From Saprospiraceae bacterium (GTDB lineage Bacteria; Bacteroidota; Bacteroidia; Chitinophagales; Saprospiraceae): 46,280 nt of DNA. The notes beneath the pieces are model-generated. The model saw nothing but the letters and a program-made list of their open reading frames with translations. It did no database searches and was not told where the DNA came from. Positions 1 through 46,280 of the stretch are shown one piece after another (the stretch's first letter is position 1; every line of letters begins with the position of its first letter). A program made the position numbers and the translations under genes. The stretch covers positions 1-46,280 of the forward strand of contig JAHDGD010000013.1 of the NCBI GenBank assembly GCA_020627825.1, in the 5' to 3' direction.

Positions 1-2
1 AC

Positions 3-503
3 TTTCGTCATTTTATATGTGTTAGCTCTTTTTTAAAGATTGACAAATCAACTGGAATTCACTTTAAAATAGGGGTTCCAAGATTTTTCTCTGGAGAAGA
101 AATTGATATTTCTACGTTTTTAGAATGGAGAATTTACAGAACTGAGCGATTATATGTATCACCTGGCTACACTTTTGGTTATTCTAATGCTGAAACTGAG
201 ACAATTAATAATATAAAAAGGCTTAATGTAGGTAGATTTGGATACAATTTTGTAAGCGGTGTCAGACTTTCAAATCACATTAGAGGAGGAACATATGTAA
301 ACTCATTTGTTTCGATAAGTGCTGAAGAAGTAACAACGAGTCATGGAAGATTGTTATACCATTTAAACTCTAAAATGTCGGATAAATTCTTCTTAAAATA
401 CGTGATTTCTTCCTTAGAAAATTTCGAAATAGCTCAGGCTATTCCTCAATTTTATAAGTCGAACTCATCTATTTATAATTTGAATTTATTGTCGACATTC
501 TAA
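3..503 (+). CDS. Partial exported protein, paralogue of the next gene (5' end outside window)
   Basis: An open frame enters from the left edge and ends at TAA 501-503, giving 166 residues with the start missing. The middle aligns with the next gene (715-1281). Shared patterns include SGEEIDISTFLEWR versus SGDDIELNTFLEFR, the block GYNF-GVRLSNH, GGTY-N and HGRL. The two are therefore tandem paralogues. The neighbour's C-terminus ends in an outer-membrane-like YLAYRF, but this copy replaces it with about 48 unrelated residues rich in Ser, Phe and Asn (from about position 358). That could reflect recombination or decay. I do not recognise a named family. An envelope location is inferred only from the signal peptide of the paralogue. 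Confidence 0.6.
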   Translation, partial: FRHFICVSSFLKIDKSTGIHFKIGVPRFFSGEEIDISTFLEWRIYRTERLYVSPGYTFGYSNAETETINNIKRLNVGRFGYNFVSGVRLSNHIRGGTYVNSFVSISAEEVTTSHGRLLYHLNSKMSDKFFLKYVISSLENFEIAQAIPQFYKSNSSIYNLNLLSTF

Positions 504-652
504 AATTTAAATGGTATTATTTGGGTTATTAACCAATGTTTATTTCGCCTTTCGATTTTTAAAAATAAGGTTATATCCCATTAAAGTGTTACAAAACAAA
601 GGATAGTATACCCATATACGTTAAGATTGATTTAAAATCTGTTAAGAAGGAA

Positions 653-660
653 TTAATTTG
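653..660 (+). promoter_or_regulatory. Possible promoter -7 box for the 715-1281 gene
   Basis: TTAATTTG matches the Bacteroidota TAnnTTTG box at 7 of 8 positions. A TTG lies 23 bases upstream (627-629), within a loose -33 spacing. It would give a leader of about 45 bases before the ATG at 715. One mismatch and AT-rich surroundings make this weak. Confidence 0.3.
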
Positions 661-714
661 CAAACCTCTTCATCAATAGGTTCGTCATTACAGTAAATAA
701 AAAACCTAATTGTT

Positions 715-1281
715 ATGAAGAATACTATTTTAATTTTCGCCCTTTTTATGTTTGCTTTCGGTCTTACAGCACAAACTGTAGAATACGGAAAAGAGGAATC
801 ACTTTCAATTTTAAAGAATACAAAAGAAAAGAAAGATCTTTCAAAGTTTGAATTACAATTGAATCGAGATGGCTTGCTGCCAAGCGTGTCAGCAAATATT
901 TATCTTAAAGAAAATACATTGCTAAGAGTGTCTTCTCCTAGTTTGTCATACAGAAATATGAGAGGCCTGATTTCAGGAGACGATATTGAACTGAATACGT
1001 TCCTTGAGTTCAGAAAATATAAAACAGATCGTCTTTTTATAAGCCATGGTCCAGCAATAGGATTTTCAAGTGAACGATATTCAAGTATAGAAGGCCCTGT
1101 ACGAGAAAATGAAGCAAGGGTAGGATATAACTTCGGTGGAGGTGTCAGACTATCGAATCACTTTACAGGAGGAACATACATTAATCCCTACGTATCATTT
1201 GGAGACAATGGAATTTCTTTACGTCACGGAAGACTTTTTGCAGGAGCAATAGGAAATATTTACCTAGCGTATAGATTTTAA
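715..1281 (+). CDS. Exported hypothetical protein, possible small outer-membrane barrel
   Basis: The product has 188 residues and starts with a clear Sec signal peptide: MKNT, a hydrophobic stretch, then cleavage near LTAQT at about residue 20. The mature part is rich in alternating polar and hydrophobic residues with aromatic and glycine-rich turns (RVGYNFGGGVRLSN, GGTYINPYVSFG). It ends in YLAYRF, whose terminal Phe resembles the C-terminal strand signature of outer-membrane barrel proteins. It is the intact tandem paralogue of the truncated gene at 3-503. No enzymatic motif is visible, and the barrel assignment is inference from composition and terminus. The gene converges on msrB across a hairpin at 1320-1357. 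Confidence 0.6.
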   Translation: MKNTILIFALFMFAFGLTAQTVEYGKEESLSILKNTKEKKDLSKFELQLNRDGLLPSVSANIYLKENTLLRVSSPSLSYRNMRGLISGDDIELNTFLEFRKYKTDRLFISHGPAIGFSSERYSSIEGPVRENEARVGYNFGGGVRLSNHFTGGTYINPYVSFGDNGISLRHGRLFAGAIGNIYLAYRF

Positions 1282-1319
1282 TCATACGGCTAAAACGCCA
1301 CATTATAAAATTTACAAAC

Positions 1320-1357
1320 AATGAGATTCATTCTACTTTGCAGGAATGAATCTCATT
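1320..1357. terminator. Perfect inverted repeat between convergent genes, likely bidirectional terminator
   Basis: A 14-base arm at 1320-1333 (AATGAGATTCATTC) pairs perfectly with 1344-1357 around a 10-base loop. The right arm and the loop lie inside the last codons and stop of msrB, so the hairpin is partly built from coding sequence. The flanking T tracts are weak on both strands, so termination is inferred from the convergent position and stem strength. Confidence 0.55.
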
Positions 1358-1707
1358 GATATTGAATTCACACAATGTCGTGTATTCTTTTCAGTAAAAC
1401 GTTCTCCCACAAATACATGTCCTAAATGACCATTGCAATTAGCACATAGAATTTCAGTTCTTCTGCCATCAGCATCTGTCTCTTTTCGAATGGCACCTTC
1501 TATTTCATCATCGAATGATGGCCAACCACAACCTGAATTGAATTTATCTTCACTTTTATATAATGGAGCATCACATTGTCTACAGATATATGTTCCTTTT
1601 TCATAGAATTTATCATACGCTCCAGTAAAAGGTCGTTCTGTTCCTTTTTGCTGAATCACATAAGCTTCTTCAGGTGTAAGTTTGTTAAAATTTCCTTTCT
1701 CCTTCAC
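1333..1707 (-). CDS. msrB: Peptide-methionine (R)-S-oxide reductase MsrB
   Basis: This 124-residue protein reduces methionine-R-sulfoxide in proteins, using thioredoxin as the usual reductant. Two zinc-binding CxxC pairs are visible, C42/C45 (CRQC) and C88/C91 (CANC). The catalytic cysteine is C112 in RHCVNS, near the C-terminus as expected for SelR-domain proteins. GCGWPSF and GHLGHVF are family signature segments. Length is typical of stand-alone MsrB, and no export signal is seen, so it is probably cytoplasmic. It lies directly downstream of msrA on the minus strand with a 23-base overlap, so the two stereospecific reductases are almost certainly co-transcribed. Confidence 0.95.
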
Positions 1708-2242
1708 TATATTCTTTTTTAATAAGATTTGAAAATCCAGTTCTTAATTTAGCTAATTTAGGATTTATTACAATTTGACAATATCCTGCATAGTCGTTCC
1801 GGTTATAATAGTTATGATGGTATTGTTCAGCTGGGTAAAAAGTAGAAGCAGGTTTCACCTCTGTAACTATAGGATTATCCCAAAGTTTAGCGGCCACATC
1901 AATAATTGATTGTTGAATGATACCTTGATCTTCCTCTGAATCGAAATAGATCCCACTCCTATATTGTGTTCCTTTATCTGCACCCTGTCTATTCAAAGTT
2001 GTAGGATCATGAACAGACCAGAAAACTTCCAGTAGTTGATCGAGCGATATTAAACTGGAGTCATATTGGATAGCAACAACTTCATTATGCCCAGTTGTAC
2101 CCGTGCATACTTCTCGGTATGTAGGATGCTGCACATGACCATCGATGTATCCAGAAGTGGCACTTTGAACTCCTTTTAATCGCTGAAAAACTGCTTCTAT
2201 ACACCAAAAACATCCTCCTCCTAAAATGATTCTTTTTTCCAT
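1685..2242 (-). CDS. msrA: Peptide-methionine (S)-S-oxide reductase MsrA
   Basis: The product reduces methionine-S-sulfoxide, complementing MsrB. The signature GCFWC follows at once (catalytic Cys11, if translation begins at the ATG whose first base is 2242). Further family blocks are [43 protein letters not shown] and the C-terminal [10 protein letters not shown] chose the start giving [10 protein letters not shown] because it matches the usual MsrA beginning. An ATG eight codons upstream (first base 2266) is also in frame, but it adds residues not typical of the family. The 185-residue length is normal. The 3' end overlaps msrB. Confidence 0.93.
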
Positions 2243-2302
2243 GTCATGATAACACAAAAAAGTCAAGAAAGGTTATTCTACGATTTAAAAATTTAAATAG
2301 AA

Positions 2303-4009
2303 TTAAATCAACTCAATTATTAAATCATCATCTGTTTTAGTAACTTTTGTAAGTCCGTGCTTTGCAAGTCCTTTAACCGATTTATCCCATTGTTTATTAC
2401 TTAGACCCGCAGCTTCCTTTAAAACAGGTAAAGACATACTTTTTTCTTTAGACAACAGGTCATATATAAGTTGTTCGTTTTCTGAAAGAGTGACGGTTTT
2501 CTTTTTAGCTTCCGGCTTCATTTGAGGAAAAAATAAGACATCTTGAATCGAATTACTATTTGTCATGATCATTGCTAATCGATCCATGCCTATTCCAAGT
2601 CCTGCTGTTGGTGGCATACCATATTCCAATGCTCTTAAGAAATCTTCATCAAGAACCATTGCTTCATCGTCTCCTCTCTTACCAAGCTCAAGTTGCCCTT
2701 CAAATCTTTCTCTTTGATCTATAGGATCATTTAATTCCGAAAATGAATTGCATAATTCTTTGCCATTAACAATTGCTTCGAATCGCTCGACTAAACCTTC
2801 TTTTGATCTGTGTTTTTTAGCTAAAGGAGACATCTCTACTGGATAGTCTGTTATGAAAGTAGGCTGAATTAATTGAGCTTCACACTTTTCCCCGAATATT
2901 TCATCTATTAATTTACCTTTCCCCATACTTTCGTCAATTGGAACATCAAGATCTCGAGCTGTTGATCTTAGTTGACTTTCATCCATTTCTGATATATCAA
3001 TCCCTGTGAAATGTTCAATTGCCTCAAACATCGTAAATCGCTTCCATGGCCTCTTAAAGTCTATTATATGTTCACCAACTTGAACTTTTGTAGTTCCATT
3101 TGTATCCATTGCCACTTTTTCAATCATTTCTTCAACTAAATTCATCATCCACTCATAGTCTTTGTATGCAACGTATAACTCAATCTGTGTAAATTCAGGA
3201 TTATGGAATCTGCTCATCCCTTCATTTCTGAAATCCTTCGAAAACTCATACACTCCTTCGAATCCTCCTACAATTAATCTCTTAAGATATAACTCATTTG
3301 CTATTCTCAAGTAAAGGGTCATATCCAAAGTATTGTGATGCGTCTTAAATGGTCGAGCCGCAGCACCTCCATACAAAGGCTGTAAAATCGGTGTTTCTAC
3401 TTCTAGATATCCTTTCTCATTTAAATAAGAACGCATAGAGTTATACATCATCGTACGTTTTCTAAACGTCTCGCGGACTTCAGGATTTACGATTAAATCA
3501 ACATATCGCATTCGATAACGTTGTTCAGGGTCAGTAAATGCATCATACACATTCCCCTCATCATCACGCTTCACTATAGGAAGAGGACGTAGTGACTTCG
3601 AAAGTACAATAAGCTCCTTGACATGAATAGAAAGCTCTCCAACTTGCGTGATAAAGGCATCTCCTTTAATTCCTATAAAATCACCTATATCCAGTAGTTT
3701 TTTAAATACTGTATTGTACAGATCTTTATTTTCCCCTGGCGCAATATCATCTCTACTTATATACACTTGGATTCTTCCATCACTTGTCATCAATTCAGCA
3801 AACGAAGCTTTTCCCATAATCCTGCGACTCATCAATCGGCCCGCTAAGCTAATATCCTTATACCGATCTTCTCCATCAACAAAATTTTGACGCAATTCAG
3901 TTATCGTAATGGTATTTTCAAACTCTTCCGATGGAAATGGATTTATACCAAGTTCTTGCATTTTTTGAAGGTTCTCCCTTCTTATTATTTCTTGTTCGCT
4001 TCTTTGCAT
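2303..4009 (-). CDS. lysS: Lysyl-tRNA synthetase, class II
   Basis: The enzyme charges tRNA-Lys. An N-terminal OB-fold anticodon-binding domain (about residues 45-160, [17 protein letters not shown]) precedes the class II catalytic core. Motif 2 is visible as [20 protein letters not shown] and motif 3 as [15 protein letters not shown]-terminal extension of about 70 residues after the core ([18 protein letters not shown] onward) resembles a small winged-helix-like tail; I believe it is common in Bacteroidota LysS. The frame is open 44 codons further upstream, but I start at the ATG ending at 4009 (MQRSEQEII). That is the usual N-terminus, and a good promoter box lies at 4030-4037, inside the extension. 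The predicted length is 568 residues. Confidence 0.95.
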
Positions 4010-4029
4010 GTGATTTTTCTTAAGTCCCC

Positions 4030-4037
4030 CAAAGGTA
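4030..4037 (-). promoter_or_regulatory. Promoter -7 box for lysS
   Basis: On the minus strand this reads TACCTTTG, a full match to the Bacteroidota TAnnTTTG box. It lies 20 bases upstream of the chosen lysS ATG, implying a leader of roughly 10-15 bases. No clear -33 TTG is seen at standard spacing. Confidence 0.55.
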
Positions 4038-4294
4038 TCAATACACTTTTTAAATCCTAATTTTTTATGGTAGATATTTTTGAGTGATGGAGTGTAAAAG
4101 AAAAATAATCTGCCAAAATTTTTGGATGATTTTTGCAGCAATCAATAAATTAAAGCTGTCTTTACATTGAATTCGTATATATGTTATACTTTTAACCTAC
4201 ATTACATATAAGCAATCATAATATAATTCGTTTTTAATTATGTACTGTACCCTTAACCTTTTTGACTAAGATATATTGACCTAAATTATTCTGA

Positions 4295-7200
4295 GTGAAC
4301 CTAAGATTATTCAATCGTTGTCTATTTCTTTTTTTGGCTTGCGCCCAAATGTCTTTATTGCATGCTCAGGTAGATCTTTTTACGGAGACCTTTGATGAAT
4401 TTAATGGAGCAACTACTGGAGTAAGTGATGAAGGTATTCCATGGACTGCTGACTGCTCAGCATGTTCCCCCTCTGGTTCTTACAGCGTGATGAATGGAAC
4501 TTTGGAGAATAATAATACCGATGGAGTTGCTGTATGGTTTACAGATCCTATTGATATCTCTAGTTGTTCTCGCATTACCTTGACCATTGATTATTCAGGA
4601 GAACCTTTTGATAGCCCTGCTGATTGTGGAGCTAATGTACTTGATGGTAGTTTATGCTGTACAGGATGTTCTGGTGATCCAGAAGATGCAGGTTCACCAG
4701 ATTGCGAATTTTGTTGGGATTTTATGGATTTTAGGTTGAATATAGACGGGGTATATTCTGATCTTGGTATTATAGGGACAACTAATACACCTACTTCTTT
4801 TCAAATTGATTATGATGAAACCAATTGTCCCAATCTAGGGAATTCAGCGTTTATCGAAGTTAGAAGTCAGACATGGGCGGCGGATGAATTTATGCGTTTC
4901 GACAACGTCATGATGGTCTGTTACGAAGATGGCCCTGAAGGCACTTTAACTGGAACTGGAGATTTATGTCCTGGTCAATGTGTAGATCTCGACTGGGATG
5001 TATCAGGTGGAGAAGCGCCCTACAATCTTTCATTTGAAGTTTCTGCAGGTGGATTTAGTTTGACACAAGGTCTTCCAGGTTTACCCAATATGGGGAGTTT
5101 GACCGTTTGCTATGATGATGGAGGAGGCCTTCCAAGTTTTGATGTACCTTCTAATACCTTAAATCTTACAGACTTTTTTGGGACATCTTATCAGATAGAA
5201 TTACTTAATATAACAGATAATGCCGGTTGTACCACGATGCTCTCAGGACAAGTAATTGATATAACTTTGGGCTCGAGCCCAACAATTAACTCTATACCAC
5301 CAATCGAGATATGTGAGTCGGCTAGTGGAACTACAGAACTAGATCTTACTGATTTTGATGCAGCAATAGGAGGTGGTCAGACAGTCGAGTATTATAGTGA
5401 TATGGGCTTGACTAATCCCATAGGGCCTATAATCATTGTATCTGGGAATACAACAATTTTTGCTGTAGTTAATGCAGGTGCTGGATGTGTTTCTGATCCC
5501 ATTTCGATCGATATTGAATTCCAACAAGGACCTCAAATTGAAGACCCTGGTCCAATTGAGAGTTGTGGAGAGTATATTTTGCCTGAAATTGATGGAACGA
5601 ACTTAACAGGCTCTGTTGGGTATTGGACAGGTCCCAATCAAGGTGGAGCTCCTTTGACAGTAGGTACCATCATAACAACTGATATTGTGGTTTTTATTTA
5701 TGATGAAGGTAATGGTTGTCCTTCGGAGGTGTCATTCTCTATTGACATTCTTCCTCAACCTGAATTGGTAGATGTGCCAACAGTTGTAGCTTGTGGTTCC
5801 TATGAATTACCGCAAATCTTCGGAAATAACTTAAGCGGGAATGAAAATTATTATACGCAGCCCAATGGTGGAGGTATGCAATTTTCAGAAGGAGATATGA
5901 TTTCTGATGACATCGTATTATATATTTATGACGAAATAGGCATGTGTTCTGATGAAGTTATCCTAATCATTAGCATAACTGATGGACCTGAAATTATAAT
6001 GCCAGATACATTGATTGCTTGTGATGTATTATTGCTTCCATCTGTAGAAGGAAATGACTTGAGTGATGACGCATCTTACTTCACTGGTCAGAGCGGAACA
6101 GGGAATCAGATCAATCCTGGAACAGGAATAGCTTCGTCAACAACTATTTATGCTTATGATGGTGAAGAGAATTGTTTCGATGAACAGGAAATCGAAGTTA
6201 TTATTCCTATGACACCAGACCTAGATCAACCTGCCGATGTTACAGAATGTAATTTTTATATTTTTCCTACTATTGGTGGAAATGACCTTCAGAGCCCAGG
6301 TATTTTAGTAAATGGGATGTCATTTTTCCCTGGAGATACTCTTTTTGCATCTGAAGAAGTCTTGATATGTGATTCTATTGTAAATGATCCCATATCCTTC
6401 AATGGAGAAGAGTTTAATTGCGCTGTATGTATTTCCTATCAAGTTACTATTATGGAAAGTGCAGACGCAGGAAGTGATGTTGCCTTCAATGATTGTGGTG
6501 GATCTGTTTTGAATTTAGAAGATATAATTGATGTGGATGCTGATGAAGGAGGTCTATTTATTGATACGTCATCAACTGGAGCAATAACTGGAAATATGCT
6601 GGATGCATCATTGATAAATGGAAATACATTCAGTTTTTTCTATGAAGTAGAAAACATGTGTGGGATTGATACTGCAGTTTACACTTTATCGATAACTGAT
6701 GTAGCTAACGCCGGTGGAAATACGTCTACAAGTGTATGTGAGGACGAGGAACTAGATCTTATAGATTATACCAATGGGGATATAGGTGGGGTTTTTGTTA
6801 ATACTAACGATAATTCTATGCCTACTACCATCAATAGTAATATCATTGTCGATGCAGGAGGGAGTTTATTATTCTACTATATTGTAGGACAAGGAGGTAC
6901 TTGTGAACCGGATACCGCAGAAGTAAATTTTGTCATTGTAAATACACCTACCGTCAATCTAGGTGAAGATCAACTGGACTGCGATGCAGTAGAACTTCCT
7001 GACATTAATGGAACTGGGTTAGCAGGGAACGAGTCGTACAATACCGAGCCTGATGGTAGTGGAACCACTTTCGAGGTAGGAGATACACTATTTAATTCAG
7101 ATATTTTATATGTACTATCAGGGAGTGGGTTGTGCGCAACAAGTGATACGATAGAATATACAATAATTAATGTACCACCTACAATTATCCAAGAGACCAT

Positions 7201-8896
7201 TTGCTTGAGTGATACATTGGAAGTCAATGGAGAGCAGTTCTATGAAGGGAATGAAATGGGGAGCCAACTGTTTACTTCTGTAGATGGTTGCGATTCAATC
7301 GTAGAAGTTACCATTGACTTTTTCGAATTGGATACTAATTTCATAAACGAAGAAGTTTGTTGGGGTGGGGAATTTGAAATATTTGGAGTGACACTTGACG
7401 CTGATCAACCTTCCGTACAGTTGAATATTCCACTTATTGGTCAGAATGGATGTGATAGTATCATTTTTGTTAACCTTACGTTTGAAGAACCTCTTACAAG
7501 ATCTATCGAAGAATCACTTTGTGAGAATGATTCTATTGAAATAAATGGAGTATTTTATTCTATAAATAATCCTTCAGGAACGGATACGGTTTTTGTAGAA
7601 GGTACATGTGATACCATATTGTTCATTGACATAAGTTTTGATGAATCCGTTTCGATTTTGGTAGACGATTTCCTATGTCCTGGTAGTTCTATTATGGTTG
7701 GTGGACAGACTTTTGATGAAGATAATCCAAGTGGAGAATTTACAATTCCTGGTCCTTCAGGTTGTGATACAACAGTGACTGTTGATTTAAGTTTTTACGA
7801 AGAAGCTGTCGGTTCCTTGACTGGTTCTTTTTGTGAAGATGAAATTATAGATACACTTGGGCAGCAGTTTGATATCAATAATCCTGAAATGGAAATTATC
7901 TTACCGGGGGCTTCCGCCCAAAATTGTGACAGTACAGTTTTTGTCAGTTTTACTTTCGGATCAAGCATTGAAAGCTTTTTAGATACCATTTTATGTACGG
8001 ATGATGGGATTATGGTTGGTGATCAACTTTTTGATAGCTCCAATCCTGAGGGTCAAGTAGTTTTTACTAGTCAAAGTGGATGTGATAGTATCGTCAATGT
8101 AACCTACGGACTGGCAAGTTCTGATGCTGATCTGTCTGTTATTCAACCTACCTGTGACATGGCAGGGGCTTATATTGTTTTCAATGGATATAGTGAAACA
8201 TCAGATGAATATTTTTACACTTTTGATACAGGTATTCCTGCTACTCAGATAAATATAGGAGATACCATTTATAATATTCTTCCAGGAGAATATGAAATCA
8301 TCTTTTTTACGATTGAAAATCCGGAATGCCCTTCCTTGGATTCCATATTTGCCGATGAGCCAACAGAACTTGAGTTTATGCTACCAGTTGATACGGTATA
8401 CATTTCGGAAGGAGAATCGTTTGATTTGGATATTTCTGAAGTTGATGAATATAGTATCACATGGGAACCTCCATTTGATATATCTTGTACAGATTGTGCA
8501 ACGCCTACCTTTACACCACCGAATACGACGAATTATTCTGTAACCATTACGGATAGCATTGACTGCTTTGCAATGGATAATTTTGTATTGATTGTAGAGC
8601 AAGTGTTTGATTATTATGTTCCGAATACCTTTACGCCAAATGATGATGGTTTAAATGATGTGTTTTATATCTTTTCAGAAACTGACATACCTTATTCTAT
8701 GTCTATTTTCGATAGATGGGGTAATAGAGTTTTTGAAGGAGTTGATTTAACAACGAATGATTTTACCCAAGGGTGGGATGGAAGATTTAATGGAAGACTT
8801 GTTTCTCAAGGAGTATATTCGTTCAAGGTTTTATTGCAAATAGAGGAAGATAAAGATCCAGTGCTACAATATGGTACTATAACAATTGTTCGATAA
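4295..8896 (+). CDS. Large secreted repeat protein with T9SS type B C-terminal sorting domain
   Basis: The 1,533-residue product begins with GTG at 4295 and a signal peptide ending near LLHAQ. Residues about 25-210 form a Cys-rich N-terminal domain. Residues about 419-641 hold three to four modules of about 70 residues (pattern C-x-LP-x-I-x-G-x-L-x-G-x-x-x-Y), with another copy near 888-960. Residues about 963-1272 contain six modules of about 51 residues, each ending in GCDSxVxVxxxF or a close variant. The last 85 residues (VPNTFTPNDDGLNDVF, then FDRWGN, GWDG and GVYSF) are the gliding-motility-associated, T9SS type B sorting domain. The protein is therefore predicted to cross the outer membrane by T9SS and stay at the cell surface. 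A ligand or adhesive function is not evident. Aspartate enrichment hints at calcium binding (inference). Confidence 0.9.
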   Translation: MNLRLFNRCLFLFLACAQMSLLHAQVDLFTETFDEFNGATTGVSDEGIPWTADCSACSPSGSYSVMNGTLENNNTDGVAVWFTDPIDISSCSRITLTIDYSGEPFDSPADCGANVLDGSLCCTGCSGDPEDAGSPDCEFCWDFMDFRLNIDGVYSDLGIIGTTNTPTSFQIDYDETNCPNLGNSAFIEVRSQTWAADEFMRFDNVMMVCYEDGPEGTLTGTGDLCPGQCVDLDWDVSGGEAPYNLSFEVSAGGFSLTQGLPGLPNMGSLTVCYDDGGGLPSFDVPSNTLNLTDFFGTSYQIELLNITDNAGCTTMLSGQVIDITLGSSPTINSIPPIEICESASGTTELDLTDFDAAIGGGQTVEYYSDMGLTNPIGPIIIVSGNTTIFAVVNAGAGCVSDPISIDIEFQQGPQIEDPGPIESCGEYILPEIDGTNLTGSVGYWTGPNQGGAPLTVGTIITTDIVVFIYDEGNGCPSEVSFSIDILPQPELVDVPTVVACGSYELPQIFGNNLSGNENYYTQPNGGGMQFSEGDMISDDIVLYIYDEIGMCSDEVILIISITDGPEIIMPDTLIACDVLLLPSVEGNDLSDDASYFTGQSGTGNQINPGTGIASSTTIYAYDGEENCFDEQEIEVIIPMTPDLDQPADVTECNFYIFPTIGGNDLQSPGILVNGMSFFPGDTLFASEEVLICDSIVNDPISFNGEEFNCAVCISYQVTIMESADAGSDVAFNDCGGSVLNLEDIIDVDADEGGLFIDTSSTGAITGNMLDASLINGNTFSFFYEVENMCGIDTAVYTLSITDVANAGGNTSTSVCEDEELDLIDYTNGDIGGVFVNTNDNSMPTTINSNIIVDAGGSLLFYYIVGQGGTCEPDTAEVNFVIVNTPTVNLGEDQLDCDAVELPDINGTGLAGNESYNTEPDGSGTTFEVGDTLFNSDILYVLSGSGLCATSDTIEYTIINVPPTIIQETICLSDTLEVNGEQFYEGNEMGSQLFTSVDGCDSIVEVTIDFFELDTNFINEEVCWGGEFEIFGVTLDADQPSVQLNIPLIGQNGCDSIIFVNLTFEEPLTRSIEESLCENDSIEINGVFYSINNPSGTDTVFVEGTCDTILFIDISFDESVSILVDDFLCPGSSIMVGGQTFDEDNPSGEFTIPGPSGCDTTVTVDLSFYEEAVGSLTGSFCEDEIIDTLGQQFDINNPEMEIILPGASAQNCDSTVFVSFTFGSSIESFLDTILCTDDGIMVGDQLFDSSNPEGQVVFTSQSGCDSIVNVTYGLASSDADLSVIQPTCDMAGAYIVFNGYSETSDEYFYTFDTGIPATQINIGDTIYNILPGEYEIIFFTIENPECPSLDSIFADEPTELEFMLPVDTVYISEGESFDLDISEVDEYSITWEPPFDISCTDCATPTFTPPNTTNYSVTITDSIDCFAMDNFVLIVEQVFDYYVPNTFTPNDDGLNDVFYIFSETDIPYSMSIFDRWGNRVFEGVDLTTNDFTQGWDGRFNGRLVSQGVYSFKVLLQIEEDKDPVLQYGTITIVR
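7181..8110 (+). repeat. Six tandem ~51-codon modules inside the T9SS protein
   Basis: Six consecutive protein modules share the layout: Cys, acidic turn, (V/I)xGxxF, NPxG, a short strand, then (G)CD(S/T)xVxVxxxF. The closing motifs are DGCDSIVEVTIDF, NGCDSIIFVNLTF, GTCDTILFIDISF, SGCDTTVTVDLSF, QNCDSTVFVSFTF and SGCDSIVNVTY. The modules have diverged in DNA sequence, so the array is old rather than a recent slippage expansion. Confidence 0.75.
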
Positions 8897-8942
8897 CGGA
8901 TATAAGCCATAAACAATTTACCTCTTTTAGTTTTTACTTGAT

Positions 8943-9848
8943 ATGATTCGGATCGCATATAGTCCCGTTTACAAGTATACGTTGCCTGAAGGACATCGTT
9001 TCCCGATGGAGAAATATGAATTGATACCTGAACAATTGTTGTATGAAGGGACAATTGAAAAAGAACAATTCTTTCATCCGCAGGCACTGTCTGAAGAAGA
9101 TATTTTAAGAACACATACTAAAGAATATTGGCACAAATTAAAAACTCAAACATTATCTCGGAAAGAAGAAAGAGCCATTGGTTTTCCTATGCGAAAAGAT
9201 CTCATCTCAAGAGGTCGATTCATAGCTCAAGGAACACTTGATTGTGCACGCTTTGCGATGAATGGTGGTAAATGTGCACTTAATATTGCAGGAGGAACAC
9301 ATCATTCTTTTGCTGATAGAGGAGAAGGTTTCTGTGTCTATAATGATATAGCCATTGCTTCAAACGTCTTGTTATCCAATAACGAAGTTTCTAAAATTCT
9401 GATCATTGACTTGGATGTTCATCAAGGGAATGGTACAGCTAAAATATTTGAAAACAATAGTCAAGTGTTCACTTTTAGTGTACATGGTGCTAAAAACTAC
9501 CCAGCTCGAAAACAAAAAAGTGATCTGGATATTGGATTACCAGATAAAACGGAAGATAATGTCTTTTTGAAAGTGGTACAAGAACATGTGCCCAACTTAA
9601 TTGAACAAGTAAGACCTGATTTAATTTTTTATTTAAGTGGTGTGGATATTCTCGAAACCGACAAGCTTGGTCGCTTATCCTGCACCATTCAAGGATGTAA
9701 ATCAAGAGATGAAATCGTATTCGAAGAAGCAATGAAGAGAGAAATACCTGTAGCTGTGAGTATGGGCGGAGGGTACAGCGAGCGTATTGCGGACATAGTA
9801 GAAGCTCATGCCAATACCTATCGGACAGCAATGGATGTATTTGGATAA
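8943..9848 (+). CDS. Histone deacetylase family protein (zinc amidohydrolase)
   Basis: The 301-residue product belongs to the arginase/deacetylase fold class that includes bacterial acetylpolyamine hydrolases and AcuC-like deacetylases. Visible active-site elements are H120-H121 (GGTHHSF), D158 and H160 in IDLDVHQGNG (zinc ligands), D235 in SGVDILETDKLG (third zinc ligand) and MGGGYS near the C-terminus. The substrate cannot be read from sequence; acetyl-lysine proteins or acetylated small amines are both possible. It has no signal peptide, so it is probably cytoplasmic. It follows the T9SS gene by 46 bases without an obvious terminator, and converges on the GTPase gene. Confidence 0.9.
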   Translation: MIRIAYSPVYKYTLPEGHRFPMEKYELIPEQLLYEGTIEKEQFFHPQALSEEDILRTHTKEYWHKLKTQTLSRKEERAIGFPMRKDLISRGRFIAQGTLDCARFAMNGGKCALNIAGGTHHSFADRGEGFCVYNDIAIASNVLLSNNEVSKILIIDLDVHQGNGTAKIFENNSQVFTFSVHGAKNYPARKQKSDLDIGLPDKTEDNVFLKVVQEHVPNLIEQVRPDLIFYLSGVDILETDKLGRLSCTIQGCKSRDEIVFEEAMKREIPVAVSMGGGYSERIADIVEAHANTYRTAMDVFG

Positions 9849-9883
9849 GGAAGTTTACTTTAAACCCGCATGAAGGTTAATGA

Positions 9884-9897
9884 GGCTTTCGCCCAAA
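9884..9897. repeat. Copy of the GGCTTTCGCCCAAAA palindrome family between convergent genes
   Basis: GGCTTTCGCC followed by CAAAA lies 36 bases after the deacetylase stop and 41 bases before the 3' end of the convergent GTPase gene. The same 15-mer occurs inside murE (33,372-33,386). In this location it could act as a weak terminator. Confidence 0.5.
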
Positions 9898-9937
9898 AAC
9901 AATACCATTTCAGGATAATACACGGTAGTTGAACGCA

Positions 9938-11647
9938 CTAATTCAGTGCATTTAATTCTTTTTCTACTTTTTTATTGAGATCTTTAAATTCCGAAATAAT
10001 CTCCTTCTCATTAGAAAGGTAGGTGTCTAAATCAGTGAAAATTAGTTCTATTTTCGATTGAATCGCTTTAATGTAATTGTTAAGCTTTTCTTGCACTTCT
10101 TTTTCAAGACGTACTCTTCCGGCTTTAATTTCTTTTCGAAAACTTCTTGTCAATTTATTTCTTTGCCAGCCTAAACTAACACCTGCAAATAAAACACCAA
10201 TGGTGGTTAGTATGCCTCCAGTAATATCAAATACCGCACCATTAGTTACTGCAGTAAGAATAACACCTACAATAGCAATCCCGCCACCAGCAGCTAGATT
10301 TGGTGCCAAACTACCTGTACTATCCTGAGTGTTCTCATCGTAAAAATTTTCACTTTTTTGGACAAAATCTTTGAAGCTATTTTGAAGATCTTTAAGAATG
10401 GTTGATCGTTCTTTTGCCACTTCTGCAAACAACTCATTATTATCTGTAAGGATGGTTTTACTTGTTTGGATTTTCATATCGATCATCCGAACCATATTTT
10501 GGATTTGGTCTGCAAGGTCAACAATTCCTGTATTTAACTTGTCTTTTAATTCAATGTTTAATTGGTGTTCAAGGTCTTTTGCTTCTTTTGATAACCACTC
10601 TTTTAAGCTTACTTCACTCGTCATAATGGCACGAAAACTTCTTTTCAATACTTTTCCAAAACTCAATTCCTGATTGATGGTTTCAATTTTCTCATTGGTG
10701 ATCCTTTGGTAAGATGCCGATAAAATATCGACTAAACTTCTAGCTTGTGCAAAAGAACGTTCCGATTGATTTTCTAGTTCGGTTTTGATCTCTTTTCGAA
10801 ATTCAAGATCTGCTTCGTATTGTTGGTATCGAATATTGATGTTGGTAGCAATTTGATCATTTATGTTTCGTGCAGTTTCTATATTGTTGTCAAGTTTCAA
10901 TTTTGGGGCCTGACCCCCAGTAATATTATTGTTTAAATATTCCCTTAACTCCAGAAACCCACTATTGTCTTTGTCTCCATCCAATTCCAGCTTTGCTGAT
11001 ACGGCAAATACATTGGGTTCCGAAATGCCTTTTTCTTTAGCGTGTTTCGTTACACCTTCTATGTTTGTTTCTAAGTCAGCAGGTTCCATTAAGTCTTTTT
11101 GCTGTAAAACAAAAATGATCTTACGTCTCCATTCTTCATTGATGTAATCAAAGAAATCCCACGCAGATTGTCGATATGGGTTTTTAGCTTCGAAAACAAA
11201 AACGATTAAGTCACTAAATGGAATAAAACGTTCGGTGATTTCTTGGTGGTGATCCACAATAGCATTGGTCCCTGGTGTATCTACAATGGAAATTTCTTTC
11301 AGAATCTCTACGTCAAGAAATATCTTTTTGAACACATCGTTCACCATCACCGTTTTTTCTTGTTCCCCATGTAAGATTTGTTGTATCGTATCGGTCATAG
11401 GTGAAGCAGCTACTTTGCACACCTCCTTGTTCGCATCTAACAACGCATTAACAAAACTACTTTTACCTGTTTTAACTTCTCCCACAATAACAAATGTGAA
11501 AGGCGTATGAACACGTTCTTGCAATTCCTCTATGATGCGTGCATACTCTTGATGATGTATCTTATCGGTTAATTGTTTAAGGCTTGATAAAGTTTCCTTA
11601 AATGAATTAGTGTTTGCTACTAATCGACGATTAATTTTTGACTTCAA
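9938..11647 (-). CDS. Dynamin-like GTPase, membrane-associated
   Basis: The 569-residue product has an N-terminal dynamin-type GTPase domain. The P-loop is GEVKTGKSS (residues 56-64), G3 is DTPG (123-126) and a degenerate G4 is QQKD (182-185). A long helical, charged middle region (about 250-430) is predicted coiled coil. A hydrophobic, glycine-rich segment (about 440-490, including GGGIAIVGVILTAV and ITTIGVLFAGVSLG-like residues) could insert in the membrane as a paddle or hairpin. A second helical stretch closes the protein. Bacterial dynamin-like proteins remodel or protect membranes; the specific role here is unknown. The start is TTG, supported by a promoter box at 11,664-11,671. No second dynamin gene lies beside it. 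Confidence 0.85.
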   Translation of the reverse strand: MKSKINRRLVANTNSFKETLSSLKQLTDKIHHQEYARIIEELQERVHTPFTFVIVGEVKTGKSSFVNALLDANKEVCKVAASPMTDTIQQILHGEQEKTVMVNDVFKKIFLDVEILKEISIVDTPGTNAIVDHHQEITERFIPFSDLIVFVFEAKNPYRQSAWDFFDYINEEWRRKIIFVLQQKDLMEPADLETNIEGVTKHAKEKGISEPNVFAVSAKLELDGDKDNSGFLELREYLNNNITGGQAPKLKLDNNIETARNINDQIATNINIRYQQYEADLEFRKEIKTELENQSERSFAQARSLVDILSASYQRITNEKIETINQELSFGKVLKRSFRAIMTSEVSLKEWLSKEAKDLEHQLNIELKDKLNTGIVDLADQIQNMVRMIDMKIQTSKTILTDNNELFAEVAKERSTILKDLQNSFKDFVQKSENFYDENTQDSTGSLAPNLAAGGGIAIVGVILTAVTNGAVFDITGGILTTIGVLFAGVSLGWQRNKLTRSFRKEIKAGRVRLEKEVQEKLNNYIKAIQSKIELIFTDLDTYLSNEKEIISEFKDLNKKVEKELNALN

Positions 11648-11663
11648 TGCAAAACATTTTTTT

Positions 11664-11671
11664 CAAAGGTA
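11664..11671 (-). promoter_or_regulatory. Promoter -7 box for the dynamin-like GTPase gene
   Basis: The minus strand reads TACCTTTG, a full TAnnTTTG match, 16 bases upstream of the TTG start at 11,647. It implies a very short leader and argues against any start further upstream. No standard -33 TTG was found. Confidence 0.5.
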
Positions 11672-11876
11672 AATCTTTCACCTGAATTTTATTAAAGAAT
11701 ACATGAAAGACCTATAAATTAAGAACTTTTGAAAGTCAAAATTAACATTCATTGGATTAACTAAGTAATGTAAAATAAGTCTCTGTTCTAAATAAGATTT
11801 AGGGGTGTTTTTAATTTATTTGTTCATATGAAGCTCTACTAATTTGTTTCTTTTATCTTGCATAAAAAATAATTAA

Positions 11877-12638
11877 ATGGAAAACGATTTACCTCCTGAA
11901 TTACCCAAAATGAATGAGATATCGGAAGAAACTCAGACTTCCTTTCAAGAAATGCCTGAAATATGGGATAATTCAAAGAGAGCCAGAGATGTAAAAGTTG
12001 TGTTTTGGGTTTATATAGGCATTTCAGTTGTTTCTATTTGCGCTACTATTTTCGAATATATTTTATTGAAACGAATCAATGATGGGGTTATAGTAGACGA
12101 GAAGTTGGCAACTGCAAGTGACACGATTCAATTAATTGTTGGCTTAGTCAATACGGGAGTTCTTATTGTTACTATCGTTTTGTTTATCAATTGGTTTCGA
12201 AGAGCATACGGAAATCTACATCGGATGGAAGTGCGTGATTTGCAGCAAGAAGAACACATGGCACTTTGGGTATGGTTTATTCCTATCATTAGTCTTTTTA
12301 AACCTGTTATGATCATGAATGAAATATGGAAAGAAACCCAATTGAAATTAAAGAGTTTGAAGTCTTCCTATGTCTTTCAATCCGGTACATTGATTATTGG
12401 TTTTTGGTGGGCCTTGTTTGTTTTTTCAAATTTTATAGGAAATTATGTGACACGAACGGTATGGAACGCAGAGACTGTAGATGAATTAATGCATTCGTCT
12501 CAAGTATATATAATGAGTGATCTGATCAGAATCCCAGAAGCCTTATTGGTGATTTTAATTGTACATCGACTTTCTAAGATCGAATTAGAGCTGGCAGAAT
12601 CTTATGAAGATGCAGGTGGAACCATAGTTTATAAATAA
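11877..12638 (+). CDS. DUF4328 domain membrane protein
   Basis: The 253-residue product has an acidic, proline-containing cytoplasmic N-terminus (about 40 residues) and then four to five hydrophobic segments (about 45-70, 90-110, 135-150, 175-195, 210-230). The loop NWFRRAYGNLHRM, the segment WVWFIPIISLFKPVMIMNEIW and a following W-W pair are the pattern of DUF4328 proteins. The function of this family is unknown. It stands alone on the plus strand, with a 229-base AT-rich gap before it and priA after it. A poor -7 match (TATCTTGC, near 11,856) could drive it. Confidence 0.75.
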   Translation: MENDLPPELPKMNEISEETQTSFQEMPEIWDNSKRARDVKVVFWVYIGISVVSICATIFEYILLKRINDGVIVDEKLATASDTIQLIVGLVNTGVLIVTIVLFINWFRRAYGNLHRMEVRDLQQEEHMALWVWFIPIISLFKPVMIMNEIWKETQLKLKSLKSSYVFQSGTLIIGFWWALFVFSNFIGNYVTRTVWNAETVDELMHSSQVYIMSDLIRIPEALLVILIVHRLSKIELELAESYEDAGGTIVYK

Positions 12639-12677
12639 TATATATTCTTTCCTTTTTAACCAAAGCACATTTTCTAA

Positions 12678-15182
12678 GTGCCTTTTACATGGCAATTAAT
12701 TCTATATTTACGGGCTCAAATTAAAGGCTTGAAAAGATTCGAACACATAGTTGACGTTGTACTCCCTTTGGCTTTGCCAAAGACGATGTCCTATAGAGTA
12801 GGTGAAGATTTTAGAAGTCAGTTAGAATTTGGTAAACGTGTAGAAGTCCCTTTAAAAAATAAGCTATATTCAGGCATTGTAGTAGGACCAGTTTATTCGA
12901 AAGAAATCGATTATCCCATCAAGCCTATTGTTAGTATCCTGGATGAACAACCTATTGTGACTAAAAAGCAATATGATTTATGGAAATGGATTGCATCCTA
13001 TTATTGTTGTACACTAGGGGAGATCATGTCAGTTGCTTTACCTGGAAATTTGAAATTATACAGTGAGACAAAAATAACAGGAGTAGAAGATTATGAGGAT
13101 CATATTGCAGATCTTACAGATGATGAGTATATGATCATGGAAGCTGTTTCAATACAAGGAGAACTTTCTATCTTCAATGTGCAAGAAATACTTAATAAAA
13201 AAAGCGTTTATCCTGCAATTCACACCTTGATTGACAAAAGATTGTTATTTGTTAAAGAAGAACTAGTAGAAAAATTTAAACCCAAAAAACATGCTTTTAT
13301 TCGATTTCCTACTCAGTATGCAGAACAGGAAGCTTGGTTGACGGAAGTATTTGATAAGGTTGATAAAAGCGATCATCAAAGACGTGCATTGTTGGCTTTT
13401 ATTCAACATAAGAATAAAAATAATGAAGCATTAAAATCATTGGTTGTTAAGACTGCTGCTGTAACAGGATCTGTTATAAAAGCAATGGTTAAGAAAGGTA
13501 TTTTCGAGGAAGAAAAGAAGATTGTAAGTCGTTTGGAAGCTGAAGAGATGGACCTAGAAATGTTATCGCCGCTGAGTGTTCTTCAGCAAACCAAACTTAC
13601 AGAACTCAAACAAGCATATGAAAATCATGATACCGTTTTACTGCATGGAATAACTGGTAGTGGTAAAACAAGATTGTATATTGAATTCATTGAAGAAATA
13701 TTAGAAAATGGAAGACAAGTACTGTACTTGTTGCCAGAAATAGCCTTAACAACCCAGATTGTTGAACGATTGAGAAAAGTTTTTGGCGATAAGATATTGG
13801 TTTATCATTCTAAGCTTAATGCACACGAACGTGTTGAATTGTATAAAGCTGCAAAGACTGGAGGTAAATTGATTTTGGGAGCGCGATCTTCTATTTTTAT
13901 GCCCTTTAGCGCATTGGACTTCATCATTGTGGATGAGGAACATGATGCATCTTATAAACAACAAGATCCCGCACCTCGATACAATGCAAGAGATACTGCC
14001 ATAGTATTAGCCAATATATTTCAAGCTAAGGTTCTTTTGGGCTCAGCCACACCATCTTTGGAATCATGGATTAACGCGAAAGAAGGGAAGTATGGCTTTG
14101 TTTCAATATTGCAACGTTATGGTGAAACGTTGTTGCCAGAAATTCAGCTGGTCAATCTAAAAGATGCCTACAAGAAGAATAAAATGCGATCGTATTTTAG
14201 TAAGGATCTACTGACCGCAATGTCTGATGAAATAGTAATGGGTCGACAAATTATCCTTTTTCAGAATAGACGTGGCTTTGCGCCTGTATTACAGTGTGAT
14301 GTTTGCGCTTGGAAAGCCGAATGTAGAAACTGTGATACGACATTAACTATTCATAAATATTTCGATGAGGTACGTTGTCATTATTGTGGCTTTCGCCAAA
14401 ATTTACCACCCTCATGTCCTTCATGTGGGAATGAACATCTTCGTGAAGCAGGTTTTGGAACTGAAAAGCTTGAAGTTGAATTGAAAAAACTAATGCCAGA
14501 AGCTCGTATTGGTAGAATGGATTATGATACGGCAAAAACTAAGAATCAATATGAGAAAATAATCTATGAATTTAGCTCCCATCAACTCGATATCCTTATT
14601 GGTACCCAAATGGTTACTAAAGGTCTTGATTTTGAAAAAGTGTCATTAGTAGGGATCTTAAATGCTGATAAGTTATTGGCTTTTCCTGACTTCAGAGCTA
14701 CAGAAAGGGCGTTTCAGTTAATGACTCAGGTTAGCGGAAGAGCTGGAAGAAGACATAAGAGAGGTAAGGTGATAGTTCAAACTTTCAGTCCCGCTCATCC
14801 TATTTTTACAGATGTCATCAATACCGATTATGAAGGGTTTTACAAACGGGAATATGAGGAACGAAATAAAACCGTATTTCCACCTATTATACGAGCAATA
14901 GAAATTACAATCAAACATAAAAAGCAACACATTGCTCAAGAAGCTGGTATGTTGTATAGAGAATTGCTATACAAAGAAATTGGACAACGAGTTTCAGCTC
15001 TATTTACACCTTCTATTCCTAGATTACGTACTTATTATATGCAAAAAGTATTTATAAAAATGGAGCGAGACGCAAAAGTCAATGCTGCAGTGAAAAAGTG
15101 GGTTCAATATTTTAGACTAAAAATCCAAAACAGTAAAGGCTTTAAATCCGTTAGAATTAATATAGACGTAGATCCATATTAA
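12678..15182 (+). CDS. priA: Primosomal protein N' (PriA helicase)
   Basis: PriA recognises stalled or repaired forks and reloads the replicative helicase. The N-terminal DNA-binding region starts VDVVLPLALPKTMSYRV. The helicase core has Walker A GITGSGKT, DEAH-box variant DEEHDASYKQQ, GSATPSLES and a C-terminal helicase motif QVSGRAGR. Eight zinc-binding cysteines are present in four pairs (CDVC, CRNC, CHYC, CPSC). Length as given is 834 residues. The start is uncertain: GTG at 12,678 opens the frame, but TTG at 12,729 would give the more usual N-terminus just before the family's first strand, and no ATG is available. The gene is followed by a 424-base gap. Confidence 0.93.
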   Translation: MPFTWQLILYLRAQIKGLKRFEHIVDVVLPLALPKTMSYRVGEDFRSQLEFGKRVEVPLKNKLYSGIVVGPVYSKEIDYPIKPIVSILDEQPIVTKKQYDLWKWIASYYCCTLGEIMSVALPGNLKLYSETKITGVEDYEDHIADLTDDEYMIMEAVSIQGELSIFNVQEILNKKSVYPAIHTLIDKRLLFVKEELVEKFKPKKHAFIRFPTQYAEQEAWLTEVFDKVDKSDHQRRALLAFIQHKNKNNEALKSLVVKTAAVTGSVIKAMVKKGIFEEEKKIVSRLEAEEMDLEMLSPLSVLQQTKLTELKQAYENHDTVLLHGITGSGKTRLYIEFIEEILENGRQVLYLLPEIALTTQIVERLRKVFGDKILVYHSKLNAHERVELYKAAKTGGKLILGARSSIFMPFSALDFIIVDEEHDASYKQQDPAPRYNARDTAIVLANIFQAKVLLGSATPSLESWINAKEGKYGFVSILQRYGETLLPEIQLVNLKDAYKKNKMRSYFSKDLLTAMSDEIVMGRQIILFQNRRGFAPVLQCDVCAWKAECRNCDTTLTIHKYFDEVRCHYCGFRQNLPPSCPSCGNEHLREAGFGTEKLEVELKKLMPEARIGRMDYDTAKTKNQYEKIIYEFSSHQLDILIGTQMVTKGLDFEKVSLVGILNADKLLAFPDFRATERAFQLMTQVSGRAGRRHKRGKVIVQTFSPAHPIFTDVINTDYEGFYKREYEERNKTVFPPIIRAIEITIKHKKQHIAQEAGMLYRELLYKEIGQRVSALFTPSIPRLRTYYMQKVFIKMERDAKVNAAVKKWVQYFRLKIQNSKGFKSVRINIDVDPY

Positions 15183-15533
15183 GACGGTGATATGGTATGA
15201 GTTTTGGTTTGGAATACTGGAGCCATTTTAAATTGTCACGCTAAGCAAGTGTACAAAAAGGAGATAGGAAAGTAATCGATCTTAATAAAAAGAGATCGTC
15301 TGTCTTACATAAAACAGTTTGTTCAAATTCTTTATAATCAATCGATAATATATCTGAAATGAAATATGTGATTCTTGATTTTGTTAAAGCTCCAATTTGC
15401 CAAATGAAAGGCACTAACCACGAATTGCTGCGGAATTAAATACCGAATAAATTCATAATAAAGAATAAAAGATTGAAATAATTAAATAATCAATATTTTA
15501 TAGGGAAAAATTACGTAATTCCTAATTTTATTT
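15183..15533. other. Intergenic gap, no gene seen
   Basis: This AT-rich stretch between priA and the E1 gene has stop codons in every frame and no tRNA- or rRNA-like sequence. A short inverted repeat (CGATCT and AGATCG, about 15,277-15,298) is the only structure noticed. Promoter elements for the next gene begin at its right end. Confidence 0.5.
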
Positions 15534-15541
15534 TAATTTTG
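15534..15541 (+). promoter_or_regulatory. Promoter -7 box for the E1 gene
   Basis: TAATTTTG is a full TAnnTTTG match and is followed by GC, as is common for this promoter class. It leaves a leader of roughly 65 bases before the start codon at 15,613. A -33 TTG at ideal spacing is absent. Confidence 0.5.
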
Positions 15542-15612
15542 CATCTCTGTTATAAGGTAAAACGACAACTAGACCAACTGCTACCTTCATTTTTAAACCA
15601 AATTGAGTGAAT

Positions 15613-18027
15613 ATGAGTTCATCTGAGTTAATGGGAACAACGGGTAAGAAATCTAAGAATAACAAATTTGTTCAACAAGCGATCGAAGATCTTAGAATAT
15701 GCCTTATATCTAGAGAAGCAAGTTTGTTGGCTCGTAAAGAAGTTTTAACAGGAAAGGCGAAGTTTGGTATATTAGGAGATGGAAAGGAAGTGCCTCAAGT
15801 TGCCATGGCACGTGCATTCAAGAATGGAGATTTTAGAACAGGGTACTATCGCGATCAGACATTTATGATGGCTACTGGACTACTGAGTATAAAGCAATTT
15901 TTTGCTCAGTTATATGCCGATACAGAAAATGATCCACATTCAGGTGGTCGTCAAATGAATAGTCATTACGCCACTAAATTCATAGACAAGTCTGGTAATT
16001 GGTTAAATCATACGGATAAAAAGAATGTATCAGCAGATATTTCATGTACTGCAGGACAGATGGGAAGAGGGCTAGGATTAGCTATGGCTTCCAAGAAATA
16101 TCGTGAACTAGATCTTAAAGACTCCAAGAATTTTTCCAAGAATGGAAATGAAGTTGTTTTTGTGACAATAGGAGATGCTTCTACTTCTGAAGGTATTTTT
16201 TGGGAAACAATGAATGCTGCTGCTGTACGTCAAGTTCCTATGCTTGTTTCAGTGTGGGATGATGGATATGGTATTTCAGTGCCTAAAGCGTTTCAAACTG
16301 TAAAAAGTTCTATTTCTAAAGCATTGGAAGGAATGTTGCTTAATGAAGAAGGTGAGGGAATTTACATCGAAGTAGTGAAAGGGTATGAATACGATAGTTT
16401 ACTTAAAGCATACATGAACGTCAGTGAAAAAGTGAGAAAAAATCATATTCCCGCTTTATTGCATGTTACAGATCTCACCCAGCCACAAGGCCATTCAACT
16501 TCTGGATCTCATGAACGATACAAGTCAAAAGAAAGACTAGAATGGGAAGCGAATCACGATTGCATCGAAATGATGATCAAGTGGATGAAAGCAAATCATT
16601 TGCTTACCGATCAAGATGTTGAAGATCTGAGAATAGAAGCAAAACAACTTGTTAAAGAAGAAGCGGCAAAAGCTTGGGCTGATTTCCAAAATCCTTTTAA
16701 AGATCTGCTACAAGAGTTGAAAGCTATCGCTTTACAAATCTCTGAAATTCCGCAAGCTAGTTCTTTAATAGAGGCATTCAATAAAGAAATTGATTTAAAT
16801 TTTGGGATTAATTTAGGTGCCTTATCAAAACTATCAAGGAATCTAAGAGCGAATTTAATGCTACTTAGTATACAGGATGATGACTTGAATGCTTTTATTC
16901 ATAAAACAAATAAGATCGGTCACGATAAATACCATACTCATTTATATGCAGAAGGCGAGAAATCAGCTCTGAATATACCAGTCGTACATCCACAATATGA
17001 TGAGAATCCAGAGAAAGCTGTTGGTTATCAAATCTTAAATTCGTATTTTGATTCTTTATTTCAAAGAGATGATAGTGTCGTAGCTTTTGGTGAAGATGTG
17101 GGAAATATAGGTGATGTAAATCAAGGATTTGCTGGACTTCAGGAAAAATATGGTGAAGAACGTATATGGGATGAAGGTATTCGAGAATGGTCTATTATGG
17201 GACAGAGTATAGGCCTTGCACAGCGTGGTTTCCGACCAATAGCAGAAATTCAATATCTTGATTACATTGTATATGGACTGGAGCCATTAGTGGATGATTT
17301 AACAACCGTACGTTATCGAAGTAATGGAATTCAAAAAGCACCTGCTATAATAAGAACAAGAGGACATAGACTAGAAGGGATATGGCATGCTGGATCTCCA
17401 CTAGGTATGCTGACACATGCATTGCGCGGCATGTACCTTGCAGTTCCTCGAAATATGGTACAAGCTGCTGGAATGTACAATACCTTGATTCAATCTGATG
17501 ATCCAGCCCTTGTCATAGAACCTTTAAACAGTTACAGATACCGAGAAAATTTGCCATCAAATATAGGGGAATATACAGTACCTCTTGGTCAACCTGATGT
17601 TCTTGTTGAAGGGGCTGATTTGACTATGGTAACTTACGGATCGATGGTACGTATTGCTGAAAAAGCTGTGCTGGAATTGAAAAAACATGATATTGAAGTC
17701 GAATTAATTGATATTCAAACTCTTTTACCTTTTGATACGGAGCATAGTATAGTTGAAAGTCTTAAGAAAACGAATAAAATTATTTTTGTCGATGAAGATA
17801 TTCCAGGAGGAGCGACAAGTTTCATGATGCAACAAGTTCTTGAAGTCCAAAATGGATACAATTATTTAGATTCAGCTCCAGCTACACTCACAGCTCACGA
17901 ACATAGAACACCTTTCGGGTCTGATGGTGATTATTTCACGAAACCCAATGAACAGGATGTGTTTGAAGCAGCTTATAAAATTATGCATCAGTACAATCCA
18001 TCTGCATTTCCTATAGATTTAGGCTAA
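15613..18027 (+). CDS. 2-oxoacid dehydrogenase E1, fused alpha and beta subunits (thiamine diphosphate-dependent)
   Basis: The product is about 804 residues. The N-terminal half is an E1-alpha domain (YYRDQTFMMATG, HSGGRQMNSHY, and the thiamine-diphosphate motif GDASTSEGIFWETMNAA). The C-terminal half, from about residue 455, is an E1-beta transketolase-like domain (VVAFGEDVGNIGDVNQGFAGL, YLDYIVYGLEPLVDDL, RTRGHRLEGIWHAGSP). It would carry out oxidative decarboxylation of a 2-oxoacid, most likely branched-chain 2-oxoacids or pyruvate, feeding an E2 acyltransferase encoded elsewhere. The alpha and beta parts, usually separate genes, are one frame here; similar fusions are known in Bacteroidota. 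Substrate choice cannot be settled from sequence. GTG at 15,607 is an alternative start two codons upstream. Confidence 0.9.
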   Translation: MSSSELMGTTGKKSKNNKFVQQAIEDLRICLISREASLLARKEVLTGKAKFGILGDGKEVPQVAMARAFKNGDFRTGYYRDQTFMMATGLLSIKQFFAQLYADTENDPHSGGRQMNSHYATKFIDKSGNWLNHTDKKNVSADISCTAGQMGRGLGLAMASKKYRELDLKDSKNFSKNGNEVVFVTIGDASTSEGIFWETMNAAAVRQVPMLVSVWDDGYGISVPKAFQTVKSSISKALEGMLLNEEGEGIYIEVVKGYEYDSLLKAYMNVSEKVRKNHIPALLHVTDLTQPQGHSTSGSHERYKSKERLEWEANHDCIEMMIKWMKANHLLTDQDVEDLRIEAKQLVKEEAAKAWADFQNPFKDLLQELKAIALQISEIPQASSLIEAFNKEIDLNFGINLGALSKLSRNLRANLMLLSIQDDDLNAFIHKTNKIGHDKYHTHLYAEGEKSALNIPVVHPQYDENPEKAVGYQILNSYFDSLFQRDDSVVAFGEDVGNIGDVNQGFAGLQEKYGEERIWDEGIREWSIMGQSIGLAQRGFRPIAEIQYLDYIVYGLEPLVDDLTTVRYRSNGIQKAPAIIRTRGHRLEGIWHAGSPLGMLTHALRGMYLAVPRNMVQAAGMYNTLIQSDDPALVIEPLNSYRYRENLPSNIGEYTVPLGQPDVLVEGADLTMVTYGSMVRIAEKAVLELKKHDIEVELIDIQTLLPFDTEHSIVESLKKTNKIIFVDEDIPGGATSFMMQQVLEVQNGYNYLDSAPATLTAHEHRTPFGSDGDYFTKPNEQDVFEAAYKIMHQYNPSAFPIDLG

Positions 18028-18031
18028 AAAA

Positions 18032-18280
18032 CTGAGTTCGAGATTACTAGCTCGCAATTAATTTTATTGTTTGTACTAGATTTTCAATATATTAATTTAT
18101 CTCCTGAACATTTTATTTTCATGATCTTCAATCTTTGGTCAACAAATTTTATAGAAAAATCAAAGCATTCCACTTTCTTCTGCATTGTTTTATTTCGATG
18201 TGACTCGCCACATTTTCAACAAAACGCTTTGAATAAAGCGTTTTCTTTGATTTTTGCTTTCGCAATTAATCCCGAACTCA
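18032..18280. repeat. Structured intergenic element bounded by inverted arms
   Basis: The left arm CTGAGTTCGAGATTA (18,032-18,046) is matched by the reverse complement of TAATCCCGAACTCAG (18,267-18,281), with one mismatch. Inside lie an 11-base inverted pair (AAAAATCAAAG at 18,155-18,165; CTTTGATTTTT at 18,245-18,255) and a perfect hairpin at 18,221-18,244. The left arm with its extension (18,033-18,063) recurs inverted at 23,500-23,530 with 2 mismatches in 31. It could be a small non-autonomous mobile repeat or a structured 3' region. Confidence 0.5.
18221..18255 (+). terminator. Likely intrinsic terminator downstream of the E1 gene
   Basis: A perfect 10-base stem, AAAACGCTTT (18,221-18,230) with AAAGCGTTTT (18,235-18,244), encloses a GAAT loop and is followed by a T-rich tract to 18,255. 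It lies about 195 bases after the E1 stop and before the promoter of the glycosyltransferase. Confidence 0.55.
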
Positions 18281-18292
18281 GGTTTAAAGATT

Positions 18293-18312
18293 TTTTGGGC
18301 TCGAGCCCAAAA
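18293..18312. repeat. Perfect 20-base palindrome TTTTGGGCTCGAGCCCAAAA
   Basis: The sequence is fully self-complementary, so on either strand it forms a GC stem with A and T tracts outside. An identical 20-mer occurs at 26,589-26,608, a variant at 20,839-20,859, and the core also occurs inside a coding region at 5,267-5,282. It may act as a bidirectional terminator or be a dispersed repeat. Confidence 0.75.
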
Positions 18313-18378
18313 TAAAATTGGTGTAGAATTTAATGGAATAATAAGTGATGTAAATAAGCGTTAATTCGTTAGATTGCT

Positions 18379-18386
18379 TACTTTTG
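18379..18386 (+). promoter_or_regulatory. Promoter -7 box for the glycosyltransferase gene
   Basis: TACTTTTG is a full TAnnTTTG match. It covers the TTG (18,384) that would open the longest reading frame, so translation must begin downstream. This supports the TTG at 18,420 as the start. Confidence 0.55.
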
Positions 18387-18419
18387 GAGCTTGTTTATCA
18401 TACAAAAGAACAAATCATT

Positions 18420-19148
18420 TTGTCAAAAAACCTCGTCATTATTCCTACTTTCAATGAGAAAGAAAACATTGAAAAGATCATCAGTGCGGTCTTGAATCTT
18501 GACATGCCTTTCCATATACTTATTGTTGATGACGGTTCACCTGATGGAACTGCTGATATTGTAAAACGGATGCAAAAAGGGAATGAAGGGAAACTTCATT
18601 TGATTGAAAGAAAAGGTAAAATGGGACTAGGAACTGCTTATATTACAGGTTTTCGGTTTGGCTTAAATCATTCCTACGACTATATATGTGAAATGGATGC
18701 TGATTTTAGTCATAATCCACAAGATTTACCGAGATTGGTTGAAGCTTGCAAGGACGGTGCGGATATGTCAGTAGGTTCTAGGTATGTTCCAGGAGGAAAA
18801 ACGGAAAATTGGCCTTTCGATCGACTTGTTTTATCCAAAGGTGCTTCATTTTACGTACGAGCTATTACCTGGATGAATGTAAAAGATCCTACAGCAGGTT
18901 TTGTTTGCTATTCGCATAGAGTGCTTGCCGCTATCGATTTAAGTAAAATTAAATTCATTGGTTATGCATTTCAAATCGAGATGAAATACGCGACAAAAAC
19001 ACTTGGTTTTTCTGTAAAAGAGGTACCAATTACTTTTGTTGACCGTATTGAAGGTGTAAGTAAAATGTCGAGAGGCATAATCAAAGAAGCGGTATTTGGG
19101 GTTTTATCAATGCGAATCAAAAGCTTTTTTTCAAGCTACTCGAATTAA
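18420..19148 (+). CDS. Family 2 glycosyltransferase, polyprenol-phosphate mannose synthase type
   Basis: The 242-residue product transfers a sugar, by family analogy mannose from GDP-mannose, to a polyprenyl phosphate on the inner face of the cytoplasmic membrane. The N-terminus LVIIPTFNEKENI, the nucleotide-binding VDDGSPDGTADIV, the metal-binding EMDADFSHNP and the loop GSRYVPGG are the dolichol-phosphate mannosyltransferase pattern. There is no C-terminal membrane domain, as in the short soluble forms. The donor sugar and lipid are inferred. The TTG at 18,420 is chosen as start because a promoter box overlaps the upstream frame. Its stop TAA shares bases with the stop of the convergent gene. 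Confidence 0.88.
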   Translation: MSKNLVIIPTFNEKENIEKIISAVLNLDMPFHILIVDDGSPDGTADIVKRMQKGNEGKLHLIERKGKMGLGTAYITGFRFGLNHSYDYICEMDADFSHNPQDLPRLVEACKDGADMSVGSRYVPGGKTENWPFDRLVLSKGASFYVRAITWMNVKDPTAGFVCYSHRVLAAIDLSKIKFIGYAFQIEMKYATKTLGFSVKEVPITFVDRIEGVSKMSRGIIKEAVFGVLSMRIKSFFSSYSN

Positions 19149-19468
19149 GCAGTTTTCTTCTTCTTTCCCAATATGCGATTCAACATTTTCTTTTCAAATT
19201 CCCAGAAAAACTTGAACTGGCCAAATATAGCTCCGTAAATTAAAAGGATGAGATTATAGACTGGAAGTATGAGGATGTAATATATGATAGAAAAAAGCAA
19301 TGACTTCTCTCCACCTTCGGTAAAGAACGAAACAATAGGCTTTTTAAGGAACATGACTGTGAACCCAGTACAAGCAAAAACGAGTAAAATAATAAATACT
19401 TGTGATGCTGAAACACCCCATCTTTTTTGTAATTTCGCAACCCAATTGGGTGTTTTTGAATTCGTCAT
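19145..19468 (-). CDS. Small membrane protein, DUF6787-like
   Basis: The 107-residue product begins MTNSKTPNWVAKLQKRWGV. It then has a hydrophobic helix (about 22-42, VFIILLVFACTGFTVMFL), a short loop and a second helix pair (about 62-90). The C-terminus is very basic (KKMLNRILGKKKKTA) and probably cytoplasmic. The pattern KLQKRWGV plus ACTGFTV recalls the DUF6787 family, whose function I do not know; this is a recognition from memory, not a search. An in-frame ATG seven codons upstream is possible. The gene ends in a TTAA shared with the stop codon of the convergent glycosyltransferase and runs divergently from the peptidase. Confidence 0.65.
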   Translation of the reverse strand: MTNSKTPNWVAKLQKRWGVSASQVFIILLVFACTGFTVMFLKKPIVSFFTEGGEKSLLFSIIYYILILPVYNLILLIYGAIFGQFKFFWEFEKKMLNRILGKKKKTA

Positions 19469-19566
19469 ATTGTTTATTAGAATTGGCACAAATTAACGAA
19501 ATATATTTCAAGCTGCACCGTGAACTATATAATAATCCTTGTAATCTTTTTGTAAAAAATTGTAAC

Positions 19567-20814
19567 ATGAAAATTGGTATTTCTGTTTTACTTTCTATTG
19601 TATTAATTTCTTGTTCTGCTCTTAAAAAAACGAATACATCTGTGTATTCATCTCAGATCTTTGCAGATGTTGAAACCTTAAGTAGTGATGAAATGGAAGG
19701 TAGAGAAACTGGTAAAAAAGGGGAGCGAATGGCTGCAAAGTATATAGCTGAACGATTCGAAAAACTCGGATTAAAGCCAATGGGTAACACGGAAAGAAAC
19801 GATTTGAACGCTTATTTTCAGGACTTCACTGCATATGAATCTACTGATCCTCATGGAATGTCTGATATGCCAGATGATAAAATACCTGTTAAGGCTCGTA
19901 ATGTTGTAGGATTTATAGACCATGGTGCTGCTTATACTGTAGTAATTGGTGGACATTACGATCATTTAGGTTATGGTGGATTTGGCTCATTGTATACAGG
20001 AGATGCTGAAATCCACAATGGTGCTGATGATAATGCTAGTGGGATCGCTGGAATGCTTTATATGGCTGAAGTATTGAAAGGAGCAAAATATGATGATTCA
20101 AACTATTTGTTCATCGCGTTTTCAGGAGAAGAGAAAGGCTTGTGGGGAAGTAATTACTGGACAAAAAATCCCACTTTTCCTATCGAGCAATTAAATTTTA
20201 TGATCAATTTCGATATGATTGGTCGACTAGAAGATAATAAATTAGCTGTTAATGGCGTAGGAACATCGCCCGCATGGAGTATCTTAGATCAAGTAGGGAA
20301 GAAGTATAATCTTGTGAAATCTGAAAGTGGAATTGGGCCTTCGGATCATAGCAGTTTTTATTTGATTGATGTGCCTGCGATTCATTTTTTCACCGGGCAA
20401 CATGAAGATTATCATCGTCCTTCTGATGACGCAGAGTTAGTGAATGTACAAGGTATAATGGAAGTTTCGGATTTAAGCCTTACGCTAATCGAAAAGTTAA
20501 ACAAAGAAAAAATATCTTTTGCAAAAACCAAGAATGAAGAACGCACAACTACCACTTTCAAGGTTACATTAGGTGTTATTCCAGATTACTTATACAATGA
20601 AAGAGGCATGAGAATAGATGGAGTAAGAGAAGGTAAAACAGCTGATGCAGCCGGATTAGAAAAAGGGGATATTGTGATTAAAATGGGAGAATATCCTGTC
20701 GATGATATGCAAAGCTACATGAAATCCTTATCTAAATTCGAAAAAGGCGAGTCTATTAAAGTAGTTGTTTTGAGAAATGGGAAAGAAGTAGAAAAAGAGG
20801 TAACTTTTTTGTAA
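19567..20814 (+). CDS. M28 family zinc aminopeptidase lipoprotein with C-terminal PDZ domain
   Basis: The 415-residue product starts with a lipoprotein signal (MKIGISVLLSIVLISC, lipobox LISC, Cys16), so it should be anchored in the envelope. The peptidase domain (about 35-320) shows the two-zinc M28 pattern: GGHYDHLG, HNGADDNASG, FSGEEKGLWGS, INFDMIGR and a late His in DVPAIHFFTG. The last 85 residues form a PDZ domain (LGVIPDYLYNERGMRIDGV, GKTADAAGLEKGDIVIKMG) likely to position substrates. It probably trims peptides in the periplasm. The frame is open far upstream, but only the ATG at 19,567 yields the signal peptide. Confidence 0.92.
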   Translation: MKIGISVLLSIVLISCSALKKTNTSVYSSQIFADVETLSSDEMEGRETGKKGERMAAKYIAERFEKLGLKPMGNTERNDLNAYFQDFTAYESTDPHGMSDMPDDKIPVKARNVVGFIDHGAAYTVVIGGHYDHLGYGGFGSLYTGDAEIHNGADDNASGIAGMLYMAEVLKGAKYDDSNYLFIAFSGEEKGLWGSNYWTKNPTFPIEQLNFMINFDMIGRLEDNKLAVNGVGTSPAWSILDQVGKKYNLVKSESGIGPSDHSSFYLIDVPAIHFFTGQHEDYHRPSDDAELVNVQGIMEVSDLSLTLIEKLNKEKISFAKTKNEERTTTTFKVTLGVIPDYLYNERGMRIDGVREGKTADAAGLEKGDIVIKMGEYPVDDMQSYMKSLSKFEKGESIKVVVLRNGKEVEKEVTFL

Positions 20815-20838
20815 CAAGGAGTATGAGTGTCATATGAT

Positions 20839-20859
20839 TTTTGGGCTTAAAGCCCAAAA
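20839..20859 (+). terminator. Palindromic hairpin after the peptidase gene (GGGCTT-A-AAGCCC)
   Basis: TTTTGGGCTT and AAGCCCAAAA pair perfectly around a single central A, 24 bases after the peptidase stop. It belongs to the same palindrome family as 18,293 and 26,589. The downstream tract is A-rich rather than T-rich, so it would terminate better on the minus strand; a role for the peptidase is tentative. Confidence 0.45.
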
Positions 20860-21019
20860 TAAAAATAATGTCAAATGAAACTTTTGAGTTTATAGAACAG
20901 TTATTGTAGTGTAAAGTTTGTTAATTTTTATTAAAACTTATGGCAAATCACTAAGATTATACATTGCTTTTTAAAATATGTGATATCTTAGTGGAAATTT
21001 CAAAAAATTATAATTTCAA

Positions 21020-21481
21020 ATGAAGAATATTACACTTTTATTTCTTTTGATGTTTTCTTTTAGCATTGCTAGTATTGCACAAACTACTCCAGACGAAGTA
21101 GTTACAGAAGAAACAGTTGATGGACCGATAATGACTTTTGAATCACTTAAGTGTGACTATGGTGAAATCGAGCAAAATTCAGAACGTGATCGGTATGTTA
21201 AATTTACCAACACAGGTACTGAACCACTCGTTATAACAAATGCAAGAGGATCTTGTGGGTGTACAGTTCCAATATGGCCTAAAGAACCAATCATGCCAGG
21301 AGAAGAAAGTGAAATTAAAATTTCATATGCAACAAATCGTCTTGGGAAAATAAATAAGACGGTTACAATTACGACGAATGAAGGTGGAAAACCTCACGTT
21401 ATTAAAGTAATTGGGAATGTTAGTAAAAAAGAAGAAGCTGTTCCTGAAGCTCCTCAATCAGTAATAGGGGGAGGGAACTAG
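21020..21481 (+). CDS. DUF1573 domain exported protein
   Basis: The 153-residue product has a signal peptide (MKNITLLFLLMFSFSIASIAQ) and one immunoglobulin-like DUF1573 domain (about 40-140). Typical residues are FTNTGTEPLVITNARGSCGCTVP, with the conserved SCGC pair, and PGEESEIKISY. Such proteins are very common in Bacteroidota; their exact role is unknown, though the ASH/MSP-like beta-sandwich suggests binding at the envelope. A short acidic, proline-rich tail follows the domain. The gene is single, with an upstream TATCTTAG (6 of 8 conserved -7 positions relaxed, near 20,983) and a strong terminator after it. Confidence 0.88.
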   Translation: MKNITLLFLLMFSFSIASIAQTTPDEVVTEETVDGPIMTFESLKCDYGEIEQNSERDRYVKFTNTGTEPLVITNARGSCGCTVPIWPKEPIMPGEESEIKISYATNRLGKINKTVTITTNEGGKPHVIKVIGNVSKKEEAVPEAPQSVIGGGN

Positions 21482-21504
21482 TCTCTAAAAAAAAACATAT
21501 TATC

Positions 21505-21539
21505 AAAATCCTTGTTCTTTATGGAGCAAGGATTTTTTT
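21505..21539 (+). terminator. Strong intrinsic terminator after the DUF1573 gene
   Basis: AAAATCCTTG (21,505-21,514) pairs perfectly with CAAGGATTTT (21,527-21,536). Four inner pairs, two of them G-U, extend the stem to a TTAT loop. Seven consecutive T follow the GA on the 3' arm. Position 24 bases after the stop fits. Confidence 0.85.
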
Positions 21540-21565
21540 ATATAACCAAGTAGCATAATAAACGA

Positions 21566-22330
21566 ATGATTATTCTATTATCGCCAGCAAAATCACTGGA
21601 TTTTAAACCTCACGAAAAGAAAGTTTCTTCAAGCGCAACTCGTTTTGATGATAAATCTCAACAATTGATTAACAAGTTGTCTAGATCAAGTATAAAAGGT
21701 TTGCAAGCTTTAATGAAGATCAGCAAAGATCTTGCGTTGCAAAATAAAGAACGGTATGAATCTTATGATATAGATAAAATTGATGAAAGAGGTAAAGAAG
21801 CTATCTTGGCATTCAATGGTGGGGTTTATCAAGGATTAGATGCCAAAAGCCTTTCGGATAATGCATTTGATTATGCTCAAGATCATGTACGTATTTTATC
21901 GGGATTATATGGTGTTTTAAGACCATTGGATAAAATTCAAGAATATCGCTTGGAAATGGGGACCAAGTTGCCGATTAGACGGAAAAAAAACTTATACGAA
22001 TTTTGGGCAGATGTACCAACCAAAGCTTTAAATGATGACCTGGAGCAAACAGCGTCTGAGGTTATTTTGAATGCAGCTTCTCAAGAGTATTTTAAAGTTA
22101 TCAATAAATCCAAGTTAAAGGCAAAAGTCATAGATGTAGATTTCAAGGAAATGCATAATGGAGAGCTAAAATTTATTTCCTTTAATGCAAAAAAAGCGAG
22201 AGGATTAATAACCAGATATGCAATAGATCATAATATTTTAGATTATAAGGATATCCGTGCATTTGATTATGAAGATTACGCTTTTAATAGTTCATTAAGC
22301 ACGGACACAAAATTTGTTTTTACAAGGTAG
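21566..22330 (+). CDS. yaaA: Peroxide stress protein YaaA (UPF0246)
   Basis: The 254-residue product opens with the family signature MIILLSPAKSLDF. It also shows AILAFNGGVYQGL, RILSGLYGVLRPLDKIQEYRLEMG and the late block FKEMHNGELKFISFNAKKARG. YaaA in Escherichia coli lowers free iron during peroxide stress and binds DNA; by homology this protein probably has a related cytoplasmic role. Length matches the family. It is followed after 41 bases by holA and may share transcription with it. Confidence 0.93.
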   Translation: MIILLSPAKSLDFKPHEKKVSSSATRFDDKSQQLINKLSRSSIKGLQALMKISKDLALQNKERYESYDIDKIDERGKEAILAFNGGVYQGLDAKSLSDNAFDYAQDHVRILSGLYGVLRPLDKIQEYRLEMGTKLPIRRKKNLYEFWADVPTKALNDDLEQTASEVILNAASQEYFKVINKSKLKAKVIDVDFKEMHNGELKFISFNAKKARGLITRYAIDHNILDYKDIRAFDYEDYAFNSSLSTDTKFVFTR

Positions 22331-22371
22331 TGTGTAGGATAATGCTTTACTTTGCATTCCTATAATACTAT

Positions 22372-23370
22372 ATGCAAGAAATTCTTCAGCAAATAAAATC
22401 AGGTCAGCTTTCTCCCATTTATTTCTTACATGGAGAAGAATCCTATTTTATAGACGTGATTACAGAAGCTATTGAAAATGGCATTCTCCAAGAAACTGAA
22501 AAATCATTTAACCAGGATTTATTTTACGGGAAAGAGGTAACTGTAAAGCAGATAGTTGACGCATGCACCCAATATCCAATGATGGCTCCCAAACGTGTTG
22601 TCATTGTTAAAGAAGCTCAAAATATACGAGACATAAAGTTACTTGATAAATACGTTGCTAATCCTGTGCCTTCTACAGTTTTATGCATCGCATATAAAAA
22701 TAAGAAACTAGATAATCGATCGGCTTTTGCCAAAAGTCTAAAGAAAAACTCAGTCGTCTTTGAGTCAAAGAAAATGTATGATAATCAATTGCCATCATAT
22801 GTAAGTCAATTGGTAAAAAAGGCAGGTCGTACGATTGATGCACAGGCAGCTAATCTTGTTGCCGAATATATAGGGTCAGATCTGAGCACGTTGCACAATG
22901 AAATGGAGAAAGTTTTTTTAGAAGTAGAAAAAGGAGCATCTATTTCAGGAGATGTCATACAGAAGCAGATTGGAATCAGCAAAGATTTTAATGTTTTTGA
23001 GTTACAATCAGCATTGGCTTCAAAAAATCATTCGAAAGTATTTCGAATCGGTCGATATTTTCAAGAAAATCCGAAAAAGAATCCTATGGTCATGATTGTA
23101 GGGACTCTTTTTCGATTTTTTAGCAAGGTCTGGGTAGTTAGTCAGAATCAAGGCATGAATGATACTGTACTGGGTAAATCTATAGGAGTGTACAACTCAT
23201 TTTTTATGCGTGAATATCGAACAGCAGCGCGTAATTTTTCCTCCGTAAGTGTTGAAAAAGTGCTTCAATTATTAAAAGAGTATGATCTCAAATCTAAAGG
23301 AGTTGATAATAGAAGTTTCAATGAAAATAAACTTTTAATCGAATTGCTGGGTAAAATTTTAATTTCCTAA
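22372..23370 (+). CDS. holA: DNA polymerase III, delta subunit
   Basis: The 332-residue product is the clamp-loader delta subunit, which opens the sliding clamp. The N-terminal AAA-like fold starts SPIYFLHGEESYFIDVITEAI without a working Walker A, as is normal for delta. Other family segments are MMAPKRVVIVKEAQ, the lid-region AEYIGSDLSTLHNEMEK and the collar helix bundle FRIGRYFQENPKKNPMVMIV. A TTACTTTG box (22,344-22,351, one mismatch to TAnnTTTG) in the gap after yaaA could be its own promoter. Confidence 0.9.
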   Translation: MQEILQQIKSGQLSPIYFLHGEESYFIDVITEAIENGILQETEKSFNQDLFYGKEVTVKQIVDACTQYPMMAPKRVVIVKEAQNIRDIKLLDKYVANPVPSTVLCIAYKNKKLDNRSAFAKSLKKNSVVFESKKMYDNQLPSYVSQLVKKAGRTIDAQAANLVAEYIGSDLSTLHNEMEKVFLEVEKGASISGDVIQKQIGISKDFNVFELQSALASKNHSKVFRIGRYFQENPKKNPMVMIVGTLFRFFSKVWVVSQNQGMNDTVLGKSIGVYNSFFMREYRTAARNFSSVSVEKVLQLLKEYDLKSKGVDNRSFNENKLLIELLGKILIS

Positions 23371-23499
23371 GATTTTTTCACAAAAACGAATATTGAGGTT
23401 TTTAAACTGTTCTTATAGCATTAATATTCTCAATTATTAATAATACATATTGCGGGTTAAAGTCTATATGCTTCATTGAAAATCAAGTGCATACAATAC

Positions 23500-23530
23500 A
23501 ATCAATTGCGAGCTAGTAATCCCGAACTCA
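23500..23530. repeat. Solo inverted copy of the 18,033-18,063 repeat arm
   Basis: The reverse complement of this stretch matches 18,033-18,063 at 29 of 31 positions (shared core GATTACTAGCTCGCAATT). It lies between the 3' ends of holA and the convergent haloperoxidase gene, so both copies sit just after stop codons. Confidence 0.6.
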
Positions 23531-23542
23531 TGTTAATTGGTA

Positions 23543-26452
23543 TTACAACGCAATTAGTTTCTTACGTACAATGATATCATTTTGACCATTCAAAATGTAT
23601 AAATAGTAAAGTCCTTTAGATTCTGCAGGGATGTTATCAACGATAAAAACATTCTGGTTTCCAATCAACACTCTGTTGTAAACAACTTGCCCTAAACTAT
23701 TGAATAAAGTGACTCTTAATGGTTCGGTAGAATTATAATGAATCGTTATATTATCTGTAAACGGATTCGGATAAATTCTTGTTTCTTCAAATAGATCAAT
23801 TCCGCTACAATCTTCATCAATTCCATTGTCGCTTATTTCGATTGCACCTGGAAATATAGAAGAATCATAATCATTACAATCAATATTGTTTAGCACATAT
23901 CCTGACGGAGTCACATCATAACAAATCGAAATACTGCTATTGGGGTCTCCGAAACCATCGTTATCGTTGTCAAGATAATAAAAATACAATGGTAAATCTT
24001 CATCAATTACTCCATTGCAATTGTTGTCGATGTCATCACATATTTCTTCAGAGGCTGGATGGATGGATGCATCAAGATCGTTGCAGTCAGTGTCAAGAGT
24101 ACTATATCCACTAGGTGGTGAAGCCGAACATATCTGGATAAAGTCTATCGAATTTCCATATCCATCGTTATCTTCATCAACGTAATAGGTAAACAATGGA
24201 AGGTTTTCATCAATAGAACCGTCGCAATTGTTGTCGATGTTATCGCATATTTCAGTAGCTCCTGGATTTATTGCTGCGTTTGTATCATCACAATCATCTG
24301 ATAAGGTAGAATACCCTTCAGGAGAAATAGTCTGACATATTTCAATAAATTCATCACTCTGGCCATATCCGTCACCATCTTCATCTTTAAAATATATAAA
24401 CAATGGTAAATCTTCATCAATTTCCATATTACAATTATTGTCCTTGTCATCACATAGTTCAGGTGCTGATGGGTAAATGGTATTGTCTAGGTCATCACAA
24501 TCCTCATAACTATAATAACCATCTTCATCTAGATCTTCAAAAAAATAGGTTTCAGCTAAGTCAAACACATTTTCTGCAACTTGAATCCCCATTATTCTGC
24601 CTGGTATGTCATCAGCAGGAGGATGTATTCCACCCCATATTCTACTTAAACTTGTTTCGTCACTTGCATCTCTATACGTCGCCCATTGAAGGGTGAAGCT
24701 TTGTGTTGGGCCATCTTCAAACACTAAAAACTCATTTGCTTCTACTTCAAATTCTCCCATCCCCCCAGGAAAGTATGCATCACCAGTAAATGCGGTTAAA
24801 ATCTCTGCTGCCGCTCTTGAAAAGGTGCTATGACCTGAAACATAACCAGCAAAAGGTGGAGTTACAAATGTAGGACGCTGATAAGGCCACCAATTTTCTA
24901 TTAATATCCATCCTACATCAGCTGTACTTGTTTCTGGTGAGCCTATATAATCAGGTCCTCTCCACACTCTAGCTTTTAATTTATGTAAATGCTCCATATT
25001 ATCTCCTACTAATGGGTCATCTTCATAAACGAGCTCAATAAAATTTTCTTCAAGTTCAAATCCAAATGGAGAATAACTAGGGAGGTTTTCGTCGGACCTT
25101 TGTCCTAAACTTGCAATATATCGAATTGCACTGACTGGTCTTATGTAATCGTAGTATCCTTTCACGCTCCAGGCGCTTATTGCTGCGTCATGCATTGCGG
25201 CACCCAGCATAAAATAACTCTTTATATCCCATTCTATATCGCTATAGGTTTCACCGATTCCCCTATATTTTTTCTCATTATCTGGATGGTCGTTTACATA
25301 ATTTAAGATACTGAACCAATGACCAGGAGGTGTCTCACTATCAGGTCCATCAGCCCAAAATTCTGCTAGAACTCTTGTATAATCACCAAAAGGGACAAGT
25401 TGTTCTTCGTACGCTAATTCTGTTGAAGGGTTTACATCATGCCCATTACTAAAGTCTCCACCATTTTCATAATCATAGTAACTAAGAATATCTTCTACAC
25501 TTTGCGGTAAAGCCGGGTTGTTGCCATTGGATGCAGGAGAAATGTCTACCATTACTCCATCCGATGGATCTAGCTGACTTGACCATTTTAGAACCAATTC
25601 AAACCCTCGAATATAGTCGTAGCTATCTGCAGGATCGCTGCCAAGATTGATATAGGGTGGTGGACCAGGGTCAAGATATACATTGTATGTGTCTTCGTCT
25701 TTCGTGTACACAGTTTTATCTTCATCAGTTAACGCAAAGCAGTCCACATTTCCCCATTCTGGTGATAAAAAATCAGGAACAGTTGAAATAGGGTTTCCGC
25801 TTTGATCAACAAATAATTCCAATGCTAATTGCTGCCAATTATTGGGAAAGTCAATGGAAGGGTTGCCAGGTTTGTCTACCTCAAGTGGAGGATTTATACT
25901 TTCGTAATAGGCATTATCATAGCCAGTTCCTTCTCTTGAACCATCTTGTAAACCATAGGCTATCATTTGATTGGCAATATAAATACCTAGTGCTGCTGCA
26001 TTCCCATTGGAATAATCTTCATTGGTTATATTCGTACTGTAACCTAGTTCGCTCATTTTCTGAAATAATGAAACTATAGTACCAAATGCTGATGGTGATT
26101 GAGCAAATCGATGCCTTATTAAAGTATACATTGCATAACTAATTGCTTGTTCAAATTTTGCTTCAGTGTCGCCGCTTGTATCAAAGCCATCAAATTCGAA
26201 CATATACCCGTTCACTTCATTTCCCAAAAAGTACGGTTTTGCTTCATCATTAAATATAGTCCATATGTCATACATCATGGCCGAAGTATGCCATAGATTT
26301 CTTGCATGAACTGTAGGTCTTGCTAAATCTCCTCGTATTGCTTCAAGTAATTCTTCGTTCCATTCTCTTGCAATTGTATGTTGTCCATATGAAGGAGTAA
26401 CTTGAAAAATGCAAAGAAAAATAGCTACGTAAAGACTTATTTTTTTGAACAT
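23543..26452 (-). CDS. Vanadium-haloperoxidase/PAP2-like secreted protein with MopE repeats and T9SS type A sorting domain
   Basis: The 969-residue product has a signal peptide ending near PSYGQ. Residues about 25-630 form an all-helical vanadium-dependent haloperoxidase-like domain of the PAP2 superfamily. The visible active-site elements are YDYIRPVSAIRYI, the SGHSTFSRA His and SRIWGGIHPPADD with the last His. Residues about 640-890 hold four MopE-type metal-binding repeats (DEDGDGYG, DDCDD, PGATEICDNIDNNCDG), each with calcium-like DxDxDG loops and paired cysteines. The final 78 residues (IYPNPFTDNI, LFNSLGQVV) are a T9SS type A sorting domain. It is predicted to be secreted; halide oxidation or phosphatase activity cannot be told apart from sequence alone. 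Confidence 0.88.
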   Translation of the reverse strand: MFKKISLYVAIFLCIFQVTPSYGQHTIAREWNEELLEAIRGDLARPTVHARNLWHTSAMMYDIWTIFNDEAKPYFLGNEVNGYMFEFDGFDTSGDTEAKFEQAISYAMYTLIRHRFAQSPSAFGTIVSLFQKMSELGYSTNITNEDYSNGNAAALGIYIANQMIAYGLQDGSREGTGYDNAYYESINPPLEVDKPGNPSIDFPNNWQQLALELFVDQSGNPISTVPDFLSPEWGNVDCFALTDEDKTVYTKDEDTYNVYLDPGPPPYINLGSDPADSYDYIRGFELVLKWSSQLDPSDGVMVDISPASNGNNPALPQSVEDILSYYDYENGGDFSNGHDVNPSTELAYEEQLVPFGDYTRVLAEFWADGPDSETPPGHWFSILNYVNDHPDNEKKYRGIGETYSDIEWDIKSYFMLGAAMHDAAISAWSVKGYYDYIRPVSAIRYIASLGQRSDENLPSYSPFGFELEENFIELVYEDDPLVGDNMEHLHKLKARVWRGPDYIGSPETSTADVGWILIENWWPYQRPTFVTPPFAGYVSGHSTFSRAAAEILTAFTGDAYFPGGMGEFEVEANEFLVFEDGPTQSFTLQWATYRDASDETSLSRIWGGIHPPADDIPGRIMGIQVAENVFDLAETYFFEDLDEDGYYSYEDCDDLDNTIYPSAPELCDDKDNNCNMEIDEDLPLFIYFKDEDGDGYGQSDEFIEICQTISPEGYSTLSDDCDDTNAAINPGATEICDNIDNNCDGSIDENLPLFTYYVDEDNDGYGNSIDFIQICSASPPSGYSTLDTDCNDLDASIHPASEEICDDIDNNCNGVIDEDLPLYFYYLDNDNDGFGDPNSSISICYDVTPSGYVLNNIDCNDYDSSIFPGAIEISDNGIDEDCSGIDLFEETRIYPNPFTDNITIHYNSTEPLRVTLFNSLGQVVYNRVLIGNQNVFIVDNIPAESKGLYYLYILNGQNDIIVRKKLIAL
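23810..24530 (-). repeat. Four MopE-type repeats within the haloperoxidase-like gene
   Basis: Four copies of about 66-68 codons encode the pattern DxDxDGxG, a spacer, GY-x4-DCxD, x-I-x-P-(G/S)-A-x-E-x-C-D-x-x-D-N-N-C-x-x-x-I-D-E. The last copy ends ISDNGIDEDCSG, a variant lacking one Cys, which marks the end of the array. The copies are similar at DNA level, so recombination between them is possible. Confidence 0.75.
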
Positions 26453-26468
26453 GTGTATAGATTTTAGG

Positions 26469-26476
26469 CAAAGTTA
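26469..26476 (-). promoter_or_regulatory. Promoter -7 box for the haloperoxidase-like gene
   Basis: The minus strand reads TAACTTTG followed by C, a full TAnnTTTG match, 16 bases upstream of the ATG at 26,452. A TTG on the same strand lies only 13 bases further upstream, closer than the usual -33 spacing. Confidence 0.5.
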
Positions 26477-26588
26477 CAGTAGATTAGTCCAATTGCGGAC
26501 ATTTTAACATGGCAAATTTTATACATATATAAAATTATATCCTTTAACAGGATATGTGTGATCATCACAAGGAATAATCCTTTTCATT

Positions 26589-26608
26589 TTTTGGGCTCGA
26601 GCCCAAAA
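26589..26608 (-). terminator. Perfect 20-base palindrome, probable terminator after the YiiX-like gene
   Basis: TTTTGGGCTCGAGCCCAAAA is identical to 18,293-18,312. Here it lies 58 bases past the minus-strand stop at 26,667; on the minus strand the stem is followed by AAAAAATG, and on the plus strand by AAAATAAAG. Two small hairpins at 26,537-26,555 and around 26,579 (AAGGA/TCCTT) sit next to it. The terminator role is inferred from position. Confidence 0.5.
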
Positions 26609-26666
26609 TAAAGAATGAGATTACAAATGTAAGATGATAATAGTGATTCAAATGATGCGCCAACTA

Positions 26667-27293
26667 TTATAAATGATGATTAAGTATGATATCTACATAT
26701 TGCGTGTCATAGAATATTTTTAGACTTTGATACTTGTAGTTGTCAGAAATGGTATCGTCCACATTGAGGATATGGAGATTATCTTCATAAATCTTCCATA
26801 CGAGTTCAGAACAATAAAATGCAGTTGTATCGTGATAATCAAATGCATGGTCAAAAGGAATATGCTGTGTTAAGTAATAGCTTAATTGGGTTGCAATATC
26901 TTCTTGCTGTTGCTTGCGGATGTTTTTTACTCTAGTAACAAGTAAAGTAGAATCGATGGAATGAAAAACAAAAGAATCAAGTTCTTGGAACCTTAATCCA
27001 TCTTGTTCGGACACCTTACTTGATAAACTGTGCGCAACTCGAATTGAATCCTTATTTTTAATAATTACCCCTATGTGTGTGACCTCGTAATCTTCATCCA
27101 TTAATTTGTAGATCATATTACTTACAAAGCCATAGCCCTTTCTTAGTATGAGATCTCCAGTTTCGAGTTGGGACTTTTCAATTTCTGATAAACGATAAAC
27201 TGTTTTGCGGTCATCTTTTACATTTTGTTCTTTAGTACACCCGAAAAACAAAATAGTAACAATGCAAAAAAATACAAAAATCGGTTTTTTCAC
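26667..27293 (-). CDS. YiiX/YebB-like papain-fold lipoprotein hydrolase
   Basis: The 208-residue product has a lipoprotein signal (MKKPIFVFFCIVTILFFGC, lipobox LFFGC). The mature part shows the permuted NlpC/P60-type pattern of YiiX-like proteins: LETGDLILRKG, then THIGVIIKN (catalytic-type His), VAHSLSS, and the nucleophile region FYCSELVWKIY with Cys. The circularly permuted order and the FYCSELV box are characteristic. It probably acts as an amidase or acyl hydrolase on lipid or peptide substrates in the envelope; the substrate is unknown. It starts 4 bases after the stop of the upstream lipoprotein gene and is likely co-transcribed. Confidence 0.8.
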   Translation of the reverse strand: MKKPIFVFFCIVTILFFGCTKEQNVKDDRKTVYRLSEIEKSQLETGDLILRKGYGFVSNMIYKLMDEDYEVTHIGVIIKNKDSIRVAHSLSSKVSEQDGLRFQELDSFVFHSIDSTLLVTRVKNIRKQQQEDIATQLSYYLTQHIPFDHAFDYHDTTAFYCSELVWKIYEDNLHILNVDDTISDNYKYQSLKIFYDTQYVDIILNHHL

Positions 27294-27297
27294 TCAA

Positions 27298-27750
27298 CTA
27301 GTTCCCCTCGTCTTCCGAATCAAATGAAGGATTTCCATCCTCTTTTTCTAGACCATCCATATTCATATCTTCTTTATCCATGTCTTCTTTGTCCATATCA
27401 ACTAGCCATTCGCCTTCTTTCTTAATCAAATTAATAGGCATTTCCTCTTTTTCACCATCTTCATTCATTTCAAGTGTACAAATAGCTCGATCATCTTTAA
27501 TTTCAGTTTTTATCACTTTAAAGGAAAGATCGTCACTCATATCTTCAAATTGATCTTTGACGCCAAATGATTCCATCATAGAAAGCATGGATTTTGTATC
27601 AGTTGAAGCATATTCCTTAGCTTTTTCAAAGTCTCCATCAAACATTGCCTCCATAAAACGTATAGCTGCTGTTTCTGGTTTATTGTTGCTGCAAGAAGCA
27701 AGTGAAAAGAATAGAATAGCAGCTAGACATAGGTTCAATACGTATTTCAT
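27298..27750 (-). CDS. Small lipoprotein, DUF4878-like
   Basis: The 150-residue product has a lipoprotein signal (MKYVLNLCLAAILFFSLASC, lipobox LASC). A cystatin/NTF2-like alpha+beta domain follows, beginning ETAAIRFMEAMFDGDFEKAKEYASTDTKSM, the usual form of DUF4878-type proteins. A strand-rich second half has DDRAICTLEM, EMPINLIKKEGEWLVDM. The tail is very acidic, with the pentamer MDKED twice in tandem and a DSEDEGN end. Function is unknown; it may be an envelope binding or folding accessory. An in-frame ATG ten codons upstream is less likely because it would put charged residues before the signal. The next gene follows after 4 bases. Confidence 0.72.
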   Translation of the reverse strand: MKYVLNLCLAAILFFSLASCSNNKPETAAIRFMEAMFDGDFEKAKEYASTDTKSMLSMMESFGVKDQFEDMSDDLSFKVIKTEIKDDRAICTLEMNEDGEKEEMPINLIKKEGEWLVDMDKEDMDKEDMNMDGLEKEDGNPSFDSEDEGN

Positions 27751-27796
27751 TTTATTATTTTTAAAGGTGTTCATATACATTCAAATCTGAAAATTC

Positions 27797-28210
27797 TTAT
27801 TTCTTAGATCCTGCTAAAATCCAACCCAAATAACCCATTGGAATGTAACATAAGATAAGATCTACAGGGGGGAACCAGCTGGGACCAGGTATCATAGCTA
27901 TATTTGCTATCCCACCTAACAAAAATAATACAGCAATTCCTAAAGCGAACCACAGGTTTTTAGTTGTTGCAAACTTGGCAACAATAAAGGCCCCAACAAG
28001 TGTTCCTAAACCATGGGCCAATAGAGCTAGAATGTAGGCGGAATTTGGAATACTATCTTTAAATTGTTCATAGCTGTTCTGATCCATAGGATCAAATCCA
28101 TCAGGAAAATCAATTAATAAAGGTGAAAGGCTGACAATGCCGCCATTGACTAGCATGCCCACAATTAAAGCTCCTATGAAGATTAAGATGTTTTTTAGAA
28201 TTGGGTTCAT
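27797..28210 (-). CDS. Four-helix integral membrane protein of unknown function
   Basis: The 137-residue product has four predicted membrane helices (about 7-30, 58-80, 86-106, 112-132). Conserved-looking glycine-rich stretches are IVGMLVNGGIVSL, ALLAHGLGTLVGAFIVAK and GGIANIAMIPGPSWFPPVDL. The latter has prolines and a Trp at a helix break, which suggests a re-entrant loop. I recognise no named family. It is first in a three-gene minus-strand run with the two lipoproteins; the gap to the next start is 46 bases. A promoter box stands upstream (28,227-28,234). Confidence 0.6.
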   Translation of the reverse strand: MNPILKNILIFIGALIVGMLVNGGIVSLSPLLIDFPDGFDPMDQNSYEQFKDSIPNSAYILALLAHGLGTLVGAFIVAKFATTKNLWFALGIAVLFLLGGIANIAMIPGPSWFPPVDLILCYIPMGYLGWILAGSKK

Positions 28211-28226
28211 TCGTTTTGATTTTACT

Positions 28227-28234
28227 TAAAGATA
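28227..28234 (-). promoter_or_regulatory. Possible promoter -7 box for the 28,210 gene
   Basis: The minus strand reads TATCTTTA, matching TAnnTTTG at all but the last base, 16 bases upstream of the ATG at 28,210. Confidence 0.4.
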
Positions 28235-28745
28235 AGGCTTATTCCTTATACTATTTGAAATATAAATCATTAAAAATAAAGGTTGAAGAGAAAGCTGAAA
28301 TTAAAATGGGGGGATAGAGCGGCTTTTTGTTTATAGGCTTAAAATTAAAATCAAAAGCTTTTACGGTGTAGTGTTATGTAAAAGATTAGTTGTAAAGACC
28401 TTTAGATGATGCTATATGTATATTCATATATCTTTTATGAATGTTTTTTTGACTTCCAAGGAAATATGATTAAAAGGTTCTTAAATTATCATAGATAATA
28501 AGTAGTTGTTTTATTTCTCAATATATTATATATAGTGATAAATTATTATATGATAAAATTGTAATTAGTATATTATTGGTATATATTTGATTATACATTA
28601 ATTATATTTTACATATATAATATATGTAATTTGTAATGATCTCATTTGCAGATTGAATGATATACGCAGTTTTGTCATTATTTCATTTACATTATGTCAC
28701 TATTTTAAGAACATATTAACACATAATGAAAAAAATTAATATGTT
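28235..28745. other. AT-rich intergenic block between divergent genes, no gene seen
   Basis: About 510 bases upstream of mraZ are extremely AT-rich, with many TATATA runs (notably 28,490-28,640) and no credible reading frame longer than about 30 codons. No DnaA-box cluster (TTATCCACA-like) was noticed. Curved or easily melted DNA upstream of the dcw promoter is a reasonable but unproven interpretation. Confidence 0.5.
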
Positions 28746-28748
28746 TTG

Positions 28749-28773
28749 TGTAAAAAAGTGGGAAAAAGTGGGA
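28749..28773 (+). promoter_or_regulatory. MraZ-type operator: TGGGA direct repeats with 10-base period
   Basis: TGGGA occurs at 28,759-28,763 and 28,769-28,773, separated by AAAAG. A degenerate copy (TGTAA) lies one period upstream at 28,749. MraZ is known to bind TGGGN repeats with 5-base spacers upstream of its own gene. The repeats lie about 20-45 bases upstream of the -7 box, a position suited to autorepression of the dcw operon. Confidence 0.75.
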
Positions 28774-28792
28774 ATATATTCTAAAAGTGCTC

Positions 28793-28800
28793 TAATTTTG
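28793..28800 (+). promoter_or_regulatory. Promoter -7 box of the dcw operon
   Basis: TAATTTTG is a full TAnnTTTG match, 22 bases upstream of the mraZ ATG. No independent -33 TTG is visible; the space is taken up by the MraZ repeats. Confidence 0.6.
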
Positions 28801-28822
28801 AATTGTCAACAAGAGATAGAGA

Positions 28823-29290
28823 ATGGAAATCGCATTAACTGGCGAATATGATTGCAAGTTAGATGCCAAGGGGCGTCTGAAGTTGCCTGCAGGGTTGCTA
28901 AAGCAATTGTCTATTCTTGAAAGTGATGTTTTTGTAATTAATAGAGGTTATGAAAATCATCTCATGTTGTATCCCGAAACAGTTTGGGAGAAAAAGACGA
29001 AAGAAATTAATCAGCTTAATATTAATGTAAAAGATCATCGGAAAGCTATTCGATATTTTTTCAGAGGAGCTAATAAAGTGCAAATAGACGGAAGTGAGAG
29101 GATTTTACTCTCGAAAGCACTGCTTGATTATGCTGGTATTGAAAGAGAGATTGTTTTGTTTGCTTATCAAGAACAAATTGAGATTTGGGATAAGAAGGCT
29201 TATGAAGCAATGTTGGATGAAGAACCGGAAAATTTCAGTGAATTAGCTGAGAAGATCTGGGGAGGCGATTCTCTTTCGAAAGAACAATAA
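28823..29290 (+). CDS. mraZ: Transcriptional regulator MraZ
   Basis: The 155-residue product contains two SpoVT/AbrB-like domains. The first has the signature GEYDCKLDAKGRLKLPAGL (about 7-25) and the second DGSERILLSKALLDYAGI with EIWDKKAYE (about 92-135). MraZ forms rings that bind TGGGN repeats and repress the dcw operon. Such repeats are present directly upstream (28,749-28,773), so autoregulation is strongly suggested. It is the first gene of the operon and is followed by rsmH after 4 bases. Confidence 0.95.
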   Translation: MEIALTGEYDCKLDAKGRLKLPAGLLKQLSILESDVFVINRGYENHLMLYPETVWEKKTKEINQLNINVKDHRKAIRYFFRGANKVQIDGSERILLSKALLDYAGIEREIVLFAYQEQIEIWDKKAYEAMLDEEPENFSELAEKIWGGDSLSKEQ

Positions 29291-29294
29291 ACTA

Positions 29295-30224
29295 ATGGAG
29301 TATCATAATCCGGTAATGCTGGAGGAATGTATGGAGGCTCTTGCTATAAAGTCAAATGGAACATATGTAGATGTGACATTTGGTGGTGGCGGGCATTCTA
29401 AAGAGATTCTTCGAAGATTGAGCAACAATGGTTGTTTGGTTGCTTTTGATCAAGATAAAGATGCGTTTCGAAATGCGGGGCTTGAAGATTCAAGGTTTCA
29501 TTTTGTTGCGTCCAACTTTAGGTTTATAAAGCGGTTTTTAGATTTTGAAAATCGTATGCCTGTAGATGGAATTCTTGCTGATCTAGGCGTTTCTTCTCAT
29601 CAGTTTGATGATGTGGAGAGAGGGTTTAGTTTCAGGGATTCTGCAAAAAGATTGGATATGCGTATGAATCAGGGGCAGTTATTTAGTGCGGAGGATGTTT
29701 TGAATGAATATTCCGAAGAGCAATTGGCTGATGTGTTGTACATGTACGGTGAGTTGAGGAATAGTAGGCAATTAGCTGCAGCTTTAGTGAAAAGTAGGAA
29801 GTTGAAGTCGTTGAAGACTGTTGGGGATTTGTTGAGTGTGATTGAAGGGCAAGTGAAGGGGATGAGCAATAAATTTTTGGCTCAATTGTTTCAAGCGATT
29901 CGAATAGAAGTGAATGATGAGATGGGGGCTTTGAAGGAATTTTTGAATGCAACGTTCGATGTGTTAGCTCCAGGTGGTAGGTTGGTGGTGATGAGTTATC
30001 ACTCTCTAGAAGATCGATTAGTGAAGAATTTTATAAAAAGTGGAAATGTCCACGGATTGATTAATAAAGATGAATTTGGCAACATATTTAGGCCCTTTCG
30101 ACAGGTCAATAAGAAAACTACAGCTCCTAGCTCGGAGGAAATTTCGACAAATCCACGAGCTAGGAGTGCCAAATTAAGAATTGCTGAAAAAAATGAAAGC
30201 AAAGGTAAAAGCAAAAGGCGATAA
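29295..30224 (+). CDS. rsmH: 16S rRNA (cytosine-1402-N4)-methyltransferase RsmH
   Basis: The 309-residue product (also called MraW) methylates N4 of C1402 in the ribosomal decoding centre. It opens MEYHNPVMLEECMEAL. The SAM-binding motif is VDVTFGGGGHS (about 25-35), followed by FDQDKDA, GILADLGVSSHQFD and the C-terminal VMSYHSLEDRLVKNF and NPRARSAKLR. Length is usual for the family. Its 3' end overlaps ftsL by 32 bases. Codon usage seems richer in G (many TTG, GTG, AGG) than in flanking genes, by eye only. Confidence 0.96.
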   Translation: MEYHNPVMLEECMEALAIKSNGTYVDVTFGGGGHSKEILRRLSNNGCLVAFDQDKDAFRNAGLEDSRFHFVASNFRFIKRFLDFENRMPVDGILADLGVSSHQFDDVERGFSFRDSAKRLDMRMNQGQLFSAEDVLNEYSEEQLADVLYMYGELRNSRQLAAALVKSRKLKSLKTVGDLLSVIEGQVKGMSNKFLAQLFQAIRIEVNDEMGALKEFLNATFDVLAPGGRLVVMSYHSLEDRLVKNFIKSGNVHGLINKDEFGNIFRPFRQVNKKTTAPSSEEISTNPRARSAKLRIAEKNESKGKSKRR

Positions 30225-30507
30225 TAAACTGACGTTGGGTTCTAAGGTCTTGACTAAGAATCTTGGGTTTATTCTATTTCTTGCGCTCTTGGGGTTGCTT
30301 TATATTAATAATTCTCAAAGAGGGGAAAGGAAGCAGGTGAAGATCGATCGAATGGAGAAGTCTGTTCAAAAAGCAAGATGGGAATATTTGAGTTTGAAGC
30401 AGGAGTTGATGGAAAAGTCTTCTCCTTCTCAATTGGCTAAAGACTTGGAAGGTAAAGTGGTTTTTCCGGAAAAGGGACCAAGAATTTTAAAAGCTCCCAA
30501 AAGCTAG
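30193..30507 (+). CDS. ftsL: FtsL-like divisome membrane protein
   Basis: The 104-residue product has a basic cytoplasmic N-terminus (MKAKVKAKGDNK), a single membrane helix (about 26-43, LGFILFLALLGLLYI) and a charged helical periplasmic part likely to form a coiled coil (RKQVKIDRMEKSVQKARWEY). This layout and its place between rsmH and ftsI identify it as the FtsL position of the dcw cluster; sequence identity to FtsL is always low. It should pair with a DivIC/FtsB-type partner and FtsQ to activate septal synthesis. A TTG four codons upstream could also start it, but the ATG at 30,193 is preferred. Confidence 0.8.
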   Translation: MKAKVKAKGDNKLTLGSKVLTKNLGFILFLALLGLLYINNSQRGERKQVKIDRMEKSVQKARWEYLSLKQELMEKSSPSQLAKDLEGKVVFPEKGPRILKAPKS

Positions 30508-30512
30508 GTCTT

Positions 30513-32648
30513 ATGGATAAGCGTAGGGAGTTATTGACGCGGGTGTATTTGGTGTTTGTGTGTTTTGCAGTTTTGGCTGTAGTGATCATGGCAAAAGTGG
30601 TGAAAGTGAATGTTGTGGAAGGGGAGTACTGGCGTGAAAAGGTAGTGAATAATCTAAAGTGGAAAAAGGTAGAGGCGGAACGAGGAGATATTTTTAGCGA
30701 GAATGGAAGCTCGATGGTTACTTCCATAACGCTCTTTGACATATATATGGATCTTACGGTTTCAAGAGAAAAAGATTTTCAGCAGCATGTTGATTCTTTG
30801 TGTTATTATCTTGAAAAGTATAGTGGCCAAGAAAAGACTAGGTGGCAGTGGGAAAGTGAATTGAAGAATGGAAGAAAGGCGGGATTGAATCATGGTAAAA
30901 AAGGAACGAAATATTATCCAATTGCTAAAAATTTAGATTATTTGGATAAGATGCGTTTTCAGGATTTTCCATTGTTTAGGCTTGGGCAAATGCGAGGTGG
31001 TATTATCATTAAGCCAAAAATTAGACGTGTAAAGCCTTTTGGTTCTATGGCTTCTTATTTGTTGGGTATTAATCGAAAAGAAGCTACCAATGTAGGTCTT
31101 GAAAATTCATATGATCAATTCTTGAAAGGGGAGACTAAGAAGAAGTTGATGAAAGAAATTGCGAATGGCGTATGGGTTCCTGTTCAAGAAGTTGAAGATC
31201 GTACTTCTACAAGAGGCTATGATTTAAACACAACTATTGATGTTGATATTCAAGATGTCGTGCATAACGAATTGCTGGCGGCTATGTATGAACATGATGC
31301 TGATCAGGGAACAATGATTGTGATGGATGTTGAAACAGGAGCGATTCGAGCGATGTCTAACTTTAATCGAACACAGGATTTTAAGTTTGCTGAAATGCAA
31401 AATGTAGCAGTGACACGGATGTTTGAGCCAGGTTCTACAATTAAATTGGCTACTGTGTTGGCTTTGCTAGAAAAAGGAAGCGTTTCTCCTGATACTAAAG
31501 TTAATTTGAATGGAGGGACCAAAAGTTTTTATGGACAATGGATGCACGATTCAAGTACTCCAACTGAGAATAATGTGGACTTAAATACAGCATTTGCTGT
31601 CAGTTCCAATGTGGGAATAGCAACTTTAGCAGATGAACAATTTAATCAAGATGTAGAAGGTCGAAGAGAATTTATAAGATACTTTAAATCTTTTGGGTTT
31701 GGTGATAAAAGTGGAATTGATCTCACAGGTGAACCGCATCAGTTTTTGAACGATCCGGATCGTCATGAGTCAAAGTTTTCATTAACCTCAGTGCCTTGGA
31801 TGGCGCATGGATATGAAATGAAAATGACGCCACTTCAAGTGTTGTCTTTCTATAATGCTGTGGCCAATGATGGTAAAATGATGAAGCCTTATGTGGTCAA
31901 AAGTATAGTGAATGAGAGTCAGGTTGTTAAGACTTTTTCTCCTACTGTTTTAAATCAGTCGATTGCTTCATTAAGCACGATTCACGATGCCCAGTACATG
32001 TTGCGAGAGGTCGTGGTGTCAGGTACTGCTAAGAAATTGAATACTAGAAATTATGATATAAGTGGAAAAACAGGAACGTCAAAGGATTATGGATTAAAAG
32101 TAGAAGGGAAAAATCCTTTTAATGCTTCTTTTGCTGGTTATTTTCCGAGCGACAATCCGAAATACTCGATGATTGTTGTCTTGTACAATCCACGCAATAA
32201 AGGATATTATGGAGCTACAGTTGCAGGACCTGTGTTTAAGAAAGTAGCAGATAAAATATTTGCACTTAAGTTGGATTTGAAAAGTGAATACTATACAGAG
32301 TTTCGTGAAGGAAAACAAGATGTAGCCTTTAGTAAGCCTAGATTTACAGTAGGTAATCGCAATGATTTGGAGAAAATATTAAAACATTCCAAGGTGCCTG
32401 CACAAAAAGAAACAAAAGCGAATTGGGTTATTTTAAATCCATACGAAGATCGTTTGACATTGCAAAAACGCGCTATTAAGAAATCAACTGTACCAGATGT
32501 TGTAGGTATGGGGATAAGAGATGCCATATATATACTGGAGAATATTGGATTGAAAGTAAAATTTGACGGTTCTGGAAAAGTGCGTCATCAATCCTTAAGA
32601 CCAGGAACAAAGAATGAAGGACAAGAAATATTTATCCAATTAGGATAG
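30513..32648 (+). CDS. ftsI: Penicillin-binding protein FtsI, septal transpeptidase, with PASTA domain
   Basis: This 711-residue class B PBP cross-links septal peptidoglycan. It has a short cytoplasmic tail and membrane anchor (about 8-30), a pedestal domain (about 40-220) and a transpeptidase domain with S308-T-I-K311 (PGSTIKL), S364-S-N366 and K519-T-G521. A C-terminal PASTA domain (TVPDVVGMGIRDAIYILENIGLKV, about 650-711) follows; in FtsI proteins this is usual in Bacteroidota and some Firmicutes but absent from Escherichia coli. It lies 5 bases after ftsL and works with FtsW encoded further down. Confidence 0.95.
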   Translation: MDKRRELLTRVYLVFVCFAVLAVVIMAKVVKVNVVEGEYWREKVVNNLKWKKVEAERGDIFSENGSSMVTSITLFDIYMDLTVSREKDFQQHVDSLCYYLEKYSGQEKTRWQWESELKNGRKAGLNHGKKGTKYYPIAKNLDYLDKMRFQDFPLFRLGQMRGGIIIKPKIRRVKPFGSMASYLLGINRKEATNVGLENSYDQFLKGETKKKLMKEIANGVWVPVQEVEDRTSTRGYDLNTTIDVDIQDVVHNELLAAMYEHDADQGTMIVMDVETGAIRAMSNFNRTQDFKFAEMQNVAVTRMFEPGSTIKLATVLALLEKGSVSPDTKVNLNGGTKSFYGQWMHDSSTPTENNVDLNTAFAVSSNVGIATLADEQFNQDVEGRREFIRYFKSFGFGDKSGIDLTGEPHQFLNDPDRHESKFSLTSVPWMAHGYEMKMTPLQVLSFYNAVANDGKMMKPYVVKSIVNESQVVKTFSPTVLNQSIASLSTIHDAQYMLREVVVSGTAKKLNTRNYDISGKTGTSKDYGLKVEGKNPFNASFAGYFPSDNPKYSMIVVLYNPRNKGYYGATVAGPVFKKVADKIFALKLDLKSEYYTEFREGKQDVAFSKPRFTVGNRNDLEKILKHSKVPAQKETKANWVILNPYEDRLTLQKRAIKKSTVPDVVGMGIRDAIYILENIGLKVKFDGSGKVRHQSLRPGTKNEGQEIFIQLG

Positions 32649-32692
32649 TATCTATAATCAAATCAAAAGTGTATTTGATCGAAAATTTTGAA

Positions 32693-34156
32693 ATGAGAAA
32701 ACTGAGCGAAATATTAAAAGAACTTCCTTTTGACTATGAACTCTACGGTAATAAAAGCGTACAGGTCAGAGATGTCTTTTTGGATTCACGAAAGTTGCAT
32801 TCTTCTGATGCGTTTGTAGCCTTAAAAGGTTCGGCTTTTGATGGACATCGATTTATAGAGGCTGCAATAGAAAAAGGAGCATCAGTCATTTTTTGTGAAG
32901 ATTTACCAACAAAAATTCGGGAGCATGTTGCTTATGTGCATCTTTCTGACTTGAAAGAAAAATTAACTCTTTTGGCGAAAGCCTTTTACGGAAGTGCTGG
33001 AGAATTAAAGCTGGTAGGTGTAACAGGGACGAATGGTAAAACTACTGTTTCTACTTTGTTTTATAACACGATGATGGAAATGGGGGTGCAGTGTGGGTTG
33101 ATTAGCACTGTAAAAATAATGGTTGGAGCGAAAGAGTATCCGTCTGAATTGACAACTCCCGATGTACTTACTACCTATCGATTCATGAAAATGATGAGAG
33201 ATTCAGGTTGTCAGACTTGTGTAATGGAGGTGAGTTCACATGCGATTGATCAGGGTAGAATAGATGGTTTGTCATACGACGTTGCTGCATTTACGAACCT
33301 TTCGCATGATCACTTAGATTATCACGGAAGTTTTAAGGAATATGCATATACTAAAAAGCGATTATTTGACGGGCTTTCGCCCAAAAGTGTTGCTGTGTAT
33401 AATGTTGATGATAAGAATGGGGAAGTGATGGTGCAGAATTGTAAGGCTGAAAAGCAAAGCTATGGCCTTAGAATGCAGGCTGATTACAAAGCTAAAGTGA
33501 TGGAGCATGACTTTAATGGAATGCATTTGCGGATAGGGGAGTATGAATTTTTTACTGGACTAGTTGGTAAATTTAATGCATACAATGTGTTGGCAGTCTT
33601 AGCAATAGCAGAAGCTGTAGGTTTTGAAAGGATTGAGATTTTACGTGTACTAAGTGCTGTTTCATCTGCTGATGGTAGATTTGACTTAGTTCGCAATGTG
33701 AAAAAAGGTATTACGGCAATAGTAGATTATGCGCATACTCCTGATGCCTTAGATAATGTATTGCAGACGATTTCTCATATCAATAAAAAGAAAGGAAAAA
33801 TAATCACCCTCATCGGTTGCGGAGGAGATCGTGATAAAACAAAGCGACCATTGATGGCAAAAGTGGCGATCAATTATAGTGATGCTGTTATCTTAACTTC
33901 CGATAATCCAAGATCAGAAAATCCTGAAGATATTCTGGATGATATGGAAAAAGGAATTGAGAAAGCAGAAGAACATAAGGTTTTAAGGATTAGCGATAGA
34001 AAATCAGCAATTAAAACGGCTATTTCACTCGCTAATTCAACTGATGTGATTCTTGTGGCTGGAAAAGGTCACGAAACATATCAAGAAATAAAAGGGGTAA
34101 GATACCCTTTTGACGATAAGCAAATATTGCAGGAATTCCTGCTTCATAATATTTAA
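32693..34156 (+). CDS. murE: UDP-MurNAc-tripeptide synthetase MurE (meso-DAP type)
   Basis: The 487-residue enzyme adds the third residue to UDP-MurNAc-L-Ala-D-Glu. The ATP-binding loop is GVTGTNGKTT, followed by MEVSSHAIDQGR and NLSHDHLDYHG. The C-terminal motif DNPRSENP (the DNPR box) marks the meso-diaminopimelate-adding type rather than the lysine type. The frame is open eight codons further upstream (GTG at 32,669), but MRKLSEIL at 32,693 fits the family. A copy of the GGGCTTTCGCCCAAAA palindrome lies within this gene at 33,371-33,386, coding GLSPK. Confidence 0.95.
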   Translation: MRKLSEILKELPFDYELYGNKSVQVRDVFLDSRKLHSSDAFVALKGSAFDGHRFIEAAIEKGASVIFCEDLPTKIREHVAYVHLSDLKEKLTLLAKAFYGSAGELKLVGVTGTNGKTTVSTLFYNTMMEMGVQCGLISTVKIMVGAKEYPSELTTPDVLTTYRFMKMMRDSGCQTCVMEVSSHAIDQGRIDGLSYDVAAFTNLSHDHLDYHGSFKEYAYTKKRLFDGLSPKSVAVYNVDDKNGEVMVQNCKAEKQSYGLRMQADYKAKVMEHDFNGMHLRIGEYEFFTGLVGKFNAYNVLAVLAIAEAVGFERIEILRVLSAVSSADGRFDLVRNVKKGITAIVDYAHTPDALDNVLQTISHINKKKGKIITLIGCGGDRDKTKRPLMAKVAINYSDAVILTSDNPRSENPEDILDDMEKGIEKAEEHKVLRISDRKSAIKTAISLANSTDVILVAGKGHETYQEIKGVRYPFDDKQILQEFLLHNI

Positions 34157-34196
34157 GATAGGTTCTATTATCATTCTCAGGTTGGTTTTAACAGAC

Positions 34197-34231
34197 GCAG
34201 CAGGCACCGGAAAAAGTTTCAGTCCTGCTGC
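34197..34231 (+). other. Strong hairpin in the murE-mraY gap
   Basis: GCAGCAGG (34,197-34,204) pairs perfectly with CCTGCTGC (34,224-34,231) across a 19-base loop. An outer TTTTAA/TTAAAA pair (34,187-34,192 and about 34,234-34,239) may extend it. What follows is A-rich, so it is not a typical intrinsic terminator. It is the longest gap in the operon (118 bases). It may be a regulatory leader or an RNA-processing site for mraY. Confidence 0.55.
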
Positions 34232-34274
34232 ATTTTAAAAAAAACAGAGATGATGTAGATGTAATTTATGCGAA

Positions 34275-35540
34275 ATGCTGTATTACTTATTTGAATTTTT
34301 AGAAAAACAATACGAGCTAAAAGGAGCTGGTTTGTTTCAATTTATATCTTTTCGTGCGGCAATGGCGATGGTGATGTCTTTATTGATAAGCCTTGTTTTT
34401 GGTAAACGAATCATACGTTCTTTGAGGAATTTACAAGTTGGAGAAAGTGTAAGAGATCTTGGTCTTGATGGGCAAAAAGAAAAAGAAGGAACCCCTACTA
34501 TGGGTGGTCTGATGATCATTGCTTCTTTACTGATACCCGTTTTGTTATTCAATAAATTACACAATGTATATATTCAATTGTTGATCTTGTCGACTTTATG
34601 GATGTCAGCGATTGGGTTTCTTGATGATTACATTAAAGTTTTTAGAAAGAACAAAGAAGGTTTAGCTGGTCGATTCAAGGTTGTAGGTCAAGTTGGTCTG
34701 GGACTTATCGTTGCAGTAACGATGTTGATGCACGATGATATTGTTGTAAGAATGCCTGTGGCTGAAGCGCAAGAACAGGGCTTGCAAATTGTTGATCAAT
34801 TTACGGTTGAAGTAAATACACTAACTAGTGGTAAGCAATCGATGGATATGGCTTATGTGAAAAGTAGTTTGACAAATGTTCCTTTTTTAAAGGGTAATGT
34901 TTTTTCCTATAGTTCTTTACTTGGTTTTCTAGGCGATAATGCTTCAAGTTTTCTATGGCTAATCTTTGTTCCAGTAGTAATATTTATTGTTACAGCAGTA
35001 AGTAATGCAGCAAATCTCACGGATGGAATAGATGGTTTAGCGACAGGAACTTCTGCGATCATAATGGTAACATTGGGGGCATTAGCTTATGTCTCAGGAA
35101 ATACAATCATTTCGGACTATTTAGATATTTTATATATTCCATTTACTGGTGAAATGGCCGTTTTTGCTGCTGCTTTTTTAGGTTCTTGTATCGGCTTTTT
35201 ATGGTTCAATACATATCCTGCTAAAGTGTTTATGGGAGATACTGGATCTTTGACAATTGGAGGAATTATTGCTGCGTTTGCAATACTAATCAGAAAAGAA
35301 TTATTACTTCCTATATTGTGCGGTATCTTTTTTATTGAAACGTTAAGTGTGATTTTGCAAGTTACTTATTTTAAGTATACGAAAAGAAAAACGGGTGAAG
35401 GGAAGCGGATTTTTTTAATGTCACCTATTCACCATCATTATCAGAAGAAAGGGATTCATGAAGCTCAGATTGTTGTGCGATTCTGGATTGTTGGAATTTT
35501 ATTGGCTGTCCTAGCTCTCATTACATTAAAGATACGATAA
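34275..35540 (+). CDS. mraY: Phospho-MurNAc-pentapeptide transferase MraY
   Basis: The 421-residue integral membrane enzyme makes lipid I from UDP-MurNAc-pentapeptide and undecaprenyl phosphate. About ten membrane helices are visible. The active-site segments are [22 protein letters not shown] (the DD pair), [14 protein letters not shown] and the histidine loop [11 protein letters not shown]. It is about 60 residues longer than the Escherichia coli enzyme. The extra length is mostly a polar insert (about 155-205, [19 protein letters not shown] and on) between two helices, which I believe is shared with other Bacteroidota. Its stop overlaps the murD start by one base (TAATG), implying translational coupling. 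Confidence 0.96.
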
Positions 35541-36841
35541 TGAAAAAATGTGTTGTTCTTGGTGCAGGTGAAAGTGGAGTGGGAGCAGCATTGTTGGCTA
35601 ACGTCCAAGGATACCAAGTTTTTGTTAGTGATTATTCTTCTATTGATGTTGCGCACCAGCAAGAACTTAAAAATGCCAACATCTCATTTGAGGAAAAAGG
35701 ACATACTCTCGATGAAATTTATACTGCTGATATTATTGTAAAGAGTCCAGGTATTCCGGATCATTTACCACTGATTCAAAGTGCATTAGAGAAAGAAATA
35801 GAGGTTATTTCAGAAATTGAATTTGCATCGCGCTTTTGTTCCACGCCGATTATAGCCATTACAGGAAGTAATGGCAAAACAACAACTACTGCTCTTACTC
35901 ATCATCTTTTTAAAGGGAGTGGACTTACGTCCAAAATAGGGGGGAATTATGGCATTAGCTTCGCTAGACTTTTGGTAGAAAAGGATGTTCCTGATGTATA
36001 TGTATTGGAAATTTCAAGTTTTCAATTGGATGGAGTTGTATCTTTTAAACCTGTGGTTTCAATGGTGTTGAATATAAGTGCAGACCACTTGGATCGATAT
36101 GAATATGATATAATGAAATATGCAGCTGCTAAGATGAAAATTACAGCTAATCAATCCTCGGATAATTGCTTTATTTACAATGCAAACGATGATATTATTC
36201 GAACACTTTTAACCAAACATCCTACTGCAGCAAAAGAAATAGCTGTGAAGGATGACACAGAAATATTAAAGACATTGGACGGAAGTCCAATAAAACATAA
36301 TAATAGGTTGTTGCAATATGCGCACAATCGGTTCAATGCACAATGTAGCATATTTTCTGCCCTTACTTTTGGCGTAAAGCCAGAACATATTGAAAGACAA
36401 TTGAACTCATTTCAAGGAGAAGCTCATAGAATGGAGTTTGTGAAGCAAATAAATGAAATAGAGTTTATAAATGATTCAAAAGCCACAAATGTAGATGCTG
36501 TAATAAAAGCATTTGAATCCATAGAAAAGCCAATTATTTGGTTGGCAGGCGGGACAGATAAAGGGAATGATTATGAAGAACTTAAAGAACTTGTAAAACT
36601 CAAAGTTAAAGCACTCCTATGCGTAGGAGTTGACAATACAGCATTAAAGGATGCTTTTCAGGATATCGTTCCTGAACTTGAAGAAACGACTAAAATAGAA
36701 GAAGCGGTGCAATCTGCTTTTCGACTGGCAGATAAGGGTGATATGATATTATTGAGCCCAGCTTGTGCAAGCTTCGATCTATTTAAAAACTATAAAGACA
36801 GAGGAGATCAATTCAAATCAGCTGTAGCTAAATTGAATTGA
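35540..36841 (+). CDS. murD: UDP-MurNAc-L-alanine:D-glutamate ligase MurD
   Basis: The 433-residue enzyme adds D-glutamate. It begins [17 protein letters not shown], with a Rossmann-type glycine loop. The ATP-binding loop is ITGSNGKTTTT. Further family blocks are LEISSFQLDGV, LNISADHLDRY and FINDSKATNVDAVIKA. The C-terminal domain has LAGGTDKGNDY and ILLSPACASFDLFKNYKDRGDQF, which is the MurD signature. Confidence 0.96.
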   Translation: MKKCVVLGAGESGVGAALLANVQGYQVFVSDYSSIDVAHQQELKNANISFEEKGHTLDEIYTADIIVKSPGIPDHLPLIQSALEKEIEVISEIEFASRFCSTPIIAITGSNGKTTTTALTHHLFKGSGLTSKIGGNYGISFARLLVEKDVPDVYVLEISSFQLDGVVSFKPVVSMVLNISADHLDRYEYDIMKYAAAKMKITANQSSDNCFIYNANDDIIRTLLTKHPTAAKEIAVKDDTEILKTLDGSPIKHNNRLLQYAHNRFNAQCSIFSALTFGVKPEHIERQLNSFQGEAHRMEFVKQINEIEFINDSKATNVDAVIKAFESIEKPIIWLAGGTDKGNDYEELKELVKLKVKALLCVGVDNTALKDAFQDIVPELEETTKIEEAVQSAFRLADKGDMILLSPACASFDLFKNYKDRGDQFKSAVAKLN

Positions 36842-36877
36842 AGCTCTTAATTAAATAAGAAAACTACACAGTCTTAA

Positions 36878-38047
36878 ATGACGAATCTTGTACAGACTAT
36901 ACGAGGTGACAAGGTAATTTGGATGATTGCCGTTGTTTTATGTATTGCCTCATTGATGGCCGTTTACAGTGCTACTAGCAGTATGGTCTATGAGCAAGTT
37001 AATGGCAGTTCACAACACTATCTTATCCAACAACTCATGTTTATTGGTTTGGGTGCAGTGGTTACTTACGTTTGTTACCGCTTTCATTATATGATCTATG
37101 CAAAATTGTCTTTAATCATTTTTATTGTCTCCGTAATCGCATTAGTGTATACTAAAATTTGGGGGCTTGAAATAAATGAAGCAAGACGATGGATAGGCAT
37201 TCCTTGGATAAATAAAACAATCCAAACCTCTGATTTCGCGAAGCTGGGGATTATTATATTCTTAGCACACGCATTGTCAAGAAAACAAGATCATATCAAA
37301 AGCTTTAAGCAAGCATTTATGCCTTTAATTGCACCAGTTTTAGTTATATGCGGGTTGATTATTAGTGATGATTTATCTACAGCAGTCATTTTATTTGCAA
37401 CCTGTATTACATTAATGTTTATAGGAAGGGTAAAAGTGCAATACATCTTGTTTATGTTACTTGCCGGATTCTTTTTATTCATGTTTATATTTATGTTGGG
37501 ACAGTTTTTTCCAGAACATATCAGAGTAGAAACATGGATTTCTAGATTCAATGAATTTTTTACTCAGACAGGATATCAAGCGGATCAATCAAGAATTGCA
37601 ATTGCGAATGGCGAATTTTTGGGAGTAGGCCCTGGAAATAGTATACAGAAGAATTATTTACCTTTTGCATATGCAGATTATATCTACGCTATAATATGTG
37701 AAGAATACGGTTTGATAGGTGGTATATTGATTATAGGTTTATACTTAGCTTTATTGTTTCGATGTACTATAATGGTCACTAAATGTCCAAAGACATTTGG
37801 TGCAATTCTTGCTTACGGTTTGTGCTTAAATATCGTTTTTCAAGCTTTTGCGAACATTGCAGTTTCAGTTCAGATGGTGCCAGCTACTGGGTTGACGTTG
37901 CCTTTAGTTAGTATGGGAGGGACAAGTATGTTATTTACATGTGTCTCGCTTGGCATTATATTGAGTGTGAGTAGGTTCGTTCAAGAAGCACGAATGAAGA
38001 AATTGGTTTTATCAGAAATAGAAGAATTAGATGAAAGCGATCATTAG
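36878..38047 (+). CDS. ftsW: FtsW septal peptidoglycan glycosyltransferase (SEDS family)
   Basis: The 389-residue membrane protein has about ten predicted helices. Its first helix, IAVVLCIASLMAVYSATSS, and the block RRWIGIPWINKTIQTSDFAKLG are the SEDS pattern. The later segments PFAYADYIYAIICEEYGLIGG and PATGLTLPLVSMGGTSML include the conserved catalytic-region residues. By family knowledge it polymerises lipid II together with FtsI (encoded upstream). The 3' end overlaps murG by 17 bases. Confidence 0.95.
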   Translation: MTNLVQTIRGDKVIWMIAVVLCIASLMAVYSATSSMVYEQVNGSSQHYLIQQLMFIGLGAVVTYVCYRFHYMIYAKLSLIIFIVSVIALVYTKIWGLEINEARRWIGIPWINKTIQTSDFAKLGIIIFLAHALSRKQDHIKSFKQAFMPLIAPVLVICGLIISDDLSTAVILFATCITLMFIGRVKVQYILFMLLAGFFLFMFIFMLGQFFPEHIRVETWISRFNEFFTQTGYQADQSRIAIANGEFLGVGPGNSIQKNYLPFAYADYIYAIICEEYGLIGGILIIGLYLALLFRCTIMVTKCPKTFGAILAYGLCLNIVFQAFANIAVSVQMVPATGLTLPLVSMGGTSMLFTCVSLGIILSVSRFVQEARMKKLVLSEIEELDESDH

Positions 38048-39125
38048 CGGAGGTGGAACCGGAGGGCATATTTTCCCTGCAATTGCGATTGCTAATGCTT
38101 TAAAAGCAAAGCAACAAGATATGCAGCTTTTATTTGTTGGTGCAGAGGGGAGAATGGAGATGGAGAAAGTGCCTGCAGCTGGATTTGATATAGTAGGGTT
38201 ACCCATTGCAGGCTTACAAAGGAAATTTACGTTAAAAAATTTAAGCCTACCATTTAAGATTGTTGCAAGCTTAAGAAAGGCAAATAAATTAATCAAAGAT
38301 TTTAAGCCTGATGTTTGTATTGGTGTAGGAGGTTATGCAAGTGGACCTGTTTTAAGGATAGCTCAAAAAAGAGGTATTCCAACTGTAATTCAAGAGCAGA
38401 ATTCTTATGCGGGAATGACGAATAAACTTTTAAGTCGAAACGCTGCGGCTATATGTGTAGCATATGATCGAATGGAACGTTTTTTTCCAGCAAATAGAAT
38501 AGTCGAAACAGGAAATCCTATTCGAAAAGTTATTTTGGAATCTACTACATCGCTTGAAGAAGGAAGAACATACTTTGGGCTTGACCCACATAAAAAAACA
38601 GTACTTGTTTTCGGAGGAAGTTTAGGTGCTAGGACACTTAATGAAAGTGTGGCATCTCAGCTAGATTTACTTCGAAATCGAACTGATATTCAACTTATTT
38701 GGCAAGTAGGAAAATCACATTATAAAACCTATAGCCAGTCAGAAGCTGCTCAATTACCCAACGTAAAATGTTTAGAATTTATAAAAGAAATGGATCAAGC
38801 ATATGCTGCAGCTGATGTGGTGGTTTGTAGAGCTGGTGCCTTGACGATTTCTGAATTATGTGTGGTAGGTAAAGCTTCAATATTAGTTCCTTCGCCTCAT
38901 GTTGCAGAAGATCACCAAACAAAAAATGCTGAAGCTCTTGTTCGTTCACATGCTGCTCGAATGATAGCTGATAATGAAGCTGAAAATAAATTGTTACAAG
39001 AAGCTTTTGATTTGATTGATCAAGAGGGAAACATAGGACGTCTGGAAAAGCAGATAAAATTACTAGCTAAACCAGATGCAATAGAAAAAATAGTAGACGT
39101 AATTATACGAGTGAGTGGAAAGTAA
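38031..39125 (+). CDS. murG: UDP-GlcNAc:lipid I N-acetylglucosaminyltransferase MurG
   Basis: The 364-residue peripheral membrane enzyme converts lipid I to lipid II. It starts MKAIISGGGTGGHIFPAIAI, with the N-terminal glycine loop. GVGGYASGP, IQEQNSYAGMTNK and the C-terminal FGGSLGARTLN, CRAGALTISE and PHVAEDHQTKNAEAL are family segments, the last two forming the UDP-GlcNAc pocket. Overlaps with ftsW (17 bases) and murC (11 bases) show tight packing. Confidence 0.96.
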   Translation: MKAIISGGGTGGHIFPAIAIANALKAKQQDMQLLFVGAEGRMEMEKVPAAGFDIVGLPIAGLQRKFTLKNLSLPFKIVASLRKANKLIKDFKPDVCIGVGGYASGPVLRIAQKRGIPTVIQEQNSYAGMTNKLLSRNAAAICVAYDRMERFFPANRIVETGNPIRKVILESTTSLEEGRTYFGLDPHKKTVLVFGGSLGARTLNESVASQLDLLRNRTDIQLIWQVGKSHYKTYSQSEAAQLPNVKCLEFIKEMDQAYAAADVVVCRAGALTISELCVVGKASILVPSPHVAEDHQTKNAEALVRSHAARMIADNEAENKLLQEAFDLIDQEGNIGRLEKQIKLLAKPDAIEKIVDVIIRVSGK

Positions 39126-40509
39126 AGCATTACATATTGACCATATAAATAGGGTGTATTTTCTAGGAGTAGGAGGTATAGGTATGAGTGCAATAGCTCG
39201 TTACTTTTTATTGCAAGGGGCTGAAGTGAGTGGGTATGATAAGACAAAAACTCCTTTAACAGAGCAGCTTGAAAAAGAGGGTGTTGAAATCCATTATGAA
39301 GAGAATCCAGATGCTATACCTGAACAATTGGACTTAATTGTTTATACACCGGCTATTCCTGAAGAACATGCGGAGTGGGAAAAAATAAGAACACTACAAG
39401 TACCTATAAAAAAGCGAGCAGAAGTGCTGGGACTTATCAGCCAAGGACGCAGAACTATTGCAGTTGCTGGTACACATGGAAAAACAAGCACAAGTAGTAT
39501 GACAACTGCTTTTTTACGTTCTGCTGGAAAAGATGTGACTGGATTTTTAGGTGGAATTGTAAAAGATTTTAAAAGTAATTTTGTTCATGGTAAAAGTGAT
39601 TGGGTAGTCGTTGAGGCAGATGAATTTGATCGTTCATTTATGCATTTGAATCCTGAGATCTGTGTACTATTATCGATGGATGCAGATCATCTAGATATCT
39701 ATGGTGATCATACAGAAATGATGCATACATTTCGAGATTTTACTTTAAATATAAAAGATGGAGGAAGCTTGCTTATTGCAGCTTCTATTGTTCATATGCT
39801 TGATTTGGAATGGAAGAAAGCATTACTTGATAAGGATATTAAAATATTTTCATTTGGGAATAATGAAGGATGGTATAAGTCTTTAAATCTAGAACCTGCT
39901 CAACATACATTTCAATTTGAATTTCACAAACATGAAGCATTTCAATTTGCAAGTCATATAGCTATGCCAGGCAAACATAATGTTTCCAATGCAACTGGTG
40001 CATTAGGTGTGTGTGATATTTTAGAATGTGATCATCAAAAACTAGCAACAGCTGTCCAAGAATTTCAAGGCATTGCAAGAAGATTCGATTTTGGTAAAAA
40101 GTCGGAAAATCAAATTTATATTGATGATTATGCTCATCATCCAAGCGAGATAAAAGTAGCTATTCAAGCAGCTAAGGATTTATATCCACATAAGGAATTG
40201 ACAGTAGTTTTTCAACCTCATTTATTCAGTAGAACTAAAGATTTTATAGATGAGTTTGCTGAAGAATTGTCAGAAGCAGACGAATTGATTTTGATGGATA
40301 TCTATCCTGCTAGAGAAAAACCTATTCCAGGCGTCACTAGTGAAGTATTGAGTAGAAAAATTAAAAACAAGAAGGTACCAGTATGGAATGAACAACAGGT
40401 AATTGAATATGTAGAAAAAAGAAAGAATGACTTAGAAGTTTTTATGACAATGGGAGCAGGAAATATTGATCGTCTTGTTCAGCCAATTAAAACCATTTTA
40501 AATAATTGA
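39115..40509 (+). CDS. murC: UDP-MurNAc:L-alanine ligase MurC
   Basis: The 464-residue enzyme starts the peptide stem. The start is GTG at 39,115, inside the murG end, giving MESKALHIDHINRVYFLGVG; the glycine loop GVGGIGMSAIA follows. The ATP loop is VAGTHGKTSTSS, then VVEADEFDRSF and SMDADHLDIYGD. The C-terminal domain has YIDDYAHHPSEI and VFQPHLFSRTKDF, typical of MurC. ftsQ begins 2 bases after its stop. The gene order murG-murC-ftsQ is the common Bacteroidota arrangement. Confidence 0.96.
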   Translation: MESKALHIDHINRVYFLGVGGIGMSAIARYFLLQGAEVSGYDKTKTPLTEQLEKEGVEIHYEENPDAIPEQLDLIVYTPAIPEEHAEWEKIRTLQVPIKKRAEVLGLISQGRRTIAVAGTHGKTSTSSMTTAFLRSAGKDVTGFLGGIVKDFKSNFVHGKSDWVVVEADEFDRSFMHLNPEICVLLSMDADHLDIYGDHTEMMHTFRDFTLNIKDGGSLLIAASIVHMLDLEWKKALLDKDIKIFSFGNNEGWYKSLNLEPAQHTFQFEFHKHEAFQFASHIAMPGKHNVSNATGALGVCDILECDHQKLATAVQEFQGIARRFDFGKKSENQIYIDDYAHHPSEIKVAIQAAKDLYPHKELTVVFQPHLFSRTKDFIDEFAEELSEADELILMDIYPAREKPIPGVTSEVLSRKIKNKKVPVWNEQQVIEYVEKRKNDLEVFMTMGAGNIDRLVQPIKTILNN

Positions 40510-40511
40510 TT

Positions 40512-41288
40512 ATGGGTGTATTAAAAGATAAAAATGGTATTAATTATAGACGGATTACTAGTTTGATATTGTTCCTCATTCTTTTTTTACTTGGTAATCA
40601 AGCCGTGAAATATAAAAAAGAAAGGTCATTTGAAAAACTTACCATTAAAATACATAAGATAGAAGGAAGTCAGTCCCTATTGAACAAGGCACAAGTCTTG
40701 AAAATGATGCGTGAACATTTGGGTTTTGACCCAGCTGTTTCTAGTATGGAAGATGTTAAGTTGCGTGCATTAGAAGAGAGCTTAGAAAAGAATTTATTTA
40801 TAAAGGACGCGATCATTTATATCGATTCTAGAAATAAGTTAACTGTAGAGATTATACAAAGGAAGCCGATTGCCCGAGTAAAAGCGGGACGAATAGATTA
40901 TTACATGGCAGCAGATGGAAAAAAGATACCAACAAGTAATTATAAGACTATGCGTGTGCCTTTGATTAGTGGATATGTAGGAAGTTTAACGAGTAAAACC
41001 AGCGAAGGGAGAAAGAATTACAAGGAGGTTTTAGAGTTAGCACTTAAAATTGAATCAAATGAATTCTTAAATGCTTTAATCGAGCAAATTGAAATCGAAA
41101 AAGATCAATCAATTGTAATGATTCCTAAAATTGGGTCTGAGAGGATAGTGTTAGGAAACACTGATGATTTAGATGAAAAACTATATAAATTAGAAAAATA
41201 TTACGAGTGGGGAAAGAATCAAGATGGATGGGATAAATATGCGTATTTGAATCTAGAATATAAAGATCAAGTAACACTCGGAAAATAA
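40512..41288 (+). CDS. ftsQ: Cell division protein FtsQ
   Basis: The 258-residue product has a basic N-terminus, one membrane helix (about 15-33, ITSLILFLILFLLGNQAV) and a periplasmic POTRA-like region (about 40-115) including NLFIKDAIIYIDSRNKLTVEIIQRKPIARV. That last stretch resembles the FtsQ/DivIB beta domain. Identity is supported by its position between murC and ftsA. It would link FtsL to the synthases. TTG at 40,506 is possible, but ATG at 40,512 is preferred. Confidence 0.88.
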   Translation: MGVLKDKNGINYRRITSLILFLILFLLGNQAVKYKKERSFEKLTIKIHKIEGSQSLLNKAQVLKMMREHLGFDPAVSSMEDVKLRALEESLEKNLFIKDAIIYIDSRNKLTVEIIQRKPIARVKAGRIDYYMAADGKKIPTSNYKTMRVPLISGYVGSLTSKTSEGRKNYKEVLELALKIESNEFLNALIEQIEIEKDQSIVMIPKIGSERIVLGNTDDLDEKLYKLEKYYEWGKNQDGWDKYAYLNLEYKDQVTLGK

Positions 41289-41329
41289 AGTTGAATAAAC
41301 CATTTCATAAATAATAAAAACATTCGGTT

Positions 41330-42694
41330 ATGAATGAATTGAAATTTAAACCCTCTGAAATAGTAGTAGCCTTAGATATTGGTACTACTAAAGTTTGTGC
41401 TATTGCCGGACGAAAGAATCAGTATGGTTTGGTCGAAATTCTTGGTATGGGAAAAGTTAAAAGCGAGGGAGTTTCTCGTGGTGTTGTTTCCAATATCAGT
41501 AAAACAGTAAAGGCCATACAAGATGCTGTAGATATGGCAGAAAAGCAAGCTCAGACAAAATTTACTGATGTCTATGTCGGTATTGCCGGCCAGCACATTA
41601 AAAGTATTCATCATCGTGGTATTATTATGCGCGAAGATGGACTTGAAGAAATAACCCAGTCAGACGTTGATAAGTTGATTGGTGATATGTATAGGCTTGT
41701 ACTTCCTGCAGGAGATAAGATTTTACATGTTATTCCTCAAGAATTTACTGTTGATGAGGAACAAGATATTATCGATCCAGTTGGAATGAGCGGTGTGCGA
41801 CTCGAAGCGAATTTCCATATAATAACTGGACGGGTAACTGCATCAAGAAATATTCAAAGATGTGTCGAGAAAGTGGGTTTGGAAGTTGCTGACCTTACAC
41901 TTGAACCAATTGCCTCGGCTGCAGCTGTCCTTAGTGACGAAGAAAAGGAAGCTGGTGTTGCTTTGGTAGATATAGGCGGCGGTACAACTGACATTACCAT
42001 ATTTAAAGATGGTATTATCAGGCATACTGCAGTAATACCTTTTGGTGGTGCGATCATTACTAATGATATAAAAGAAGGTTGTACAGTGATGCTAAATCAA
42101 GCTGAAAAGTTAAAAGTTAAGTTTGGTTCGGCATTAGCAGATGAAGTGCATAACAATCGAATTATTACGATTCCTGGATTGAAAGGAAGAGAGCATAAAG
42201 AGATAAGTGAAAGAAACCTTGCTAAAATTATTCAAGCTAGAGTTCAAGAAATTTTTGATTTTGTTTTATGGGAAATCAAGCGTTCTGGGTTTGATCGTAA
42301 ACTAATTGGAGGCTTGGTATTAACAGGTGGAGGTTCATTATTGAATCATATTAATTTATTGGCAGAGTATCATACAGGTTTGAATACAAGAGTGGGATTG
42401 CCAACGGAACATCTTGCCCATAAGTATGATGGAATGGTTGATAGTCCTATTTATTCTACTTGTATCGGTTTATTGATTAATGCAATTAAGAATTTGCCTA
42501 TAAAATCTGAAGAAGAATTAACGCAAAAAGTTGTGGAAGAGATTGTAGAGAAAACTAATATGGTAGAACAATCTGTAACTGAAATTGAAGAAGAATCTAC
42601 ACCACAAGAACAGCCGAAGAAAAAAAGCTGGATGAACAATATTTTTGAAAAAGCTAAAGAATTACTTGAGTCAACTCCTGATTCAGAATTCTAA
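41330..42694 (+). CDS. ftsA: Cell division protein FtsA
   Basis: The 454-residue actin-like ATPase tethers FtsZ to the membrane. The phosphate-binding loop is VALDIGTTKVCAIAG (about 13-27). DIGGGTTDITIF and LTGGGSLLNHI are the other nucleotide-binding segments, and the SHS2-type 1C domain lies at about 85-165 (YVGIAGQHIKSI). The C-terminus has a variable acidic linker and then an amphipathic stretch (KKKSWMNNIFEKAKELLES), which is the likely membrane-targeting helix. It is followed after 27 bases by ftsZ. Confidence 0.95.
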   Translation: MNELKFKPSEIVVALDIGTTKVCAIAGRKNQYGLVEILGMGKVKSEGVSRGVVSNISKTVKAIQDAVDMAEKQAQTKFTDVYVGIAGQHIKSIHHRGIIMREDGLEEITQSDVDKLIGDMYRLVLPAGDKILHVIPQEFTVDEEQDIIDPVGMSGVRLEANFHIITGRVTASRNIQRCVEKVGLEVADLTLEPIASAAAVLSDEEKEAGVALVDIGGGTTDITIFKDGIIRHTAVIPFGGAIITNDIKEGCTVMLNQAEKLKVKFGSALADEVHNNRIITIPGLKGREHKEISERNLAKIIQARVQEIFDFVLWEIKRSGFDRKLIGGLVLTGGGSLLNHINLLAEYHTGLNTRVGLPTEHLAHKYDGMVDSPIYSTCIGLLINAIKNLPIKSEEELTQKVVEEIVEKTNMVEQSVTEIEEESTPQEQPKKKSWMNNIFEKAKELLESTPDSEF

Positions 42695-42721
42695 TTTTTA
42701 TAAACGTTAAAATAAGAGATT

Positions 42722-44113
42722 ATGACATTTGATATACCAAAAAAAGAAAAATCGATTATCAAGGTAATAGGAGTTGGCGGTGGAGGTGGAAACGCTGTTG
42801 AGTATATGTTTCACCAAGGTATTGCTGGAGTGGATTTTGCAATCTGTAATACAGATCGTCAAGCTTTACAGAAAAATCCTATTGGCACTAAAATAGGCTT
42901 AGGGCCTAATTTAACAGACGGTAGAGGAGCTGGTTCTCGTCCTGAAATAGGGAAACAAGCATGTATAGAATCAATGGAAGAAATAAAATCGTTCCTTGAA
43001 GATGGAACAAAAATGGCATTTATAACTGCTGGTATGGGTGGTGGTACCGGTACGGGTGCAGCACCAATCATTGCAAAAATTGCTAAAGAACTTGATATAC
43101 TTACTGTAGGGATTGTAACACTACCTTTTAAATTTGAGGGTATGGTGCGTCAACGTCAAGCTCTTGAAGGACTGGAAGAATTGAAAAAGTATGTAGATTC
43201 TATATTGGTAATCTCCAATGAAAGACTGATCGAAAATTTCGCAACTGCGAAAATGTCTGATGCATTTTCTTCTGCCAACGAAATTTTATCGACTGCTGCA
43301 AAGGGTATTGCTGAAATTATTACAGTTCCAGGTAAAATAAATGTCGATTTCGAAGACGTAAATACAGTAATGAGAGAAAGTGGTGTAGCCATTATGGGAT
43401 TTGCTGAAAATAATGGTGAAGATCGAGCAATGAGAACCATACAAGATGCGTTGAATTCACCTTTATTGAAAGACAGCGACATTCGAGGGGCACAACATAT
43501 TTTACTTAATATTTCTACTTCCACAGAACATGAAATCAACATGAAAGAATTCTGTGAAATTACAGAATTTATTTCAGAGGAAGCAGGAAGAGGAACAAAT
43601 GTGATTTGGGGCCAATGTATCGATGATAGTCTTGGAGAAAATTTGAGAATTACACTTATAGCTACTGGGTTTATGGAAGAAAATAGGGTAGCTAACGCTC
43701 CCAAAATTGATAAAGTTATTGTTCCATTGGATGGTCCAGTTGAGTCTAATGATGGATTCACTATTACCACAATTGATTCTCCAAGTGCGACAACAATTGA
43801 ATTTGATGCTCCTACTCTTCCGTCAAGCCCAAAAGTTTTTGAGAAAGAGGAAACTATCATTTCGAAAGAACGTAATGTAGAACCTGTATACAAGCCATTG
43901 GCTACAGAACCTCGTGACATAAGATCACTTGATGATCCAAAAACAATTCAAGAATTTGAGAAACGTCCTGCTTATGATCGATTGAATGTCGTTCTTGACG
44001 AAGTAGCAGAATCCAATTCGTCTAATGATTTTCAAAATGTTATTTCTATAGATGATGATAGTTTTCCTACTTTCAATAGAAATAATTCGCATATTCATAC
44101 AAAGCAAGATTAA
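42722..44113 (+). CDS. ftsZ: Cell division protein FtsZ
   Basis: The 463-residue tubulin homologue polymerises into the division ring. The N-terminal GTP-binding domain starts IIKVIGVGGGGGNAV, with the tubulin signature GMGGGTGTG from residue 104. NVDFEDVNTVMRESGVAIMG contains the T7 loop catalytic residues. A polar linker of about 110 residues (from about 325) leads to the conserved C-terminal peptide DDDSFPTFNRNN, which should bind FtsA, followed by eight extra residues (HIHTKQD end). A strong terminator stands 92 bases after the stop, closing the operon. Confidence 0.97.
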   Translation: MTFDIPKKEKSIIKVIGVGGGGGNAVEYMFHQGIAGVDFAICNTDRQALQKNPIGTKIGLGPNLTDGRGAGSRPEIGKQACIESMEEIKSFLEDGTKMAFITAGMGGGTGTGAAPIIAKIAKELDILTVGIVTLPFKFEGMVRQRQALEGLEELKKYVDSILVISNERLIENFATAKMSDAFSSANEILSTAAKGIAEIITVPGKINVDFEDVNTVMRESGVAIMGFAENNGEDRAMRTIQDALNSPLLKDSDIRGAQHILLNISTSTEHEINMKEFCEITEFISEEAGRGTNVIWGQCIDDSLGENLRITLIATGFMEENRVANAPKIDKVIVPLDGPVESNDGFTITTIDSPSATTIEFDAPTLPSSPKVFEKEETIISKERNVEPVYKPLATEPRDIRSLDDPKTIQEFEKRPAYDRLNVVLDEVAESNSSNDFQNVISIDDDSFPTFNRNNSHIHTKQD

Positions 44114-44204
44114 GGACTGTAGCCATCTTAAATATTGGTTATATACAGTTTAAAATAAATTTCGTCTATTTAATTTCATATCCTTTATGAAATTGGTTTA
44201 TTGT

Positions 44205-44236
44205 TGCCTCGGCGCTCGCCGGGGCATCTTTTTTTA
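44205..44236 (+). terminator. Strong intrinsic terminator of the dcw operon
   Basis: A GC-rich stem (44,205-44,213 with 44,218-44,226; TGCCTCGGC and GCCGGGGCA, one G-T pair) around a GCTC loop is followed by TCTTTTTTT. The stem stands out against the very AT-rich surroundings. Confidence 0.9.
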
Positions 44237-44970
44237 GTCATATACTTAACATTAAAGCCCAACATAACTTGTGTCAAATGTTAAAATTTATATGTATTAA
44301 CATTTAATATTCAGTTTTCCACATATCATAAAATATATAAATCGGGGTTCTAATTTTGTTTATATTCCGATTTTATAAATATTTATTATTTATATATGTA
44401 ATAAAATTCATACATACCATCGTAATTTTCATTTTGTTTCATATTACGAATGAAATAATATGAGAAGTAATAGTTCATAAGGTAATATCACTTTGTTATC
44501 ATTTGATTCCGTAATAACTTTGCTACTTAATTTTGATAATTAGTGGACATATTTTAAAAGGATAAATTGTTGATTACATCGATCTCTTTTTATTTTTCTG
44601 AAATATACTTAATTCAATGCTATCTCTATTCATTTGGTCTTCTTTGTTGAAGATACTATGGCTCTATTTATGCCCCATAGAAACACGTTGTATTGAGTTG
44701 TGTATATGTTATGTCTGCAAGCAAAGTGATAGACCTGTAGAATGAGCTTAGATTATAATTTCAAGCTTAACAATGTGTTATGTTCCTCCATAAGAAGATC
44801 CTTCTTAAAGGCACGATTTTTTTTATCCCTATTTCGCAGTGAAAATAATGTTCACACCTCTTTAACCAATGTCTTTCAATTCATATTCTATGCATGTCTC
44901 AACACTTTATTACTTAAGCACATGTTAATTGATATTCATGAATAATTCATACGATATAAGGCTTTGTTTT
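44237..44970. other. Long AT-rich intergenic region with several promoter-like boxes
   Basis: No convincing gene is seen. Full TAnnTTTG matches occur at 44,351-44,358, 44,515-44,522 and 44,528-44,535, all on the plus strand. The first lies inside an inverted repeat (AAATCGG near 44,338 and CCGATTT at 44,377). A small palindrome AAGAAG-ATC-CTTCTT lies near 44,792. A 67-codon frame at 44,742-44,945 has no recognisable domain. The region may hold a long leader for the next gene or a small RNA. Confidence 0.45.
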
Positions 44971-46280
44971 ATGGTACTGAAAAACAATTTAGGAAATTGG
45001 AATAGGTTATCAGCATTATTTTTTTCACACTGTATTCTGATTGTTTTGGTATTAGGGCCACTTACAGTTTCTGCTCAATGTGATAATGTTGTTCCTATAT
45101 CAACTTTAGATTTAACTTCTGCTCCTGATGCAACCGGTACAACAACGATTAATGGAAGCGGTAAATGTTGTACGAATCAAGCCAACAATTTGAATTGTGG
45201 AATTTTACAGATTGACTTAAATCCTTTGTCTGACGGTATATTGATTACATTCAATGGACCAAACCAATGTGGAATTGACGTCTGGTATGATGTGACATGT
45301 CCAGCTCCTACGCCTGATCAGCAGATATGTGATCCTATTTGTCAAGGTGGGGATCAGATAGAACTATTACTTTGTAAAACAGGGAATTTCAATCAATTAT
45401 CTATAAATATTGAGGCTATTCCTGATATATTGGTACTTGGGTACTTAGGAATTGAAGATTGCTCACAACAAATTTCCGCTGCAGGTGCAGTCGAACCTGT
45501 GGATTGGTCCTGCTCTGGAGTTGATCCAGATACAGGCTTAAGTGTTCTAAACTATTTAGATTGTGGATCAGGTCCAGGAGTTGATATCACATGTACAGAC
45601 CCAGTATTTTCCTATACAGGACCTCCTGTTACAGATTGTAATGGAAAAGTATTGGAGTTTTGTTTTTTAGGCCCTACTAATGAATGTAACTTAGTACCCC
45701 AGATGGCAATGGGTGAAGTTGTTCTTTTTCCTATAATTGATAACCCGACGATAAATAAAATTTGTAGTCCGGATGGGACAATGGTCACATTAGAAGCTGT
45801 TTCTGATACCCCATGTTCGTTCGAATATTTGTGGTCCAATGGGCAAACAGGATCCTCCATTACTGTTCCTAATGATAATACGAGTTATATGGTGGAATTT
45901 ACATACACAGGTCAGACTGGTTGTACAGGAGTATTTGCTTCTGCAATTGCCAACTGTTTTGATGTGATTTGTCCTGATTTAGATGGTGGTTTAATTGATT
46001 GCGCGGATGGATTACCGCCACCAGCAACAACAATAGCAGAATTTGAAATGCTACCAGGTATGCCTAGTATAACAAGTGGTTGTCCTGATTTAATGATAAC
46101 ATCGTTTGACAGTATGCAAGTATGTGATATGGATTTGACTGTAACTAGAACATATACAATTATTTGTACTCCTGATACTTTTACATGTGATATTACGTAT
46201 ACATTTGATGATACAACACCACCTGTTCTTGACCCAACTCCAAATGATGTAACAGTAGAATGTATAGCAGATGTACCAGG
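44971..46280 (+). CDS. Large secreted repeat protein, 3' end beyond the window
   Basis: The frame starts at ATG 44,971 and stays open for 436 codons to the window edge. A signal peptide is clear (LSALFFSHCILIVLVLGPLTVSAQ). The mature part is rich in Cys, Asp, Pro and Thr, with Ig-like stretches such as CSPDGTMVTLEAVSD and EYLWSNGQTGSSITVPND. The last visible segment, DDTTPPVLDPTPNDVTVEC, is the HYR-like module common in giant Bacteroidota surface proteins. A T9SS sorting domain is expected at its unseen C-terminus (inference). No enzyme motif is visible. It is not part of the dcw operon, from which it is separated by a terminator. Confidence 0.8.
   Translation, partial: MVLKNNLGNWNRLSALFFSHCILIVLVLGPLTVSAQCDNVVPISTLDLTSAPDATGTTTINGSGKCCTNQANNLNCGILQIDLNPLSDGILITFNGPNQCGIDVWYDVTCPAPTPDQQICDPICQGGDQIELLLCKTGNFNQLSINIEAIPDILVLGYLGIEDCSQQISAAGAVEPVDWSCSGVDPDTGLSVLNYLDCGSGPGVDITCTDPVFSYTGPPVTDCNGKVLEFCFLGPTNECNLVPQMAMGEVVLFPIIDNPTINKICSPDGTMVTLEAVSDTPCSFEYLWSNGQTGSSITVPNDNTSYMVEFTYTGQTGCTGVFASAIANCFDVICPDLDGGLIDCADGLPPPATTIAEFEMLPGMPSITSGCPDLMITSFDSMQVCDMDLTVTRTYTIICTPDTFTCDITYTFDDTTPPVLDPTPNDVTVECIADVP

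Follow-up and report, generated by a model that had tools for sequence, protein, structure and literature searches.

A probable IS982-family MITE and an independent iterated palindrome behind an E1 gene of a Saprospiraceae bacterium

In a Saprospiraceae bacterium (contig JAHDGD010000013.1), the gap between an E1 dehydrogenase gene and a glycosyltransferase gene holds a 254-bp segment that is very probably a non-autonomous MITE of the IS982 family, positions 18030 to 18283 of the window. By the window we mean the whole stretch of DNA that was analysed, 46,280 nucleotides read on the forward strand. The MITE is a further example of the known IS982 MITEs, and as biology it is ordinary. The features that concern it are these:

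15607 to 18027, plus strand: E1 dehydrogenase/transketolase-type gene, upstream of the MITE; its TAA stop is 18025 to 18027
18025 to 18029, no strand: left target duplicate TAAAA, matching the right duplicate at 4 of 5 bases and holding the E1 stop TAA
18030 to 18283, plus strand: MITE copy of IS982 type, 254 bp, without a transposase gene; ends ACC...GGT by the IS982 convention
18030 to 18046, plus strand: left terminal inverted repeat, with 2 mismatches to the 17-bp consensus ACCTGAGTTCGGGATTA
18155 to 18165, plus strand: left inner arm, pairing with 18245 to 18255 at 11 of 11 positions
18198 to 18213, plus strand: inner palindrome ATGTGACTCGCCACAT, in most copies, with 96.5% of cells in pairs and double changes absent
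18221 to 18244, plus strand: 10-bp hairpin AAAACGCTTTGAATAAAGCGTTTT, the sole terminator-like match in 17900 to 18500, where shuffles average 0.4
18245 to 18255, plus strand: right inner arm, partner of 18155 to 18165
18267 to 18283, minus strand: right terminal inverted repeat, exact to the consensus ACCTGAGTTCGGGATTA
18284 to 18288, no strand: right target duplicate TTAAA, equal to the left at 4 of 5 bases
18384 to 19148, plus strand: family 2 glycosyltransferase gene, downstream of the MITE
23475 to 23533, minus strand: solo left half of another MITE copy, its end at 23517 to 23533; 23475 to 23530 match at 89%, E 3e-14

How widespread is this sequence? With 18020 to 18320 as the query, the bacterium's own genome (G000, a 4.46-Mb draft of 297 contigs, 96% complete) has the family dispersed over no fewer than 40 distinct places at E<=6e-11, a lower bound, as the best 40 of 274 first-look candidates were scored. 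About 20 of these places are near full length, and the 20 long two-ended copies align over 248 to 257 bp with a mean column identity of 86%. The right half is the better preserved, many fragments beginning at about position 110 to 215 of the query and reaching about 265. Shortened derivatives also occur, six of 96 to 172 bp and six end-to-end forms of 47 to 48 bp (L047, L048, L049, L053, L061, and L140), some of them with loosely matching ends; the smallest are possible REP-like end products of internal deletion. Two copies, L017 and L018, contain another repeat internally. Within 2 mismatches, the two strands of the own genome have 28 and 32 MITE ends, where the reversed control has 0 and 1. 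At 3 mismatches the counts are 44 and 45 against 11 and 13, and some single ends must therefore be matches by chance. No ORF of at least 80 amino acids spans any of the 20 long copies, a few ORFs enter one end, and the longest open frames within copies are 84 (L001) and 59 (L009) amino acids.

The first-pass annotation had described the gap as a nested, structured element with a repeat copy 5.5 kb away. Its outer arms, 18032 to 18046 and 18267 to 18281, do pair (14 of 15 positions) and are part of longer ends, those of the element at 18030 to 18283. Its inner arms pair throughout, and the 10-bp hairpin and a 20-bp palindrome at 18293 to 18312 are present as described. The inverted repeat copy at 23500 to 23530, matching at 29 of 31 positions, turns out to be the surviving half of another MITE copy, which ends 9 bp before the end of the minus-strand gene at 23543 to 26452. 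Given the number of places the family occupies, and 102 palindrome copies where a control has 0, neither the arms nor the palindrome can be put down to chance. Joining the palindrome to the element was an error, as it lies outside the MITE. Some of the pairing in the inner arms and hairpin is particular to the window copy: among 19 distinct copies, one inner-arm pair forms in 9 and the eighth pair of the hairpin is present in 2.

Members of the family are short, multi-copy, and without a transposase gene; they carry terminal inverted repeats and a target site duplication; and their ends are common to autonomous elements in other genomes, namely, a Chitinophagaceae element (L073) and IS1592. 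These are the criteria of a MITE. The assignment to IS982 comes from the ends, which are AACCTGAGTTCGGGATTA and its inverse and by the IS982 convention start with ACC and finish with GGT. For that family, PMC7335449 gives an end consensus of AC(N)6T(N)5TT and direct repeats that, when present, are 2 to 10 bp long. The MITE end fits the consensus, and its 5-bp duplicate falls within the range. The L073 element, 1,061 bp long and from a MAG, has a MITE-type end with 0 and 3 mismatches at its two sides, and its transposase is recognized by the IS982 model NF033520 at 239.6 bits (cut-off, 130) as well as by Pfam DDE_Tnp_1_3. IS1592, an IS982-family element of Bibersteinia (Pasteurella) trehalosi, has ends AACCTGAGTTCGGGATAA on both sides, with 1 mismatch in 18 to the MITE end; unlike the MITE, it is described in PMC7335449 as a full IS with a transposase, 1,027 bp in length. 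Taken together, the consensus, the direct-repeat range, and the ends of these two elements argue for a MITE derived from IS982. Of 18 other IS982-like loci (15 from a phylum search and 3 plasmid pieces), some have looser versions of the end and some have no MITE end within 4 mismatches.

Exact 5-bp direct repeats flank 13 of 34 end-paired copies, against a mean of 3.60 and a maximum of 10 in 5,000 shuffles, and all 13 have the form TNNNA (TATTA, TAATA, TTATA, TACTA, and TATAA). A T occupies left position -5 in 32 of the 34 copies, and an A occupies right position +5 in 27. Among the other duplicate lengths from 2 to 7 bp, none was above chance in these 34 copies. The sample had stood at 36 until the double-counted end pairs L012 (271 bp) and L022 (351 bp) were removed. 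A 3-bp duplication with ends AACC...GGTT, found in 16 of 36 copies (shuffle mean, 5.85; maximum, 14), has been superseded by 5 bp with ends ACC...GGT, preferred because it fits both the IS982 convention and the length of IS1592. The perfect 5-bp duplicate is absent in 21 of the 34 copies, the window copy with its 4 of 5 bases included.

Evidence of insertion also comes from empty sites. For 7 of the 20 long copies, the joined flanks match an uninterrupted paralogous locus of the own genome across the junction. The matches for L006, L009, and L024 cover at least 20 bp on each side; the empty site of L009 is L054 (89.5% over 105 bp), and that of L006 is L003 (91.5% over 94 bp). Those for L002 and L012 extend 12 to 17 bp beyond the junction, and those for L003 and L022 are short, at 33 and 39 bp, so that four of the seven are short on one side. 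For 13 of the 20 long copies, no paralogous empty site was found among the own-genome loci compared. Why are these sites paralogous? They are copies of other dispersed repeats that acted as targets. The reading of the gap as a MITE, one of three that had been offered, is thus supported: the family is multi-copy and has terminal inverted repeats, target duplications, and empty sites.

Two of these other repeats can be recognized. The second dispersed repeat of the genome (ACTATTTGCACTCCAAAATG...TCTATCTACTAAAATGATTAATTTCT) is a MITE target and makes up flanks of L002, L009, L016 (right side), and L054. A third (around CATAATGCGGGTTAAA ... TAGGTCATAATAGATTTTCT) is found in the flanks of L006, L012, and L024 and also at L003 and L004; it both receives the MITE and, in L017 and L018, sits within it. 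At L007 and L008, identical MITEs stand in unrelated flanks, which points to recent transposition or else to gene conversion.

How might the window copy have arrived? An IS982-family DDE transposase, acting in trans, would recognize the 17-bp ends, and the MITE would insert into AT-rich sites such as TAATA or TATTA. In the window it would have hit the stop codon of the E1 gene, with the target duplication preserving that stop; the E1 protein would be unbroken because the duplication kept it. A TNNNA target, together with the AA of the MITE end, can supply or keep a TAA stop, and the stop codon of an ORF lies within 2 bp of 4 of the 20 long copies (L001, L003, L013, and L015). The E1-side stretches of six relatives contained no MITE end within 4 mismatches, but their divergence leaves no empty site that could be read to the base; in the genes that flank the window MITE, identity to the nearest congener is 74%.

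What, then, drives the family? A model search of the own genome found one intact IS982 transposase (C104, an ORF of 288 amino acids) and a second match that is weak, has an internal stop, and falls below the cut-off; the three congeners had none. The C104 element (L110, 711 to 1612) has the ends AACTTAAGTTGCGGAAAAG, which differ from the MITE end at 6 of 18 positions, and on this mismatch it was judged unlikely to be the parent. Single unpaired MITE ends were considered as possible autonomous copies, and tblastn with two IS982 transposases found no gene of that kind there. An IS with ends matching those of the MITE (ACCTGAGTTCGGG) was not found in the draft genome; MITEs usually, though not by definition, share a genome with an autonomous element that has their ends. 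The source element may have been lost or may be missing from the draft assembly.

Of 60 genomes queried with a full copy, with the best 12 candidates at most scored per genome, the own genome was the only one in which the MITE was found. The three congeners, two of them 51% and 61% complete, have no MITE end within 2 mismatches, and 0 contigs of IMG/VR have the exact 18-base end in a search that may omit records near the own genome. The end itself is found more widely. Scanned for exact matches to the 18-base end, GTDB species genomes gave 44 stretches, 19 of which have a partner end (at most 4 mismatches) at a distance of 159 to 295 bp. Thirteen of these 19 short elements are loci of Pleurocapsa sp. 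CCALA 161 (within L067 to L102), and six are loci of MAGs assigned to Chryseobacterium, Flavobacteriales, Crocosphaera, Anaerolineae (two), and Finniella (L065, L082, L084, L093, L103, and L107). They share with the window MITE the same exact 18-base end at one side, whereas their interiors look unrelated by eye and they belong to several other phyla. Judged from their sequences, these short elements are possibly undescribed MITEs, and the recurrence of one end across several phyla suggests possible cross-mobilization by IS982 transposases. About 3 kb from one Pleurocapsa short element, L100 has a distant IS982-like transposase match (3777 to 4388, 26 to 27% identity).

A close counterpart has been described in Cardinium cOegibbosus. 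In PMC9769881, MITECca01 is about 240 bp long, has 169 copies, and derives from ISCca4, an IS982 element; like the window MITE, MITECca01 and MITECca02 are IS982-derived elements of about 240 bp, mostly intergenic and in many copies, a likeness of description rather than of aligned sequence. The same source counts 7 intact parents beside the 169 copies in the Cardinium genome, in contrast to the at least 40 places of our family, for which no parent with matching ends was found. Judged by a listing of the full-text literature on IS982-derived MITEs, the Cardinium study is the only one devoted to such a family.

Could the segment instead be a structured 3' RNA of the E1 transcript, regulatory or stabilizing, that has been kept for its fold? 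This is very improbable. Both strands fold better than shuffles (z of -3.8 and -4.8) and the hairpin at 18221 to 18244 is terminator-like, but any DNA with long inverted ends should fold well, and MITE copies stand at many loci in both orientations. Compensatory changes beyond chance, the criterion for a structured RNA, were not found: on the structure of the first-pass annotation, the covariation score of the 20-copy alignment was reached by 97 of 500 shuffles and the number of double-change pairs by 81 of 500. The structure that RNAalifold itself proposes has an unfavorable covariation term (+1.12), and no Rfam family reaches its gathering score in the window. The RNA reading is thus unsupported and largely refuted, and the inner arms and hairpins reflect symmetry within the element, not a conserved RNA. 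The first-pass annotation had been ready to give up its element if there were no further copies in the genome and neither covariation nor empty-site evidence; copies and paralogous empty sites exist, whereas covariation beyond shuffles is absent.

The option of a REPIN-like unit, that is, a REP/REPIN moved by a RAYT (IS200/IS605-like) transposase, is scarcely credible. The family does consist of extragenic palindromic repeats, and the six end-to-end palindromes of 47 to 48 bp occur in the own genome, but a unit of this kind fits worse with ends that are those of IS982 elements and with the presence of target duplications. HUH transposases are not known to make target duplications. The GTAG or CGTC tag that PMC3733652 places at one end of a REP palindrome was not seen on inspection of the MITE ends. 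An IS982-family MITE therefore remains the preferred reading of 18030 to 18283.

The 20-bp palindrome is another story. Its sites in the window are the following:

18293 to 18312, no strand: 20-bp palindrome TTTTGGGCTCGAGCCCAAAA, outside the MITE, iterated genome-wide
26589 to 26608, no strand: exact copy of the 20-bp palindrome, the second in the window
20839 to 20859, no strand: variant of the palindrome, 21 bp long, lying 24 bp past a stop codon
5265 to 5284: copy of the palindrome with 2 mismatches, within an ORF

In the own genome, TTTTGGGCTCGAGCCCAAAA occurs in 102 exact copies and 164 within 2 mismatches (reversed-pattern control, 0), and the variable-centre form, TTTTGGGC-centre-GCCCAAAA, occurs at 217 sites. 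Of the 148 genomes searched, three have the exact palindrome, the own genome with its 102 copies and G001 and G003 with 2 each, and the 145 others have none. The variable-centre form is found in 15 of the 148: besides the own genome, G001 (51% complete) has 30, G003 has 8, G002 has 2, and the others have 1 to 7, while its reversed control gives 0 in the own genome, G001, G003, and G002 and 0 to 3 elsewhere. IMG/VR has 0 contigs with the exact palindrome in a search that may omit records near the own genome. For the 12-bp core GGGCTCGAGCCC, the full-text literature has no bacterial-repeat paper, judging by titles and abstract starts.

That the palindrome and the MITE are parts of a single composite element, or that the palindrome is the target of the MITE, is next to impossible. 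Hairpins of the palindrome class do lie 8 to 69 bp from several MITE copies or derivatives (9 bp in the window, 49 in C48, 63 in C139, 8 in C110, 8 in C39, and 69 in C40), but the spacing varies, the flanks of palindrome sites are not shared, and the target of the MITE has the form TNNNA. Both are mostly intergenic, and this by itself would bring them near each other. Palindromes also occur in congeners in which no MITE and no MITE end was found. The palindrome is independent of the MITE, the congener data refuting the composite reading.

If the MITE is left out, the palindrome comes directly after the E1 stop, and there the congener G001 also has a hairpin of this type; it reads TTTTTGGGGTTTAACCCCAAA where the own genome reads TTTTTTGGGCTCGAGCCCAAAA, the hairpin being kept with a compensating change. 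G001 likewise carries a hairpin at the site orthologous to 20839, and at the site matching 26589 no hairpin with a stem of at least 7 was found, so that the hairpin is kept in G001 at 2 of these 3 sites. As an intrinsic terminator the palindrome was rejected, having a T run before and an A run after its G+C core on both strands; the terminator scan did not flag 18293 to 18312.

Palindromes also stand within genes. A sample of 48 own-genome sites, taken from the first contigs listed and from loci retrieved for the MITE, divides into 11 inside ORFs of at least 150 amino acids and 37 outside them. These 11, together with 4 in-gene sites of congeners, are never in phase 0 and encode FGLEPK or LGxxPK; loci with in-gene FGLEPK or LGSSPK are L190 and L180; L192, L183, L204, L171, L175, and L199. 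In one gene pair of the own genome and G001, the 20 bases of the palindrome are identical, and 207 of 300 flanking bases (69%) are. Compared with solved structures, the motif is gap-free in a glycosyltransferase and a pseudouridine synthase, and a third PDB comparison (L204, 3-dehydroquinate synthase) has a 4-residue gap at the motif, which speaks neither for nor against an insertion. At least two in-gene sites therefore look like substitution, not insertion, as they are gap-free there.

Is there a precedent for such a site? The palindrome HIP1 of cyanobacteria occurs in thousands of copies, also within genes. The site described here resembles it in being a perfect palindrome iterated over the genome. 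A HIP-like class would be over-represented in coding and non-coding DNA other than by insertion; the observations that bear on this are the exact copies against none in the control, the share of sites in ORFs (11 of 48), and 2 of 3 PDB comparisons without a gap. In PMC4390886, HIP1 is 8 bp long (GCGATCGC), in contrast to the 20 to 21 bp, 102 exact copies, and variable centre of the palindrome in the own genome.

Overall, the window MITE adds to the few IS982 MITEs in print, and some 100 exact copies of a 20-bp palindrome in one species, with almost none in its relatives, want an explanation. Our suggestion, held tentatively and at somewhat less than even confidence, is that the palindrome represents a hitherto undescribed iterated site, found mainly in one genus and spread or kept at the DNA level and not by transposition. 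A protein that organizes the chromosome or processes DNA may use it as its site, or a hairpin at gene ends may have turned into a recognized signal; an RNA hairpin at gene ends and a protein site at the DNA level are weighed about equally.
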